Source: Pantoea endophytica (GTDB taxonomy: Bacteria > Pseudomonadota > Gammaproteobacteria > Enterobacterales > Enterobacteriaceae). Taken from it: 64,000 bases of DNA. Each line of letters opens with the position of its first letter. Position 1 is the stretch's first letter. The notes beneath the pieces are model-generated. The model worked only from the letters and a program-made list of their open reading frames with translations. It did no database searches and had not been told where the DNA came from. Where the stretch lies: assembly GCF_002858935.1 (NCBI RefSeq), contig NZ_PJRT01000031.1, forward strand, positions 1 to 64,000, given 5' to 3'. Positions 1 through 64,000 of the stretch are shown in pieces. Both the position numbers and the translations under genes were made by a program.

Positions 1-133
1 AGTTCAGCGGTGCTCATCTGTAAAACGTCATAATGAATTTCATTATGTGTTCACTCGTGAGGCTTTGATATTTTTTTGCGTCCGGAGACGCGGATATCAA
101 TCCTGCGAGTGCCCACACAGATTGTCTGATAAA

Positions 134-145
134 TTGTTAAAGAGC
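134..145 (-). promoter_or_regulatory. rRNA leader boxA antitermination site
   Basis: On the minus strand this reads GCTCTTTAACAA and runs on into the conserved rRNA leader sequence with the TGTGTGGGCACTCG motif. In enterobacteria boxA is bound by NusB/S10 and makes rRNA transcription resistant to Rho. It lies downstream of promoters P1 and P2. The leader continues to base 1, so the 16S gene itself is outside the window. Confidence 0.85.
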
Positions 146-185
146 GTTGCGAACAGCGGCTGAACCGTCTGTCGCGAGGTGGCGT

Positions 186-213
186 ATACTACGCTACTCT
201 CCTTCGGAGTCAA
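186..213 (-). promoter_or_regulatory. rRNA operon promoter P2
   Basis: The minus strand shows TTGACT, a 16-base spacer and TAGTAT, about 120 bases downstream of P1 and just before the boxA leader. That is the position of P2 in enterobacterial rrn operons, where it gives basal rRNA transcription. Confidence 0.8.
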
Positions 214-306
214 ACACTTTTTTCAGCGTTTTCATCCGGCGGGATGAATTTCTTCACTCCCTGCTGAGCCGTCTGCGTTGCCGCTTTGCCGTCTCAGTGG
301 TGGCGC

Positions 307-334
307 ATTATAGGGAGTTATTCGGAGCTGACAA
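307..334 (-). promoter_or_regulatory. rRNA operon promoter P1
   Basis: The minus strand shows TTGTCA, a 16-base spacer and TATAAT, followed by a GC-rich GCGCC discriminator typical of stringently controlled rRNA promoters. The upstream bases 335-356 are AT-rich, as expected for an UP element. hemG ends only 56 bases upstream, the arrangement found at rrnA in E. coli. Any Fis sites would fall inside the end of hemG; I did not try to define them. Confidence 0.88.
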
Positions 335-389
335 GGGTTAATTGCAAATAAATTACTGTTCGACCTAAATTTCACCACAACGCTGTATT

Positions 390-926
390 TCACAACGATT
401 TGCCTGGTAACTGCGCAAAACCCTGGGCAAAAAGCGCCACTTTATTCCAATCGGTGTACTCCACTTCTTTCGATGTATCGGTTTCCCCGCCGGTCATACG
501 CATAATGAATTGAATCATGACGCGATCAAACCAGCGATAACGCGGATAACGCAACGCCCCAGCGAAAACCGCACAGCAATCGGGTTGCCACGGTGACTGC
601 TCCAGGAACTTGCGCGTATACGCATTGGTCTCTGGCGTACACTTATCTGCTTTACGCGCTGTCAGGTTGACACTAAAGAAGCCGCTCACCCGCTGCTGCA
701 GCTGTGCTCTGTGCTGGGTGACAAATTTCAGTAACGCCGGATTGAAATTGCCATAGCGGATCGAAGCACCAATCAGCACGCGATCATACTGCAACCAATC
801 AATCTGCTGCGCATGCAGTAAATCGATCACGTCACACAGTTGATGCGGCACTAACGTCTGTGCAATGCGCGCGGCAATGTCACGGGTTTGCCCATCGCGG
901 CTGGAATACAGAATCAACGCTTTCAT
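390..926 (-). CDS. hemG: menaquinone-dependent protoporphyrinogen IX dehydrogenase
   Basis: HemG oxidises protoporphyrinogen IX to protoporphyrin IX in heme synthesis, passing electrons through FMN to quinones at the inner membrane. The 178-residue product has the flavodoxin-like FMN phosphate loop near its N-terminus (LYSSRDGQT). It also has the family segment GGETDT and YTDW near the C-terminus. E. coli HemG is about 181 residues, so this copy is full length. It is the last gene of the leftward series pepQ-yigZ-trkH-hemG and lies 17 bases after trkH. No terminator is visible before the rRNA promoters. Confidence 0.95.
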   Translation of the reverse strand: MKALILYSSRDGQTRDIAARIAQTLVPHQLCDVIDLLHAQQIDWLQYDRVLIGASIRYGNFNPALLKFVTQHRAQLQQRVSGFFSVNLTARKADKCTPETNAYTRKFLEQSPWQPDCCAVFAGALRYPRYRWFDRVMIQFIMRMTGGETDTSKEVEYTDWNKVALFAQGFAQLPGKSL

Positions 927-943
927 TACTCAATCCTATTTTA

Positions 944-2395
944 TTATTCGCGCCAGAAGGTCGGCGTGAACAGCACCAGCAGCGTGAACACTTCAAGGCG
1001 TCCAAACAGCATGGTTAAAATCAAAATCCACTTCGCGACATCATTCATTGAAGTGAAGTTGTCTGCTACCACACCCAAACCGGGCCCGAGGTTATTCAGG
1101 GTCGCGGCCACGGCAGCAAAAGCCGAGAAGTCATCCACGCCGGTGGCGATGATCGCCAACATGCTGAGCAGGAACACCAGCGCATAAGCTGAGAAGAAAC
1201 CCCACACCGCTTCGAGGATACGTTCCGGCAGCGCGCGATTACCCAACTTGATGGTGTAAACCGCATTCGGGTGCACCAATCGCTTCAGTTCACGCGAACC
1301 CTGTTTGAACAGCAGAAGAATGCGAATCACCTTCAAACCGCCGCCGGTTGAACCCGCCATGCCGCCGATAAAAGCCGAGCACAGTAGCAGCACCGGCAGG
1401 AACAGCGGCCAGCGCGCAATGCTGTCGGTGGTAAAACCGGCCGTGGTCGCCATTGATACCACCTGGAAAAACGCCTGATTCAGCGTTTGCCAGCCGCTGG
1501 CGTACACATTGTGGAACCACAACACTATGGTACAGATCAGCACTAAGGTCAGTTGTACGCCAATAAACATGCGGAATTCGGGATCGCGCCAGTACACTTT
1601 CAGGTTGCGACCACTTAATAAAGAGAAGTGCAGGCCATAGTTACAGCCCGAGATCAGCAGAAATACCGCGACAATGGTATTGATAGTTGGGCTATTAAAG
1701 TAGCCGATGCTGGCATCATGGGTTGAGAACCCGCCAATCGCGATCGTCGAGAAGCTATGGCCGATAGCATCAAACATCGGCATGCCCGCCAGCCACAGCG
1801 CCACCGCGCACGCCACGGTGAGCAATACGTAGATCAGCCACAGCGTTTTAGCTGTTTCTGCGATACGCGGGCGCATCTTGTTATCTTTCAACGGTCCCGG
1901 CATTTCGGCTCGATAGAGCTGCATGCCACCCACGCCCAGAATGGGCAGAATCGCCACCGCCAGCACAATGATCCCCATCCCGCCGAGCCACTGCAGCATC
2001 TGACGATAGAACAAAATCGCTTTAGGCAACGTATCCAGTCCCACCAGCGTGGTGGCGCCGGTGGTAGTGAGGCCAGAGAAGGACTCAAAGAAGGCATCAG
2101 TGATTGAGAGATGCGGCTGCTCGGCGAAGATAAACGGCATCGCACCGACGCTGCCCAACACGGTCCAGAACAGCACCACGATAAGGAAACCTTCGCGCGG
2201 CTTGAGTTCGGTTTTCTGCTTGCGGTTTGGCCACCACAGCAGTGAACCGATAACGATCGCCATCATAAAGGTCTGACTGAACGCGCGCCCGGCACCATCA
2301 CGGTAAATCAAGGCGACGAGGCCCGGTAAAATCATGGTCACCGAGAACAGAATCACCAGCAGGCCCACGATGCGGGTAATGGCGCGAAAATGCAT
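944..2395 (-). CDS. trkH: Trk potassium uptake system membrane subunit
   Basis: TrkH is the potassium-conducting inner-membrane subunit of the Trk system and works with the cytosolic NAD-binding protein TrkA. The 483 residues equal the E. coli length. Four pore-loop repeats can be followed, including TTTGATT near residue 111, IGGFST near 221, TTAGFTT near 318 and LNNLGPG near 435. Hydrophobic helices fill most of the chain. It sits between yigZ (27-base gap) and hemG (17-base gap), so co-transcription is likely. trkA is not in the window. Confidence 0.95.
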   Translation of the reverse strand: MHFRAITRIVGLLVILFSVTMILPGLVALIYRDGAGRAFSQTFMMAIVIGSLLWWPNRKQKTELKPREGFLIVVLFWTVLGSVGAMPFIFAEQPHLSITDAFFESFSGLTTTGATTLVGLDTLPKAILFYRQMLQWLGGMGIIVLAVAILPILGVGGMQLYRAEMPGPLKDNKMRPRIAETAKTLWLIYVLLTVACAVALWLAGMPMFDAIGHSFSTIAIGGFSTHDASIGYFNSPTINTIVAVFLLISGCNYGLHFSLLSGRNLKVYWRDPEFRMFIGVQLTLVLICTIVLWFHNVYASGWQTLNQAFFQVVSMATTAGFTTDSIARWPLFLPVLLLCSAFIGGMAGSTGGGLKVIRILLLFKQGSRELKRLVHPNAVYTIKLGNRALPERILEAVWGFFSAYALVFLLSMLAIIATGVDDFSAFAAVAATLNNLGPGLGVVADNFTSMNDVAKWILILTMLFGRLEVFTLLVLFTPTFWRE

Positions 2396-2422
2396 TCAGC
2401 CGTTTCCTTTAAACAGAAGCTT

Positions 2423-3040
2423 TTAGTTTGTCAGCGGGATGAGCGTCAGCGCGCCCCGGCTGTAATCAGACAGGTTTTGGCGAAAGCCATCAATCTGCGC
2501 ATGCGGCAACGCTAAACGCAGCGCAATACGATCCTGATAATGGCTCTCTTCTATAATGCCGTCAAAACGTTGCAGCAAGCGTTCGATGTCGCTGAGTTGG
2601 GCGTAATCGCACTGCAGGGTAAAAGATTCCATCGGCACTTTACGCTGACGCGCCAGTTGCTTCAGTCCTTGCTGCACGCCGCCGCCATAAGCTTTTACCA
2701 GGCCGCCGGTGCCCAGCATAATGCCGCCATAATAACGCACTACCACCGCGGTGATCTCACCGACACCGCTACCCATCAGCTGGGCCAGCATCGGTTTGCC
2801 CGCGGTGCCAGAAGGTTCGCCATCATCGGAGAAACCCAGCTGCTGCGAATCATCCGGCGCACCCGCCACCCACGCACAGCAGTGATGCCGCGCGGTAGGA
2901 TGTTCCTGCTTCACCTGCTGCACAAACGCACGCGCCGCTTCCACGCCGGCCGTGTGCGCCAGCAAGGTGATGAAGCGGCTTTTCTTGATGGTTTCCTCAC
3001 TGAGACTCACGGCCTGAGCGGGAATGTCGTAAGCATCCAT
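2423..3040 (-). CDS. yigZ: IMPACT-family protein YigZ
   Basis: This 205-residue protein belongs to the UPF0029/IMPACT family, whose bacterial members have no firmly established biochemical role. The conserved block is visible as HHCCAW near residue 53, followed by FSDDGEPSGTAGKPML and VVVRYYGGIMLGTGGLVKAY. The C-terminal third is the smaller alpha-beta domain of the family. Its start codon overlaps the pepQ stop codon by one base (TGATG), which points to translational coupling with the prolidase gene. E. coli YigZ is 204 residues. Confidence 0.93.
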   Translation of the reverse strand: MDAYDIPAQAVSLSEETIKKSRFITLLAHTAGVEAARAFVQQVKQEHPTARHHCCAWVAGAPDDSQQLGFSDDGEPSGTAGKPMLAQLMGSGVGEITAVVVRYYGGIMLGTGGLVKAYGGGVQQGLKQLARQRKVPMESFTLQCDYAQLSDIERLLQRFDGIIEESHYQDRIALRLALPHAQIDGFRQNLSDYSRGALTLIPLTN

Positions 3041-4371
3041 CAGGCAAGGTGCAGGTCGCGCGTCATGTTTTCAATGCGATTAGCGTGAACCACCACGTTA
3101 TCCTCGATACGAATACCGCCGTAAGGTTTCAGTGCATCAATTGCCGCCCAGTCAAAGTATTGGCTGAACTTGCCGCCGCGCAGCTTCGTCAGCAGCGAAT
3201 CGATAATATAGAAGCCCGGTTCGATAGTCAGCACCATGCCAGGTTCCAGCACGCGCGTACAACGCAAATACGGATACTGCGACGGTGCCGCCAGATGCGT
3301 ACCGTTGTCATCCTGCATGAAGCCAGCCACATCGTGCACCTGCAAGCCGAGCGGATGTCCAAGGCCGTGCGGCATAAACGGACCGGTTAAATCTTCCGCC
3401 ACCAGCGTCTCTTCAGTCAGGCCTTTCACCAACTCGAACTTCAGCAGCAGACGCGCAATGCGCTGATGCATCTGCAGATGATAATCGGTATAGCGCACGC
3501 CGGCTTTCAAGGTGGCGATCAGCGCCAGCTCTTCCTTGTTCATCGCCGCAACCATGTCGGCATAGCGCGATTTGCTCTGCGCCGCGTAGCTGCGCGTCAG
3601 GTCAGCGGCGTAACCGAGGTATTCCGCACCGGCGTCAATCAGGAAGCTGTGGCGTTTGGCCGGCGGCTGATGATCCAGTTTGGTGTAGTGCAGCACCGCG
3701 GCATGTTCATTGAGCGCGATGATGTTGCCATATGGCACATCGGTATCGCGATGGCCGGTTGCGGTCAGATAGGCGATATTGATATCGAACTCGCTCATGC
3801 CAGAGAAGAACGCCTCTTTGGCAGCGCGATGGCCCGCCACCGCCAGCTTCTGCGCTTCGCGCATACACGCCAGTTCATAGTCGGTTTTGATACTGCGATG
3901 ATAATGCAGGAAATCGATCACGCCTTTCGGGTTCACCTGCTCGCTGTTAATACCGAGCTGGGAAGCGCGTGACGGCACCGGACCGATATAGGCCACTTTC
4001 TCGCGCTGTGCTGGCAGCAGCTGCGCGATCTCATCGGCACTCTTCAGGCCAATCACCTCCACGTCGTTAGTCCAGAAGCTGTTTGGCAGCGGCTCAACGT
4101 TGTGCCAGTAATCAACCGGCGAATAGAACCACAGCTTGGGTTTATTCACGCCATCAATCCATAACCAGCAGTTTGGCACCTGCGTCACCGGCACCCACGC
4201 TTTGAACTGGGGATTCACCTTAAACGGATAGTCGTGATCGTCGAGAAAAACGGTCAACAGTTCGCCGGAATGAATCAGCATGGCATCAAGCTTAAAGCGA
4301 GCCAGCACCTGCTGCGCTCGCTGCTGCAGCGTATTGATGTGCGCGTGATACAGGGTTTTCAGTGAATCCAT
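3040..4371 (-). CDS. pepQ: Xaa-Pro dipeptidase (prolidase)
   Basis: PepQ hydrolyses dipeptides with C-terminal proline in the cytosol using two metal ions. From the chosen start it has 443 residues, the E. coli length. The pita-bread metal ligands are recognisable: Asp in IDAGAEY and in AADLTRSY, His in GLGHPLG, Glu in TIEPGFY, and Glu in RIEDN. An in-frame start 198 bases further upstream would add 66 residues that look like translated intergenic DNA. The chosen ATG has a GGAGA ribosome site at good spacing. It is divergent from fadBA. Confidence 0.94.
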
Positions 4372-4513
4372 GGACTTGTCTCCGATGTCGCGAAAGTGGC
4401 CGCAGTGTAGCACAGCCGTGTTAGTGATGCCGTGCTGCGCGCGCTGTGATCGTTGTATCAAATAATCAAACTCTGGTTTGCAAATAATTAACATCACACT
4501 CACACTCCAACTC

Positions 4514-4530
4514 ATCTGGTATGACCAGAT
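4514..4530. promoter_or_regulatory. FadR operator of fadBA
   Basis: A perfect 17-base palindrome, ATCTGGTATGACCAGAT, lies 28-44 bases before the fadB start. It differs by one central base from the fadB operator I recall from E. coli (ATCTGGTACGACCAGAT). FadR represses beta-oxidation genes until long-chain acyl-CoA releases it. The exact -10/-35 elements in this gap are not clear to me. Confidence 0.88.
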
Positions 4531-4557
4531 CAACTTTCGCGGTTTCAGGAGACGGAC

Positions 4558-7915
<3,358 letters not shown>

Positions 7916-7936
7916 TACGTTAATGTTGCACGTGTT

Positions 7937-7960
7937 ACCGCCCTTTCGGGCGGTTTTTTT
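7937..7960 (+). terminator. fadBA rho-independent terminator
   Basis: A seven-pair stem ACCGCCC/GGGCGGT with a TTTC loop is followed by seven T residues, 21 bases after the fadA stop codon. Confidence 0.9.
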
Positions 7961-8000
7961 ACGCAATACATTGCGCCGCGACGAATCCGTGCACATTCTC

Positions 8001-8021
8001 GTAGCGGCGCGATTTATCGCG
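8001..8021 (+). repeat. GTAG-type REP-like palindrome (single)
   Basis: GTAG is followed by a GC-rich hairpin with arms CGCGAT and ATCGCG around TT. The unit resembles the two halves of the palindrome at 37707-37779. It lies between convergent fadA and fre. A GCGCCGC/GCGGCGC inverted pair (7973-7979 and 8004-8010) encloses the preceding bases. GTAG plus an imperfect hairpin is the signature of REP elements mobilised by RAYT transposases; family membership here is inference from three copies. Confidence 0.55.
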
Positions 8022-8032
8022 TTCTGTTGACC

Positions 8033-8734
8033 TCAAATAAAGGCAAACGCATCGCCAAACATCTGCGCTTCCAGCGCACCGCGCTCGGCGCAGAAACGCT
8101 CACGCGCAATCTTCGCCATCTCAAAACGACCGGCAATATAGATATCGTGCTCGCTGAGCGACGCGAAATCCTGCATCACCGCCGTCAGCACCGTGCCGCT
8201 GCGTCCGGTCCAGTCATCCGCCGGTTGTTCAACCACCGGGATCACTTTCAGGTTCGGATGCTTCACCGCCAGTGCATTCAGCTCATCCAGATCGTACAGA
8301 TGCATCAGCTCACGGCCGCCCCAGTAAATCGCGATCTCGCGATCGGGTTGCTGTGCGAGCGCGGTCAGCAGAATAGAACGCGCATAGGAGAAGCCGGTAC
8401 CGCCCGCGATCAGAATGATCGGACGCTCGCTATCTTCACGCAGCCAGGCATCGCCGTGCGGCATATCAACCGTAATCTGGCGATCGTTCTTGATGCGGTC
8501 CATCACCGCCATCGCGTAGAGATTGAGATCCGACGCGCCGATGTGCAGCTCAATGATGTCCTTTTCCATTGGCGTAGAAGCCAGTGAAAACGGGCGCTTA
8601 TCGCGCTCATCCATCACCACCATCAAATACTGTCCGGCGCGGAAGTTAAAATCCGCCGCCGGAATTAAACGAACGCGGTAAACCGTGTCCGTAATCGCTT
8701 CAACCGAAGTCACTTTGCAGCTTAACGTTGTCAT
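8033..8734 (-). CDS. fre: NAD(P)H-flavin reductase
   Basis: Fre reduces free riboflavin, FMN or FAD with NAD(P)H and supplies reduced flavin in the cytosol. The 233 residues equal the E. coli length. The flavin-binding RPFSLAS motif is at about residues 47-53. The pyridine-nucleotide loop [12 protein letters not shown] is near residue 111, and the chain ends with the family tail GDAFAFI. It lies 39 bases after ubiD on the same strand. Reduced flavin from Fre can serve prenyl-FMN formation for UbiD, so the pairing makes metabolic sense, though that link is inference. Confidence 0.95.
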
Positions 8735-8773
8735 GCGTTCCCTTTTTCTTCGGGTCTAATTGGTCTGCCGCCG

Positions 8774-10258
8774 TTAGCGCTGCGGCGGCTCGGCAAAGAT
8801 AGCTAACTCATCCCAAATGGCGTCAATGCGCGCGGTCACCGCCGGATCTTTCACAATCGGCGTGCCCCACTCGCGCGTGGTTTCACCCGGCCACTTATTG
8901 GTCGCATCAAGTCCCATCTTCGAGCCTAAGCCGGAAACCGGCGAGGCGAAGTCGAGATAATCGATGGGCGTGTTCTCAACCAGCACCGTATCGCGTGCCG
9001 GATCCATGCGGGTGGTAATCGCCCAAATCACATCATTCCAGTCGCGCGCGTTGACGTCGTCATCGCACACAATCACGAACTTGGTGTACATGAACTGACG
9101 CAGGAACGACCACACGCCGAACATCACGCGCTTGGCGTGACCCGCGTACTGTTTCTTGATCGTTACTACCGCGAGGCGATAAGAGCAGCCCTCCGGTGGC
9201 AGATAGAAATCAACGATCTCCGGGAATTGCTTGATCAGAATCGGCACCAGCACTTCATTGAGCGCCACGCCCAGCACCGCCGGTTCATCCGGTGGACGTC
9301 CGGTGTAGGTTGAATGATAAATCGGGTTGCGACGTTGCGTTACGTGCGTCACGGTAAACACCGGGAAGCTATCTACTTCATTGTAGTAGCCTGTGTGGTC
9401 GCCGTACGGACCTTCCGGCGCGACATCGCCCGGCTCGATATAACCTTCCAGCACGATTTCCGCGCTGGCCGGCACTTCGAGTTCGTTCGAAACGCACTTC
9501 ACCACTTCGGTTTTGTTACCGCGCAGCAAACCGGCAAAGGCGTATTCGGAGAGTGTATCCGGCACCGGCGTTACCGCGCCGAGAATGGTGGCAGGATCGG
9601 CGCCCAGCGCCACCGACACCGGGAAACGTTCGCCCGGATGCGCTTTACACCACTCCTGGAAATCCAGCGCGCCGCCGCGATGCGACAGCCAGCGCATAAT
9701 CACGCGGTTCTTGCCGATCACCTGCTGACGATAGATACCCAGATTTTGTCGCTCTTTATGCGGGCCGCGCGTGACGGTTAATCCCCACGTAATCAGCGGC
9801 GCAGCATCGCCCGGCCAGCATTTCATCACCGGAATGCGCGACAGATCGACGTCATCGCCGCTGAAAATCTCTTCCTGGCACGGCGCATTGCGCAGGCGCT
9901 TGGTTGGCATGTTCAGCACTTGCTTGAACTGCGGCATCTTATCAAACAGATCGCGGAAGCCTTTTGGCGGCTCCGGCTCTTTCAGGAACGCCAGCAGCTT
10001 GCCCACTTCACGCAGCGCACTGACCTCTTCCTGGCCCATGCCCATCGCCACGCGTTTTGGTGTGCCAAACAGATTACACAGCACCGGCATGTCGTACCCT
10101 TTCGGGTTTTCGAACAGCAGCGCCGGGCCGCCAGCGCGCAGCGTGCGGTCGGCAATTTCCGTCATCTCTAACTCAGGATCGATCTCCTGAGTGATGCGCT
10201 TTAACTCGCCACGCTGTTCCAGCAATGCGAGGAAGTCTCGTAAATCCTGATATTTCAT
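8774..10258 (-). CDS. ubiD: 4-hydroxy-3-polyprenylbenzoate decarboxylase
   Basis: UbiD decarboxylates the polyprenylated 4-hydroxybenzoate intermediate of ubiquinone synthesis using prenylated FMN made by UbiX. The product has 494 residues, close to the E. coli 497. Family blocks include [16 protein letters not shown] near residue 190, GADPATI near 220 and [10 protein letters not shown] near 240. Near residue 270-290 it has [27 protein letters not shown] -10 hexamer lies 34 bases upstream of the start. UbiB, UbiE and UbiJ of the same pathway are encoded a few kilobases to the right. Confidence 0.96.
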
Positions 10259-10291
10259 GCGGCTTTAGCTTTCCGGCCAGAGTGAAACGCC

Positions 10292-10297
10292 ATTATA
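10292..10297 (-). promoter_or_regulatory. probable ubiD -10 element
   Basis: A perfect TATAAT on the minus strand lies in the 73-base gap between pepE and ubiD. No good -35 is seen at 16-18 bases. The hexamer sits in the loop of a small inverted repeat, AAACGCC/GGCGTTT, that could also act as a weak pepE terminator. Confidence 0.4.
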
Positions 10298-10331
10298 GAG
10301 GCGTTTTACGCTGACATGTTGAGGTTTTGCG

Positions 10332-11063
10332 TCAGGCAGGCTGACAGGAAAACGGCACCAGCGACTGAATCGCCAATACATCGTGATAAGCAGTAATCGG
10401 CTCGCCGTGACGGAACACTTTGAAGTCTTCACCGCGTGCGCTGTAGTAACGCAGGCGATTTTCGCTCACGTGCAGGAAGCTGGCTTCACGCAGCGCAATC
10501 ACCGATTCATGCGGGTTAACGGCACAGAACTCGGCCAGTCGTTCGTCACGCGTTTCGCCCATATGGCCGCTGACGTGCGCATCAAGATAATGCGGATTGA
10601 TCTGCACCGGGAACAAACCCAGCGCGGGCAACACTACGCTGCTGCGCACCGGCATATCATTGGTGGTGCGAATGGAAGGCGTTGCCACATTGCAACCGGC
10701 GCTCCAGCCGACGTACGGCACATCACGCTCGCGCACCGCGTGTTGGATAGCGACGATCAAGCCGTGCTCGTGCAGCATTTGATTGAGGAACCAGGTATTT
10801 CCGCCGCTCACCAGAATCAGCTCAGCTTGTTCAATCGCCGCAACGGGCGATGCAAACTCGTGCACGGTGCGCACGTCAATGCCTAACGACGCGGATAAGT
10901 CCTGCGCGCGCTGCGCGTGATCGCCACGAATAATCGCGTACGGTACCAGCACCGCCGAAGTGATGCCGCGCTGGGCGATCATCGCATGCAGCTGCGGGTG
11001 GGCGTAACTTAACAGCGGCGCATCGTCAGCCACTTTACCGTTACTCAACAGGAACAGTTCCAT
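10332..11063 (-). CDS. pepE: dipeptidase E (alpha-aspartyl dipeptidase), S51 family
   Basis: This 243-residue protein matches peptidase family S51, cytosolic serine peptidases that cleave N-terminal aspartyl dipeptides. The nucleophile elbow GWSAG places Ser at residue 121, and LVSGGNTWFL and RTTNDMP, followed by QINPHY, are family signatures. E. coli PepE is 229 residues; the extra length is mainly at the C-terminus (after RYYSARGEDF). In E. coli pepE lies elsewhere, so its place between ubiD and rfaH is a local rearrangement or gain. Paralogy to another PepE in this genome cannot be excluded. Confidence 0.85.
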   Translation of the reverse strand: MELFLLSNGKVADDAPLLSYAHPQLHAMIAQRGITSAVLVPYAIIRGDHAQRAQDLSASLGIDVRTVHEFASPVAAIEQAELILVSGGNTWFLNQMLHEHGLIVAIQHAVRERDVPYVGWSAGCNVATPSIRTTNDMPVRSSVVLPALGLFPVQINPHYLDAHVSGHMGETRDERLAEFCAVNPHESVIALREASFLHVSENRLRYYSARGEDFKVFRHGEPITAYHDVLAIQSLVPFSCQPA

Positions 11064-11272
11064 CAGCCACTCCTTTTCAATCGAAAGATGGGGAGGGAGT
11101 CTGATACAGATGGTCGCCGGCCGTCAATTTTCTTGCAAGAAAGCGTAAATAAGCCGCATCAATCGGATAAATCGTAGTGAAATTGTTTTCAGCGCCCGGT
11201 TTCCACCCGCCGATGCGCTATAACTCTGACAACTGATTTGATATTCTTAGCGTCCATTATTTGGGAGCGGTT

Positions 11273-11761
11273 ATGGAATCCTGGTACTTACTCTATTGCA
11301 AACGTGGACAACTGTTGCGCGCGAAAGAGCATCTTGAGCGGCAAGAGGTGAATTGCCTCAGCCCGATGATCGCTCTGGAGAAGATTGTGCGCGGTAAACG
11401 CACCACCGTGAGTGAGCCGCTGTTTCCCAACTATCTGTTTATCGAATTCGATCCCGAAGCGATTCACACCACCACCATCAGCAGCACGCGCGGCGTCAGC
11501 CACTTCGTGCGCTTTGGCACCATGCCGGCCACCGTATCAAATGATGTGATCGAAGCGCTGCAAACCGACGTGCCGCAGATCGTGCTTGATGCGGAAACCC
11601 CGCAAAGCGGTGATGAAGTGATCATCACCGATGGCACGTTCGAAGGATTGCGCGCCATTTTTGCCGAGCCGGATGGCGAAACGCGCTCCGTTCTGCTGCT
11701 CAACATGCTGAACAAACAGGTGATGCGCAGCGTGGATAACAAACAGTTCCGTAAACTCTAA
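11273..11761 (+). CDS. rfaH: transcription antitermination factor RfaH
   Basis: RfaH is a NusG paralogue recruited to RNA polymerase at ops sites to suppress pausing and Rho action in long surface-polysaccharide and virulence operons. The 162 residues equal the E. coli length. The NGN domain begins [14 protein letters not shown] and includes PLFPNYLF. The C-terminal part ([18 protein letters not shown]) is the region that refolds between helical and KOW forms. The ATG chosen has GGGAG eight bases upstream; a TTG twelve bases earlier would add four residues. Its stop overlaps that of convergent tatD. Confidence 0.96.
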
Positions 11762-12540
11762 GCGAGTTTAAACAGCTGACGCGCGTTGAGATTAACCTGC
11801 GCGCCCAGCGCTTCCGCCTCCTCGCCACGCCAGTTTGCCACCTGCTGCACAATATGCGGCAGGAAGCATGGCTCATTGCGGCGCGAAGTGGGACGCGGAT
11901 GCATATCGCGCGGCAGTAAATACGGTGCGTCGGTTTCCAGTAACAGGCGCTCAGCCGGAATCAGCGGCAGCAATTCACGCAGTTCCATGCCGCGACGCTC
12001 GTCGCATACCCAACCGGTAATGCCCACCGACAATCCCAGCGCCAGGCACGCTTGCAGCTCGTCACGCGTACCGGTAAAGCAGTGCACGACTGCGCCAACC
12101 AGCTTCGGTAGCCACGGCTCAAGTACTGCAACAAAACGATCGTGCGCTTCACGGCAATGCAAAAACACCGGCAGCTGCAGCTCAGCGGCCAACGCCAGCT
12201 GCGCATCGAAAGCGTATTCCTGCTGATCGTGGGCCGAAAGATTGCGATTGAAATCCAGGCCACATTCGCCAATCGCGACCACCTGCTCACTTTCGGCCAT
12301 GCGACGCAAGGTATTCGCGGTTTCCGCCGACCATTCACTGGCATGGTGCGGATGGACGCCGGCGGTTGACCAGCAATAGCCCGCGTGCAATGCCGCCAGC
12401 TGCCGCGCCTGCTGGCTCTCCAGCGCGTTGGTGCCGGTAATTAACAGGCCGGTGACGCCTGCTTCGCGCGCACGTTTTACCACCTGCTCGCGATCTTTTG
12501 CGAATTGCGTGCTGGTCAGGTTTACACCGATATCAAACAT
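11758..12540 (-). CDS. tatD: TatD-family 3'-5' DNase/metal hydrolase
   Basis: TatD is a cytosolic metal-dependent nuclease of the amidohydrolase fold, linked in E. coli to DNA repair; it is not needed for Tat transport despite its name. The 260-residue chain starts MFDIGVNLT and carries the metal-binding Glu of GECGLDFNR, the His of FLHCREAH, the His of VVHCFTGT and the Asp of [12 protein letters not shown]. It lies downstream of tatABC, but a strong leftward terminator is in between. Most of its transcription may therefore come from a separate promoter or readthrough. Its stop overlaps rfaH by four bases. Confidence 0.95.
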
Positions 12541-12550
12541 GTCTTCTCCC

Positions 12551-12579
12551 CAATAAAAAACCGCCCAACGGGGCGGTTT
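12551..12579 (-). terminator. tatABC rho-independent terminator
   Basis: On the minus strand an eight-pair stem AACCGCCC/GGGCGGTT with a CGTT loop runs directly into a T-rich tract (TTTTTT after the stem). It lies 46 bases after the tatC stop and only about ten bases before the tatD start. Confidence 0.85.
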
Positions 12580-12624
12580 AGATTCATCTTCCCGCGCGCT
12601 GCGGGATGCCCTGCATTAAGGACA

Positions 12625-13383
12625 TCAGGATTCGGTGTTGTGTTCCTCATCCGAAGACTGACGTCCTTTACCCACATAGTAGCGGGAGAAGAATACGCCG
12701 ACTTCAAACAGGCAGTACATCGGAATAGCGAGCAAAGTTTGCGAGAAAACATCCGGCGGTGTGAGCAACATCCCAACCACGAACGCGCCAACCAACATAT
12801 AAGGACGTTTCTTTTTCAGATCTTCTGGTGAAGTTATGCCGGTCCAGCACAGCAGCACAATTGCAATCGGCACCTCAAACGCCACGCCGAAGGCCATGAA
12901 AATCGTCATGACGAAGTCGAGGTAGTTGGTGATATCCGTTGCGATGGTCACGCCTTGCGGCGCGGTTTTGGCGAAGAAGCCAAACGCCAGCGGGAACACG
13001 ATGAAGTAAGCAAACGCCACGCCGACGTAAAACAGCAGCGTACTGGAGAACAGCAGCGGCATCACCAGTTTGCGTTCGTGGCGATAGAGCGCGGGCGCCA
13101 CAAAGGCCCACACCTGATACAAAATCACCGGCACGGCCAGAAACACCGAAACGATGATAGTCAGCTTGATCGGCGTGAAGAATGGCGATGCGACGTCGGT
13201 AGCGATCATGCTCGCCCCGGCTGGCATCTGGCTGATCAGCGGCGACGCGACCAGATGGTAAATATCATTCGCGAAATAGACCAGACACAAAAAGATGACT
13301 AAAACAGCGATGATGCAATTCAACAAACGCTTGCGCAGCTCAATCAAATGGCTAATGAGCGGTTGGGTATCTTCAACGGCCAT
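12625..13383 (-). CDS. tatC: Sec-independent translocase subunit TatC
   Basis: TatC is the polytopic inner-membrane core of the twin-arginine translocase and binds the RR signal peptide. The 252-residue protein has six predicted membrane helices. The conserved N-terminal stretch [13 protein letters not shown] is followed by the periplasmic-loop motif [15 protein letters not shown] and FSRYY lie near the C-terminal end. The gap to tatB is two bases, consistent with one tatABC transcript. E. coli TatC is about 258 residues. Confidence 0.97.
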
Positions 13384-13385
13384 GT

Positions 13386-13913
13386 TTATCGTTCATCTTT
13401 TACGAGAGAAGTCTTCGCGGTGCTTTCAGGAGCACTGGCGACGGGAGGGGTTTCTGCGGCAGAGATTTCGTCAGTAGGCTGCGGAGTCTGTGCAGGCGCA
13501 CTGGTTTGATGCTCTGCTGCTGCGGGCGTGACCGCAGGTGAAGTCACGGGCTGCACGGCGGCTGGCGGAGTCTGATGAATAGTGTTGGCTTCATCTTCCT
13601 CTTTTTCGAGATCAATACTCTGCTGCACCGAACGCTTCATGGAGTCGGCGGTTTTACGCAGTTCTTCCATCGACTCTTTCAGCTCGGGTGACAACGTGCC
13701 ACGGCCCGCTTCTTCCACCTTTTTCAGGCTGTCCTGCAATTCCTGCAGTTTCAACTCTTGCGCCAGTTCGTTTTGTACATTCGCGGCCAGCGAGCGAATG
13801 GCTCTGATCCAGCCGACGACGGTTTTCACCGCAACCGGTAACCGCTGCGGGCCAAGCACAATCAGCCCGATCACGAACACTAATACCAGTTCACTAAAAC
13901 CAATGTCGAACAC
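13386..13913 (-). CDS. tatB: Sec-independent translocase subunit TatB
   Basis: TatB forms the substrate-receptor complex with TatC. The 175-residue protein starts with the short membrane helix [23 protein letters not shown], whose GP hinge leads into an amphipathic helix. A long charged helical region follows to about residue 105. The last 70 residues are low-complexity and rich in Ala, Pro and Thr, which is usual for TatB and poorly conserved. It lies two bases from both tatA and tatC. Confidence 0.95.
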
Positions 13914-13915
13914 AG

Positions 13916-14170
13916 TTATACCTGCTTGTCGTTCCGGGCGTCGTCTTTAGTCGCCGTGGTTTGCTGTTTGTCTGCCAGAGTTTTGGCGTTGAAGTCAGCG
14001 TCCTGCTCTTTCGGTTGATCCTTTTTATCGTCTTCATCGCCCATGGCTTTTTTGAAGCCACGAATGGAAGATCCTAAATCCGAACCCAGGTTACGAAGTT
14101 TGTTGGTACCGAACAGAAGAACAACAATGACGGCAATGATTAACAATTGCCAAATACTGATACCGCCCAT
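13916..14170 (-). CDS. tatA: Sec-independent translocase subunit TatA
   Basis: TatA oligomers form the passage through which folded proteins cross the inner membrane. The 84-residue product has one N-terminal membrane helix ([17 protein letters not shown]), the hinge [14 protein letters not shown], an amphipathic helix and a charged tail. E. coli TatA is 89 residues. It is the first gene of tatABC. A possible promoter and a short hairpin occupy the 110 bases between it and ubiB. Confidence 0.96.
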
Positions 14171-14251
14171 GAGATATGCCTCTAATATTCTGTGAAAAAC
14201 TGTTGACTGTAACGCACAGAAAGCCCGTATGATTTCGGGCTTTAGCTTGCG

Positions 14252-14280
14252 ACATTACGCGATTTGCACCAGGCAGACAA
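14252..14280 (-). promoter_or_regulatory. candidate tatABC promoter
   Basis: The minus strand shows TTGTCT, a 17-base spacer and TAATGT, with the -35 touching the ubiB stop codon. Transcripts from here would carry a hairpin near the 5' end (AAAGCCCG/CGGGCTTT around 14220-14243) that lacks a U tract. The hairpin may instead be the end of the ubi transcript. Confidence 0.4.
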
Positions 14281-15918
14281 TCAGTTTGTCTTGCGCCAGC
14301 CAATAAGCCAGGTGACGATGCCAGCGGCCATTAATAGCGCCGGGAAGAAATCCCAATCCGGTCGACTTAACAGCACGGCGGTGCCACTTAATAACAGTGT
14401 AGCGCCTACACCAAACAGATAGCGCGCCTGATGATTGCGTGTTCGCTGTACGTTTAAATCGGTGACGAGTTTATCGACGCTGTGCTTCAATAATTTGTGC
14501 TGGCGCATGCTGTCGTAAAATAGCTCCGGCAACTCCGGCAGTTTTTCCGCCCAGTACGGCGCTTTCTCTTTCACCGCCCGCAAAATCGCCGGGATACCAA
14601 TCTGATCTTTGATCCAATCTTCAAGGAACGGCTTAGCCGTTTTCCACAGGTCAAGCTGCGGATAGAGCTGGCGGCCAATCCCTTCAATATACAGCAGCGT
14701 CTTCTGCAACAGCACCAGCTGCGGCTGCACTTCCATATTAAAGCGACGCGCGGTGTTGAACAGGTTCAGCAGCACGTGGCCAAACGAAATCTCAGCCAGC
14801 GGCTTTTCGAAAATCGGCTCACATACGGTACGAATGGCAAACTCAAAGTCTTCGACGTTTGTATCGGCCGGTACCCAGCCAGAATCCACATGCAGCTCGG
14901 CCACTTTGCGGTAATCGCGGTTAAAGAAGGCGATGAAGTTCTCGGCCAGATAGCGCTTATCTTCTTTGTTCAGCGAACCGACGATACCGCAGTCGATGCC
15001 GATATATTGCGGATCTTCCGGGTGATCGTAGCTGACGAAGATATTGCCAGGATGCATATCGGCATGGAAGAAGCTGTCGCGGAACACCTGAGTGAAGAAT
15101 ACCTGCACACCGCGCTCGGCCAGCAGTTTCATGTTAACGCCGTGCTGCTCCAGCGTGGCGATATCTGAGATCGGAATGCCGTAAATGCGCTCCATCACCA
15201 TCATCGATTCGCTGCAATAATCAGAAAACACTTCCGGCACATACAGCATGCGGCTTTGGTCAAAGTTACGACGCAGCTGGATGGCATTCGCCGCTTCACG
15301 CAGCAGATTCAGCTCATCAATTAAGGTCTTTTCGTAATCGCGCACCACTTCTACCGGACGCAGACGACGACCATCCGGCAACAAACGCGGCACCCACCGC
15401 GCCAGACGGTAAATCAGTCGCATATCGGCTCTGATCACCGGCAGGATGTCGGGACGAATCACTTTAATTACCACCGCGCGGCCATTGGATTTCAGCGTCG
15501 CGGTATGCACCTGCGCGATAGAAGCCGAGGCCAGCGGTTTGATATCGAAGTCTTCAAACCAGGTTTCCACCGGGCCGCCAATCGACTTTTCAATCTGCTG
15601 TTTGGCTTTCACGCCATCAAATGGCGCAACGCGGTCCTGCAGCACCGCCAGTTCATCGGCAATCGCTGGTGGGAACAGATCGCGACGCGTCGAGAGCATT
15701 TGACCGAATTTGATCCAAACCGGCCCCAACTGCTCCATCGCTAAACGGATGCGCACGCCGGCGGAAGCGTCTTTATGTTGGTTAGGGATCCAGAAGATGC
15801 AACGCCGCCACAAGCGTAAAAGCAGCGTGAAGCGCATGCGGGGAATCAGTTCATCAAGGCCGTAAGTCAGAAAGATCTTGATGATGAAGTATAAGCGCCG
15901 AATTTCTCCCAGCGTCAT
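14281..15918 (-). CDS. ubiB: ubiquinone biosynthesis kinase-like ATPase UbiB
   Basis: UbiB is an atypical protein-kinase-like ATPase of the ADCK family needed for ubiquinone synthesis, probably by helping extract or organise lipid precursors at the membrane. The 545-residue protein has the family KxGQ motif ([10 protein letters not shown] near residue 92), AxASIAQVH near 130 and the HADMHPGN catalytic loop near 285. Two C-terminal hydrophobic helices (residues about 498-540) anchor it. Its start overlaps the ubiJ stop as ATGA. E. coli UbiB is 546 residues. Confidence 0.96.
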
Positions 15919-16520
15919 TTCGCCTCCAGCTGTGCCAAACGCGTTTCAAACGCATTGAGCGAACGTTCTGTCGCTTCCACTTCCTCGCAAAACCATGCCA
16001 GTTCCAGTGCGCCCGGCGCAACGCGCCACTCTTCTGTCAGCACCTGACCAAGATAATCCTGGCGGCGGATGAACTGCTGCTGCACGAATTTCAGCGCCTG
16101 CTGTGCGGCCTGGCTTACGCCTTGCGCAGCGATATCGCCAATCCACGGTGCAAGATATTCCGCCGGATCCAGCTCGGCGAGATCCATCAGCGCGGAGAAT
16201 TGCTGTACCACCTGCAAATCGCCGTTCACCTCCAGTTCACCGCTACGAATCAGGCTGGTGAGCTGCTGGCGATCGCGCAGTTTCGGCAAAGTACTGACAC
16301 GCAAACTCACCGTGCAGTCGCTGTTGTCTTGCCAATCACTCAGCACATCGAGTTGCGATTCGCTAAACACCAGCACCAAAGGAAAATCGAGCTCTTGCAG
16401 ATGCAGCATCAATACCTTACCAGCCAAACGCTGGCGTGCGGCTTTCAGGCTGCGATCGCGATAGAGAACACGGTTCAGGGCGGTCTCAAGACCGCCGGTG
16501 ATGAGAGGAGTTAAAGTCAT
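15915..16520 (-). CDS. ubiJ: ubiquinone biosynthesis accessory factor UbiJ
   Basis: UbiJ carries an N-terminal SCP2-type lipid-binding domain and takes part, with UbiK, in the soluble complex that modifies the ubiquinone head group. The 201-residue protein begins with [16 protein letters not shown] and has the SCP2-like sheet region through about residue 110. A helical C-terminal part follows, ending in a likely coiled coil ([16 protein letters not shown]). It lies six bases after ubiE and overlaps ubiB by four. In E. coli the 3' part of this locus is also reported to give the small RNA EsrE; I cannot test that here. Confidence 0.93.
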
Positions 16521-16526
16521 GATGGA

Positions 16527-17285
16527 TTAGAATTTAAATCCGCGATGCAGCGCGACAATACCGCCAGTCATGTTGAAGTAGGTGGTATTTTCAAAGCCCG
16601 CATCGTTCATCATCGCTTTCAGGGTTTCCTGATCGGGATGCATACGAATCGACTCCGCCAGATAGCGATAGCTTTCAGCGTCTTGCGCCACCAGCTGACC
16701 AATACGCGGCAGAATGTGGAATGAATAGGTATCGTAGGCTTTGCTGAGCGGCTCCAGCAACGGCTTCGAGAACTCCAGCACCAGCAGACGTCCGCCTGGC
16801 TTCAGCACGCGGAACATTGATGCCAGCGCTTTCTCTTTTTCGGTCACGTTACGCAAGCCGAATGAGATGGTGATGCAATCGAAGTAGTTATCCGGGAACG
16901 GCAGCGCTTCGGCATTCGCCTGCACATAGCTGACATTGCCCGACACGCCGAGATTACGCAGCTTTTCGCGGCCCATCTTCAGCATCGAGCTGTTGATGTC
17001 TGCCAGCACAACCTGGCCGGTTTCGCCCACCAGACGTGAGAATTTTGCCGTGAGATCGCCGGTACCACCCGCCAGATCCAACACGCGCTGACCGCGGCGC
17101 ACGCCGCTGCTGTCAATGGTAAAACGCTTCCAGACACGATGGATGCCAAACGACATCAAATCGTTCATCAGGTCATATTTTGCCGCGACGGAGTGAAACA
17201 CGTCCGCAACTTTATCGGCCTTTTCGCTTTTCGCGACGGTCTGGAAGCCAAAATGGGTAGTTTCCTGCTGTGATTCATCTGCCAT
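16527..17285 (-). CDS. ubiE: ubiquinone/menaquinone C-methyltransferase
   Basis: UbiE transfers methyl groups from S-adenosylmethionine to the quinol ring in both ubiquinone and menaquinone synthesis. The SAM-binding motif [15 protein letters not shown] is near residue 67, [10 protein letters not shown] near 93 and [12 protein letters not shown] near 170. The chosen ATG gives 252 residues, one more than E. coli, and has AGGT upstream. An in-frame start 24 bases earlier would add eight residues with no support. It is upstream of ubiJ and ubiB in a ubiEJB cluster. Confidence 0.96.
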
Positions 17286-17360
17286 CGGTTTTACCTGTTC
17301 CACAAACAATTCTTGCCGAAGTGTATCAGAGTCGCGCTACACGAGCACGCGACCACCGTG

Positions 17361-18872
17361 CTATTCGTTGATGCGGCGCAGCGAGTCTGTTGTTGGTTCT
17401 GCAACGTTTTCATCCTCGGTGCGATCGTCTGCCCAATCTTCATCCGCTTCTTCCGGCTGCGCCTGTTCAACCAGTTGCGGATTAATCGGACGTTTGATCT
17501 CCACGCCAAGCGAACGGAACGCTTCACTTTGTGCGATCAGATTGCCGCGTCCTTCAGACAGCTTTTTCATCGCCTGATGATAGCTTTGCTGCGCTTTGTC
17601 GAGATTATGCCCGATGCCACTCATGTCATCGACAAACAGCCGCATTTTGTCGTACAGCCGCGTTGCCCGGTCGGCGATGCGCTGTGCGTTACGGCTTTGA
17701 TGCTCATAACGCCAGAGATTATTGATAGTACGCAGCGCCACCAGCAACGTGGTGGGACTAACCAGCATAATGTTCTGCTGTAACGCTTCGCTGATCAGCT
17801 CGGGCTGACGATCAATCGCCAGCAGAAACGCCGGTTCCACCGGGATAAACATCAACACATAATCCAGAGAGCGTAAACCGGGCAATTGTTGGTAATCTTT
17901 ACGGCTCAGCAGGCGAATGTGTCCGCGCATGGCACTAATGTGTTCCTGAATCGCCTGCTCACGCGTGGCTTCATCGTCGGCATTGAAGTAGCGTTCGTAG
18001 GCCACCAGCGTCATTTTGGCGTCAATCACCACATCTTTACCCTGCGGCAAACGCACGATCACATCCGGTTGCATCCTGCCCTGCTGTTCCAGCTGCACGC
18101 TCACCTGCGTTTGGTATTCGTAACCTTCACGCAGGCCAGACGCTTCCAGCACACGGGCCAATACCACTTCGCCCCAGTTTCCCTGAATTTTATTGTCGCC
18201 TTTTAGCGCTTTAGTAAGATTGACCGCTTCCTGCGCCATCTGTGCGTTGAGTTGCTGTAGCTGGCGAATTTCGTGGGTCAGCGTGTGACGTTCACGCGCT
18301 TCCAGGCCAAAGCTGTCGGTGACCTGACGGCGGAAACCGTCCAGCTGTTCGCGCAGCGGACCAATCAGACTATTCAGGCTTTGACGGTTTTGTTCATCGA
18401 CTCGCCGCCCGCTGTTTTCGAAGATGCGATTGGCGAGATTTTCAAACTGCGCGCTGAGGCGCTGTTCGCTGTTGGTCAGTAGTCGCTGCTTCTCTTCTGC
18501 ACCGTAGCGCGTCTCTTCAAGACGAATGGTCACTTCGCGCAGTTCGGCTTCCTGCGCGCTGTTCACTTCAAGCTGATTTCGCAGTTCACGGCTGAGTTGT
18601 TCACTTTCGCCGCGCCAGTAATCAAGCTGCTGCAAACGTTCCTGCGCACCGCTCAGTGCACCGTGTAGCTGGCGCATCTCCTGTTCGCGTTGTTGGATTT
18701 GCTGCTGTAACTGTTCGAGCTGCTGCTGCTGACGCTGCTGCGCCTCTTCCAGCAGGCGACGCTCGGTGGTGAAGCTGGCATGCTGATGACCGGCGCGCAG
18801 TTGAGCAATGATCCAGCCAATGCCCAAACCGGCCAGCGCCAGCGCGCCGCTAATGATAAGTTGCTGATCCAT
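17361..18872 (-). CDS. rmuC: DNA recombination protein RmuC
   Basis: RmuC is a predicted nuclease-fold protein that limits inversion between short inverted repeats; its exact reaction is not established. The 503-residue protein has an N-terminal hydrophobic helix (residues about 6-25). A long Gln/Glu-rich coiled coil extends to about residue 200, followed by the RmuC domain with GNWGEVVLARVLEASGL and VIDAKMTLVAYERY. The C-terminal 60 residues are acidic. E. coli RmuC is 475 residues. A LexA-like box lies 46 bases upstream. Confidence 0.94.
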   Translation of the reverse strand: MDQQLIISGALALAGLGIGWIIAQLRAGHQHASFTTERRLLEEAQQRQQQQLEQLQQQIQQREQEMRQLHGALSGAQERLQQLDYWRGESEQLSRELRNQLEVNSAQEAELREVTIRLEETRYGAEEKQRLLTNSEQRLSAQFENLANRIFENSGRRVDEQNRQSLNSLIGPLREQLDGFRRQVTDSFGLEARERHTLTHEIRQLQQLNAQMAQEAVNLTKALKGDNKIQGNWGEVVLARVLEASGLREGYEYQTQVSVQLEQQGRMQPDVIVRLPQGKDVVIDAKMTLVAYERYFNADDEATREQAIQEHISAMRGHIRLLSRKDYQQLPGLRSLDYVLMFIPVEPAFLLAIDRQPELISEALQQNIMLVSPTTLLVALRTINNLWRYEHQSRNAQRIADRATRLYDKMRLFVDDMSGIGHNLDKAQQSYHQAMKKLSEGRGNLIAQSEAFRSLGVEIKRPINPQLVEQAQPEEADEDWADDRTEDENVAEPTTDSLRRINE

Positions 18873-18917
18873 AATCCCCCCGCGGATCGTCTCGCTGAGG
18901 GAAAAGGTAGAGCTCTA

Positions 18918-18933
18918 CTGTATGAATGTCCAG
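18918..18933 (-). promoter_or_regulatory. candidate LexA box of rmuC
   Basis: The minus strand reads CTGGACATTCATACAG, which fits the LexA consensus CTGT-N8-ACAG at seven of eight core positions. It ends 46 bases before the rmuC start. I recall a similar CTGG variant before E. coli rmuC (yigN) but cannot confirm it here. Confidence 0.5.
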
Positions 18934-18941
18934 ATTTTTTT

Positions 18942-19059
18942 CCCTTCATACTTCAAGCCGCAGATGCGTTGGCTGCACGTTCTCACCCCAGTCACTTACT
19001 GATGTAAGCTCCCGGAGATTCGCCGCTTGCCGCCTTCCTGCGACTCGAATTATTTAGGG
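18942..19059. repeat. ERIC element (enterobacterial repetitive intergenic consensus)
   Basis: The central part contains close matches to the ERIC core: CTCACCCCAGTCACTTACT followed by ATGTAAGCTCCCGGAGATTC. The ends form imperfect terminal inverted repeats, CCCTTCATACTTCAAG against CCCTAAATAATTCGAG (12 of 16 matching). The 118-base copy fills most of the gap between rmuC and the next gene, ending 14 bases from that gene's stop codon. ERIC elements are about 127 bases, so this copy is near full length. Confidence 0.88.
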
Positions 19060-19073
19060 AAAACGTTCTCTAA

Positions 19074-20345
19074 TTAGAGGGCTTTTACGGTGAGATCGCC
19101 CGCTTTCCACGCATCAATCAGGAAGAAGGGCATCGGCAACACCCATTCGGTTTCACCCTGGATTTTGGCCGGATAGGTCCAGCTTTTCCCGTCGTAGGTG
19201 ATCTCAACCTGCTGCCAGCCGTTCTCAGCGTTTTCGACCTGGCCCGCCATGCTGGCAAAACCGGCGTTACTACCGACGTGGAAGCTGTCGGTTTGCCAGC
19301 GAATCGGCTGATGCGCCGGCCACGGTTGTGCATGATGGAAGCGGAAAATATCGTCATGATTCAAGATGCTCTCACGTACCGTTGGCCACAGCGCCACTTT
19401 GAGGAAGTACTGATCGGTAAATCGTTCGCTGCCTTCATATTGCGCGATAAAGTCACGCATCTGCTGCTCAACGTTGTGGAACACGCCGTGGCAGCCGCCC
19501 CACATGCCCGCCAGCAGCAGCTCGGTATGCGAGAAGTAATCGCGCATATGATGGAACCAGTAAGGCGAAGTCAGCCAGGCTTCTACCGCCACGACTTCGC
19601 GCTCGGACAGCAACGAATCCGCATCACGCACGATGTAGCGTTTGACGCTGTCATCGTCCATCACCAGGAAACGCCACAGCGTTGGGAAGATAGTTTTCTC
19701 ATGCGACATATCCACCAGTTGGGTGTTTGGCTGCGTCAGGCGCTGCCAGACGTGCTGCGGCACGCTGTCGTCGAGATAGATGCGGCAGATCCAGTCGGGA
19801 TAAAGCTCGCGCGCCACTTCGATGTTTTTAATCAAGGTTTCGCAGTAGCGTGGCTGACTGCCATACAGGCTAAAGGAGATGATATTTTCTGCCGGATTAC
19901 TGCGGTTGATCGGCGGTGGTGTCTCAGAAGGGAAGGCGACTTTCGCCCCTTTACTGAAAGTCACATCAGATTTTTGCAGCGATTCGAGGCCGTAACGTGC
20001 CGCTTCATCTTCTTTATTCAACCAGCCGCACACTTCGGTTAATCCATCCAGCCAGGTTTCCGATGCCTGTGCACGCTGCGCGGCCGGAGCCTGGTAAATC
20101 TTCTGGTAAATTTTATAAGATTTTTTGTATTCGCCAACGCGCATCAGGGTGAGCGCGTAGTCGCTGAGCACCTGCATATGATGGGGCAAGACGCGCAGCA
20201 CTTCTTCACAGCATTGACGCGCAAGAGGATAATTATTCGCCGCCATCGCCTGGCGAAATCTCGCTGCTGCACCTTCAACGCGTGATTGTGCAGTAGCGGG
20301 ATTATTCATGAAATTGGGACGTGAGACAGAAACCATTTTGCGCAT
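19074..20345 (-). CDS. orphan TPR protein with glycosyltransferase-like domain
   Basis: I do not recognise a named gene. From the chosen ATG (GAG about nine bases upstream) the product has 423 residues; starts at 20381, 20336 or 20309 are possible. Residues 25-125 form helical TPR-like repeats (ANNYPLARQCCEEVL, LMRVGEYKKSYKIYQKI). Residues 150-330 look like a GT-A glycosyltransferase fold: NIISFSLYGSQPRYCETLIKNI opens it and RDADSLLSERE carries a DxD-type motif at 241-243. MWGGCHGVF follows near 281. There is no signal peptide or membrane helix. It is absent from this position in E. coli, where rmuC is next to udp. The enzymatic role and any acceptor are unknown. Confidence 0.7.
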   Translation of the reverse strand: MRKMVSVSRPNFMNNPATAQSRVEGAAARFRQAMAANNYPLARQCCEEVLRVLPHHMQVLSDYALTLMRVGEYKKSYKIYQKIYQAPAAQRAQASETWLDGLTEVCGWLNKEDEAARYGLESLQKSDVTFSKGAKVAFPSETPPPINRSNPAENIISFSLYGSQPRYCETLIKNIEVARELYPDWICRIYLDDSVPQHVWQRLTQPNTQLVDMSHEKTIFPTLWRFLVMDDDSVKRYIVRDADSLLSEREVVAVEAWLTSPYWFHHMRDYFSHTELLLAGMWGGCHGVFHNVEQQMRDFIAQYEGSERFTDQYFLKVALWPTVRESILNHDDIFRFHHAQPWPAHQPIRWQTDSFHVGSNAGFASMAGQVENAENGWQQVEITYDGKSWTYPAKIQGETEWVLPMPFFLIDAWKAGDLTVKAL

Positions 20346-20444
20346 AAGAAATTTCTCAGTAGCTGCTGAAATTGCGCGCATTCTAATCAGGAAGTTGCGG
20401 GATTCCTTATAAGCCTGGTCTCGAATTCATCCCTGACTGGCGCA

Positions 20445-21206
20445 CTAAATTAAGCGACGCGCGGCTTCAACCACAATTTTCACCGCATCACTTTCGGTCT
20501 GCTTCATGGTCGCGGCATCCGGGATCTCTTTTTGCGTACGGTTAACGATGACGCCAGCCACCATGCCGGCACGCAGTCCCTGACTGGCGCACATGGTTAA
20601 CAGTGTAGCGGATTCCATCTCATAGTTGAGGACGCCCATTTGCTGCCACTCTTCCATTGAGCCCTGGAAGCGATTCACCACGCGACCGGAGAAAGTGTCG
20701 TAGCGTTCCTGGCCTGGATAGAAGGTGTCAGATGAGGCGGTAATACCAATGTGGGTTTTCGCGCCGCACGCTTCTGCCGCTGCCACCAGCGCGGTGGTGC
20801 AGGTGAAATCAGCCACGGCCGGGAACTCCATCGGCGCAAAGTGCAGGCTGGCACCGTCGAGGCGTACCGAAGCGGTAGTGACCAGCACATCGCCAACATT
20901 AATATGCGGCTGGATAGCGCCGGTGGTACCAACGCGCAGGAAGGTGCGCACGCCAAGCTGCGCCAGCTCTTCAACCGCAATTGAGGTAGAAGGTCCGCCG
21001 ATACCAGTGGAGCACACCACAACCGGTTTGCCATCCACTTCGGCCAGATAGCTGGTGAATTCACGGTGTGAAGCCAGATGCTGTGGATTGTCCATCAACG
21101 CGGCGATTTTCTTCACGCGCTCAGGATCGCCAGGCACGATGGCCAACGTGGCTCCTTTCAAATCAGCTTTAGTAATGCCAAGGTGGAAAACGTCAGACTG
21201 GGCCAT
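20445..21206 (-). CDS. udp: uridine phosphorylase
   Basis: Udp cleaves uridine with phosphate to uracil and ribose-1-phosphate in pyrimidine salvage. The 253 residues equal the E. coli length. Visible family features are the phosphate-binding loop IVPGDPERV (near residue 24), GIGGPST near 68, [11 protein letters not shown] near 90 and NYEMESATL near 194. Two CRP sites upstream have the spacing known from the E. coli udp promoter. The gene is monocistronic here, divergent from dlhH. Confidence 0.96.
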
Positions 21207-21266
21207 AACAGACTCCTGATAATTGGGGATGAGCGCGCCACTCTACGTGAGCAGGCGGCATAAATA

Positions 21267-21282
21267 TGTGACTCAATTCACC
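21267..21282 (-). promoter_or_regulatory. promoter-proximal CRP site of udp
   Basis: TGTGA-N6-TCACC matches nine of ten core CRP positions. Its centre is 68 bases upstream of the udp start. By analogy with E. coli, where the proximal site is centred at -41.5, transcription would start near 21233. Confidence 0.7.
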
Positions 21283-21318
21283 ATCGATAATGAAACTTAC
21301 ATTATCAGAAAAACATTA

Positions 21319-21334
21319 TGTGATATAAATCACA
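21319..21334 (-). promoter_or_regulatory. promoter-distal CRP site of udp
   Basis: TGTGATATAAATCACA is a perfect TGTGA-N6-TCACA site. Its centre is 52 bases from the proximal site, the same spacing as the paired CRP sites flanking CytR at E. coli udp. CytR half-sites between them are not clear to the eye. The rest of this 301-base udp-dlhH gap shows no other gene. Confidence 0.8.
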
Positions 21335-21507
21335 CATTCACGCTGTGCAATTCTGAATTGCTACAAGCGGTGCTGTGTAAGTGTTGTTGGCAATGTTAAT
21401 AGAGAAGCAGCACACGTGAAAAAATCCCTCTGCACCCTACGCCAGCCTTGCTTCACTTCGCCAGGCTATAGTTACGTGATTGCGCATTTGCTAGCACGGA
21501 GAGAACA

Positions 21508-22344
21508 ATGAAAACCGAAGACAATATGGCACAAAAAACGGCACCCGGCGGCTTTGCACCGGCCGTTCAGCCCACCGCAAGCAGCACCATTATTACCGGC
21601 AGCGACGCGATTCATGCTGGCGAGACCTCAGTTGCGAGCCAGGGCGAAAACCTGCCTGCCTATTACGCCCGACCAAAAGAGTACCAAGGCACCTTGCCGG
21701 TGGTGTTGGTGGTGCAGGAGATTTTCGGCGTGCACGAGCATATCCGCGATGTCTGCCGCCGTCTGGCGCTGGAAGGTTATCTGGCCATCGCTCCGGAACT
21801 CTATTTCCGCGAGGGCGATCCCAACGATTACCACGACATTCCCACGCTGTTTAAAGAGCTGGTGAGCAAAGTTCCAGATTCGCAGGTGTTGTCCGATCTC
21901 GATCATGTGGCCAACTGGGCCACGCGCCACGATGGTGATATCCGTCGCCTGGCGATTACCGGTTTCTGCTGGGGCGGACGCATTAGCTGGCTGTTTGCCG
22001 CGCACAATCCGCAGGTGCGTGCAGCGGTGGCGTGGTATGGACGCTTAGACGGTGAGAAGACGCTGAAGCAGCAGAAGCACCCGATCGATATCGCGGTGGA
22101 TCTCAACGCACCGGTGCTGGGCCTTTACGGTGGTCAGGATGAGAGCATCCCGCTGGAGAGCATTGATAAGATGCGTCAGGCGCTGCATGCCGCCAATTCC
22201 AAGGCGGAAATCGTGGTGTATCCGGATGCAGGACATGCTTTCAATGCGGATTATCGTGCCAGTTATCACGCCGATTCCGCCAAAGATGGCTGGCAACGCA
22301 TGCTGGCGTGGTTCACGCAGTATGGCGTAGCGCCAAACGCGTAA
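21508..22344 (+). CDS. dlhH: dienelactone hydrolase family protein
   Basis: This 278-residue alpha/beta hydrolase is the homologue of E. coli YsgA/DlhH, a putative carboxymethylenebutenolidase whose natural substrate is not known. The Cys nucleophile is at residue 154 in TGFCWGG. Asp is in LYGGQDESIP and His in DAGHAFNADYR, giving the Cys-Asp-His triad. Glu71 in VVQEIFGVHEHI is the usual activating residue. GGAGAG precedes the ATG. A second in-frame ATG six codons later is possible. It converges with metE. Confidence 0.92.
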   Translation: MKTEDNMAQKTAPGGFAPAVQPTASSTIITGSDAIHAGETSVASQGENLPAYYARPKEYQGTLPVVLVVQEIFGVHEHIRDVCRRLALEGYLAIAPELYFREGDPNDYHDIPTLFKELVSKVPDSQVLSDLDHVANWATRHDGDIRRLAITGFCWGGRISWLFAAHNPQVRAAVAWYGRLDGEKTLKQQKHPIDIAVDLNAPVLGLYGGQDESIPLESIDKMRQALHAANSKAEIVVYPDAGHAFNADYRASYHADSAKDGWQRMLAWFTQYGVAPNA

Positions 22345-22350
22345 TAATAA

Positions 22351-22368
22351 GGGGCGCATTTGCGCCCC
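22351..22368. terminator. hairpin between dlhH and metE
   Basis: GGGGCGCA/TGCGCCCC forms a strong perfect hairpin in the 41 bases between the two convergent stop codons. Neither side has a real T tract, so intrinsic termination is uncertain. Confidence 0.4.
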
Positions 22369-22385
22369 AATCTCATTTACAGCGA

Positions 22386-24656
22386 CTAAGCCGTTTCACC
22401 CCGCAGGTTTTGCGCCGCTTTTACCATGTTCGCCAGCGCCTGACGGGTTTCCGCCCAGCCACGCGTTTTTAGGCCACAATCCGGGTTAACCCACAGACGC
22501 TCTGCCGGGATGCTCTGCGCCGCTTTACGCAGCAACTCTTCCATCCACTCCACGCTCGGCACGTTTGGGGAGTGAATGTCATACACGCCCGGACCGATTT
22601 CGTTGGGATAGTCGAACTCCTTAAAGGTATCCAGCAGATCCATATCGGAACGTGAGGTTTCGATGGTGATAACGTCCGCATCCAGCGCGGCAATCGAGTC
22701 CATGATGTCATTGAACTCGCAGTAACACATGTGGGTATGGATCTGGGTTTCATTCTGCGCCACGGCGGCATTGAGACGGAACGCATCCACCGCCCAGGCC
22801 AGGTACGCCGCCCAATCGGACTGATGCAGCGGCAGGCCTTCGCGCAGTGCCGGTTCATCAATCTGAATAATGCCAATACCGGCTTTTTCCAGATCTTCCA
22901 CTTCGTCACGCAGCGCCAGCGCAATCTGTTTAGCGATGGTTTCACGGCTTACATCTTCACGCGGGAACGACCAGCAGAGAATCGTCACTGGACCGGTCAG
23001 CATGCCTTTCACCGGTTTGTCGGTCAGCGACTGCGCGTACTTCGCCCACTCAACGGTGATGGCTTGCGGACGGCTTACGTCGCCGATGATGATCGGTGGT
23101 TTAACGCAGCGTGAGCCGTAGCTCTGTACCCAGCCGTTTTGGGTGAATACGAAGCCGTCGAGGTTTTCGCCGAAGTATTCCACCATGTCGTTACGTTCTG
23201 CTTCGCCATGCACCAGCACGTCGAGGCCCAAACGTTCCTGCTCCACAATCGCCTGTTTGATGTGTTCGGCGATGCCAGTGCGATAGTTTCCACCATCAAT
23301 GTTGCCTTTTTTAAAGTCGAGGCGCAGGCCGCGAATTTCGGTGGTTTGCGGGAATGAACCTATGGTGGTGGTCGGCCACGCTGGCAGGTTAAAGCGGTGA
23401 CGCTGCGCTTTGGCACGCTCGGTGTAGCTGCTGGCACGTTCAACGTCTCTGGCCTGAATTTTCGCCAGACGCTCGCCGACTGCGGCATTGTGAACGCGCG
23501 TGGAGTTGGCACGCGCACGAATCGGTGCGCTCCACTCAACCAGCGAAGCGGCATCGTTGTTGTTCAGCGCATGACTCAGCAGTGCAAGCTCAGCGCACTT
23601 CTGCAGAGCAAAGGCGAACCAGCTTTTCACTTCCTCATCGAGGCGCGTTTCCACGCTTAAGTCGATTGGGCTGTGCAGCAGCGAGCAGGATGATCCAATC
23701 CACAATTGTTGACGCTGCCCCACCAGCGGCTGCAGGCGCGTAAACCAGCTGCTGAGATCGGCACGCCAGACGTTACGGCCATTGATTACGCCGACGGAGA
23801 GCAGCCAATCCGCGGGAATCTGCTGGTTCACCTGTTGGATGTCGTCTTTGCCGTGGACCAGGTCAACATGCAGACCTTGCACCGGCAGCGCTTTGATCAC
23901 GTCGAGATTCTGACCGATGCTGTCGAAATAGGTGGTGAGCAACAATTTGCTTTCGCCCTGCAGCGCGTCGTAAGCCGGTTTGAAGGCATCGCGCCACGCT
24001 TGCGGCAGTTCCAGCGCCAGTGCTGGCTCATCGATTTGTACCCATTCGATGCCGCGTTTTTTCAGTTCAGCCAGCACCTGTTGGTAAACCGGCAGAATGT
24101 CTTTGAGCAGTGACAGGCGGTCGAACGACGTACCTTTCACTTTACCCAGCCACAAATAGGTAACCGGACCCAGCAGCACCGGTTTAATCTTGTGCCCGAG
24201 CGCCAGCGCTTCATCAACCTCATCCAGCAACTGAGTCCATGTCAGTTTGAACTGCTGCCCTTGAGTGAATTCCGGCACCATGTAGTGATAATTGGTGTTG
24301 AACCATTTGGTCATTTCCGCCGCTGCCGCCGGTTCACCGCTTGGTGCGCGGCCACGGCCAAGGCGGAACAGCGTGTCGAGATCGACCGAGCCATCCTGAT
24401 TTTGGTGACGAGCTGGCACGTTACCCAGCAGCAGGCTGGTGGTGAGCACGTGATCGTACCAGGCGAAATCGCCGACTGGCAGCAGATCCACGCCCGCCTC
24501 TTTCTGCTGTTGCCAGTGACGGGCGCGCAGTTCACGCCCCACCGCCAGTAGCTCTTCCTGTGAGCTTTTACCTGCCCAATAGCTTTCCTGTGCTTTTTTC
24601 AATTCACGACGCAATCCAACGCGAGGGAAACCGAGAGTGTGGTTCAGAATGGTCAT
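22386..24656 (-). CDS. metE: cobalamin-independent methionine synthase
   Basis: MetE transfers the methyl group of 5-methyltetrahydropteroyl-triglutamate to homocysteine without cobalamin, the last step of methionine synthesis. The 756-residue protein (753 in E. coli) has the typical two barrels. The zinc ligands are recognisable as His and Cys of THMCYCEF and Cys of [11 protein letters not shown] near the C-terminus; substrate-binding IDEPAL segments occur in both halves. It is divergent from its activator gene metR, with MetJ boxes between them. Confidence 0.97.
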
Positions 24657-24695
24657 TTTCTGTTCTCCAGATATTCTTAACTGAATAGGGGGCAG

Positions 24696-24719
24696 AGATG
24701 TTTAGCCGTCCAGATGTTT
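24696..24719. promoter_or_regulatory. three tandem MetJ boxes (metE-metR)
   Basis: Three adjacent eight-base units, AGATGTTT, AGCCGTCC and AGATGTTT, each match the met box AGACGTCT at six of eight positions. They lie 40-63 bases upstream of metE and 72-95 bases upstream of metR. The methionine repressor MetJ with SAM binds such arrays cooperatively. Perfect MetR sites (TGAA-N5-TTCA) are not evident. Confidence 0.68.
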
Positions 24720-24791
24720 ACACCGCCATAATCTGCGGGTACTGTATGTTCCTCAAGCGCAATTTGTTCAATCTCGATGTGAAGGATTCTC

Positions 24792-25724
24792 ATGATCGAA
24801 CTCAAACACCTGCGGACGCTGCAGGCGTTACGGAACACCGGCTCGTTAGCTGCCGCCGCCTCCCAGCTTCATCAGACGCAATCGGCGTTATCCCACCAGT
24901 TCAGCGATCTGGAGCAGCGGCTGGGTTTTCGCCTGTTTGTGCGTAAAAGCCAGCCGCTGCGTTTTACGCCGCAGGGAGAGATTTTGCTGCAGTTGGCTGA
25001 GCAGGTTTTACCGCAGATTCAGCAGGCTTTGCAGGCGTGTCATGAGCCGCATCAGGCCACGTTACGTATCGCCATTGAGTGTCACAGCTGTATTCAGTGG
25101 CTGACGCCCGCGCTAAATAATTTCCGCCAGAGCTGGCCGCAGGTGGTGATGGATTTCAAATCCGGCGTGACCTTTGATCCGCAACCCGCGTTGCAACAGG
25201 GCGAGCTGGATGTGGTGTTGACCTCCGATATTTTGCCGCGCAGTGGATTGTTTTATTCACCGATGTTCGATTTTGAAGTGCGTTTGGTGATGGCACCGGA
25301 TCATCCTTTGGCGCAGCTTGAGCACATTGCTCCGGAAGATATGGCCGATGAAGTGCTGATGATTTATCCGGTGCAGCGTCAGCGTTTAGATGTGTGGCGC
25401 CATTTCCTGCAGCCTGCGGGCGTCAGTCCAGCCTTGAAGAGCGTGGATAACACGCTGCTGCTGATTCAGATGGTGTCGGCGCGTATGGGCATCGCCGCGC
25501 TGCCACATTGGGTAGTAGAGAATTTTGAGCAGCAGGGTTTAGTGGTGACCAAGACCCTAGGCGATGGTTTGTGGAGCCGCTTGTATGCCGCCGTACGCGA
25601 AGGCGAGCAGCGTCAGCCGGTAATGGAAGCCTTTGTGCGGTTTGCCCGTCAGCACGCCTGTGAACATCTGCCCTTCGTGCGCGATGCCGCGCGTCCCGGC
25701 TCACTGCAAATCACCTCATCCTGA
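24792..25724 (+). CDS. metR: LysR-type regulator of methionine genes
   Basis: MetR activates metE, metH and related genes with homocysteine as co-effector and represses its own synthesis. The 310-residue protein starts with the LysR winged helix ([36 protein letters not shown] covers the helix-turn-helix). A periplasmic-binding-like effector domain from about residue 90 follows. E. coli MetR is 317 residues. The divergent arrangement with metE supports the assignment over other LysR members. Confidence 0.95.
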
Positions 25725-25753
25725 TGTTGTTGGGCGGCGAAGGTCGCCCGCGC

Positions 25754-25782
25754 TGTTATCCCTGCCCCGCCTGCTCTATAAT
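25754..25782 (+). promoter_or_regulatory. candidate yehS promoter
   Basis: A perfect TATAAT at 25777-25782 is preceded at 17 bases by a poor -35 (TGTTAT). It lies 35 bases before the yehS start. Confidence 0.4.
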
Positions 25783-25817
25783 GCGCCGCCTCAACCCGCG
25801 ACCAAGAGAGTTTCACC

Positions 25818-26297
25818 ATGATGAGTAACGATGTTCTGCGCAGCGTGCGCTATATGCTGGATTTGAGCGATAGCAAAGTGGTGGAGATTTTTGCCCTGGC
25901 GGGAAGTGAAGTGCCGCTGGAAGACGTGCAGGCGTGGATGAAGAAAGATGACGATGCCGCGTTTCGCAAGCTGCCAGATGTATTGATGGGATATTTCCTT
26001 AACGGTCTGATTTTTTACCGTCGCGGTAAGAGTGAAGATGCGCCCGCGCCTTCGATTGAGCGCCGCATGAATAACAACATTTTCATGAAGAAATTGCGTA
26101 TCGCCTTTGAGCTGAAGACCACCGATATTCCGGATGTGCTGCTGAAAGCGAACTTTAAGATCTCACAGGCTGAAGTTGGCGCGATTTTCCGCAACCCAGA
26201 TCATAAGAATTTCCGCGAATGCGGCGATCAGATTCTGCGTAATTTCCTGAAAGGGTTGACGATGATTCATCGTCCGGGGCCGGCTAAGAAGGGTTAA
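25818..26297 (+). CDS. yehS: DUF1456 family protein YehS
   Basis: The 159-residue protein matches E. coli YehS (156 residues), which has two copies of the DUF1456 domain and no known function. Each copy shows a similar helical pattern: SNDVLRSVRYMLDLSD with YFLNGLIFYRRGK, then NNNIFMKKLRIAFELK with DHKNFRECGDQ. Two ATG codons are adjacent and the first has GAGAG at eight bases. In E. coli yehS maps far from metR, so this gene is an addition at this locus. Confidence 0.9.
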   Translation: MMSNDVLRSVRYMLDLSDSKVVEIFALAGSEVPLEDVQAWMKKDDDAAFRKLPDVLMGYFLNGLIFYRRGKSEDAPAPSIERRMNNNIFMKKLRIAFELKTTDIPDVLLKANFKISQAEVGAIFRNPDHKNFRECGDQILRNFLKGLTMIHRPGPAKKG

Positions 26298-26322
26298 TCG
26301 CTTCTTTGTTCGAGCCGGGTCA

Positions 26323-26418
26323 GGGATAGCGCAGCAGATCGCAAAGGGAAACCACTTCCTTGTGGATCAGCCTCGCCATCCATGGCTCGGATGCTTTGCT
26401 CCACTGCCGCGCTATCCC
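26323..26418. repeat. 96-base multi-hairpin palindromic element
   Basis: GGGATAGCGC at 26323-26332 pairs perfectly with GCGCTATCCC at 26409-26418. The stem continues inward through GCAG/CTGC and GCAAAG/CTTTGC with small bulges. The enclosed loop holds two further hairpins, CCAC/GTGG (26352-26365) and GCCAT/ATGGC (26375-26386), giving a branched three-way form. It fills the gap between convergent yehS and bioP. It could be a bidirectional terminator, a dispersed repeat or a structured RNA; I do not recognise the family. Confidence 0.6.
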
Positions 26419-26430
26419 TTCCCTTTTAGC

Positions 26431-27294
26431 CTATGCGTTGCTTTTCTTACCTAATACCCAGCGTTTGTGCACATAAAGGGATGCGAAAATCACGGCGGCA
26501 CCGGCGAGAAAACTTGGCCAATGCGGTTTCTCCTGCCAGATCGCCAGATTCACCAGCAAGCCCGCTGGCACATGCATGTTGTTCATAATACCCAGCGTGC
26601 CAGCATCCACCTGCGTAGCGCCGTAGTTCCACATGAAGTAGCCCAAACCTGAAGCCGCCACGCCTAGCCACACCAGAATGCCCCACTGCAGCGACGTGGT
26701 CGGCAGTTTGTTCGGATTGCCCCACAAGCTCCAGGCGATCACCGCGATCATCACCGCGCCCAGATAGAACCACGAAAATGCGGTGTGCTGCGGCATCGGG
26801 CGAGTTTCCTGCAGGCGTTTGTAGCCCACCATGCCGATGGCGAAGCAGATGTTTGCCGCCTGTACCAGCAGCAAGCCGAACCAGAAATGGTCGCTGACTT
26901 TGTCGTAACGAATAATCGCCGCACCGATTACCGCCAGTAGCGCGCTGAAGGCATAGCCGATACGCAGCGGACGTCGGCTGAGCAAATCGTAGATCAGCGT
27001 GACATACAGCGGCGTCATCACGGTGAACAGCAGGAACTCGGTCACGCTGAGATACAGATAAGCCTCAAAGCTTAATAAATACATGATGCCAAGCTGCAGC
27101 ATGCCCACCAGCATATACAGCAGGATGGTGGAAGCACGGTAACCGCGCCAGCGCAGGAACGGCAGGAAAACGATGGCGGCGAGCGCCAGACGCATCAAAA
27201 CAGAGAACCAGGAATCCACCTGACCTGCGAGGTATTCCCCGATCAAACTGAAGGAAAAGGCCCACAGAATGGTGGTAACGATCAGTAACGGCAC
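26431..27294 (-). CDS. bioP: biotin transporter of the DMT/EamA superfamily
   Basis: This 287-residue inner-membrane protein is the homologue of E. coli YigM (BioP), reported as a biotin importer. It shows ten hydrophobic helices in two EamA repeats and long stretches that look the same as the E. coli protein, for example IGMVGYKRL near residue 153 and ATQVDAGTLGIMNNMHVPAG near 228. The C-terminal tail is shorter than the 299-residue E. coli protein. It is separated from metR by yehS. Confidence 0.9.
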   Translation of the reverse strand: MPLLIVTTILWAFSFSLIGEYLAGQVDSWFSVLMRLALAAIVFLPFLRWRGYRASTILLYMLVGMLQLGIMYLLSFEAYLYLSVTEFLLFTVMTPLYVTLIYDLLSRRPLRIGYAFSALLAVIGAAIIRYDKVSDHFWFGLLLVQAANICFAIGMVGYKRLQETRPMPQHTAFSWFYLGAVMIAVIAWSLWGNPNKLPTTSLQWGILVWLGVAASGLGYFMWNYGATQVDAGTLGIMNNMHVPAGLLVNLAIWQEKPHWPSFLAGAAVIFASLYVHKRWVLGKKSNA

Positions 27295-27487
27295 GGTAAC
27301 GATCTCAAAATGAACAGTGGCGCTAGTGTAAACAAACTGTCGAAATCGGGGTGAACTATCTGGTTTACAAGTGGATAAAATAACGACGAATAATTTTCGA
27401 ACCTCATTTTTACGACCGGCTAAAAATGCGCGAAATACAACATTTCCTGGTTTTTTTCGCTCTCAATTGTCATAAAACTGTAACATA

Positions 27488-27503
27488 TGTGTCACATGTC
27501 ACA
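27488..27503 (+). promoter_or_regulatory. CRP site upstream of glpT
   Basis: TGTGT-N6-TCACA matches nine of ten core CRP positions and is itself nearly palindromic. It lies 128-143 bases before glpT and fits catabolite control of glycerol-3-phosphate uptake. The 336-base gap between bioP and glpT holds no other gene that I can see; a clear GlpR operator was not found. Confidence 0.6.
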
Positions 27504-27630
27504 GTAACTGCGCGTGACCATCACTATCCTTTGCGCGAAATGGAAACTTCGCTTTGCCATTTTTACTGCCTGTTTTTGCCCCAACCTGCTGGGAACTCAT
27601 AACTATATCGCGCCCTGGAGGGCCACACTC

Positions 27631-28971
27631 ATGTTGAGTATTTTCAAACCTGCACCGCATCGCCCACAAGTGGCCGATGATCGTGTTGATCCGCTTTATC
27701 GTCGTCTGCGCTGGCAGATTTTCCTGGGAATATTTTTTGGCTATGCCGCCTACTATTTGGTGCGTAAAAACTTTGCGCTGGCAATGCCTTATCTGGTGGA
27801 ACAAGGCTTCTCGCGCGGGGATCTCGGCTTTGCGCTATCGGGCATTTCCATCGCTTACGGCTTCTCGAAATTCATTATGGGCTCGGTCTCAGACCGCTCG
27901 AATCCGCGCGTGTTTTTGCCCGCCGGATTGATCCTTGCCGCAGCGGTAATGTTGGTGATGGGGTTCGTGCCGTGGGCCACCTCCAGCATCATGGTGATGT
28001 TTGTACTGCTGTTCCTGTGCGGCTGGTTCCAGGGCATGGGCTGGCCGCCGTGCGGGCGCACCATGGTGCACTGGTGGTCGCAGAAAGAGCGCGGCGGAAT
28101 TGTGTCGGTATGGAACTGCGCGCATAACGTCGGCGGCGGTATTCCTCCGTTGCTGTTCCTGCTCGGCATGGCGTGGTTTAACGACTGGAAAGCCGCGCTG
28201 TATATGCCGGCGTTTGGCGCCATCCTCATCGCGATTATTGCCTTCGCCTTGATGCGTGACACACCACAATCTTGCGGTTTACCGCCGATTGAAGCGTGGA
28301 AAAATGATTATCCGCCGGATTACAACGAGGATCACGAGCAGGAGCTGACGGCGAAGCAGATTTTCATGCAGTACATTCTGCCCAACAAGCTACTGTGGTA
28401 CATCGCACTGGCGAACGTGTTTGTGTACCTGCTACGTTACGGCATTCTCGACTGGTCGCCGACCTACCTGAAAGAGGTGAAGCACTTCACGCTGGATAAA
28501 TCCTCGTGGGCCTACTTCTTTTACGAATATGCCGGTATTCCCGGCACGCTGTTGTGCGGCTGGATGTCGGACAAAGTGTTCCGCGGCAACCGTGGCGCAA
28601 CCGGCGTGTTCTTTATGACGCTGGTGACCATCGCCACCGTGGTGTACTGGCTGAATCCTCCAGGCAATCCAGGCATCGACATGCTGTGCATGATTGTGAT
28701 CGGCTTCCTGATTTACGGTCCTGTGATGCTGATTGGCTTGCACGCGCTGGAACTGGCACCGAAAAAAGCGGCCGGAACGGCAGCGGGCTTTACCGGGCTG
28801 TTTGGCTATCTCGGCGGATCGGTTGCGGCGAGTGCGATTGTCGGTTACACCGTGGATTATTTCGGCTGGGACGGCGGATTCATTGTGATGATTGGCGGAT
28901 CGGTGCTGGCAGTGATTCTGCTGCTGCTCACCATGGTCAGTGAGCACAAGCACAAGAAACAGTTGTCATAA
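27631..28971 (+). CDS. glpT: glycerol-3-phosphate:phosphate antiporter
   Basis: GlpT imports sn-glycerol-3-phosphate in exchange for phosphate. It is a twelve-helix major facilitator protein of the organophosphate:phosphate antiporter family. The 446-residue product (452 in E. coli) starts [12 protein letters not shown] and contains the family signature [13 protein letters not shown] near residue 45. [17 protein letters not shown] lies near 135-150. The start has CTGGAGGG upstream; longer in-frame starts from 27514 add unsupported residues. No glpQ or glpABC is adjacent, unlike E. coli. A strong terminator follows. Confidence 0.95.
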
Positions 28972-28973
28972 CG

Positions 28974-29004
28974 AAAAAGGGCCGGTGATGACCGGCCCTT
29001 TTTT
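28974..29004. terminator. bidirectional terminator glpT/yigL
   Basis: The stem AAGGGCCGGT/ACCGGCCCTT with a GATG loop has A residues before and T residues after it, so it can terminate in both directions. It lies exactly between the convergent stop codons of glpT and yigL. Confidence 0.92.
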
Positions 29005-29805
29005 CTAGGCGAGGAACAGTTTACGCAGCGTGTGCGGCACGGCGTCATCCGCGTTGCTGCCAATCACTTCCAGCGTCGGCAAGGTATCTTTCAAACGCTG
29101 CTGCGCATTGCGCATGATGCAGCCTTTGCCCGACATGCTGAGCATCTCCACATCATTCATGCCGTCACCGAAGGCGATGCACGCTTTCAGCGAGTGGCCG
29201 AGCTGTTTCGCTACCGCTTCCAGCGCGTGACCTTTGGAAACGCCGCCCGCCATCACTTCCAGACACGTTGGCAGCGAGAAGCTGACATTCACGCGATCGC
29301 CCCAGCGCGCTTCAATCGCCTGCTCCATGGGAATCAACCGCTCCGGATCTTCGCAGGTGAAGAACACTTTGCTGATGCCATCAGTCGGCAGCATGCCCGG
29401 CTGGTAAACCTGATAGTTAAACACCGATTCACGGAAATAGTCCTGCTCATCCGGACGATGACGGCTCATGAACCACTCATCGTCGCGATAGACGTGCGTC
29501 AGGATATGCTCGTCATGATATTGCAGGCCATACAGATCGCTGGCGATGTCGGCGTCAAGATTGTGGCTGAACACCAGTTCACCTGCGGCGTTGTGCACGC
29601 GTGCGCCATTAGACGTGATCATGTAAGCCGGAATGCCGAGCTTATCGCGCATCTGTCCGACGTCGATGTAGTGACGGCCGGTGGCAAAGACAAAGTGGAT
29701 ATCACGCGCCACCAGTTCCTGCAGCGTGGTGCGCGCGAACGGCGTCAGGCGGTGGTCCGGAGAGAGCAGCGTGCCATCCAGGTCGGATGCGACGATGTGA
29801 TACAT
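29005..29805 (-). CDS. yigL: pyridoxal phosphate phosphatase YigL
   Basis: YigL is a Cof-type HAD hydrolase that in E. coli dephosphorylates pyridoxal phosphate and sugar phosphates. HAD motif I is DLDGTLL at about residue 8, motif II is in FATGR and ITSNGA, and motif III/IV are VSKGHALEAVA and AFGDGMNDVEML. The ATG chosen has GAGG five bases upstream and gives 266 residues, the E. coli length; an upstream start adding 18 residues is rejected. It follows pldB by 37 bases and is probably co-transcribed. Confidence 0.94.
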   Translation of the reverse strand: MYHIVASDLDGTLLSPDHRLTPFARTTLQELVARDIHFVFATGRHYIDVGQMRDKLGIPAYMITSNGARVHNAAGELVFSHNLDADIASDLYGLQYHDEHILTHVYRDDEWFMSRHRPDEQDYFRESVFNYQVYQPGMLPTDGISKVFFTCEDPERLIPMEQAIEARWGDRVNVSFSLPTCLEVMAGGVSKGHALEAVAKQLGHSLKACIAFGDGMNDVEMLSMSGKGCIMRNAQQRLKDTLPTLEVIGSNADDAVPHTLRKLFLA

Positions 29806-29842
29806 GTAAACCTCGGGTGTTGATATCGGAAAGTAAAATTGA

Positions 29843-30835
29843 TTAAGCGTGGCGTTCAAAGAAATCGACCACCGCGTTTAGCGCTTCGGCACGCATCGCG
29901 TCTGTTTCAAACAAGATCTCATGACGCGCTCCTTTGATCACATACGGCGCGTTGCCCGCGCAGGGATGTCCTGCTGCGGCCATCGCCGTACAAAATAGAT
30001 TTTGTGAGCGGTTATCCACCACATCATCTTCACTGGCCTGCAGCAGCAAGGTCGGCGTGGTGATGTTCGCTACTTGATTGAAGATGTCCCGCCCGGCCTG
30101 CACGCCTTCGCGCACCCAGTGATAAGTGGGGCCACCGACGCGAATTGCCGGATCGTCGGCGTAAAAACGCAGATTACGGCGATAGCGTTCGCGGCTATGC
30201 GTCAGGCGGTTGATGCCAAACGGATTGGCGCGCCAGCGCCCGGTGCCCAGCGCGTAACCTTCACGCAGCGCCGGCAGTTTCTCGGTCCAGTCCAGAATGC
30301 GGTGCGCCATCCAGTCGGGCAGCGGCAGCACAATGCCAAACATCGGCGCGGAGAATACCGCAGCATGAAACGCCTGCGGCTGACGCGCCAGAAACAGCGC
30401 TAAAATCGCGCCGCCCATCGAGTGGGCCAGCACGTAGCGCTGCTGATAATGTGGACTCACGATCTCTTTCAGATACAGCGTTTCCAGATCGTCAACGTAG
30501 TCGCCAAATTCCACCACATGGCCGCGATGCGAATCTTCCAGCAGACGTTCAGAGCGTCCCTGACCGCGATGGTCGAGAATCACCACATCGTAGCCGCACA
30601 TGAACAGGTCGTAAGCCAGTTCGGGATACTTGATGTAGCTCTCAATGCGGCCAGGCACGACCAGAATGACACGACGATGTTGCGGTGAGGTGAAACGGAC
30701 GTAGCGAATCTTGAGGTTGCCGACGCCAGTGAATTCACACTCTTCACGGCGACGCCAGAAGTCGAGCAGCGGACCGGTGGCAAAGGCCGAAAAGCCTCGC
30801 TCACGTCCGAGCCAACTCTGTTTATGCTGCTGCAT
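29843..30835 (-). CDS. pldB: lysophospholipase L2
   Basis: PldB hydrolyses lysophospholipids at the inner membrane and can transfer acyl groups to phosphatidylglycerol. The 330-residue alpha/beta hydrolase has the nucleophile elbow AHSMGG near residue 143, an Asp in LLQASEDDVVDN and the C-terminal His of KGARHEILFE. The E. coli protein is 340 residues. It is divergent from rhtB with about 100 bases between the starts, and yigL follows downstream. Confidence 0.92.
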   Translation of the reverse strand: MQQHKQSWLGRERGFSAFATGPLLDFWRRREECEFTGVGNLKIRYVRFTSPQHRRVILVVPGRIESYIKYPELAYDLFMCGYDVVILDHRGQGRSERLLEDSHRGHVVEFGDYVDDLETLYLKEIVSPHYQQRYVLAHSMGGAILALFLARQPQAFHAAVFSAPMFGIVLPLPDWMAHRILDWTEKLPALREGYALGTGRWRANPFGINRLTHSRERYRRNLRFYADDPAIRVGGPTYHWVREGVQAGRDIFNQVANITTPTLLLQASEDDVVDNRSQNLFCTAMAAAGHPCAGNAPYVIKGARHEILFETDAMRAEALNAVVDFFERHA

Positions 30836-30939
30836 CCGTCCCCCTGAAAAAAACGTGATTTGCGCGCCTGTGCTGCGTAGCGTGCGGCGATTTTCTGTCG
30901 TATTGTGTCACACTTCGCTAACTTCAGGGAATGTCACAC

Positions 30940-31563
30940 ATGACCATTGAATGGTGGTTAACCTATCTGCTGACCACAACCATCCTTAGCCTTTCACCCG
31001 GTTCCGGCGCGATCAACACCATGAGCACCGGCATCAGTCACGGCTATCGCGGCGCAGCGGCATCGATTACCGGCTTGCAGCTGGGTCTGGCCATTCATAT
31101 TGTGCTGGTCGGCGCCGGTTTAGGTGCGCTGTTTTCCCAATCGATTCTGGCATTTGAAGTCCTGAAGTGGGCCGGCGCAGCCTATCTGGTATGGCTGGGC
31201 ATTCAGCAGTGGCGCTCCGCGGGTGGCATCGACCTCGACGCCGTTGCCAAAGCGATGCCGCGTCGCCGCCTGTTTAAGCGTGCCGTGTTGGTAAACCTCA
31301 CCAACCCGAAAAGCATCGTGTTTCTCGCTGCGCTGTTTCCGCAGTTTATTCAGCCGCACCAGCCGCAGCTCATGCAATATCTGGTGCTGGGCGTGACCAC
31401 CATTGTGGTCGATATCATCGTAATGATTGGTTACGCCACGCTGGCAACGCGTATCGCCGGCTGGATTAAAGGACCGAAGCAGATGAAGCTGCTGAACCGC
31501 ACCTTTGGTGGATTGTTTATGGCAGTAGGCGCGCTGCTAGCCAGCGCACGCAGAATGGCGTAA
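30940..31563 (+). CDS. rhtB: homoserine/homoserine lactone efflux protein
   Basis: RhtB exports homoserine and its lactone across the inner membrane; it belongs to the LysE/RhtB family with about six helices. The 207-residue product begins [21 protein letters not shown], and [18 protein letters not shown] near residue 118 is the second family hallmark. The start at 30940 places AGGGA ten bases upstream; the ATG at 30931 would be almost on top of it. It faces rhtC across a palindromic element. Confidence 0.93.
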
Positions 31564-31601
31564 AAGAAAATCGCACCCACTTCAAAGCCGTCGGTGGCGC
31601 A

Positions 31602-31687
31602 GCCAGTTCGGTGCCGGCCAGCGCGCAGCCCCCGGAGCGTACACGTCGTACGTGAGGAGGGCGAGCACTGCCCGGTACCGAAATGGC
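31602..31687. repeat. 86-base imperfect palindrome between rhtB and rhtC
   Basis: The outer arms, starting GCCAGTTCGGTGCCGG and ending CCGGTACCGAAATGGC, match as inverted repeats at 14 of 16 positions. Inside, GC-rich arms lead to a core of opposed GTAC/ACGT motifs. The general layout recalls ERIC-type repeats, but the sequence is not a clear ERIC match. It lies between convergent stop codons and may also stop transcription. Confidence 0.55.
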
Positions 31688-31700
31688 AAGTAAACCAGGC

Positions 31701-32324
31701 TTAACGTGAAATGATAAGGTGAATGCCAAAACCGGCGAATAACACGCCCGCCATACCATCCACCCACTTCGCCATTCGCTGATACTTATCACGCATCCAC
31801 GGCATAGCGAAAATCGCCGCCACCAGCGTAAACCACGCGAACGTCTCTCCGATAATCAGCAGGAACAACCCCCAGCGCTCCAACGCGCCAACGTCGTTGC
31901 CAACAAACAATGAGAATACGCTACCGAAGTAGATGATCGCTTTTGGGTTCGACAGGTTAGTCAGGAAACCTTTCAGGAAACTCATGCCCTTTTTCGGCAG
32001 CTCCACCACTGGTGCTTCCGATTGTGGCTGCTTATGACGTTGACGCGCTGAGCGCATCAGCTGCCAGCCCATCCACAGCAGATACAATCCGCCGCCGACC
32101 ATAATGATTTCATGCAGCCAGGCCATTTTTTCCAGGATCAGATGCAGGCCCATCAGCGCCACACCGGCCCAGATCACAATGCCCAACGTAATGCCCAGAA
32201 CGCCCATCATCGCCTCTTTGCGCGAGCGGCTTGCCGCCGTTTGCGACACAAAGAAGAAGTCCGGGCCGGGACTCATCAGCGCAACCAGATGCACCAGCGC
32301 GACGGTGGCGAATAACATCAGCAT
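31701..32324 (-). CDS. rhtC: threonine efflux protein
   Basis: RhtC exports threonine and belongs to the same LysE/RhtB family as RhtB. The 207-residue protein opens with MLMLFATVALVHLVALMSPGPDFF, the family N-terminal motif. NLSNPKAIIYFGSVFSLF is near residue 125 and it ends GFGIHLIISR as in E. coli. It lies 12 bases after recQ in the leftward series pldA-recQ-rhtC. Confidence 0.94.
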   Translation of the reverse strand: MLMLFATVALVHLVALMSPGPDFFFVSQTAASRSRKEAMMGVLGITLGIVIWAGVALMGLHLILEKMAWLHEIIMVGGGLYLLWMGWQLMRSARQRHKQPQSEAPVVELPKKGMSFLKGFLTNLSNPKAIIYFGSVFSLFVGNDVGALERWGLFLLIIGETFAWFTLVAAIFAMPWMRDKYQRMAKWVDGMAGVLFAGFGIHLIISR

Positions 32325-32336
32325 GAGTTTTTTCCT

Positions 32337-34163
32337 CTAACCTTCATCAACATGTTCTTTGATCATCACCAGGAACGGCTTACCAAAACGCTCCAGTTTG
32401 CGATGACCGACGCCGTTCACGCTGAGCATTTCTGACGCGCTAATCGGCATTTGTTCTGCCATTTCAATCAGCGTGGCATCGTTAAACACCACGTACGGCG
32501 GAATATTCTCTTCATCAGCAATTGCTTTGCGCAGCTTACGCAGCTTGGCAAACAGCTGGCGATCATAATTGCCGCTGTGCACTTTCGGCGAACTGCTGCC
32601 GCGCGTTTTCACCGTCACGATACGCGGCACCGCCAGCATCAGCGGCACTTCCGCACGTAATACCGGACGCGCCGCTTCGGTGAGTTGCAGCGCCGAATGC
32701 ATGGCGATGTTTTGCGTTACCATCCCGAGGTGAATCAGCTGACGCAGCACGCTGATCCAGTGTTCGTGGCTGTGCTCGCGGCCCAGGCCGTACACCGGCA
32801 GTTTGTCGTGGCCGTTGTCGCGAATGCGCTGATTGCTGGCGCCGCGCAAAACTTCAACAATATAGCCCATTCCAAAGCGTTGGCCGGTACGATAGATGCT
32901 CGACAGCGCCTTTTGCGCCTCCAGCAAACCGTCGTAGCGACGCGGCGGATCGAGGCAGATATCGCAGTTATCGCACTGCTGCTGGCGACCTTCGCCGAAA
33001 TAGTTCAGCAACACCAGACGACGACAGGTTTGCGCTTCAGCAAACGCGCCCATCGCGTTGAGTTTGTGGCGTTCAATATCCTGCAACGGGCCGGGCACTT
33101 TCTCTTCCAGACATTTACGCAGCCACGCCATGTCGGCCGGATCGTAAAGCATCATCGCTTCGGCAGGCAGGCCATCGCGCCCGGCGCGGCCGGTTTCCTG
33201 ATAATAGGATTCGATGTTGCGCGGAATATCGAAGTGCACCACAAAGCGCACGTTGGGTTTGTTAATGCCCATCCCGAACGCCACGGTGGCGACCACGATT
33301 TGCAGATCGTCACGCTGAAAAGCTTCCTGCACGCTGGCACGCTGCGCGCTATCAATGCCGGCGTGATACGCGCCAACGCTCAAACCACGGCTCTGCAGGC
33401 GCGCGGCGGTGTCTTCCACTTTGGCGCGGCTGTTACAGTAAATGATGCCGCTTTTGCCGCGCTGATCCTGCACATAACGCAGAAGTTGCTCAGTGGGTTT
33501 GAATTTCTCCACCAGCGTGTAGCGAATATTGGGGCGGTCAAAGCTACTGATTTGAATCAGCGGATCGTCCATCTGCAACAGATGGACGATATCGTTACGC
33601 GTGGTTTCATCGGCGGTGGCGGTCAATGCCATGACCGGCAAATCAGGGAAGTGCTGACGCAGCTGGCCGATCGAGCCATATTCCGGACGGAAATCGTGGC
33701 CCCACTGCGAAATACAGTGCGCTTCATCCACCGCCAGCATCACCGGATTCCACTGGTGCAGGCTGTCGAGGAAATTGTCCATCATCAGACGTTCAGGCGC
33801 GATATATAGCAGCTTGAGCTTGCCGGTACGACAATCCGCAAACACCTGCTGCTGCTGCTCACGCGTCTGCGTCGAGTTGAGGCACGCTGCAGCCACGCCG
33901 TTGGCCAGCAGCTGATCGACCTGATCTTTCATCAGTGAAATCAGCGGTGAAACCACCAGCGTCAGCCCTTCGCGCACCAGCGCCGGGATTTGATAGCACA
34001 GCGATTTGCCGCCGCCAGTCGGCATCACCACCAGACAATCGCGTCCTGACAGGGCGGTTTCGATGATGTTTTGCTGACCTGGGCGGAACTGCTGATAGCC
34101 GAAGGTATCTTGTAATACCTGCTGCGCCAGCATTTCCTGATTAAGCACTGCCGATGTTGCCAC
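32337..34163 (-). CDS. recQ: ATP-dependent DNA helicase RecQ
   Basis: RecQ is a 3'-5' helicase acting in recombination and replication-fork repair. The 608-residue protein (609 in E. coli) has helicase motif [12 protein letters not shown] near residue 49, motif [17 protein letters not shown] near 146 and motif [12 protein letters not shown] near 325. The RQC zinc-binding cysteines lie in [12 protein letters not shown] and [11 protein letters not shown] near 380-400. An HRDC domain covers the last 80 residues ([19 protein letters not shown]). It is 23 bases downstream of pldA. Confidence 0.97.
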
Positions 34164-34186
34164 GGTAATCCTGTCTTTGTTGCGGG

Positions 34187-35065
34187 TTAGAACAGATCGT
34201 TGAGCGTCACGCCCACGCCAAAGCGCGTCTGGCGATGGTTATAGTCGATCAATGATTCACCATAACCGCTGAAGACCTGCGTGTAAAAGCGCACGTGTTC
34301 AGAGATCGGGTAGCTCCAGGCGAAGGTTGCACCGCCAAAGCCGCTGTTCCAGTTGTAGTTACCTTCCACGCTGAAAATGTTCTCGCCCATCATGTAGCCG
34401 AGCTTGGCGCGGTAGTAACCCATGTATTTGGTGATGTCCGGGTTATCGTCATTGCTTTCACTTTCAGGCAGACGATACCAGGGTTTGATCTCTGCGAGCA
34501 GATTGCCGTTCTGCGCCATGAAGCGCGCGTAAACGCGGTTCCAGCTGCGTGAGGTCGGCTCGCTGCGGCCGTTCGACTGATGCACTAAGCCGGTTTCCAC
34601 ATCGCGTAAGGTCCAGCCTGCGAAGGTGTAATCGGTGGCCCAGCCGAGGAAAATTTGTGGCTCATAATCGGTTTCACGGAACGGTGATGACGCACCACGG
34701 TTCGAGAGCTGCCACCACGAGCGCTGAGTATAAGACGCCGCCAGCACCGAGTTATCGCCTAAAATGCCGCGCCACAGCGGAAACGCCAGGCTGAGCTGGA
34801 ATTTTACTTCATCATTTTTAGCTTTGTCTGCCCAGTTGTACGAAGAGATCGCCTCTTTGTTCATGTCGCTGGTGTAGGTGTAGAGCAGATAGTTATTTTC
34901 GTAAGGATAAAGCACGAACGGGTTATCGTGTTTCTCCAGCAGGTTAGCGATAATGCTGCCCTTCACTGCCGGTGCATCATGAACCTCTTTTATCGTGGCT
35001 TCTTCAGCCTGCGCCAGGCCAGGAAGGATCAGCGCCGCGGCCAGCAAGGCGTAATGCTTACGCAT
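34187..35065 (-). CDS. pldA: outer membrane phospholipase A
   Basis: PldA is a calcium-dependent outer-membrane beta-barrel that hydrolyses misplaced phospholipids as a dimer. The 292-residue precursor has a signal peptide ([18 protein letters not shown]) cleaved before EEATIKE. The catalytic region is [17 protein letters not shown], with the His-x-Ser and downstream Asn of the known active site. The last residue is Phe (LNDLF), as needed for BAM-dependent assembly. The start has GGAGA upstream; the in-frame start at 35125 would bury the signal sequence. Confidence 0.95.
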
Positions 35066-35230
35066 AGAATTCTCCAGAGAACTGCGTGTAGTAATCGTCA
35101 AGTGACGGTTCAAAAAGCAGGCCATTCTACACGCAAAACCTGCGGTTGATCAGCGCCGATTTCCGAAACTGGAAAGCGGCTCGAACGCGGCATAATATAC
35201 ACAACTCGTTAACATTTTAAGGCAGGCATT

Positions 35231-35701
35231 ATGTCATCCCCGTTGCTGACACAGCAGGAAGCGCGTCGTCTGATTGGCGAAATCTTTGTTTATCACATGC
35301 CCTTCAATCAGGCGCTCGGATTAGAGCTGGATCGACTGGAAGCGGATTACGCCGAACTCGGCTTCGCCAATAAAACCATGCTGGTCGGCAACGCGGCGCA
35401 GCAGATTCTGCACGGCGGCGTGATCGCTTCAGTGCTCGATGTCGCCGCCGGGCTGGTGTGTGTCAGCTATGCGCTGACGCGTCAGGAGAGCATTACCGAG
35501 GAAGAGCTGCGTCAGCGCCTGTCGCGCATGGGCACCATCGATATGCGCGTGGATTATCTGCGCCCTGGCCGCGGCGAGCGCTTTGTCGCCACCAGCAGCC
35601 TGCTGCGCGGCGGCAACAAAGTCGCTGTGGCGCGCGTGGAGTTACATAACCAGCAAGGCGATTACATCGCCACCGCTACCGCCACCTACATGATTGGCTA
35701 A
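35231..35701 (+). CDS. yigI: hotdog-fold thioesterase YigI
   Basis: This 156-residue protein matches E. coli YigI (155 residues), a PaaI-type hotdog thioesterase reported to act on medium- and long-chain acyl-CoA. The core helix motif [18 protein letters not shown] is near residue 57-75, and [12 protein letters not shown] near 108 follows the family pattern. It is divergent from pldA and ends 22 bases before the rarD start, so the two are likely one transcript. Confidence 0.92.
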
Positions 35702-35723
35702 TCAGTACTTCTGGAATGACATG

Positions 35724-36623
35724 ATGGATTCGCAACAAACTCGCCAGGGTATTGGCTACGCGCTCTGCGCTTACTTCATTTGGGGCATCGCCCCCGCCTA
35801 CTTCAAGCTGGTCAAAGAGGTACCCGCTACCGAGATCATGACGCATCGCGTGATTTGGTCCGCACTGTTTATGCTGCTGTTGATCACTTTGACGCGTAGC
35901 TGGGCGCAGGTACGTAGCGTACTAGCTCAGCCGAAAAAGGTGCTGCTGCTGGCGCTGACCGCCATCACCATTGGCGGCAACTGGCTGCTGTTTATCTGGG
36001 CAGTGAACAATCAGCACATGCTGGAAGCCAGCCTCGGCTACTTTATCAACCCGCTGATTAATGTGGTGTTTGGCATGCTGTTCCTGCGCGAACGCTTCCG
36101 CCGCTTGCAGTGGCTGGCGGTACTGCTGGCGACCACCGGCGTGCTGGTGCAGCTGTGGCAGTTTGGATCGCTGCCGATTATCGGCCTTGGCCTGGCGTTG
36201 AGTTTTGCTTTGTACGGTTTGGTGCGCAAAAAAATTCAGGTCGATGCGCAAAGTGGCATGTTGATCGAAACGCTGTGGCTATTCCCGCTGGCGGCGATTT
36301 ACCTGTTTGGTTTTGCCGATAGCGCCACCAGCCATCTCAGCGCCAACGCCATGAGCCTCAATCTCAAGCTGGTCGCAGCGGGCATTATCACCACCATTCC
36401 GCTGATGTTTTTTGCTGCCGCCTGCGCGCGTCTGCGCTTATCGACCGTCGGTTTCTTCCAGTATCTGGGTCCGACGCTGATGTTCCTGCTGGCGGTGCTG
36501 TTCTACGGCGAGCGCCTGACGCCGGATAAAATGGTGACCTTCGGCTTTATCTGGCTGGCGCTCGCCGTGTTCATTATTGATGCGGTTGCGTTCTCAGCTC
36601 GGGCGCGCATGCGCGTAGCGTGA
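35724..36623 (+). CDS. rarD: EamA-family transporter RarD
   Basis: RarD is a drug/metabolite superfamily inner-membrane protein named for a chloramphenicol-related phenotype; its substrate is unknown. The 299-residue product has ten hydrophobic helices and family segments ALCAYFIWGIAPAYFKL (near residue 13-28), ASLGYFINPLINV and FFQYLGPTLMFLLAV. The E. coli protein is 296 residues. Two adjacent ATGs exist; the second gives MDSQQTRQG, like E. coli MDAKQTRQG. Its 3' end overlaps the convergent abrB-like gene by 30 bases. Confidence 0.92.
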   Translation: MDSQQTRQGIGYALCAYFIWGIAPAYFKLVKEVPATEIMTHRVIWSALFMLLLITLTRSWAQVRSVLAQPKKVLLLALTAITIGGNWLLFIWAVNNQHMLEASLGYFINPLINVVFGMLFLRERFRRLQWLAVLLATTGVLVQLWQFGSLPIIGLGLALSFALYGLVRKKIQVDAQSGMLIETLWLFPLAAIYLFGFADSATSHLSANAMSLNLKLVAAGIITTIPLMFFAAACARLRLSTVGFFQYLGPTLMFLLAVLFYGERLTPDKMVTFGFIWLALAVFIIDAVAFSARARMRVA

Positions 36624-37646
36624 AATAAAACGCGCCAGCGCCGGACCGGTAAGCAGAATGGTGAACAGACGCAGCGTCTGCAGCGCCATGACAAAAGCCA
36701 TATCGACGCGCGTGCCGGCCGCAATAATCGCCACGGTATCCAGCCCACCCGGGCTGGTTGCCAGATAGGCGGTCATCAGATCGACGTGTAGCACGCGCGT
36801 TAGCATCCAGGCTAATCCGCCGCACAACAGCATCAAACCAAAAATCGACAGCAACATTTGCGGCAGCGTTCGCAGCGCAAGTTTGAAAATCGGTCGGGTG
36901 AAACGCAATCCCACGCTCCAGCCAATCAGTGCATAGGCTAGCGCCAGCAGCCATTCCGGAACCTGCAAAGTCGCCACATCGGTGCCGTGCAATACCGCAC
37001 CGATCAGCGCGGGTAGCAGCAAGGCACCAGAAGGAATTCGCAGCCTCTGGCCGAGCCACGCACCGGCGACCATCACCAGCAGCGTCAGCAGAAAGCTGCT
37101 GTGCAGCGCGGGAAACCATACCAGATCAGCTGCACCGCCGTGGGTGCCGAGGCCAATGCGCGCCACCACGGCCGCAGCGGTGGCGACAAACAGCACGCGC
37201 AGATACTGCATAAACGCCACCAGCCGCACATCCGCCCCGAAATCACCGGCCATCGCCACCATCGCCGAAGCGCCGCCGGGCGACGATCCCCATGCGCCGG
37301 TTGGGCCGGGCAAACTACTGAAGCGTACCAGAAGAAAGCCGGACAGGCCGCTGGCCGCCAACGTCAGCACCAGCACCGCCAACACCACCGGCCAATCCTG
37401 GATCAGCGGTGTGAGAATGCCCGGCGATAAGCTCTGGCCAATCATGCAGCCGAGCACCGCTTGTGCCAGCACGAAGAAACGTTTATCGATGCGAACAGTC
37501 GCGCCGGACAAGCCCATAAAGGTGCCGACGATCATCGGGCCAAGCAGCAAGGCCGCAGGAAGATGGAACAGCTGGAGGATAATCCCCAGCACTAACGAAG
37601 CAATCAGCAGCAGTGTCCACTGAAGTCGCAGTGAGAAGCGCGCCAT
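36594..37646 (-). CDS. AbrB-family membrane protein
   Basis: The 350-residue protein belongs to the AbrB/ammonia monooxygenase-related transporter family (two AbrB duplication units, Pfam AmoA-like). E. coli AbrB is 348 residues and was linked to aidB expression; the transport substrate is not known. About ten membrane helices can be traced. Each half has a glycine-rich signature: WGSSPGGASAMVAMAGDFGADVR near residue 119 and ATSPGGLDTVAIIAAG near 295. It takes the place of the small yigG/yigF genes found between rarD and corA in E. coli. Confidence 0.82.
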   Translation of the reverse strand: MARFSLRLQWTLLLIASLVLGIILQLFHLPAALLLGPMIVGTFMGLSGATVRIDKRFFVLAQAVLGCMIGQSLSPGILTPLIQDWPVVLAVLVLTLAASGLSGFLLVRFSSLPGPTGAWGSSPGGASAMVAMAGDFGADVRLVAFMQYLRVLFVATAAAVVARIGLGTHGGAADLVWFPALHSSFLLTLLVMVAGAWLGQRLRIPSGALLLPALIGAVLHGTDVATLQVPEWLLALAYALIGWSVGLRFTRPIFKLALRTLPQMLLSIFGLMLLCGGLAWMLTRVLHVDLMTAYLATSPGGLDTVAIIAAGTRVDMAFVMALQTLRLFTILLTGPALARFISRYAHARPS

Positions 37647-37706
37647 AGGAGAGAATCAGATAGTGAGCAGAGCCAACAGGTTACGCAGAAAATTTAAGTT
37701 TATCTA

Positions 37707-37779
37707 CCAGGTCGCTATAAATGGCGCCCCTACATTTGTCATGAGCGGTTTTGTAGGGTCGTCATTCATGACGACCTGG
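37707..37779. repeat. paired GTAG-type REP palindrome
   Basis: CCAGGTCG at the left end pairs with CGACCTGG at the right end. Each half is also a hairpin preceded by GTAG: on the plus strand GTAGGGTCGTCATTCATGAC, and on the minus strand GTAGGGGCGCCATTTATAGC. The two units are inverted around a 16-base spacer, like a REP pair (BIME). It lies between abrB and corA, 12 bases from the corA stop, and may end or stabilise the corA mRNA. Confidence 0.72.
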
Positions 37780-37791
37780 ACTTGAGAACGG

Positions 37792-38745
37792 TTACAACCA
37801 GTTCTTGCGTTTGAAATAGAGGTACGGCGCCAGGCCAGCGAGAATCATCAGGCTAATCGCGCCCGGATAACCAAAGCTCCATTTCAGCTCCGGCATAAAC
37901 TCGAAGTTCATGCCGTAGCTGGATGCCACCAGCGTGGGCGGCAGGAATACCACCGAAACCACTGAGAAGATCTTGATGATGCGGTTCTGCTCAATATTGA
38001 TGAAGCCCATTGCCGCCTGCATCAGGAAGTTGACCTTCTGGAACAGCGATTCGTTATGCGGCAACAGCGATTCGATATCGCGCAGGATTTCACGCGCCTG
38101 CTCCAGCTGGTTGCCCGGCAGACGCGCTTTGCGCACCAGGAAGTTGAGGGCACGCTGGGTATCCATCAGACATAACCGCACTTTCCAGCCGATATCTTCC
38201 AGCTCCGCCAGACGCGACAACGCCTGATCGTACTCTTCGCCCTGCTGGCCTTCCATGATCACGCGGCTGAGTTTCTCCAGCGCGCTATAGATGTTCTCGA
38301 TCTCATCCGCCAGCTGTTCGATTTTGGTCTCAAACAGATCCAGCAGCAGCTCATAGGCGTTGCCATCGGTCAGCATCTGATTGCGCGCACGCATGCGATA
38401 GAGACGGAAAGCTGGCAGTTCGCGTTCGCGCAGCGTATACAGGCGATCTTCGCGGATGGTGAATGCCACGGTGGAGTTGCCAGCGTGGTCTTCGGCATCT
38501 TCAAAGAAGAAGAAGGAGTGAATGTGCAGGCCGTCTTCGTCTTCGAAGAAACGCGCCGAGGCTTCGATGTCTTCCAGCTCCGGACGCGTCGCCAGGCTCT
38601 GGCCGAGCTCGCATTGCACGCGATCGCGTTCGCTGTCGTCAGGTTCGATCAGATCAACCCAAACAGACGTGTTGAGTTTGTCGTTATCTTCTTCCAGCTC
38701 GATGCGCGTCAGGCGATTACGATCAAGTTTAAATGCGCTCAGCAT
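37792..38745 (-). CDS. corA: magnesium/cobalt/nickel channel CorA
   Basis: CorA is the main constitutive magnesium channel, a homopentamer with a large cytosolic domain and two C-terminal membrane helices. The 317-residue protein (316 in E. coli) has the filter motif YGMNFEF near residue 278 between the helices and the basic tail YFKRKNWL. The 5' leader is about 260 bases long with a short ORF, a hairpin and a good promoter. This suggests control within the leader. Confidence 0.97.
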
Positions 38746-38904
38746 AGCAATAACTCCCCATTTTTTCGGAATGGGACAAGGCGGTGACCACTATAAATTA
38801 CGGGCACGGCGAAGCCTGAACACGGAAACTTTCGCTTCAAGGATAAATCAGTGCTAACTCACGCGACGAGAGTAAAAAAGGGAGGTCGCTGTTAACCGCT
38901 AAGG

Positions 38905-38985
38905 CTACCAGCTAAAAGAGGTAACCTTAGGAGTTCCTGTTAAACAGGTGATTGAGCCAGCATCGACTGGGCGCGTCCAAGGCAT
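38905..38985 (-). CDS. corA leader ORF (CorL-type)
   Basis: A 26-codon frame starts MPWTRPVDAG with AGAGG just upstream, about 20 bases after the expected corA transcript start. Established work on Salmonella describes a leader peptide, CorL, whose translation sets Rho-dependent termination before corA. This frame is in the right place, but I cannot confirm sequence similarity. An overlapping 18-codon frame (38940-38996) is an alternative. The hairpin CTAAGGTTACC/GGTAGCCTTAG overlaps the 3' end of the frame. Confidence 0.5.
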   Translation of the reverse strand: MPWTRPVDAGSITCLTGTPKVTSFSW

Positions 38986-39011
38986 TGTCCTCTCATGATA
39001 ATAGTGCGCGC

Positions 39012-39040
39012 ATGTTACGCTGAGACGAAAAAGTCGTCAA
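39012..39040 (-). promoter_or_regulatory. corA promoter
   Basis: TTGACG, a 17-base spacer and TAACAT on the minus strand form a strong promoter 15 bases after the uvrD stop codon. A TAGCGC/GCGCTA hairpin at 39043-39058, overlapping the uvrD stop, separates the two genes; its T-rich run falls inside the promoter. Confidence 0.75.
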
Positions 39041-39055
39041 GGTAGCGCAACCGCG

Positions 39056-41218
39056 CTACACCGTTTCCAGACGGGCGTAAGCCGCCACCAGCCACTTGAT
39101 GCCCTGGCCCTGAAACGCCACTTGCAAACGGCTGTGTTCACCGCTGCCTTCGAGGTTGATGATGGTGCCCTCGCCGAACTTGGCATGGCGCACGCGCTGG
39201 CCGAGCGTGAAGCCGCTGTCGTTTTGCGCGATGGGCGTGCCCATGCGCTGATGGCTCACCGGACGGCTGACGCTGGCGCGCAAACGCACCTCTTCCACGC
39301 ACTCTTCCGGCAGCTCACCGATGAAGCGTGATGGACGGTGATACACTTCCTTACCATAAAGACGACGGCTTTCAGCATAGGTGAGCGTCAGCTTGACCAT
39401 GGCACGCGTCACGCCAACGTAAGCCAGACGGCGCTCCTCTTCCAGACGACCGCCTTCATCCAGCGACATCTGGCTCGGGAACATGCCCTCTTCCATGCCG
39501 ACGATAAATACCTGGCTGAACTCCAGCCCTTTCGCCGAGTGCATGGTCATCAGCTGCACCGCATCCTGCCATTTGTCGGCCTGACCTTCACCCGCTTCCA
39601 GCGCAGCATGTGACAGGAACGCCTGCAGCGGCATCAGATCTTCGTCTTCGTCCTGATAGCTGAACTGGCGCGTTGCCGTGACCAGTTCCTCAAGGTTTTC
39701 AATACGCGCCTGGCCTTTCTCGCCCTTCTCCTGCTCGTACATCACCCATAAACCGGAGTCTTTAATCACGCGATCGGTTTGCACATGCAGCGGCATCTCG
39801 GCGGTTTCGCTGGCCAGTGAATCGACCAACTCGCAGAAGCGTTGTAGCGCCGACGCGGCGCGTCCGGCTAAGGCTTTGTTCTGCAACAGCTCGCGCGTAG
39901 CCTGCCACAAGGTGAGTTGCTGATCGCGCGCGGTCTGGCGCACCACATCGAGGGTACGATCGCCGACGCCGCGCACCGGCGTGTTCACCACACGCTCAAA
40001 GGCTGCATCGTCGTTGCGATTGGCCATTAAACGCAGATAGGCCAGCGCATCTTTAATCTCCTGACGCTCGAAGAAGCGCATGCCGCCATAAATGCGATAC
40101 GGCATGCTGCCTTGCAACAGCGCCTCTTCCAGCACGCGCGATTGGGCGTTGCTGCGGTAGAGAATGGCGCAATCCTGCAGCGCATTGCCGTTCTCGTGCC
40201 AGCTTTTGATGCGATTGACCACAAAGCGCGCTTCATCCAGCTCGTTGAATGCGCAGTAGAGTGAGATCTTTTCACCATCGCTGCCGTCGGTCCACAGCTC
40301 TTTACCGAGGCGGCCATTGTTGTTGGCGATCAGCGTGTTCGCCGCTTTCAGAATGTTGTTGGTCGAGCGATAGTTCTGCTCCAGGCGAATGGTTTCCGCG
40401 CCGGGAAAATCCTGCAGGAAGCGCTGGATGTTCTCCACCTGCGCACCGCGCCAGCCGTAAATCGACTGATCGTCATCGCCGACGATAATCACGCGGCCGC
40501 TATCACCCGCCAGCATGCGAATCCATGCGTACTGAATATTGTTGGTATCCTGGAATTCATCCACCAGCACGTTGCTGAAACGCTCGCGGTAATGATTCAG
40601 GATATGCGGCTTGTTAAGCCAGAGTTCGTGGGCGCGCAGCAGCAGCTCGGCGAAATCCACTAATCCGGCGCGATCGCAGGCTTCCTGATACGCCTGATAG
40701 ATGCGCAGCCAGGTTTGCTCAACCGGATTGCCGTAGCTTTCGATGTGTTTTGGCCGCAGGCCTTCATCTTTTTTGCCGTTGATGTACCACATGCCCTGAC
40801 GCGCAGGCCACTGTTTCTCATCAAGGTTCATCGCTTTGATCAGGCGCTTCAGCAGACGCAGCTGATCGTCGCTGTCGAGGATCTGGAAATCCTGCGGCAA
40901 ACCGGCATCAAGGTGATGCGCGCGCAGTAAACGGTGCGCCAGGCCGTGGAAAGTACCAATCCACATGCCGCCCTGGCTGGTGCCGATCAGCTGATCGATA
41001 CGATGGCGCATTTCCGCCGCCGCTTTGTTGGTAAAGGTCACCGCCATAATCGAATACGGCGAGCAGTTCTCTACCGACAGCAGCCAGGCGATGCGATGCA
41101 CCAGCACACGGGTTTTGCCACTGCCTGCTCCGGCCAGCACCAGCAGGTTGCTGCGCGGTGCGGCGACCGCCTCGCGCTGTTTGTCATTCAAGCCGTCAAG
41201 CAGATCAGAAACGTCCAT
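39056..41218 (-). CDS. uvrD: DNA helicase II (UvrD)
   Basis: UvrD is a 3'-5' superfamily 1 helicase for nucleotide excision repair and mismatch repair. The 720 residues from the chosen ATG equal E. coli UvrD. Walker A is LAGAGSGKT near residue 30, motif II is VDEFQDTN near 220, QSIYGWRGA follows near 250, and VGVTRAM near 610 is motif VI. The C-terminal Tudor-like domain ends KWLVAAYARLE. A GTG two codons upstream is less likely. A LexA box and promoter precede it. Confidence 0.97.
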   Translation of the reverse strand: MDVSDLLDGLNDKQREAVAAPRSNLLVLAGAGSGKTRVLVHRIAWLLSVENCSPYSIMAVTFTNKAAAEMRHRIDQLIGTSQGGMWIGTFHGLAHRLLRAHHLDAGLPQDFQILDSDDQLRLLKRLIKAMNLDEKQWPARQGMWYINGKKDEGLRPKHIESYGNPVEQTWLRIYQAYQEACDRAGLVDFAELLLRAHELWLNKPHILNHYRERFSNVLVDEFQDTNNIQYAWIRMLAGDSGRVIIVGDDDQSIYGWRGAQVENIQRFLQDFPGAETIRLEQNYRSTNNILKAANTLIANNNGRLGKELWTDGSDGEKISLYCAFNELDEARFVVNRIKSWHENGNALQDCAILYRSNAQSRVLEEALLQGSMPYRIYGGMRFFERQEIKDALAYLRLMANRNDDAAFERVVNTPVRGVGDRTLDVVRQTARDQQLTLWQATRELLQNKALAGRAASALQRFCELVDSLASETAEMPLHVQTDRVIKDSGLWVMYEQEKGEKGQARIENLEELVTATRQFSYQDEDEDLMPLQAFLSHAALEAGEGQADKWQDAVQLMTMHSAKGLEFSQVFIVGMEEGMFPSQMSLDEGGRLEEERRLAYVGVTRAMVKLTLTYAESRRLYGKEVYHRPSRFIGELPEECVEEVRLRASVSRPVSHQRMGTPIAQNDSGFTLGQRVRHAKFGEGTIINLEGSGEHSRLQVAFQGQGIKWLVAAYARLETV

Positions 41219-41271
41219 AAGCACCGTTCGCGAAAGAAAATGAACTCAAATCCACACTGCTGCGGATAGAG

Positions 41272-41287
41272 CTGTATATATTTACAT
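41272..41287 (-). promoter_or_regulatory. LexA box of uvrD
   Basis: The plus strand reads CTGTATATATTTACAT, matching CTGT-N8-ACAG at seven of eight core bases with the AT-rich centre expected for a LexA box. It overlaps the expected start of transcription just after the uvrD -10 element, so LexA would block initiation. uvrD is a known SOS gene in E. coli. Confidence 0.78.
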
Positions 41288-41293
41288 GTGTGG

Positions 41294-41321
41294 ATTATAG
41301 CAGCGAGGTCAGAGATGCCAA
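41294..41321 (-). promoter_or_regulatory. uvrD promoter
   Basis: TTGGCA, a 16-base spacer and a perfect TATAAT on the minus strand. The promoter lies at the end of the yigB coding sequence. Confidence 0.75.
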
Positions 41322-42011
41322 CCGATCAATTTCAACGTGCGGCAGCAAACGCGCATCGTCGATCTTCATCAGATTGCCTTCACGCAAATTGATCCAGCAG
41401 GCTTGCATGCCGGCACGCAGCGAACCGGCAACATCGGTGGTGAGATCGTCGCCGACGTGCAGAATGTGCTGCGGTGCGATGTTCAAACGCTCAGCGGCCA
41501 GATGATACATATCCTGCCACGGCTTGGCGCGACCGTGCGGACCGGCACGCAGCGCGAACTGGAAGTGATGATGGATGCCGAGCTTTTCCGGACAGGCATT
41601 GCCGTTGGTGATCGCCACCAGCGGCACACGCTCGCCCAGCCACGTCAGCGTTTGATGCGTCTCTTCCGGCATATCGACTTCACTACGCCACTGATGGAAG
41701 ACGCTCATCACGTCGCTGGCACCGGCGGTGGCTTCCGCTTTGGATAAGCCGACATTGAGCAGCGCCAGCTCCACCGAGCGACGACGCCATTCAGACACAT
41801 CGTGATAAATTTCCGGCTCGCGCGCCAGCAACTCATTGCGCAGCGCCTGATAATCCGCCGGGGTGAATTCTCGCAGCGCCGGATGATACGCCTGCAGCGC
41901 AGCGTGCGATTCGGCAGTGGTTTTGCGAATGACGGGATGGTTGTCATACAGCGTGTCGTCGAGATCAAAGGTGATTGCTTTGATCGGGCCGAGCGGACGA
42001 TAAAACTTCAT
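41295..42011 (-). CDS. yigB: FMN phosphatase, HAD family YigB
   Basis: YigB dephosphorylates FMN (and the riboflavin-pathway intermediate) in E. coli. The 238-residue protein has HAD motif [12 protein letters not shown] near residue 15, motif II VAITNGN near 132 and a [10 protein letters not shown] motif near 190 for motifs III and IV. Its start overlaps the xerC stop by one base (TAATG), continuing the coupled series dapF-DUF484-xerC-yigB. Confidence 0.93.
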
Positions 42012-42919
42012 TAAGACTTTCCTCGTTTGGCACGCGGATGGGCCGCATCGTAAACCGTCGCCAGATGCTGGAAATCCAGATGGGTGTAGATTTGCGTGGT
42101 CGCCAGATTGGCGTGACCGAGCAGTTCCTGTACCGCGCGCAGATCGCCGCTCGATTCCAGCAAATGCGTGGCAAAAGAGTGGCGCAGTTTATGCGGATGA
42201 ATATGGCTGGCAACGCCTTGCTTGATGCCCCATTCGGCAAAACGCTTCTGCACGTTGCGCGTCGAAATCCGGCTGCCGCGGCTGGAGACAAACACCGCAT
42301 CATCCTGCGGCGCAAAGCTAGCACGCAGCGGTAACCAGTGCTGAATCCAGGTAACCGCCGTGCCGCCAATCGGTACGCGGCGCTCTTTGCTGCCTTTACC
42401 CAGCACCCGCACTTCACCGGCCTCCAAATCCATGTGGCGACAATCCATATTCACCAGCTCAGACAGACGCAAACCGCCGCCGTACATGGTTTCCAGCATC
42501 GCGCGGTCGCGTACCGCCAGCGGATCGTTGAGATCGATCTCCAGCAGTTGGTTAACTTCGTCGACATCCATGTTTTTCGGCAGATGGCGCGCATTACGCG
42601 GCGTGGCGATGCCTTTGGCGGGATTGGCGCTCAGCATGCCCTGATGCACTTGCCAGTCGAGAAAACTGCGCAGCGCCGACATGCGCAGCGCCAGACTGCT
42701 GGCGCCTAAACCGCCCCGCCGGCTGCGTGCCGCCAGGCTGCGCACCTGCGCCGGTTCCAGCTGCGACCAGCTCGTCAGCTTCATCTCATCGGCTATTGCT
42801 ATAATCGCCTGCAATTGCCGTTGGTAATTCTTTTGCGTCAGCGGACTCAGCTGGCGTTCGACCTTGAGATAACGCAGAAAGTCATCCACGGCCGGCAGCA
42901 GCGGACTGACGTGACTCAT
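42011..42919 (-). CDS. xerC: site-specific tyrosine recombinase XerC
   Basis: XerC acts with XerD at dif sites to resolve chromosome dimers. The 302-residue protein has an N-terminal SAM-like core-binding domain to about residue 105. The catalytic set is present: Arg151 (GGGLRLSE), Lys175 (LGKGSKER), His243 and Arg246 ([10 protein letters not shown]), His269 (LLGHANL) and the Tyr278 nucleophile (TQIYTH). The start overlaps the upstream stop as ATGA. E. coli XerC is 298 residues. Confidence 0.97.
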
Positions 42920-43620
42920 GCGCGTTCAATCCAGCGTGACAGCAGATCCGGCAACATTTGCGCCAGATGCTGCAGCAGCAGCGTACCCATGCCCGCCTGA
43001 TAATGCTGATTATCGCGGCTGGTGAACATTAATATGCCCAGCTCGCCGCGTTCGCCCATCAGCGACATGGCTACCGAGCCAATCGCTTTGGCCTGCGGCA
43101 ACAACAGTAGCAATTCCGGACCGTTCAGGCTGCCGAGATAGTGATGTTCATTGCCGAAGCGCTGAATGCGCAGCGGTTCGAATGCCTGACGTGACAAGCC
43201 GAGCTGGGTGAAATCAGAGGGTGCGCCGATGTGCCACTTGTCATTGAACACGCGTACGTGTGCGCCGGCCAGACCCAGTTCGCGCGCCCAGCGGTGCAGA
43301 CGCGTTAGCATCTCTTGCAAGCTGTCGGCGGCGGCGAGATGACCTTGTAGCGCCAGCAGGCGATCAAACAGCTGATGGTTGGCGGTAGCCTGCTCCATCA
43401 GCAGCGTGATCTCCTCTTCTAACTGCTGGATGTGGTTGCGCTGCCGCGCCATATGCCACTCCACCAGCGAAACGCTGCCGCGTACCGGATGCGGCACCAT
43501 CATCTGTTCAACCTGGCGCGCATTGCGAATAAAAAAATCGGGATTTTGACGCAGAAATGCGCTTACCGATTGATCGTCCAGCAAAACCTCGCTTTCGGTT
43601 TGCTCTTCGACATTTTTCAT
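42916..43620 (-). CDS. yigA: DUF484 family protein YigA
   Basis: This 234-residue protein matches E. coli YigA (235 residues), of DUF484, a GAF-like fold with no proven function. Conserved stretches include [20 protein letters not shown] near residue 29 and [14 protein letters not shown] near 49. The start is set by the ATGA overlap with dapF; the longer in-frame frame to 43794 would run antisense to nothing useful and lies within dapF. It sits between dapF and xerC, as in many gammaproteobacteria. Confidence 0.92.
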
Positions 43621-44441
43621 AGATGAATAAACCCATCGTAGACGTGTGTGGCTGGACCGGTCATAAACAGCGGCTGCCCTTCCCCTTTCCAGGCAATGTG
43701 CAGCGTTCCGCCCGGCAAATCGACGCGGACATTTTCCGCCAAAATGCCCTGCTGAACGCCGCAGGCGACCGCCGCGCAGGCGCCGCTGCCGCATGCCTGG
43801 GTTTCGCCTGCGCCACGTTCATATACGCGCAGACGGATGTGTTCACGATTGACCACTTCCATAAAGCCAACATTGACGCGCTCTGGGAATCGCTCGTGGC
43901 TTTCCAGCTCTGGGCCCAGAGTTTCCACCGGCGCGGTTTTCACGCTTTCTACCTGAATCACGCAGTGCGGATTGCCCATCGATACCGCACCAAACATCAC
44001 GGTTTGCTCGGCCACCCGCTGCAAATATAGGTTCTCTGCTTTATTCGCGCGGAGCGGCACGCTTTGCGGTTCGAAGTTGGGTTGACCCATATTGACGCGC
44101 ACCAGCTCATCATTGGTGACGCTGAGCACCATGCGGCCAGTTTGCGTGCTGACACGAATGTCGCTTTTATTGGTCAAACCTTTCAGACGCACAAAGCGGG
44201 CAAAGCAGCGTGCGCCGTTGCCGCACTGCGCGACTTCGCTGCCATCAGCGTTGAAAATGCGGTAATGGAAATCGAGATCCGGATCGTAAGGCGGTTCAAC
44301 GATCAGTAGCTGATCAAAACCGATCCCCTGATTTCTGTCCGCCAGGCGGCGAATCAGTTCCGGCGAAAAAAAGACGTTTTGCGTCACAGCATCCACAACC
44401 ATAAAGTCGTTGCCGAGACCGTGCATTTTTGAGAACTGCAT
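43617..44441 (-). CDS. dapF: diaminopimelate epimerase
   Basis: DapF converts LL- to meso-diaminopimelate for lysine and peptidoglycan. The 274 residues equal E. coli. The two catalytic cysteines are Cys73 (AQCGNGARC) and the Cys of TQACGSGAC near 217. The chosen ATG has GGAG seven bases upstream; the in-frame ATG at 44465 lacks a ribosome site. It follows lptM by 29 bases and overlaps yigA by four. Confidence 0.97.
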
Positions 44442-44470
44442 TTTCTGCTCCGCCGGATTACTCATAGAGT

Positions 44471-44674
44471 TTAGTTGGCCTGCGAACCAGGCTTGCTGGT
44501 GACCAAACCACCGACATCAGCATCCTGAGCCGCTTTTTGCTGCTGCGCGGTGACCTGCTGTTTCGGCTTGTTTGGCTGATCTTTCGGCGGGAAATACAGC
44601 GGTCCTTTTAGGCCACAGCCTACCAGGCTGACCAGTGCCAGCGCCATACCCAGCTGACTCATCACTCGTATCAT
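44471..44674 (-). CDS. lptM: lipoprotein LptM (YifL)
   Basis: LptM is a small outer-membrane-directed lipoprotein that in E. coli binds the LptDE translocon and promotes its oxidative maturation. The 67 residues equal the E. coli length. The signal peptide ends in the lipobox LVGC (Cys at residue 20), followed by the conserved [10 protein letters not shown]; the rest is a disordered, Gln/Lys-rich tail. In E. coli cyaY separates this gene from cyaA; here only 134 non-coding bases do. Confidence 0.93.
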
Positions 44675-44738
44675 TCTGTCTGCTCTTCTGTCCTAAAGCC
44701 ATGGTTGCTTATCATCGCAGTTGACGTTGTAAAAGCAA

Positions 44739-44760
44739 CAGGAAATAGCCGCATTTCCTG
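44739..44760 (-). terminator. candidate cyaA terminator
   Basis: CAGGAAAT/ATTTCCTG forms an eight-pair stem with a six-base loop, followed on the minus strand by TTGCTTTT. A second strong GC hairpin (ATCCCGCC/GGCGGGAT, 44783-44809) begins at the cyaA stop codon but has no T tract. Confidence 0.5.
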
Positions 44761-44808
44761 CGGCAGGTCAGAGTAACAGCGCATCCCGCCGCGCGAACGC
44801 GGGCGGGA

Positions 44809-47370
44809 TCAATGCATTTGGTAGCGCGGCTGGAAGTCGCCGTTGTCGTTGTCAGGCTGGGTAGCGCAGAGCTGCGTCAGCGTTTGGCTGCGGAAAGGAA
44901 TCACCTGGAAACGTTCGCCAGTGTTCACAATTTGGTAGAACTGCGGCAGGTTAAAGTTGATAAAGCTGGAGCCGTAAGTAAAACGGTCATGCGACGATGA
45001 GTAGAATCGACTCACGTCACGCACCAGCTCTTCTTTACTGCCTTCGCAATGGTGATAAACCTCAACGCGATTGGTTTCGTCGAGGATATAGATGTTGAAG
45101 CCGCGATCGTCATTAGTATCTTCAAAGAAGAACTGAATGATGCCTTCGCTGGCGTAGCCGTTCACCACCGGCGGCAGCGGCGTCTGGTTCGATTCCACTT
45201 TAATCGACAAGCCATGCAGCTTGTTGTTAGAAATCGCGCCATAAAATTCCACGGCGTTTTCCAGCTTCTGCACTGACACGCTCATGCGTTCGAAGAATAA
45301 GCCCCAGGTTTGGCCCGCCATGCGTAACGCTTTAAAGCGGCCCGGTTCCTGACGCGTGCTCGACAGACGCAGCTCAATGCATTCCGAAACCAGCTGCTGC
45401 ACGCGAGTACGAATTAAACCGCGCAGATGCTGGCTGTAGCAGAATACTTCCACCGTATCCGGCGGCGCTGCATCCTGATGCATTTTGCCGAGAATGGTTT
45501 TCAGCGCCTCAATCATCGCCTGCTCGCCATTGAAGTGCAGCGTACGCACTTCATTCCACGAGTTGCGATAGAGCAGATCGATGCTGCCAATCAAACATTG
45601 CTGCTGCTGACCGAAGCTGAACACATCCAGCTTACGGAAATCAAAATGCACCACCTGATTGCGGAATGCGGAGGTAGGATCGTGTTCCAGGTTAACGATA
45701 ATCGCTAAGTGACGAATTTCGCACGGGCTGTAGAGCGCTTTCGGCGTCGGTGCTGGCACGCGCAGCGGGAAGTGGCTCGACACATCGTTAACCAGTTCCT
45801 GCAGACGCGGCAGATCGCACAGATCGTTGCCCTTCATATGCAGACGCGTTTTGCTGGTCAGCAAACCGTTAAACCACGCCCACGCCACCAGCTTGTTTAG
45901 ATAGCGATTATATTCCAGCGGCTGATGGCTGATGATGGAACTCATGTCCGGCGATTGGTTATACAGATACCAACCGGCGCGATTAGCGCGGCCCGCCGGG
46001 ACATGAATAAAGGTAAGATTCTCTTCCGAGAGATCGGGCGAAATCTGCGGGTTCACTAAAGTGACTTTACCCGGCAGCGCCTCGAACGCGGCATACAGTT
46101 TACGCGTCAGCACGCCGATGTCCTGCGGGCTGGCGCTGACGCTTAAATTGTTGCGACGCGCAAAGCGAATCAGGTTGCGATAGCTCTGCATCATCGCATC
46201 CAGCAGCTCGTTGTGCGCTTCGCGTACCCGTTCGATTTTCCACTGCGCGCGGTTATCCAGTACCGCTAACTTCTCTTCATCCCAGCCCCACTCTTTAACC
46301 AGCTGCGATAAGATCTCGCGCCGCCAGCCGGTGCGCTGATGATGGTGATCTTCGCTCGAGAGCTTTTCACACACTTTTAAATAGAAACATCGACGCACTA
46401 AATCGAGGCGCGCCATGTCATCAACGCTGGTGAGATAGCGCGTCACGCGCTCCAGCATCATGCAGTAAGGATCGAGACCGAAGGAGACAATTTCGCCGTC
46501 GTGCAGGCGCTGCTTGATGTCCATCGACAAGAGCTGCGTGTCGGGATATTCCCAGCTGTAGGCTTCCAGCAGCAGGGTTTTCAGCACCGCTTTATACGGC
46601 GAGTCGATACTTTTATACAGCTGCCACAAGCTGGCACCGAAGTACTCTTCCGCCGACAGCGTGCCAAGGCCGCCGAGATCCAGCCACTCATTCGGCGTCA
46701 GGACGCCTTGTGAATAGAGCGACATGACGTAATCGTCGTAATGGTGCTCCTCTTCGCCAGGCACCATATTCCACAGGATGCGTTTACCCGCCATACGCAC
46801 GGCGGTACGGTAGAACTCATCCAGCAGCAAAATATGTTGGGTAGAACCGCAGTCTTCACCGCCGAGGCTACCGCTTTCGTTATGGCGGAAACGGTTCTCG
46901 TCAATCAGGAAGAAGCTGACTTCCACACCCATCGACACACACCATTTCTGCAACAGCGTACACTTACGCTGCAGATTGAGGCGCTCTTCATTATCCAGCC
47001 ACGATTGGTGGCATACCCAGATGTCGAGGTCGGAAATGCTGTTTTGCCCAACCGACGAGGTGCTGCCCATTGAGTAAATGCCGGTAATTGGACGTTCGCC
47101 CGCGACGGCGGCGGTGAGATCGAGTGGTTGTCCGCCCGCTAAGTTCTGCAGCAGCTGGAATTGATTTTCATCGGGCGTGTAAAGGCAGACGCCATGCGGA
47201 ACGCTACCTTCGAGGTAGCCCGGCATCAGCGGATGATGGTAGTGCAATAATGTTGGCAGCAGACTGTAGACTTGCTGGAAAGCAGGCCCCATGGCAGCCA
47301 GTGCGCGATCTACACGCAGCTGGTTAATCGCATCCAGTCTCTGTTTCAGTGTCTCAATGTAGAGGTACAA
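44809..47370 (-). CDS. cyaA: class I adenylate cyclase
   Basis: CyaA makes cyclic AMP for CRP and is controlled through the glucose phosphotransferase system. From the TTG at 47370 the protein has 853 residues (848 in E. coli) and starts [20 protein letters not shown], the same as E. coli, which also uses TTG. The catalytic region has MGSTSSVGQ and [11 protein letters not shown] near residue 100-120. The C-terminal half is the glucose-responsive regulatory region. A GTG at 47403 would add eleven residues. A CRP site lies upstream. Confidence 0.94.
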
Positions 47371-47458
47371 GACGTTTCGCCTGATTGTCCCAGTGTTAAG
47401 CACCCTGTTTCCGCATTCTGCCGCTTAATAATAAAGATATCGGGCAAATAATTGCTGG

Positions 47459-47479
47459 AAACGTGATCAATCTAACACC
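47459..47479 (-). promoter_or_regulatory. CRP site of the cyaA promoter
   Basis: The minus strand reads GGTGTTAGATTGATCACGTTT, one base different from the E. coli cyaA CRP site as I recall it. CRP-cAMP represses cyaA there. It lies 89-109 bases before the TTG start. The 316-base cyaA-hemC gap contains no gene; the hemC promoter was not resolved by eye. Confidence 0.78.
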
Positions 47480-47686
47480 CGGAGGATTGACCGTAAAGAA
47501 AGTTGCGCTACTTAACAGTTTAGCATGTTCCGACCGTAGCCCTGCTTTTTTCAGACTTCGACACAAAACTGCGACCCGCAAGATCCAGGCGCAGTCTGAC
47601 ATCGCCGCCTTTTCAATCCGTTGAAACTGACAGCATTCCCCTATCAATGATAGGATATTCGATGAACGATCAAAATGGTTAACAGC

Positions 47687-48628
47687 ATGTTAAACAAAAT
47701 TTTCAGAATTGCTACCAGACAAAGTCCCCTTGCTTTGTGGCAGGCACAATATGTCCAACAGCGTCTGATGGCGGCTCATCCGGGTCTGCAAGTTGAGTTG
47801 CTGCCGATGGTCACCAAAGGTGATGTCATCCTTGATACGCCACTGGCAAAGGTTGGCGGCAAAGGGCTATTCGTTAAAGAGCTTGAGCTGGCAATGCTGG
47901 AAGGCCGCGCCGATCTCGCCGTGCACTCAATGAAAGATGTGCCGATCGATTTTCCACAAGGCCTCGGTCTGGTGACCATTTGCGAGCGTGAAGATCCGCG
48001 CGATGCTTTCGTCTCCAATCGTTACAACAGTGTTGATGAGCTGCCGCAAGGCGCGGTTGTCGGGACGTCCAGCCTGCGTCGCCAGTGCCAGCTGAGCGCC
48101 CGTCGTCCGGATTTAGTGATTCGCTCGCTGCGCGGCAACGTCGGCACGCGTCTCGGCAAACTCGATGCCGGTGAATATGACGCCATCATTCTGGCGGCGG
48201 CCGGTTTGAAGCGTTTAGGTCTGGAAGATCGCATCCGTCAGGCAATGCCTGCCGAGATCTCCCTGCCCGCCGTGGGTCAGGGCGCCGTCGGCATTGAATG
48301 CCGCGCAGATGATGAGCAATTGATTACGCTGCTACAGGCGTTGAATCACGACGATACCGCCGTGTGCGTGCGCGCCGAACGCGCAATGAACACGCGGCTG
48401 GAAGGCGGTTGTCAGGTGCCTATCGGCAGCTTCGCGGTGCTGGAAGACGATCAGCTGTGGCTGCGCGGATTAGTTGGCTCACCGGACGGCAGTCAAATGG
48501 TGGTCGGCGAGCGTCGCGGTCCACGCGATCACGCCGAAAGAATGGGGGTTTCGCTGGCCGAAGAGCTGTTGGATGGCGGCGCGCGCGACATTCTGCGTGA
48601 AGTGTATCAAGGTCAACCGCCAGTATGA
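47687..48628 (+). CDS. hemC: porphobilinogen deaminase
   Basis: HemC condenses four porphobilinogens to hydroxymethylbilane in tetrapyrrole synthesis. The 313 residues from the second ATG equal E. coli; a start at 47675 would add four. Visible signatures are [14 protein letters not shown] near residue 8, HSMKDVP near 80 and [11 protein letters not shown] near 128. The dipyrromethane-cofactor Cys is in [11 protein letters not shown] near 242. It is the first gene of hemCDXY and overlaps hemD by four bases (ATGA). Confidence 0.96.
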
Positions 48629-49365
48629 CCATCCTCGTGACCCGCCCGGAACCGGCCGCCACTGAACTGGTCTCGCGTTTGCGCAGCCTGGGCAAGCTGG
48701 CATGGGGCTTCCCGCTGATTGAATTTACGCCGGGTCGCGATCTTATCCATTTGCCAAGCCAACTTGCGGCGTTACAGCCAGGCGATCTGGTGTTTTTACT
48801 GTCGCAGCAGGTCGTTACTTTCGCCGAGCCCGCTTTACAGCAAAGCGCGACAACATGGCCTGAAGCCCTCAACTACTATGCTATTGGTCGCAGCACCGCT
48901 TTAGCCCTGCATACCGTCAGTAATCTCAAAGTAGACTATCCTCATGCGCGGGAGACCAGCGAAGAGCTGGTGCGCCTGAACCGTCTGCAGCAGGTTAGTG
49001 GCAAACGCGCGCTGATTCTGCGCGGCAGTCCGGGCCGCGAGTTGCTGGCAGAAACGCTGATTGAACGCGGCGTTGAGGTGCAATACTGCGAGTGTTATCA
49101 GCGCTGTGAAAAGCACTACAACGGCGCGACTGAAGGCCGCCGCTGGCGCGATCGCGGCATTACAACGCTGGTGGTAACCAGCGGCGAAATGTTACAACAA
49201 CTCTTTTCTCTGTTTCCGCCAATTGATCGTCGGGAATGGTTACTGCACTGTCGGCTTGTGGTCGTCAGTGAACGTTTGGCTACGCAAGCCGCTGAATTAG
49301 GCTGGCAGGACATTGATGTAGCCGATGGTGCCGATAACGATGCGCTGCTGCGCGCGTTACGCTGA
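48625..49365 (+). CDS. hemD: uroporphyrinogen-III synthase
   Basis: HemD closes hydroxymethylbilane to uroporphyrinogen III with inversion of ring D. The 246-residue protein has the length of E. coli HemD. The family is poorly conserved; visible segments are [13 protein letters not shown] at the N-terminus, FLLSQQVV near residue 55, YAIGRSTA near 88 and VVTSGEML near 180. The start overlaps hemC, which favours coupled production of the two enzymes. hemX follows after 23 bases. Confidence 0.95.
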
Positions 49366-49388
49366 ACTTAACAATGGGATGAGCCATA

Positions 49389-50519
49389 ATGACGGAACAA
49401 AAAGCCTCCTCCGCCATGGTTGAAGAAACCACCCCAGCGGACAATTCTCCCTCGCCAGCAACCAAACCACCTCGCGATAAAAAAGGCGATGGCAAGGTGC
49501 TGAGTGCCGTGGCGATTGTGATTGCGCTGGCGATTGGGGCGGGACTTTACCTTAATGGGAAACACCAGGCCGATTTACAGGCTCAAACTAACCAGAATCT
49601 CAGTGAGCAGCTGAGCGCCTTGCAGCAGCAACTGGGCAGCGACAAACAGCAGCTGACGCAACAGCTGGATAGCGCCAACAGCGCCTTGCAGCAGGCGCGC
49701 ACGCAGCAGGATAACAGCGCAAAAGAGCTGGAAACCCTGCGTGATAAAGTCGCTACCATCTCTGGAAACGACACGCGTACCTGGCTACTGGCGCAAGCGG
49801 ACTACCTCGTCAAACTGGCGGGCCGCAAACTGTGGAGCGATCAGGATGTCACTACCGCGGCAGCGTTACTGAAAAGTGCTGATTCCAGCCTGGCCGACAT
49901 GAACGATCCGAGCGTGATGAATGTGCGTCGTGCGCTAACGCAGGACATCAGTTCACTCTCCGCCGTCAGCCAGGTTGATTATGACGGCACCATCCTCAAG
50001 CTTAATCAGCTGTCGAACGGCGTCGATAATCTACGCCTGGCCGACAACGACAGCGATGATTCGCCTATGGACGCCGATGGTGGTGAACTCTCCAGTTCGC
50101 TGCACGAGTGGCGTCAAAATCTGGTGAAAAGCTGGCATAACTTTATGGATGATTTCATCACCATCCGCCGCCGCGACAACACCGCACAGCCGCTGCTGGC
50201 ACCGAATCAGGACGTTTACCTGCGCGAAAACATTCGTTCGCGCCTGCTGATTGCGGCTCAGGCCGTACCGCGTCATCAGGATGAGATCTACAAACAGTCT
50301 ATCGATGCGGTATCAACCTGGGTTCGCGCCTGGTATGACACCAACGATGCCGCCACCAAAGCCTTCCTTGCACAGCTGGATGAATTGAGCCAGCAAAGCA
50401 TTTCAATGGATGTGCCGGATACGCTGGAAAGCCAGCCGCTGCTGGAAAAACTGATGCAAACCCGCGTACGTAATTTGCTGGCTCAGCCATCGGTTGCTGC
50501 TGATCAACAAGGAGGCTAA
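49389..50519 (+). CDS. hemX: HemX membrane protein
   Basis: The 376-residue protein is the enterobacterial HemX (393 in E. coli). It is sometimes labelled uroporphyrinogen methyltransferase, but it lacks the SAM motifs of that enzyme and its function is unproven. It has a charged N-terminal tail, one membrane helix (residues about 38-57) and a Gln-rich coiled coil to about residue 125. A conserved soluble domain starts [17 protein letters not shown]. It lies two bases before hemY. Confidence 0.92.
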
Positions 50520-50521
50520 CC

Positions 50522-51718
50522 ATGCTGAAAGTATTGGTGCTTTTCCTGCTACTGATTGCGGGCATTGTGGTTGGTCCGATGGTAGCCGGCCATCAGGGCT
50601 ACGTGCTGATCCAAACCGACAACTGGAACATTGAAACCAGCGTAACCGGCCTGGCGATCATCTTGATCCTCAGCCTGCTGGTGATTTTGTTGGTGGAATG
50701 GATTCTGCGTCGCCTATTCCGTACCGGCGCACGCACACGCGGCTGGTTCACTGGCCGCAAGCGCCGTAGCGCGCAGCGTCACACGCAAAGCGCGCTGATG
50801 AAACTGGCGGAAGGTGACTTTAAACAGGCCGAAAAACTGCTGTCGAAAAATGCCGACCACGCCGATCAGCCAGTGGCAAACTACTTGCTGGCTGCCGAAG
50901 CGGCACAGCAACGCGGTGACGAAATCCGTGCTAATCAGCATCTGGAGCGCGCTTCTGAGCTGTCGGTGAATGACACGATTCCGGTTGAAATCACACGCGT
51001 ACGTCTGCAACTGGCGCGCAACGAAGATCATGCGGCACGCCATGGCGTTGATCGCCTGCTGGAAGTCGCGCCGCGCCATCCGGAAGTGTTGCGTCTGGCA
51101 GAACAAGCCTATATTCGTACCGGCGCATGGGGCGCATTGCTCGACATTCTGCCTGCGATGCAGAAAGTGCAGATCAATGATGAAGCACAGCGCGATGCCT
51201 TGCAGCAGCAAGCCTGGCTGGGCCTGATGAACCAGGCGATGGCCGATCAAGGCAGCGACGGTTTGAAGAAATGGTGGCAAAACCAGAGCCGCAAAACGCG
51301 TCAGGAAACCGCCTTGCAGGTGGCTATGGCAGAACATCTGATTGAGTGTGACGACCCGGATACCGCACAGAGCATCGTGCTGGAAGGTCTGAAACGTCAA
51401 TATGACGATCGTCTGGTGTTGCTGATGCCGCGCATCAAAAGTGGCGATCCGCAATCTCTGGAGAAAGCATTGCGTCAGCAGATTAAACAGCATGGCGCCA
51501 CGCCGCTGCTCCATAGCACGCTGGGTCAGCTGCTGATGCGTCATGGGGAATGGCAGCAGGCGGCAGAAGCGTTCCAGCAAGCGCTGGCGCAGCGTCCGGA
51601 TGCGTTTGATTATGCCTGGCTGGCCGATGTTTACGACCGCCTGCATCGTCCGGAAGACGCTGCCAAAATGCGTCGTGAAGGCCTGCTACTTACGCTGAAG
51701 ACCAATACCAGCGCCTGA
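50522..51718 (+). CDS. hemY: HemY membrane TPR protein
   Basis: The 398 residues equal E. coli HemY, a membrane protein of the heme cluster with two N-terminal helices (residues about 1-20 and 42-62) and a cytosolic array of TPR helices. The basic segment TGRKRRSAQRHTQSALMKLAEGDF follows the second helix. It is not the protoporphyrinogen oxidase that carries the same symbol in Gram-positive bacteria. A strong terminator follows 26 bases later. Confidence 0.94.
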   Translation: MLKVLVLFLLLIAGIVVGPMVAGHQGYVLIQTDNWNIETSVTGLAIILILSLLVILLVEWILRRLFRTGARTRGWFTGRKRRSAQRHTQSALMKLAEGDFKQAEKLLSKNADHADQPVANYLLAAEAAQQRGDEIRANQHLERASELSVNDTIPVEITRVRLQLARNEDHAARHGVDRLLEVAPRHPEVLRLAEQAYIRTGAWGALLDILPAMQKVQINDEAQRDALQQQAWLGLMNQAMADQGSDGLKKWWQNQSRKTRQETALQVAMAEHLIECDDPDTAQSIVLEGLKRQYDDRLVLLMPRIKSGDPQSLEKALRQQIKQHGATPLLHSTLGQLLMRHGEWQQAAEAFQQALAQRPDAFDYAWLADVYDRLHRPEDAAKMRREGLLLTLKTNTSA

Positions 51719-51743
51719 TTTTACGATTGTTACTTTTGTGCAC

Positions 51744-51771
51744 GCCGGGCTTGTCCCGGCTTTTTTTTTTT
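51744..51771 (+). terminator. hemCDXY rho-independent terminator
   Basis: GCCGGG/CCCGGC with a CTTGT loop is followed by eleven T residues. Confidence 0.93.
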
Positions 51772-51799
51772 CCCTGCAATTTATCGCTAATCAATATCC

Positions 51800-51815
51800 T
51801 GATCTGTTTCGATCA
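51800..51815. promoter_or_regulatory. inverted repeat upstream of tumEA (candidate operator)
   Basis: TGATC-TGTTTC-GATCA is a perfect five-base inverted repeat 24 bases upstream of the -35 element of the toxin-antitoxin promoter. Its role as an autoregulatory site is inference. Confidence 0.35.
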
Positions 51816-51838
51816 TTACCGTGTGGGTCTGATGAAAT

Positions 51839-51867
51839 TTTACACAGCAACATTGATTTGTTATGAT
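51839..51867 (+). promoter_or_regulatory. tumEA promoter with overlapping palindrome
   Basis: TTTACA, a 17-base spacer and TATGAT lie just before tumE. A perfect palindrome, TTATGA-N5-TCATAA (51861-51877), covers the -10 and the expected transcription start, a good position for binding by the antitoxin's DNA-binding domain. The predicted 5' leader is only about eight bases. Confidence 0.6.
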
Positions 51868-51881
51868 CGGGTCATAAGTAT

Positions 51882-52250
51882 ATGGATGATGAAGACTACG
51901 GATTAAATACACTGATCGACATGGATGGATATCGATTTACTTATGAGAGCGGATATTGGTGGAAAATTGAGGTTCGTAAAGAAGCACCGTCGAAGTTCAG
52001 GCCGCATGGCATAAGGTACAATCTTACCTTCCATAACAATTACAACACCCGCATCTTCGGCATAGATAACGCTCATGCCATTAAGCCGCCGAAGAGAGGT
52101 TTTTCAGGTAAATGGACGGTTTATGACCATTTGCATAAAACCTCTGTTGATTCTGGGCAGCCCTATTTCTTTGTTTCGGCCAGCCAACTGCTCGAAGACT
52201 TTCTGGAAAATGTAGACAAAATCATTGGTGAAAAAGAGGGTAAATCATGA
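51882..52250 (+). CDS. TumE-family toxin (DUF6516)
   Basis: The 122-residue protein resembles the TumE/DUF6516 toxin family. The core is YWWKIEVRKEAP, then a HGIRYNLTFHN strand, then RIFGIDNAHAIKPPK near residue 57-71 and the WTVYDHLHKT segment. No membrane helix or signal is present. The biochemical action of TumE toxins is not something I can state with confidence. It overlaps the downstream antitoxin by four bases (ATGA). Base composition is more AT-rich than the flanking hem genes, which suggests acquisition. No strong ribosome site precedes the ATG. Confidence 0.72.
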   Translation: MDDEDYGLNTLIDMDGYRFTYESGYWWKIEVRKEAPSKFRPHGIRYNLTFHNNYNTRIFGIDNAHAIKPPKRGFSGKWTVYDHLHKTSVDSGQPYFFVSASQLLEDFLENVDKIIGEKEGKS

Positions 52251-52624
52251 AAGCGCTCATCGGCATTATTTCTCCAGAGAATATGCGTAATCGAATAATG
52301 AGCATTGCGAGTGGGCAGTACAAACCTGAGGCTGATGAACCCAAAGTTTGGTTTGCGTCCGTGAACGCGATTGCGCAGGTGCTTAGCAATGAGAACATCC
52401 TACTTCTCAAGCTTATGCACGAGCGCAAACCTCAGACCGTTACAGAGCTGGCGGAGCTTTCGGGACGTCGAGTCAGTAATCTGTCTGCGACGCTGAAAAC
52501 GTTGGAAGGTCACGGCTTTGTGAGCCTGAAGAAGATAGGCAAAAAAAAAATTCCTACCGCACTTTTCACTGAGTTCGATATACGCGTGACCAGTGAACTC
52601 ATCGCAAAACCCGAAGCGGCTTAA
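52247..52624 (+). CDS. TumA-type antitoxin, HVO_A0114-like winged helix
   Basis: The 125-residue protein has a MarR/HVO_A0114-type winged helix: NENILLLKLMHERKPQTVTELAELSGRRVSNLSATLKTLEGHGFVSLKK covers residues about 50-98. The recognition helix is near GRRVSNLSATLKTLE. The N-terminal 45 residues are probably the toxin-contacting part. An AGAGGG site within the 3' end of tumE precedes the ATG. The gene order, toxin before antitoxin, is that of TumE-TumA pairs. The assignment rests on both partners together. Confidence 0.72.
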   Translation: MKALIGIISPENMRNRIMSIASGQYKPEADEPKVWFASVNAIAQVLSNENILLLKLMHERKPQTVTELAELSGRRVSNLSATLKTLEGHGFVSLKKIGKKKIPTALFTEFDIRVTSELIAKPEAA

Positions 52625-52673
52625 CTGAACCTTGCGTTCCGAAGCCGAATCTACCCTTCGCCATATTACAGAC

Positions 52674-52873
52674 AAAAAAACACCTGCCATAAGCAGGTGT
52701 AAGATCAGGTCGTTAAGACAACTGATGGCATCCGACTCAACGTAATGTCCTTCTTACTGCAGTAAAGCGTGCGCAAATACTGCCAGGCTGGACAACGGAT
52801 GCCGTAAGGGGCTCTGCATCATTCCCAGGTTTATGTAGCATCAGCAAACATAAGAGGTGGAATGAGCATCTAC
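52674..52873 (-). ncRNA. glmZ: small RNA GlmZ
   Basis: The minus-strand RNA starts GTAGATGCTCATTCC, the same as the 5' end of E. coli GlmZ as I recall it, and continues CTCTTATGTT before diverging. It ends about 200 bases later in a terminator hairpin (ACACCTGC/GCAGGTGT with seven T). E. coli GlmZ is 207 bases and also lies beside hemY. GlmZ with Hfq activates glmS translation, and RapZ with RNase E cleaves it unless GlmY titrates RapZ. The likely glmS-pairing region is the single-stranded part holding GTTGTC near base 170. Confidence 0.9.
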
Positions 52874-52882
52874 AGGTAGATT

Positions 52883-52902
52883 ATTGCACAAGACGTGCCA
52901 AA
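52883..52902 (-). promoter_or_regulatory. sigma-54 promoter of glmZ
   Basis: The minus strand reads TTGGCACGTCTTGTGCAAT, with the invariant GG and GC ten bases apart. With +1 at 52873 they fall at about -25/-26 and -13/-14. This matches the sigma-54 consensus TGGCACG-N4-TTGCA well. No convincing sigma-70 promoter overlaps it. Confidence 0.82.
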
Positions 52903-52974
52903 GTTGCAGCACGTGCAATAAGCTAATTAATATCAACAGGATATAGTCCCTGCCACAATCCCGGTGTTAGCCAC

Positions 52975-52992
52975 TGTCGGTAAAACGCGACG
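52975..52992. promoter_or_regulatory. GlrR-type activator box 1
   Basis: TGTC-N10-GACG matches the GlrR (QseF) box TGTC-N10-GACA at seven of eight bases, 102-119 bases upstream of the glmZ start. Confidence 0.6.
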
Positions 52993-53006
52993 ATCATTCA
53001 ATAAGC

Positions 53007-53024
53007 TGTCTCCGCAGAACGACA
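53007..53024. promoter_or_regulatory. GlrR-type activator box 2
   Basis: TGTC-N10-GACA, a perfect match, 134-151 bases upstream of the glmZ start. It is 32 bases from box 1, close to three helical turns. Confidence 0.72.
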
Positions 53025-53069
53025 AGCTATGCAAGGAATTGTCATGCCCATATAAATCAATGATTTATA

Positions 53070-53087
53070 TGTATCTAAATAGCGACA
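53070..53087. promoter_or_regulatory. GlrR-type activator box 3
   Basis: TGTA-N10-GACA, seven of eight matches, 197-214 bases upstream of the glmZ start and 63 bases from box 2, about six helical turns. Confidence 0.6.
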
Positions 53088-53153
53088 ATGTGCGGAATTA
53101 CGCTCAAAGGAAATGATGGGAAGAGTTGAGAATATGAATGGCGGATACAAACG

Positions 53154-53183
53154 AAAAAAGCCTGCTTTTTCAAGCAGGCTTTT
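53154..53183 (-). terminator. tRNA operon terminator
   Basis: A twelve-pair stem AAAAGCCTGCTT/AAGCAGGCTTTT with a GAAA loop ends in a T run on the minus strand, seven bases after tRNA-Pro. Confidence 0.88.
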
Positions 53184-53189
53184 CGAATA

Positions 53190-53266
53190 TGGTCGGCGAG
53201 AGAGGATTCGAACCTCCGACCCACTGGTCCCAAACCAGTTGCGCTACCAAGCTGCGCTACTCGCCG
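53190..53266 (-). tRNA. proM: tRNA-Pro (TGG)
   Basis: The 77-base cloverleaf starts CGGCGAG and ends in an encoded CCA. The anticodon loop TTTGGGA gives anticodon TGG. It is the last gene of the Arg-His-Leu-Pro cluster, as in E. coli argX-hisR-leuT-proM. Confidence 0.96.
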
Positions 53267-53303
53267 ATTTTTTACTTCTTTAACGCTACTGCGTAATTTT
53301 GCC

Positions 53304-53390
53304 TGGTGCGAAGGGAGGGACTTGAACCCTCACGTCCGTAAGAACACTAACACCTGAAGCTAGCGCGTCTACCAATTCCGCCACCATCGC
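53304..53390 (-). tRNA. leuT: tRNA-Leu (CAG)
   Basis: The 87-base class II tRNA with a long variable arm starts GCGATGG and ends in CCA. The anticodon stem-loop CTAGCTTCAGGTGTTAG gives anticodon CAG. Confidence 0.96.
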
Positions 53391-53406
53391 GTGACCGAGC
53401 AAAATC

Positions 53407-53482
53407 TGGGGTGGCTAATGGGACTCGAACCCACGACAACTGGAATCACAATCCAGGGCTCTACCAACTGAGCTATAGCCAC
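53407..53482 (-). tRNA. hisR: tRNA-His (GTG)
   Basis: The 76-base cloverleaf starts GTGGCTATAG and ends in CCA after a C at position 73. The additional G at -1, characteristic of tRNA-His, is encoded at 53483. The anticodon loop TTGTGAT gives GTG. Confidence 0.96.
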
Positions 53483-53572
53483 CATAATTCTGGTGCGTAA
53501 GCGTGTTTCGCTTACTAATTCACTGCATAACGCGGTCTAACCAACCACCGAAGCTCTTGCGCACAAACTAAA

Positions 53573-53649
<77 letters not shown>

Positions 53650-53670
53650 GTAGCGCCGTTGCGGATGGGC

Positions 53671-53699
53671 ATACTACGGGCTTGACCTCATACTGTCCA
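53671..53699 (-). promoter_or_regulatory. tRNA operon promoter
   Basis: TGGACA, a 17-base spacer and TAGTAT on the minus strand, followed by a GC-rich discriminator, stand 22 bases before tRNA-Arg. Upstream lies an A/T-rich run. Confidence 0.75.
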
Positions 53700-53789
53700 G
53701 CCCTTTTTTAGAAAAAAAACGCGTTTGATTACGCTTTGTGCATTCCATCGATAATTACAGCAGTTTGAGGCGCTTACCCTCTCATTTTC

Positions 53790-53804
53790 GCTGGAAAAAC
53801 CAGC
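53790..53804 (-). terminator. weak hairpin after wecG
   Basis: GCTGG/CCAGC with a TTTTT loop lies five bases after the wecG stop codon. The stem is short and the following bases are A-rich rather than T-rich, so it is only a candidate end of the wec transcript. Confidence 0.3.
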
Positions 53805-53808
53805 AATT

Positions 53809-54543
53809 TCAGAGGTCGCCCCGCCAATGGTAGCGTAAGTATTTCAGCAGCTTTAATTGGCGACGCAGACGCGAAGGCTGACGAATAAGGCGATAAAGCC
53901 ATTCCAGTCCGGACTTTTGCCACCAAACGGGCGCGCGCTTAACGTGCCCAGTAAACACATCGTAAGTGCCACCAACGCCCATATAGAGCGCATGCGGCCA
54001 ATGGGCGCGGCAATCACGCATTAACAGCTCCTGGCGCGGCGAACCTTGCGCCACCGTGACAATCTGCGCACCACTCGCGGCGATGCGGGCAAACAGCGCG
54101 TCGCGCGCTTCAGGCGCAAAGTAACCATCCTGACTGCCAACGATATTCACATTCCACTGTCGGCGCAGCTTGTCGCAGGTTTCCTGCAGCACCGCCTGAC
54201 GTCCACCAATCAGAAACACCGGAATGCCGCTACGCCCTGCACTCTCCATCAACGCTTCCCATAAATCCGCGCCTGCAATGCGGTTTACCTGCAGCTGAGG
54301 ATACTTCTTGCGTAGCGAACGGACGATGCTGATGCCATCCGGATATTTGAACTCAGCCTCAGCGATCAGTGCGCGTAGCTGCGCATCTTCTTCCAGCGTG
54401 AGCATTTTCTCGGCATTCATCGCCACCAGCGTGCCGCAACGCGGTTTACCCTCGGGCAGCAGAAAGCGCAGAAAGCTCGCCATATCGTTGAAGGCGTGAA
54501 GATCGACTCCGCGCAGGCTATAGCGCGGCTTATCGGTTTCCAT
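53809..54543 (-). CDS. wecG: UDP-ManNAcA transferase of ECA lipid II synthesis
   Basis: WecG (RffM) adds N-acetylmannosaminuronic acid to lipid I in ECA assembly; it belongs to glycosyltransferase family 26 (WecG/TagA/CpsF). The 244-residue protein (246 in E. coli) has the signatures NAEKMLTL near residue 43, YPDGISIV near 67, FLIGG near 110 and VAQGSPRQE near 163-171. A basic C-terminal helix probably touches the membrane. It is the last gene of the ECA cluster, 28 bases after wzyE. yifK, which follows in E. coli, is absent. Confidence 0.94.
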
Positions 54544-54571
54544 GGTATGAATTTCCCGTTGTGCCCAAAGG

Positions 54572-55915
54572 TTAAGAAGGGCTGTGTAAAACCGGCTTGC
54601 TGCGCGGACGAATCAACCCCGCGCGCGCCAACAGCCAGTAAAGCAATTTAGCCGCCCACATACAGGCCGCAAAAATCAGACAAAAGAACACCACGCGCGA
54701 GCCGAAAGCATCCAGCCCTTCACGCGCCAGCACGATCATATTAAACACCGCGCCGAAGCAGAAACTCTGCAAAATCGCCCCGCTGTAACGATTGCTGGTA
54801 TCGCGGCCATACAGATAAAGGTTATCGAAGCCTTTCATCAGCAGGCCGACAGCCACCGCACCGATTGGGATAAACCACACGCCGCCCATCACCACCAGCG
54901 AACCCAACAGCGTGGGCGAGATCGCCAAGCCGGAATGGTTATTCAGCACTTCCCAGGTAAAGTAGTTAGCGCTGTTAAGAATGGCTGTTGGACGTCCCGG
55001 CCACATCCAGCTGGGAATGAACACGTAGAAATCGCGCCAAATCGGTGCCAGCCCCTGAAAATCGATCTTGTCGTAGTTTTGCAGTAACAGCGCCAGATTT
55101 TCCCACGGCGAGAAGGTGTCGCGCGTCAGATAAAGGAAGGTATAAAACGCTTCATCGCCCACTACGTCGAGGTTATAGCGACGCAACGCCAGCCAGAACA
55201 TACCGCCAATCGCCATCACACCGGCGCCAACCAGCATCCACAGCGTGATCCAGCCGCGCGTAATGCCAATAAACAAGAACAGCGCGAACGCGATAATGAT
55301 ATTGGCGCGCGTGCCGCCCACCAGCGCGTAGGTCAGCAAGCCAAATGCCACCGACACCAGCAAAAACCACAGCCACTGACGCTGGGTTGGCTTGAGGAAG
55401 TAGCGAATCAGCATCGCCGGAATAAAGAAGTAGAAGAAGCGTTTAAGCGCCACGCCGGACACTTCGCTGGAGAAGATCTGATTGTAAGCCGAAAGCCGGA
55501 ACAGCAGCAGGCCGTTGTGCATAAAGAACACCGTCACGGTGCCAATTGCCACCAGCGCCAGCAGCAGACAGGTCAGATGGGTTTCAACCCGGTTCATCTG
55601 CAGCCAGGGTTTGCGCGCAGGCGCATTGGCCGGCCGCAGCCGCACCTTGTAGCTAACGTAATAGATGGCATAAAAGCTGGTAGCGGCCAGCAGCGCCTGC
55701 AGCAGATATTCCGGCGGCACCACCGCCACGTTAAAGCGGAATACCAGCACGCTGGTCAGCGGGAAGCCGAAATAGAAGGTCAACAAAAACAGAATGGTGA
55801 AGAACAGGTGGAAGTTGAAGCGCACCCGTTTAAATTCCCGCCAGGTTAGGATCAGAATGAAACCCAGCGAACACAGATAAACCACCAGCAGACCACTAAA
55901 CTGCATCAGGCTCAT
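54572..55915 (-). CDS. wzyE: ECA polysaccharide polymerase
   Basis: WzyE polymerises the ECA trisaccharide repeat at the periplasmic face of the inner membrane. The 447-residue protein (450 in E. coli) has about ten to twelve hydrophobic helices and a large loop with [19 protein letters not shown] near residue 296. It also has the segment [20 protein letters not shown]. Its start overlaps the wecF stop as ATGA. The position between wecF and wecG is the usual one. Confidence 0.93.
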
Positions 55916-56982
55916 GTTCTCTCCCTTTCACTCAGGGTTAGCGCGTCGCGCCAGCCTGCCAGATAGCCGGGGGCAAAAAAGGCGATCGAAGAGTGATCGC
56001 ATTGCGCTAATTGCCGTTGCGCTTCGGCCACGCTGGCGCTATCCAGCGCATCTTCGCTAAACAGCACCGGCAAACCTTGCTCGCTAAGATCGCGCCAGAA
56101 CGGATTTTTGCGGTTCAGCACAAACGGAATATTGGCCTGAATCAGCAAGCAAAGCGTACCAATGCCTTGCTGGCGCTCGAACATAAAATAGCCGAGCTGG
56201 CAGCGGCTAAGCAATGTCAGATAGGCATCAAAGTCGATCTTGTCGCGCAGCAGCGTCACTTGCCCCGCCGGGAACAGGCGCTGTGCGGCGGCGGCAATCT
56301 CATCGATATAAGCGTGATTATTCTGCGGATAACCGAGCGGCACGACGATTTTCACCTGTTCACCAAACTGGGCTCGAATCGCCTCTAAACCGGCAATGTG
56401 ACGATTACTGCGATCGCCGGAGTTACCGAGCAGAATAGTGAAATCGGGGCTTTCCTCTGGCGCAGGCAGCGCCACGTCCGGCATGCGCGTCGGGAAATAG
56501 AGCCGCGAGGCGGGAACGCGCGGATGACGCTGCTGGAAATGGTGCAAATCACCGCGCGTCGCAAACACGCGCGCCACGCGCCCTTGCGCCATTCTGCGCA
56601 GCAGATAAAACAGCTGATACTTAAGGCCGCGCCCTTCTTCGTAGAGATCTGCGCCCCATACATGCCAGAACGCCTGCTGACGACGCAGTTTGCCGCTCAG
56701 CAAGGCCAACCAAATGCTGGGATTAAACTGGCCGTGAAAGAAGAAGCGCTGCGAGCGATCGGCAGCACGCGTCACCACCGCTTGCGCCAGCGCACGCTTG
56801 CTGGCAAAGGTTTCAATCTGCAATGAAGCATACGCTTGCAGCGTTTCGGGCGCGCTGGATACCACCATAAACTGACGCGGCGCAGCGCCAGGCAGCTCGG
56901 CGCTCATCACGTCATTAAAGAAGCGCAGCACCGTATGATTGTGATGCGGGATATCCGATCCCAATACGTGAAAAGTCGTCAT
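55912..56982 (-). CDS. wecF: Fuc4NAc transferase of ECA lipid III synthesis
   Basis: WecF (RffT) adds 4-acetamido-4,6-dideoxygalactose to lipid II, completing the ECA trisaccharide; it is glycosyltransferase family 56. The chosen ATG gives 356 residues (359 in E. coli) starting [20 protein letters not shown]. It overlaps the wzxE stop as ATGA, which settles the start against the longer in-frame version. Family blocks are FFHGQFNP near residue 81, [22 protein letters not shown] near 190 and [13 protein letters not shown] near 269. Confidence 0.94.
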
Positions 56983-58232
56983 TTTTTCCGGCAATAAATC
57001 ATGAAGGCGCCACAACAAAGGGCGAAATAGAGAACGTAGGTTGCCATGTAAGCCTGCGCGGCCCCGGCGGTCCCGTGCAGCGGAATCAGCCAATGGGAAA
57101 AACCGGTCAGCAGGGCAAACTGGCTGATTTCCGTCAGAATATAGAAGCGCAGTGACGCTTTGGCGATCACCAGATATCCGAAAACATAGGCGCCGACTTT
57201 AAACACATCACCGCACAACTGCCAGACGAAAAGGTCACGCATCGCGCTGAACTGCGGCGAAAACAGCAGCCAGATAGCGACATCGCGCAGCAGCCATACG
57301 CAGAAACTGGCCGCTGCGACGGCAGGTAACACAAAGCGCAGCGCACGCCCAATCTCACGGGCGATTTGCGGTTTCTGCTCCAGCCGCGCCAGCGTGGGCA
57401 GCAGCCAGACGCTAAAGGTGGCGGTGATAAATTGCAGGTAGGCATCGGAAATACTGGTCACGCCCTGCCATAAACCGACCTGCGCCCAACCTTGCTGCTC
57501 GGCCAGCAGATTTCGCATCATCACCCACGCCACCGGCAAGGTGAAAGAGGTGATCAGCGCCATCAGCGTAAACTTCGCCAGATTGCGCGCCAGGTCAGGA
57601 TGCCAGCCTGGCATCAGCCAGCTCAGCGGCAGCCGATCGCGATGGCGACGTAGCATCAGCAACGCCGGAAACACCAGCAGCGCCGGCACCAGCGCCAATC
57701 CCACTAACGCACCAGCATAGCCGCCCAGCCACCAGCACAGCACATAACCCAGCACGCCGACGATACTTCCGGCAATCAGCGCCAGCGCATTGCCGCGCGC
57801 ATCGCGGAAGCCCTTCAGCAACGCCAGCGTCAGATTGGCCCAGGCAATACCGAGCTGTAGAAAGGCAACAATGCGCACCACGTTGGCATATTCAGCATGA
57901 CCAAACAGCGCCGTGCTGATGGGCGTTGCCGCCAGCAAAAACACCAGCGCCAGCAGCGTTGAAAAACCGAGCACAATCGCCGAAGCCGTGCCGGTCACCG
58001 CGCGCAGTTGTTGTGGCTGTTGCTGATGTTGCGCGACTAACGTAGTGACGCCGTTAAAGATGCCCGCGCCCGCCAATACGCCGAGTACAGTAATCAACTG
58101 GCGGAAGTTACCGGCTTGCCCGATCCCTTCGGGTCCGAAGCTTATCGCTAACAGTTTCACCACCAGCAGGCCAGCAACGATTTTTACCAGCGTGGAAGAA
58201 GCGGTCCAGACTGATGCTTTTGCTAATGACAT
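56979..58232 (-). CDS. wzxE: ECA lipid III flippase
   Basis: WzxE flips undecaprenyl-linked ECA trisaccharide across the inner membrane. The 417-residue protein (416 in E. coli) has about twelve helices of the MOP flippase superfamily and opens with SLAKASVWTASSTLVKIVAGLLVVKLLA. It overlaps the wecE stop by one base (TGATG) and wecF by four. Confidence 0.94.
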   Translation of the reverse strand: MSLAKASVWTASSTLVKIVAGLLVVKLLAISFGPEGIGQAGNFRQLITVLGVLAGAGIFNGVTTLVAQHQQQPQQLRAVTGTASAIVLGFSTLLALVFLLAATPISTALFGHAEYANVVRIVAFLQLGIAWANLTLALLKGFRDARGNALALIAGSIVGVLGYVLCWWLGGYAGALVGLALVPALLVFPALLMLRRHRDRLPLSWLMPGWHPDLARNLAKFTLMALITSFTLPVAWVMMRNLLAEQQGWAQVGLWQGVTSISDAYLQFITATFSVWLLPTLARLEQKPQIAREIGRALRFVLPAVAAASFCVWLLRDVAIWLLFSPQFSAMRDLFVWQLCGDVFKVGAYVFGYLVIAKASLRFYILTEISQFALLTGFSHWLIPLHGTAGAAQAYMATYVLYFALCCGAFMIYCRKK

Positions 58233-59362
58233 CAGGCAAAGAAACTCAGCAGCGAACTGATCACCGTACGCTGGTTGTTATCCGATAAGTTGTAGAACAG
58301 CGGCAGGCGCAGCAGGCGCTCGCTTTCACGCGTGGTAAAGGCATCATCACCGTGGAAGCGGCCAAAACGTTCACCCGCTGGCGACGAGTGCAGCGGGATG
58401 TAATGGAACACCGTGAGGATTTCCGCCTCTTTCATCCAGTTGATCAGCGCCTGACGATCGTCGCTGTCGCGCAGCTTGATGTAGAACATATGTGCATTGT
58501 GGCGGCAATTTTTTGGCACTACCGGCAGCTCAATACGGCCGGCAGCAGCCAGCGGCTGCAGCGCATCGTAGTAGCGTTGCCACAAACGCAAACGCTGCTG
58601 ATTAATTTGCTCCGCCGCTTCCAGCTGCGCCCACAAATAGGCCGCCTGCAAATCCGCCATCAAATAGCTGGAGCCAATATCGCGCCAGGTATATTTATCT
58701 ACCTGACCACGGAAAAACTGGCTGCGGTTGGTGCCTTTTTCACGAATGATCTCGGCACGATCCACCAGCTTCGCGTCATTGATTAGCGTTGCGCCGCCTT
58801 CACCGCCGGCGGTGTAATTTTTAGTTTCGTGAAAGCTAAAGCAGCCAATGTGACCAATGGTGCCGAGCGCGCGTCCTTTGTACTGCGACATCACGCCTTG
58901 CGCGGCATCCTCGATAACATAGAGTTTATGCTTCGCCGCCAGCGCCATGATGCTGTCCATCTCGCAGGCCACGCCCGCGTAATGCACTGGCACGATGGCG
59001 CGGGTTTTCGGCGTGATCGCCGCTTCAATCAGCGTTTCATCGATATTTAGCGTATCGGGGCGCACATCGACAAACACAATGGTCGCGCCGCGCAGCACAA
59101 AGGCGTTGGCGGTGGAGACGAAGGTGTAGCTCGGCATGATCACTTCATCGCCAGGCTGCAGGTCAATCAGCAGCGCCGCCATCTCCAGCGACGCGGTGCA
59201 GGATGGCGTCAGCAGCACTTTTCTGCTGCCGAAATGCTGTTCCATCCACTGCTGGCAGCGGCGAGTAAAGCCGCCATCGCCGCACAGCTTGCCGCTGGCC
59301 ATCGCCGACTGCATATATTCAACTTCGCTGCCGACAATCGGCGGCGCATTAAATGGGATCAT
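58232..59362 (-). CDS. wecE: dTDP-4-amino-4,6-dideoxygalactose transaminase
   Basis: WecE (RffA) is a PLP aminotransferase that makes dTDP-Fuc4N for ECA. The 376 residues equal E. coli. The PLP-binding Lys is in FHETKNYTAGGEGG near residue 181, and EDAAQGVM near 155 holds the ring-stacking Asp. The ATG chosen overlaps the wecD stop as ATGA and has AGGA upstream; the in-frame extension to 59533 lies inside wecD. Confidence 0.96.
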   Translation of the reverse strand: MIPFNAPPIVGSEVEYMQSAMASGKLCGDGGFTRRCQQWMEQHFGSRKVLLTPSCTASLEMAALLIDLQPGDEVIMPSYTFVSTANAFVLRGATIVFVDVRPDTLNIDETLIEAAITPKTRAIVPVHYAGVACEMDSIMALAAKHKLYVIEDAAQGVMSQYKGRALGTIGHIGCFSFHETKNYTAGGEGGATLINDAKLVDRAEIIREKGTNRSQFFRGQVDKYTWRDIGSSYLMADLQAAYLWAQLEAAEQINQQRLRLWQRYYDALQPLAAAGRIELPVVPKNCRHNAHMFYIKLRDSDDRQALINWMKEAEILTVFHYIPLHSSPAGERFGRFHGDDAFTTRESERLLRLPLFYNLSDNNQRTVISSLLSFFA

Positions 59363-60057
59363 GAGGCTTTCCTGTAGAACCAGTAAGCGGTGCTTTCCAG
59401 CCGCGCACCGCTGCGTAAATAGAGGCGCAACGCCGTGAGATTGCTGAGCTGGGTCGCCACGCGCAGATGCGTTAGCTGACGTACGCGGCCCCAGTCGGCG
59501 GCGGCGAGCAGTAAGCGCTGGCCGACGCCGCAACCTTGTGCGGCGGGCAATACCGCCAGCAGACCGATGCGCATGTCGCCGTCCACTTCGCGCATCGAGA
59601 CGAAACCTTGCAGCGCGCCCTGCTCATCGCAGGCCACCAGACATTGATTATCAAAGGTGCCGCGCACCGCATTTTCAATCCACTGCGCGTAGAAACGTCC
59701 GCTGTCCGCCGCAGCAAACCACGGCGCGCGGAAGCGACTTTGGCTAAACGCCTGCGCAGCCGCTTCACGCAGTGCCGGGATTTGTGCTTCCCGCGCAATG
59801 CGCACGCCAACTTGCCGCTCGGTATGTTTGATGCTGAGGGAAAGGTCAGCTTCGCCTTCCACTAACTGAAAACCATGCTGGCTCAGCGCATCGATGGCAT
59901 CAACGCGTTCAGCGGGCACCTTCACTTGCCACAGCGCATACGGCTGCTGAAGGGCCTCGGCCAGCGTCAAATCGCCATCCAGCGATAAGCGCGCGCTGTT
60001 CTGACCGAAGAACTCATTTTCCCACGTAAGGGAATCAATATTGACGCGGACGGGCAT
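59359..60057 (-). CDS. wecD: dTDP-Fuc4N acetyltransferase
   Basis: WecD (RffC) is a GNAT-fold acetyltransferase that acetylates dTDP-4-amino-4,6-dideoxygalactose for ECA. From [18 protein letters not shown] the protein has 232 residues (224 in E. coli). Conserved blocks are [12 protein letters not shown] near residue 117-128, [18 protein letters not shown] and the acetyl-CoA loop [10 protein letters not shown] near 185. The 23-base overlap with the end of rffH is long but the start matches the family; a start at 60066 would add only three residues. Confidence 0.93.
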
Positions 60058-60916
60058 TGTGAACATCCAGCAGATACTGGCCGTAGCCGGTTTTGGTTAG
60101 CGCCTGAGCCGCGGCTAAAAGCTGGGCATCGCTCAGCCAGCCGTTACGCCATGCAATCTCTTCCAGGCAGGCAATTTTAAAGCCCTGCCGTTTTTCCACC
60201 GTCTGCACAAACATACTCGCCTCAATCAGGCTGTCGTGCGTGCCGGTATCCAGCCAGGCAAATCCGCGCCCCAGCAACTCCACCGCAAGCTCGCCCTGAT
60301 CGAGATACATTTGGTTGATGGCGGTGATTTCCAGCTCACCGCGCTCGGAAGGTTTCACCTGTTTGGCAAACTCCACCACGCGGTTGTCGTAAAAATAGAG
60401 TCCGGTGACCGCCCAGCGCGATTTCGGCTGCTGCGGTTTTTCCTCAATGGAGAGCGCGTTAAAGTCGTCATCAAACTCCACCACGCCAAAACGCTCCGGA
60501 TCCATCACCTGATAAGCAAAGACGGTCGCGCCGCTGCTGCGCGCGGCCACTTTCTTCAGCTTGGGGCTGAAACCCTGGCCGAAATAGAGATTGTCGCCCA
60601 GCACCAGACAACAGTGATCGTCACCAATAAAACTTTCGCCAATGATAAATGCCTGCGCCAACCCATCAGGACGGGGTTGTTCTGCATAGGTTAGCTGAAT
60701 CCCAAATTCACTGCCGTCGCCCAGTAAGCGTTCAAAATGGGCGCGATCTTCTGGCGTGGTGATGATCAAAATTTCGCGAATCCCTGCCAGCATCAGTACC
60801 GACAGCGGATAGTAAATCATGGGTTTGTCATATACCGGCAACAGCTGTTTCGAGATGGCGCGGGTAATCGGATGCAAACGCGTGCCCGAACCTCCGGCTA
60901 AAATAATGCCTTTCAT
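60035..60916 (-). CDS. rffH: glucose-1-phosphate thymidylyltransferase
   Basis: RffH makes dTDP-glucose from dTTP and glucose-1-phosphate, the first step toward dTDP-Fuc4NAc. The 293-residue protein (293 in E. coli) has the nucleotide loop [13 protein letters not shown] at residue 6, KPMIYYPL near 31 and VLGDNLYFG near 105. It also has EEKPQQPKS near 160. It lies 22 bases after rffG. Confidence 0.96.
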
Positions 60917-60938
60917 CGCTGCTCCTTCTGAAGTGCGT

Positions 60939-62015
60939 TTAACGCGGCGTGGCTAATCCCAGACGCTCACCGCGATAGCTGCCGTTAAGAATTGCCTGCC
61001 ACCATTGCGGGTTTGCCAGATACCAGTGCACGGTTTTACGAATGCCGCTCTCAAAGGTTTCCTGCGGCGTCCAACCCAGCTCACGCTCAATTTTACTGGC
61101 GTCGATGGCGTAGCGCTGGTCGTGGCCGGGACGATCGCTAACAAAGGTAATCAGGTCACGGTAGCGGCTCAGGTGCGGTGCACGCTGCTGCGGCGCCAAC
61201 TCATCCAGCAGATCGCACAGCGTTTCCACCACTTCAAGATTACGTCGCTCGTTATGACCACCAATATTGTAGGTTTCCCCCACTTTACCGCTGCTCACTA
61301 CGCTATACAGCGCCCGCGCGTGATCCTCTACATATAGCCAGTCGCGTATCTGGCTGCCGTTGCCATACACTGGCAGCGGTTTGCCCGCCAGCGCATTAAT
61401 GATGGTGAGCGGGATCAGCTTCTCCGGGAAATGATACGGTCCGTAATTGTTGGAGCAGTTAGTGATGATGACCGGCAAACCGTAGGTGCGCAGCCAGGCG
61501 CGCACCAGATGATCGCTGCTGGCTTTGGTCGCCGAATAGGGGCTGCTCGGCGCATACGGCGTGGTTTCGGTAAAGAAATCGTCGCTACCGTGCAGGTCAC
61601 CAAACACTTCATCAGTGGAGATATGATGCAGAATGAAGCCTTTTTTGCGTTCATCTGCCATGCCATTCCAGTAATGACGCGCCGCTTCCAGCAGCTGATA
61701 GGTGCCGACAATATTGGTTTCGATGAAGGCGATAGGTCCATCGATCGAGCGGTCAACATGACTTTCTGCCGCCAGATGCATAATGCAATCCGGTTGATAG
61801 TGTGCCATGACGCGATCCAGCTCAGCGCGATGGCAAATATCCACCTGTTCGAAGGCGAAACGTGCATTCTGTTGCACCGGCGCCAGCGACGCCAGATTGC
61901 CGGCATAGCTCAGCTTATCGACCACCACCACGCGGTGTTCAGTGTTTTCAAGCAGAAAACGTACCAGTGCAGAACCGATAAATCCTGCCCCGCCGGTCAC
62001 CAGAAACTGTTTCAT
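60939..62015 (-). CDS. rffG: dTDP-glucose 4,6-dehydratase
   Basis: RffG converts dTDP-glucose to dTDP-4-keto-6-deoxyglucose. The 358-residue short-chain dehydrogenase-like enzyme has the NAD loop [12 protein letters not shown] at residue 7. The catalytic STDEVFGDL is near 133 and the [10 protein letters not shown] active-site Tyr-Lys pair near 160. The chosen ATG overlaps the wecC stop as ATGA; two more upstream codons are possible. E. coli RffG is 355 residues. Confidence 0.96.
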
Positions 62016-63271
62016 CGCCAAACGCCTTTGGTATCAACAATCCACGGCTGGGCAATCTGGGCCGCATCAATCGCGCGGAACTGTGCGTGATCAACCAGCA
62101 TCACCAGAATATCCGCCTGCTGCAGCGCTACGTCCGTGGCAACCAGTGTGGCTTCGTGCGCCAGACGTTGCGGAATGTCTTCCACATGCGGTTCAACCAC
62201 CCAGGTTGCGCCGCTGTGCCACTCGGCAATACGATGGGCGACGCTCATCGCCGGACTTTCGCGCAGATCGTCAATATTCGGTTTGAAGGCCAGACCAAAG
62301 CAGGCAATGGTGACATCGCTGGCGCGTTTGCCGCTGGCGGTGAGGCACTCTGCTAACGCCTGCTTTACCTGATCCAGCACCCAGCCCGGTTTGGCATCAT
62401 TCACTTCACGTGCGGTGCGAATCAGTCGCGCCTGTTCTGGATTCTGCGCCACGATAAACCACGGATCGACGGCGATACAGTGCCCGCCGACGCCCGGTCC
62501 GGGTTGCAGGATGTTGACGCGCGGATGGCGATTCGCGAGCGCAATCAGTTCCCACACGTTGATGCCCTGCTCGGCGCAAATCAGCGACAGCTCATTGGCA
62601 AAGGCGATATTCACATCGCGGAAGCTGTTTTCTGTCAATTTGCACATCTCGGCGGTACGCGCATTGGTTTCCACACACGCGCCGCGCAGGAAAATGCGGT
62701 ACAGCTCGCTGGCGCGTGCGGAACAGGCTGGCGTCATGCCACCAATGACGCGATCGTTTTCCAGCAGTTCAACCATCACTTTGCCGGGTAACACGCGCTC
62801 CGGGCAGTAAGCGATAAACACATCGCACGCATCACCGTGCTGCGGGAAACGCAAATCGGGACGCGCCGCCGCCAGCCATTCCGCCATTTGCTCGGTGGCG
62901 CCCACCGGCGACGTCGATTCGAGGATCACCAGATCGCCCGCTTTTAACACGGGTGCAATCGACAGCGCCGCGGCCTGCACATAGCTGAGATCCGGCTGAT
63001 GGTCGCCGATAAATGGCGTGGGCACGGCGATCAGGAATGCATCGGCGGCTTCGGCCTGTGTAGTCGCACGTAGATGACCGGCACGCACGGCTTCGCGCAC
63101 CACATCACCCAACTCGGGTTCCACGATATGGATATCGCCACGATTGATGGTTTCAACGGCGCGGACATTAATATCCACCCCAACGACTTTCTTTCCCTTT
63201 GAGGCAAAAACGGCTGCCGTTGGCAGCCCAATGTAGCCCAGTCCGATAACGGAAATGGTTTCAAAACGCAT
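62012..63271 (-). CDS. wecC: UDP-N-acetyl-D-mannosamine dehydrogenase
   Basis: WecC oxidises UDP-ManNAc to UDP-ManNAcA with NAD, providing the uronic acid of ECA. The 419-residue protein (420 in E. coli) has the NAD loop [16 protein letters not shown] at residue 8. The catalytic Cys is in [15 protein letters not shown] near 258, and the C-terminal UDP-binding domain has [20 protein letters not shown]. It lies two bases after wecB and overlaps rffG by four. Confidence 0.96.
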
Positions 63272-63273
63272 GG

Positions 63274-64000
63274 TTACACTCTGTGTTGTTTTAGGGCCTG
63301 CAAGATGCGCGCGCAGGCATGGCCATCGCCATACGGATTGTGCGCGCGACTCATTGCCTGCCAGGCTTCATCGTCCTGCAACAGCAGGCTGACTTCAGCG
63401 ACAATTTTACTGATATCGGTGCCGACCAGTTTCACCGTGCCTGCCTCCACCGCTTCCGGACGCTCGGTGGTATCGCGCATCACCAGCACCGGTTTGCCTA
63501 ATGACGGCGCTTCTTCCTGAATGCCACCGGAGTCGGTGAGAATCAGCCATGAGCGATTCATCAGCCAGACAAACGGCAGATACTCTTGCGGCTCAATCAG
63601 GATGATATTCTCGATGCCGCTGAGAATGCGGTTAACCGGCTCGCTGACGTTGGGATTGAGGTGCACGGGATAGACAATTTGCACCTGCGGATGCTGGCGC
63701 GCGATTTGCGCCAGCGCACTGCAAATGCGTTCAAAGCCGTCGCCAAAACTTTCGCGGCGATGACCCGTAACCAGAATGAGTTTTTTGTCAGCGTCGAGGA
63801 ACGGATAGCGCGCGGCGAGGCGGGCATTGAGATCGGCATCGTCCAGCACGCGATCACGCACCCACAGCAGCGCATCAATCACCGTGTTGCCCGTCACGAA
63901 AATGCGCGCATCCGGCAGATTCTCGCGCAGCAGATTTTGTCGCGAATTTTGCGTGGGCGTGAAGTGATAACTGGCGAGATGGCCGGTGAGCGTGCGATTG
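63274..64000 (-). CDS. wecB: UDP-N-acetylglucosamine 2-epimerase (5'-truncated by window edge)
   Basis: WecB epimerises UDP-GlcNAc to UDP-ManNAc for ECA. The open frame continues to the last base, so only the C-terminal 241 or so residues of an expected 376 are inside. Visible: [16 protein letters not shown] at the edge, [30 protein letters not shown] with the catalytic-site His and Arg. Further on are [13 protein letters not shown] and [20 protein letters not shown]. An internal Met at 63897 is not the true start. Confidence 0.96.

Follow-up and report, generated by a model that had tools for sequence, protein, structure and literature searches.

The glmZ promoter of a Pantoea genome: GlrR-type sigma-54 elements, a candidate overlapping sigma-70 promoter and a displaced third box

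Which RNA polymerase holoenzyme transcribes the small RNA gene glmZ in Pantoea: that with sigma-54, that with sigma-70, or both? Transcription of glmZ in E. coli K-12 depends on sigma-70 only. For the Pantoea DNA analyzed here (a stretch of 64,000 nucleotides, referred to as the window), the original prediction described an apparently exclusive sigma-54 promoter of the GlrR type. The analysis presented below favours a dual reading: glmZ probably has the known sigma-54/GlrR control region together with an overlapping sigma-70 promoter rather than instead of one.

The glmZ gene, its surroundings and its target

An Rfam covariance search with the GlmZ model (RF00083) gave a clear match on the minus strand of the window at 52873..52674, with 122.5 bits against a cut-off of 60 and an E-value of 2.4e-29. 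The match covers the full length of the model (positions 1–214), and the RNA starts with GTAGATG. Thus, the gene and its start, which had been proposed before this search, are borne out by it, and the case of no match at 52674–52873 did not arise. The following features were assigned:

52674..52873, minus strand: glmZ small RNA gene (RF00083, 122.5 bits)
52680..52700, minus strand: putative intrinsic terminator of glmZ, a 9-pair stem followed by a T run
52706..52722, minus strand: stretch of GlmZ predicted to pair with the glmS leader (duplex of −24.5 kcal/mol)

The genome is 5.11 Mb in size and its WecG shares 99% identity with that of Pantoea sp. SOD02. One flank of glmZ contains hemC, hemD, hemX and hemY and a two-gene insert, while the other contains four tRNA genes and wecG; the hem and wec names were assigned by reading the ORFs. 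An ORF at 52690..52400 (minus strand) overlaps the 3' end of glmZ. Between hemY and glmZ, two overlapping small genes are located on the plus strand (51882–52250 and 52247–52624). The product of the second was attributed to winged-helix proteins of the HVO_A0114 family (67.1 bits), and the product of the first had no match in Pfam or NCBIfam. The layout of the pair suggests a toxin-antitoxin system, and no relatives were found at an E-value of 1e-5 in 80 neighbouring loci, some of them incomplete.

Pairing of GlmZ with the glmS leader was estimated from predicted duplexes. The calculation with the whole leader was uninformative, as 26 of 300 shuffles were as good in Pantoea and 196 of 300 in E. 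coli. A narrower test was chosen after this result, on a stretch of GlmZ picked as the known glmS-pairing region. With the glmS leader of its own genome this stretch gave −24.5 kcal/mol in Pantoea and −19.0 kcal/mol in E. coli, and neither value was equalled in 500 shuffles. The crosswise duplexes had energies of −17.9 kcal/mol for Pantoea GlmZ with the E. coli leader (equalled by 4 of 500 shuffles) and −26.1 kcal/mol for E. coli GlmZ with the Pantoea leader (0 of 500). The predicted pairing is therefore sound, yet these crosswise energies do not indicate clean co-variation.

The sigma-54 control region

The original prediction placed a −24/−12 element and three TGTC-N10-GACA-like boxes, one of them perfect, upstream of glmZ. 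All of them were recovered, and an IHF-like site was found in addition:

52885..52900, minus strand: putative sigma-54 element TGGCACGTCTTGTGCA, −27 to −12 from the GTAGATG start, 11/12 consensus positions
52975..52992, minus strand: GlrR-type box 3, CGTC-N10-GACA, at −119, 7/8 (the displaced third box, 32 bp closer to the promoter than box 2)
53007..53024, minus strand: GlrR-type box 2, TGTC-N10-GACA, at −151, perfect (8/8)
53055..53067, minus strand: putative IHF-like site TAAATCATTGATT, two bases past box 1 in the interval to box 2
53070..53087, minus strand: GlrR-type box 1, TGTC-N10-TACA, at −214, 7/8

Motif counts alone were considered as evidence and dropped, because neither the boxes nor the sigma-54 motifs exceed their controls. 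The window matches TGGCAYRNNNNKTGCW exactly at two places, of which TGGCACGTCTTGTGCA is one; if one mismatch is allowed, 6 occurrences were found against 8.5 expected, so that alone this motif is not above chance. No excess was found for GlrR-type boxes with at most one mismatch in the window (15 against 21.2 expected) or for perfect boxes in the genome (39 per strand against 57 for a reversed-pattern control). When two boxes had to be spaced by 63 bp and to have no more than two mismatches, however, two places were found in 5.1 Mb, namely glmZ (one mismatch) and glmY (two). At three mismatches there were 21 further places, and the reversed-pattern control gave 22 at up to three, so only the tight matches are meaningful. 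It is the arrangement of the boxes at glmZ, not the single motifs, that is above chance.

This arrangement is widely conserved. The box pair (at least 13/16) was kept in 39/40 Erwiniaceae loci, 12/12 comparison loci outside Erwiniaceae and 73/83 survey rows. In the sigma-54 element, GG..GC is kept in nearly all Erwiniaceae columns, and none of 46 Erwiniaceae loci varies at the core positions T-27 to A-23 and T-15 to C-13. The putative IHF site TAAATCATTGATT matches the IHF consensus exactly. With up to one mismatch allowed, an IHF-like site was located two bases past the distal box in 35/39 Erwiniaceae, 61/73 survey and 10/12 comparison loci outside Erwiniaceae, compared with 2.7, 7.5 and 1.1 matches, respectively, anywhere in shuffled inter-box sequences.

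Several further features of the region were noted. The IHF-like site is spanned by a perfect 23-base palindrome, CATATAAATCATTGATTTATATG (53049–53071), of which the IHF part is kept in aligned close relatives and the palindrome is not. An inverted repeat, TTATTGCAC / GTGCAATAA (52882–52922), flanks the sigma-54 element, its right arm covering the −12 bases, and is absent from the aligned relatives. Immediately ahead of box 2, TTCCTTGCA (53025–53045) is strongly conserved in aligned close Pantoea relatives, not in Salmonella. A fixed helical phase between the box pair and the start was also considered: the survey rows showed no 10.5-bp periodicity (R 0.08, n = 73), and the value for Erwiniaceae loci (R 0.57, n = 39) is not claimed as a signal, with 0.62 reached near a period of 12.5.

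The genes of the expected partners are present in the genome, including rpoN (85% identity) and rapZ (95%). The order glmY, glrK (69%), qseG (53%), glrR (84%), glnB (92%) is that of E. coli, and the expectation that glmY with GlrR-type boxes would lie beside glrK was confirmed. GlrR exceeds the cut-off of the NCBIfam GlrR equivalog (917.6 bits against 763), keeps GAFTGA and is identical to the E. coli protein at 19 of its last 21 aligned residues. The glmY promoter, served by sigma-54, GlrR and IHF, has boxes, an IHF-like site and a sigma-54 element in common with the window glmZ, both in E. coli and in this genome. The two differ in that the third box is located upstream of the 63-bp pair at glmY and downstream of it at glmZ.

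Sigma-54 alone or together with sigma-70

To place the window in context, we searched 246 genomes of the family with RF00083, of which 152 gave a match, and scored 98 glmZ loci (96 fetched loci, the window and E. coli). The survey comprised 83 rows (82 genera and E. coli), and 77 rows (76 genera and E. coli) were outside the Erwiniaceae clade. At glmZ, a predicted sigma-54 element is the rule and E. coli an exception, since an element of at least 9/12 was kept in 67/77 rows outside the clade and the box pair was missing in only 10/83 survey rows, E. coli among them. Published work on three species, as relayed by papers that cite it, reportedly agrees with this. The nine other loci without the pair are L115, L116, L130, L134, L136, L145, L147, L160 and L173, and one of these nine genera may be that of E. 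coli itself. The sigma-54 GG..GC is also missing in six of them (g14, g22, g69, g97, g152 and g155), which keep an ATAAT −10. Sigma-54 control of glmZ may have been lost more than once.

The bases of the −12 element in the window overlap a further candidate element:

52880..52888, minus strand: candidate extended −10 element TGC-AATAAT, −15 to −7, which shares its TGC with the sigma-54 −12 element

It consists of TG plus 5/6 hexamer matches and is identical in two Salmonella loci, L091 (diarizonae) and L106 (arizonae). Salmonella glmZ has the same RNA, a near-identical sigma-54 element and the same 63-bp spacing of the box pair; the third box differs, scoring 7/8 on the near side in the window and only 5/8 to 6/8, on either side, in the Salmonella loci. 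According to the available part of PMC3844500, the sigma-70 promoter of S. Typhimurium glmZ fully overlaps the sigma-54 promoter, and the 18 promoter bases given there agree as far as they are printed. The same source states that an rpoN mutant had increased glmZ transcription and that the activity of a glmZ reporter without rpoN was equal to or above that with rpoN. The boxes and the sigma-54 element therefore do not in themselves show rpoN dependence, as S. Typhimurium glmZ stays active without rpoN. E. coli K-12 glmZ belongs to the same RNA family and also has an extended −10 (TGG-CATAAT); unlike the window, it has neither a sigma-54 element nor boxes of 6/8 or better. As far as PMC4585118 was available, glmZ of Y. 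pseudotuberculosis has a promoter for sigma-54 only, with GlrR and putative IHF sites; control by sigma-54, GlrR and IHF is likewise predicted for the window, while the reported absence of sigma-70 differs from the dual reading favoured here, a comparison based on the published description. Control of glmZ by GlrR, sigma-54 and IHF, as proposed here, is of a published kind. In the accessible literature, GlmZ of P. ananatis has already been detected and quantified, and its start mapped by 5' RACE.

Three bases of the candidate −10 are conserved beyond their surroundings: over 46 Erwiniaceae loci, conservation is 96% at each of A-11, A-9 and T-7, against 35–65% at −6 to −1. Sigma-54 itself seems not to need A-11 and T-7, because each is present in only 42/67 of the sigma-54-bearing rows outside the Erwiniaceae clade. 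We favour reading this conservation, which is weaker than it appears because related species are non-independent, as selection for a sigma-70 −10.

If sigma-54 and GlrR alone drove glmZ, in the style of Y. pseudotuberculosis, AATAAT would be a coincidence of AT-rich DNA. We consider this rather unlikely, although the sigma-54 element and the boxes are complete, such exclusive control does exist in that species (PMC4585118, as far as available), and no −35 box is visible and no sigma-70 promoter was found in a two-hexamer scan of the window glmZ promoter. That scan cannot decide the question, because it also misses glmZ of E. coli and of Salmonella. The extended −10 equal to that of the Salmonella loci and the conservation at −11, −9 and −7 in Erwiniaceae argue against exclusive control, as does an ad hoc sigma-70 score of 8.3, the same as for E. 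coli glmZ (8.3); this score may fail to separate dual from exclusive promoters, since Rahnella, of a family near Yersinia, reaches 8.5. The claim of an apparently exclusive sigma-54 promoter is thus unsupported. The opposite possibility, namely that glmZ is transcribed almost wholly with sigma-70 and that the sigma-54/GlrR elements are a relic decaying toward the E. coli state, would fit the loss of GG..GC and the box pair with a retained ATAAT −10 in E. coli and six further genera, and also the unlowered glmZ transcription of S. Typhimurium after rpoN loss (PMC3844500, available in part). It is highly improbable, given the invariant sigma-54 core (T-27 to A-23, T-15 to C-13) of 46 Erwiniaceae loci and the box pair kept in 39/40, unlike in decay.

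All these characteristics allow us to assume, with a probability of roughly 0.7, that Pantoea glmZ has a dual promoter, in which a GlrR/IHF-activated sigma-54 promoter is combined with an overlapping sigma-70 promoter, with the third box of Erwiniaceae on the near side. In such a promoter, phosphorylated GlrR would bind the boxes, IHF would bend the DNA between the outer two boxes (the 63-bp pair), and the GlrR activator would open the sigma-54 polymerase. The sigma-70 polymerase could provide a basal level of glmZ from the same start and compete for the site. GlmZ would pair with the glmS leader, and RapZ and GlmY would regulate it further, as in E. coli. The original prediction knew two types, sigma-70 in E. 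coli and sigma-54 in others; this scheme omits the dual type, which the window promoter resembles most. Its suggestion that the amount of GlmZ follows GlrKR can be expected to apply only in part, since RapZ-dependent decay also sets that amount (PMC6075780, as far as available). A reading of "sigma-54 instead of sigma-70" is corrected by the fact that the TGC of a −12 element can also serve as the first three bases of an extended −10, and the shared TGC would provide a short path from sigma-54 through a dual state to the sigma-70-only state of E. coli.

Position of the third GlrR-type box

The third box was called at 7/8 or better and 31–33 bp from the pair, either on the far side (UP) or on the promoter side (DOWN). 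Among Erwiniaceae glmZ loci with the pair, 27 were DOWN, none was UP and 12 had neither (n = 39); in these 12, the downstream box scored 6/8 in eight and lower in four. Further loci of the window's genus gave 12 DOWN and 4 neither (n = 16). The comparison loci outside Erwiniaceae were 8 UP, 0 DOWN and 4 neither (n = 12), and the survey rows were 37 UP, 2 DOWN and 34 neither (n = 73). At glmY, the third box was located 33 bp upstream of the pair in 10/10 Pantoea loci examined, out of 18 genomes with a glmY match. Hence, by box scores, the putative third box is on the near side (about −119) and not on the far side (about −246) in glmZ of Erwiniaceae, and not in the glmY loci examined.

In a WecG tree of 28 rows, both DOWN survey genera were placed inside the Erwiniaceae clade (support 96/99). 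All 37 UP genera were added deliberately to a larger tree of 140 rows, in which the clade node had a support of only 0.63. Inside the clade, 30 rows were DOWN and 0 UP, while 16 had neither box, 17 lacked data and 1 lacked the pair. Outside it, 0 were DOWN and 45 UP, 11 had neither box, 17 lacked data and 3 lacked the pair. The in-clade genera g33, g77 and g81 have neither third box. Most simply, glmZ would have acquired the site near −119 and lost that near −246, once each, before most Erwiniaceae diverged. An inverted box module was rejected as a cause, because the IHF-like site has the same orientation in both layouts and lies two bases past the distal box in each.

The −119 box could also be a chance resemblance, glmZ of Erwiniaceae having simply lost the third site. 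The box is imperfect in the window (7/8) and below 7/8 in 12 of the 39 Erwiniaceae loci with the pair, and other lineages also do without it, 34/73 survey rows having neither box at 7/8. This explanation is nevertheless unlikely: at exactly +95 from the distal box, the mean score in the 39 loci is 5.4/8 (31–33 bp spacing allowed) against a background of 1.9 (sd 0.5, maximum 3.2), and no upstream box of 7/8 was found in any of them.

In the available text of PMC6749038, PMC4211561, PMC6075780 and PMC4585118, the third-box layout is not described, and the displaced box may be new, as a modest variant. It can be proposed, very tentatively, that in the Erwiniaceae ancestor glmZ had its third GlrR site shifted to the promoter side while glmY stayed unchanged, so that one signal from phosphorylated GlrR would drive the decoy RNA, GlmY, and its client, GlmZ, with a different dose-response or timing. 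Comparing glmY with glmZ in one genome, and Erwiniaceae with the rest, offers a natural way of asking whether a looping sigma-54 activator is sensitive to the side of the third site. Near-side boxes that score weakly also exist outside Erwiniaceae. L106 (S. arizonae) and L121 have boxes of 6/8 on both sides, L127 has one on the near side alone, and L117 has one there beside a perfect far box.
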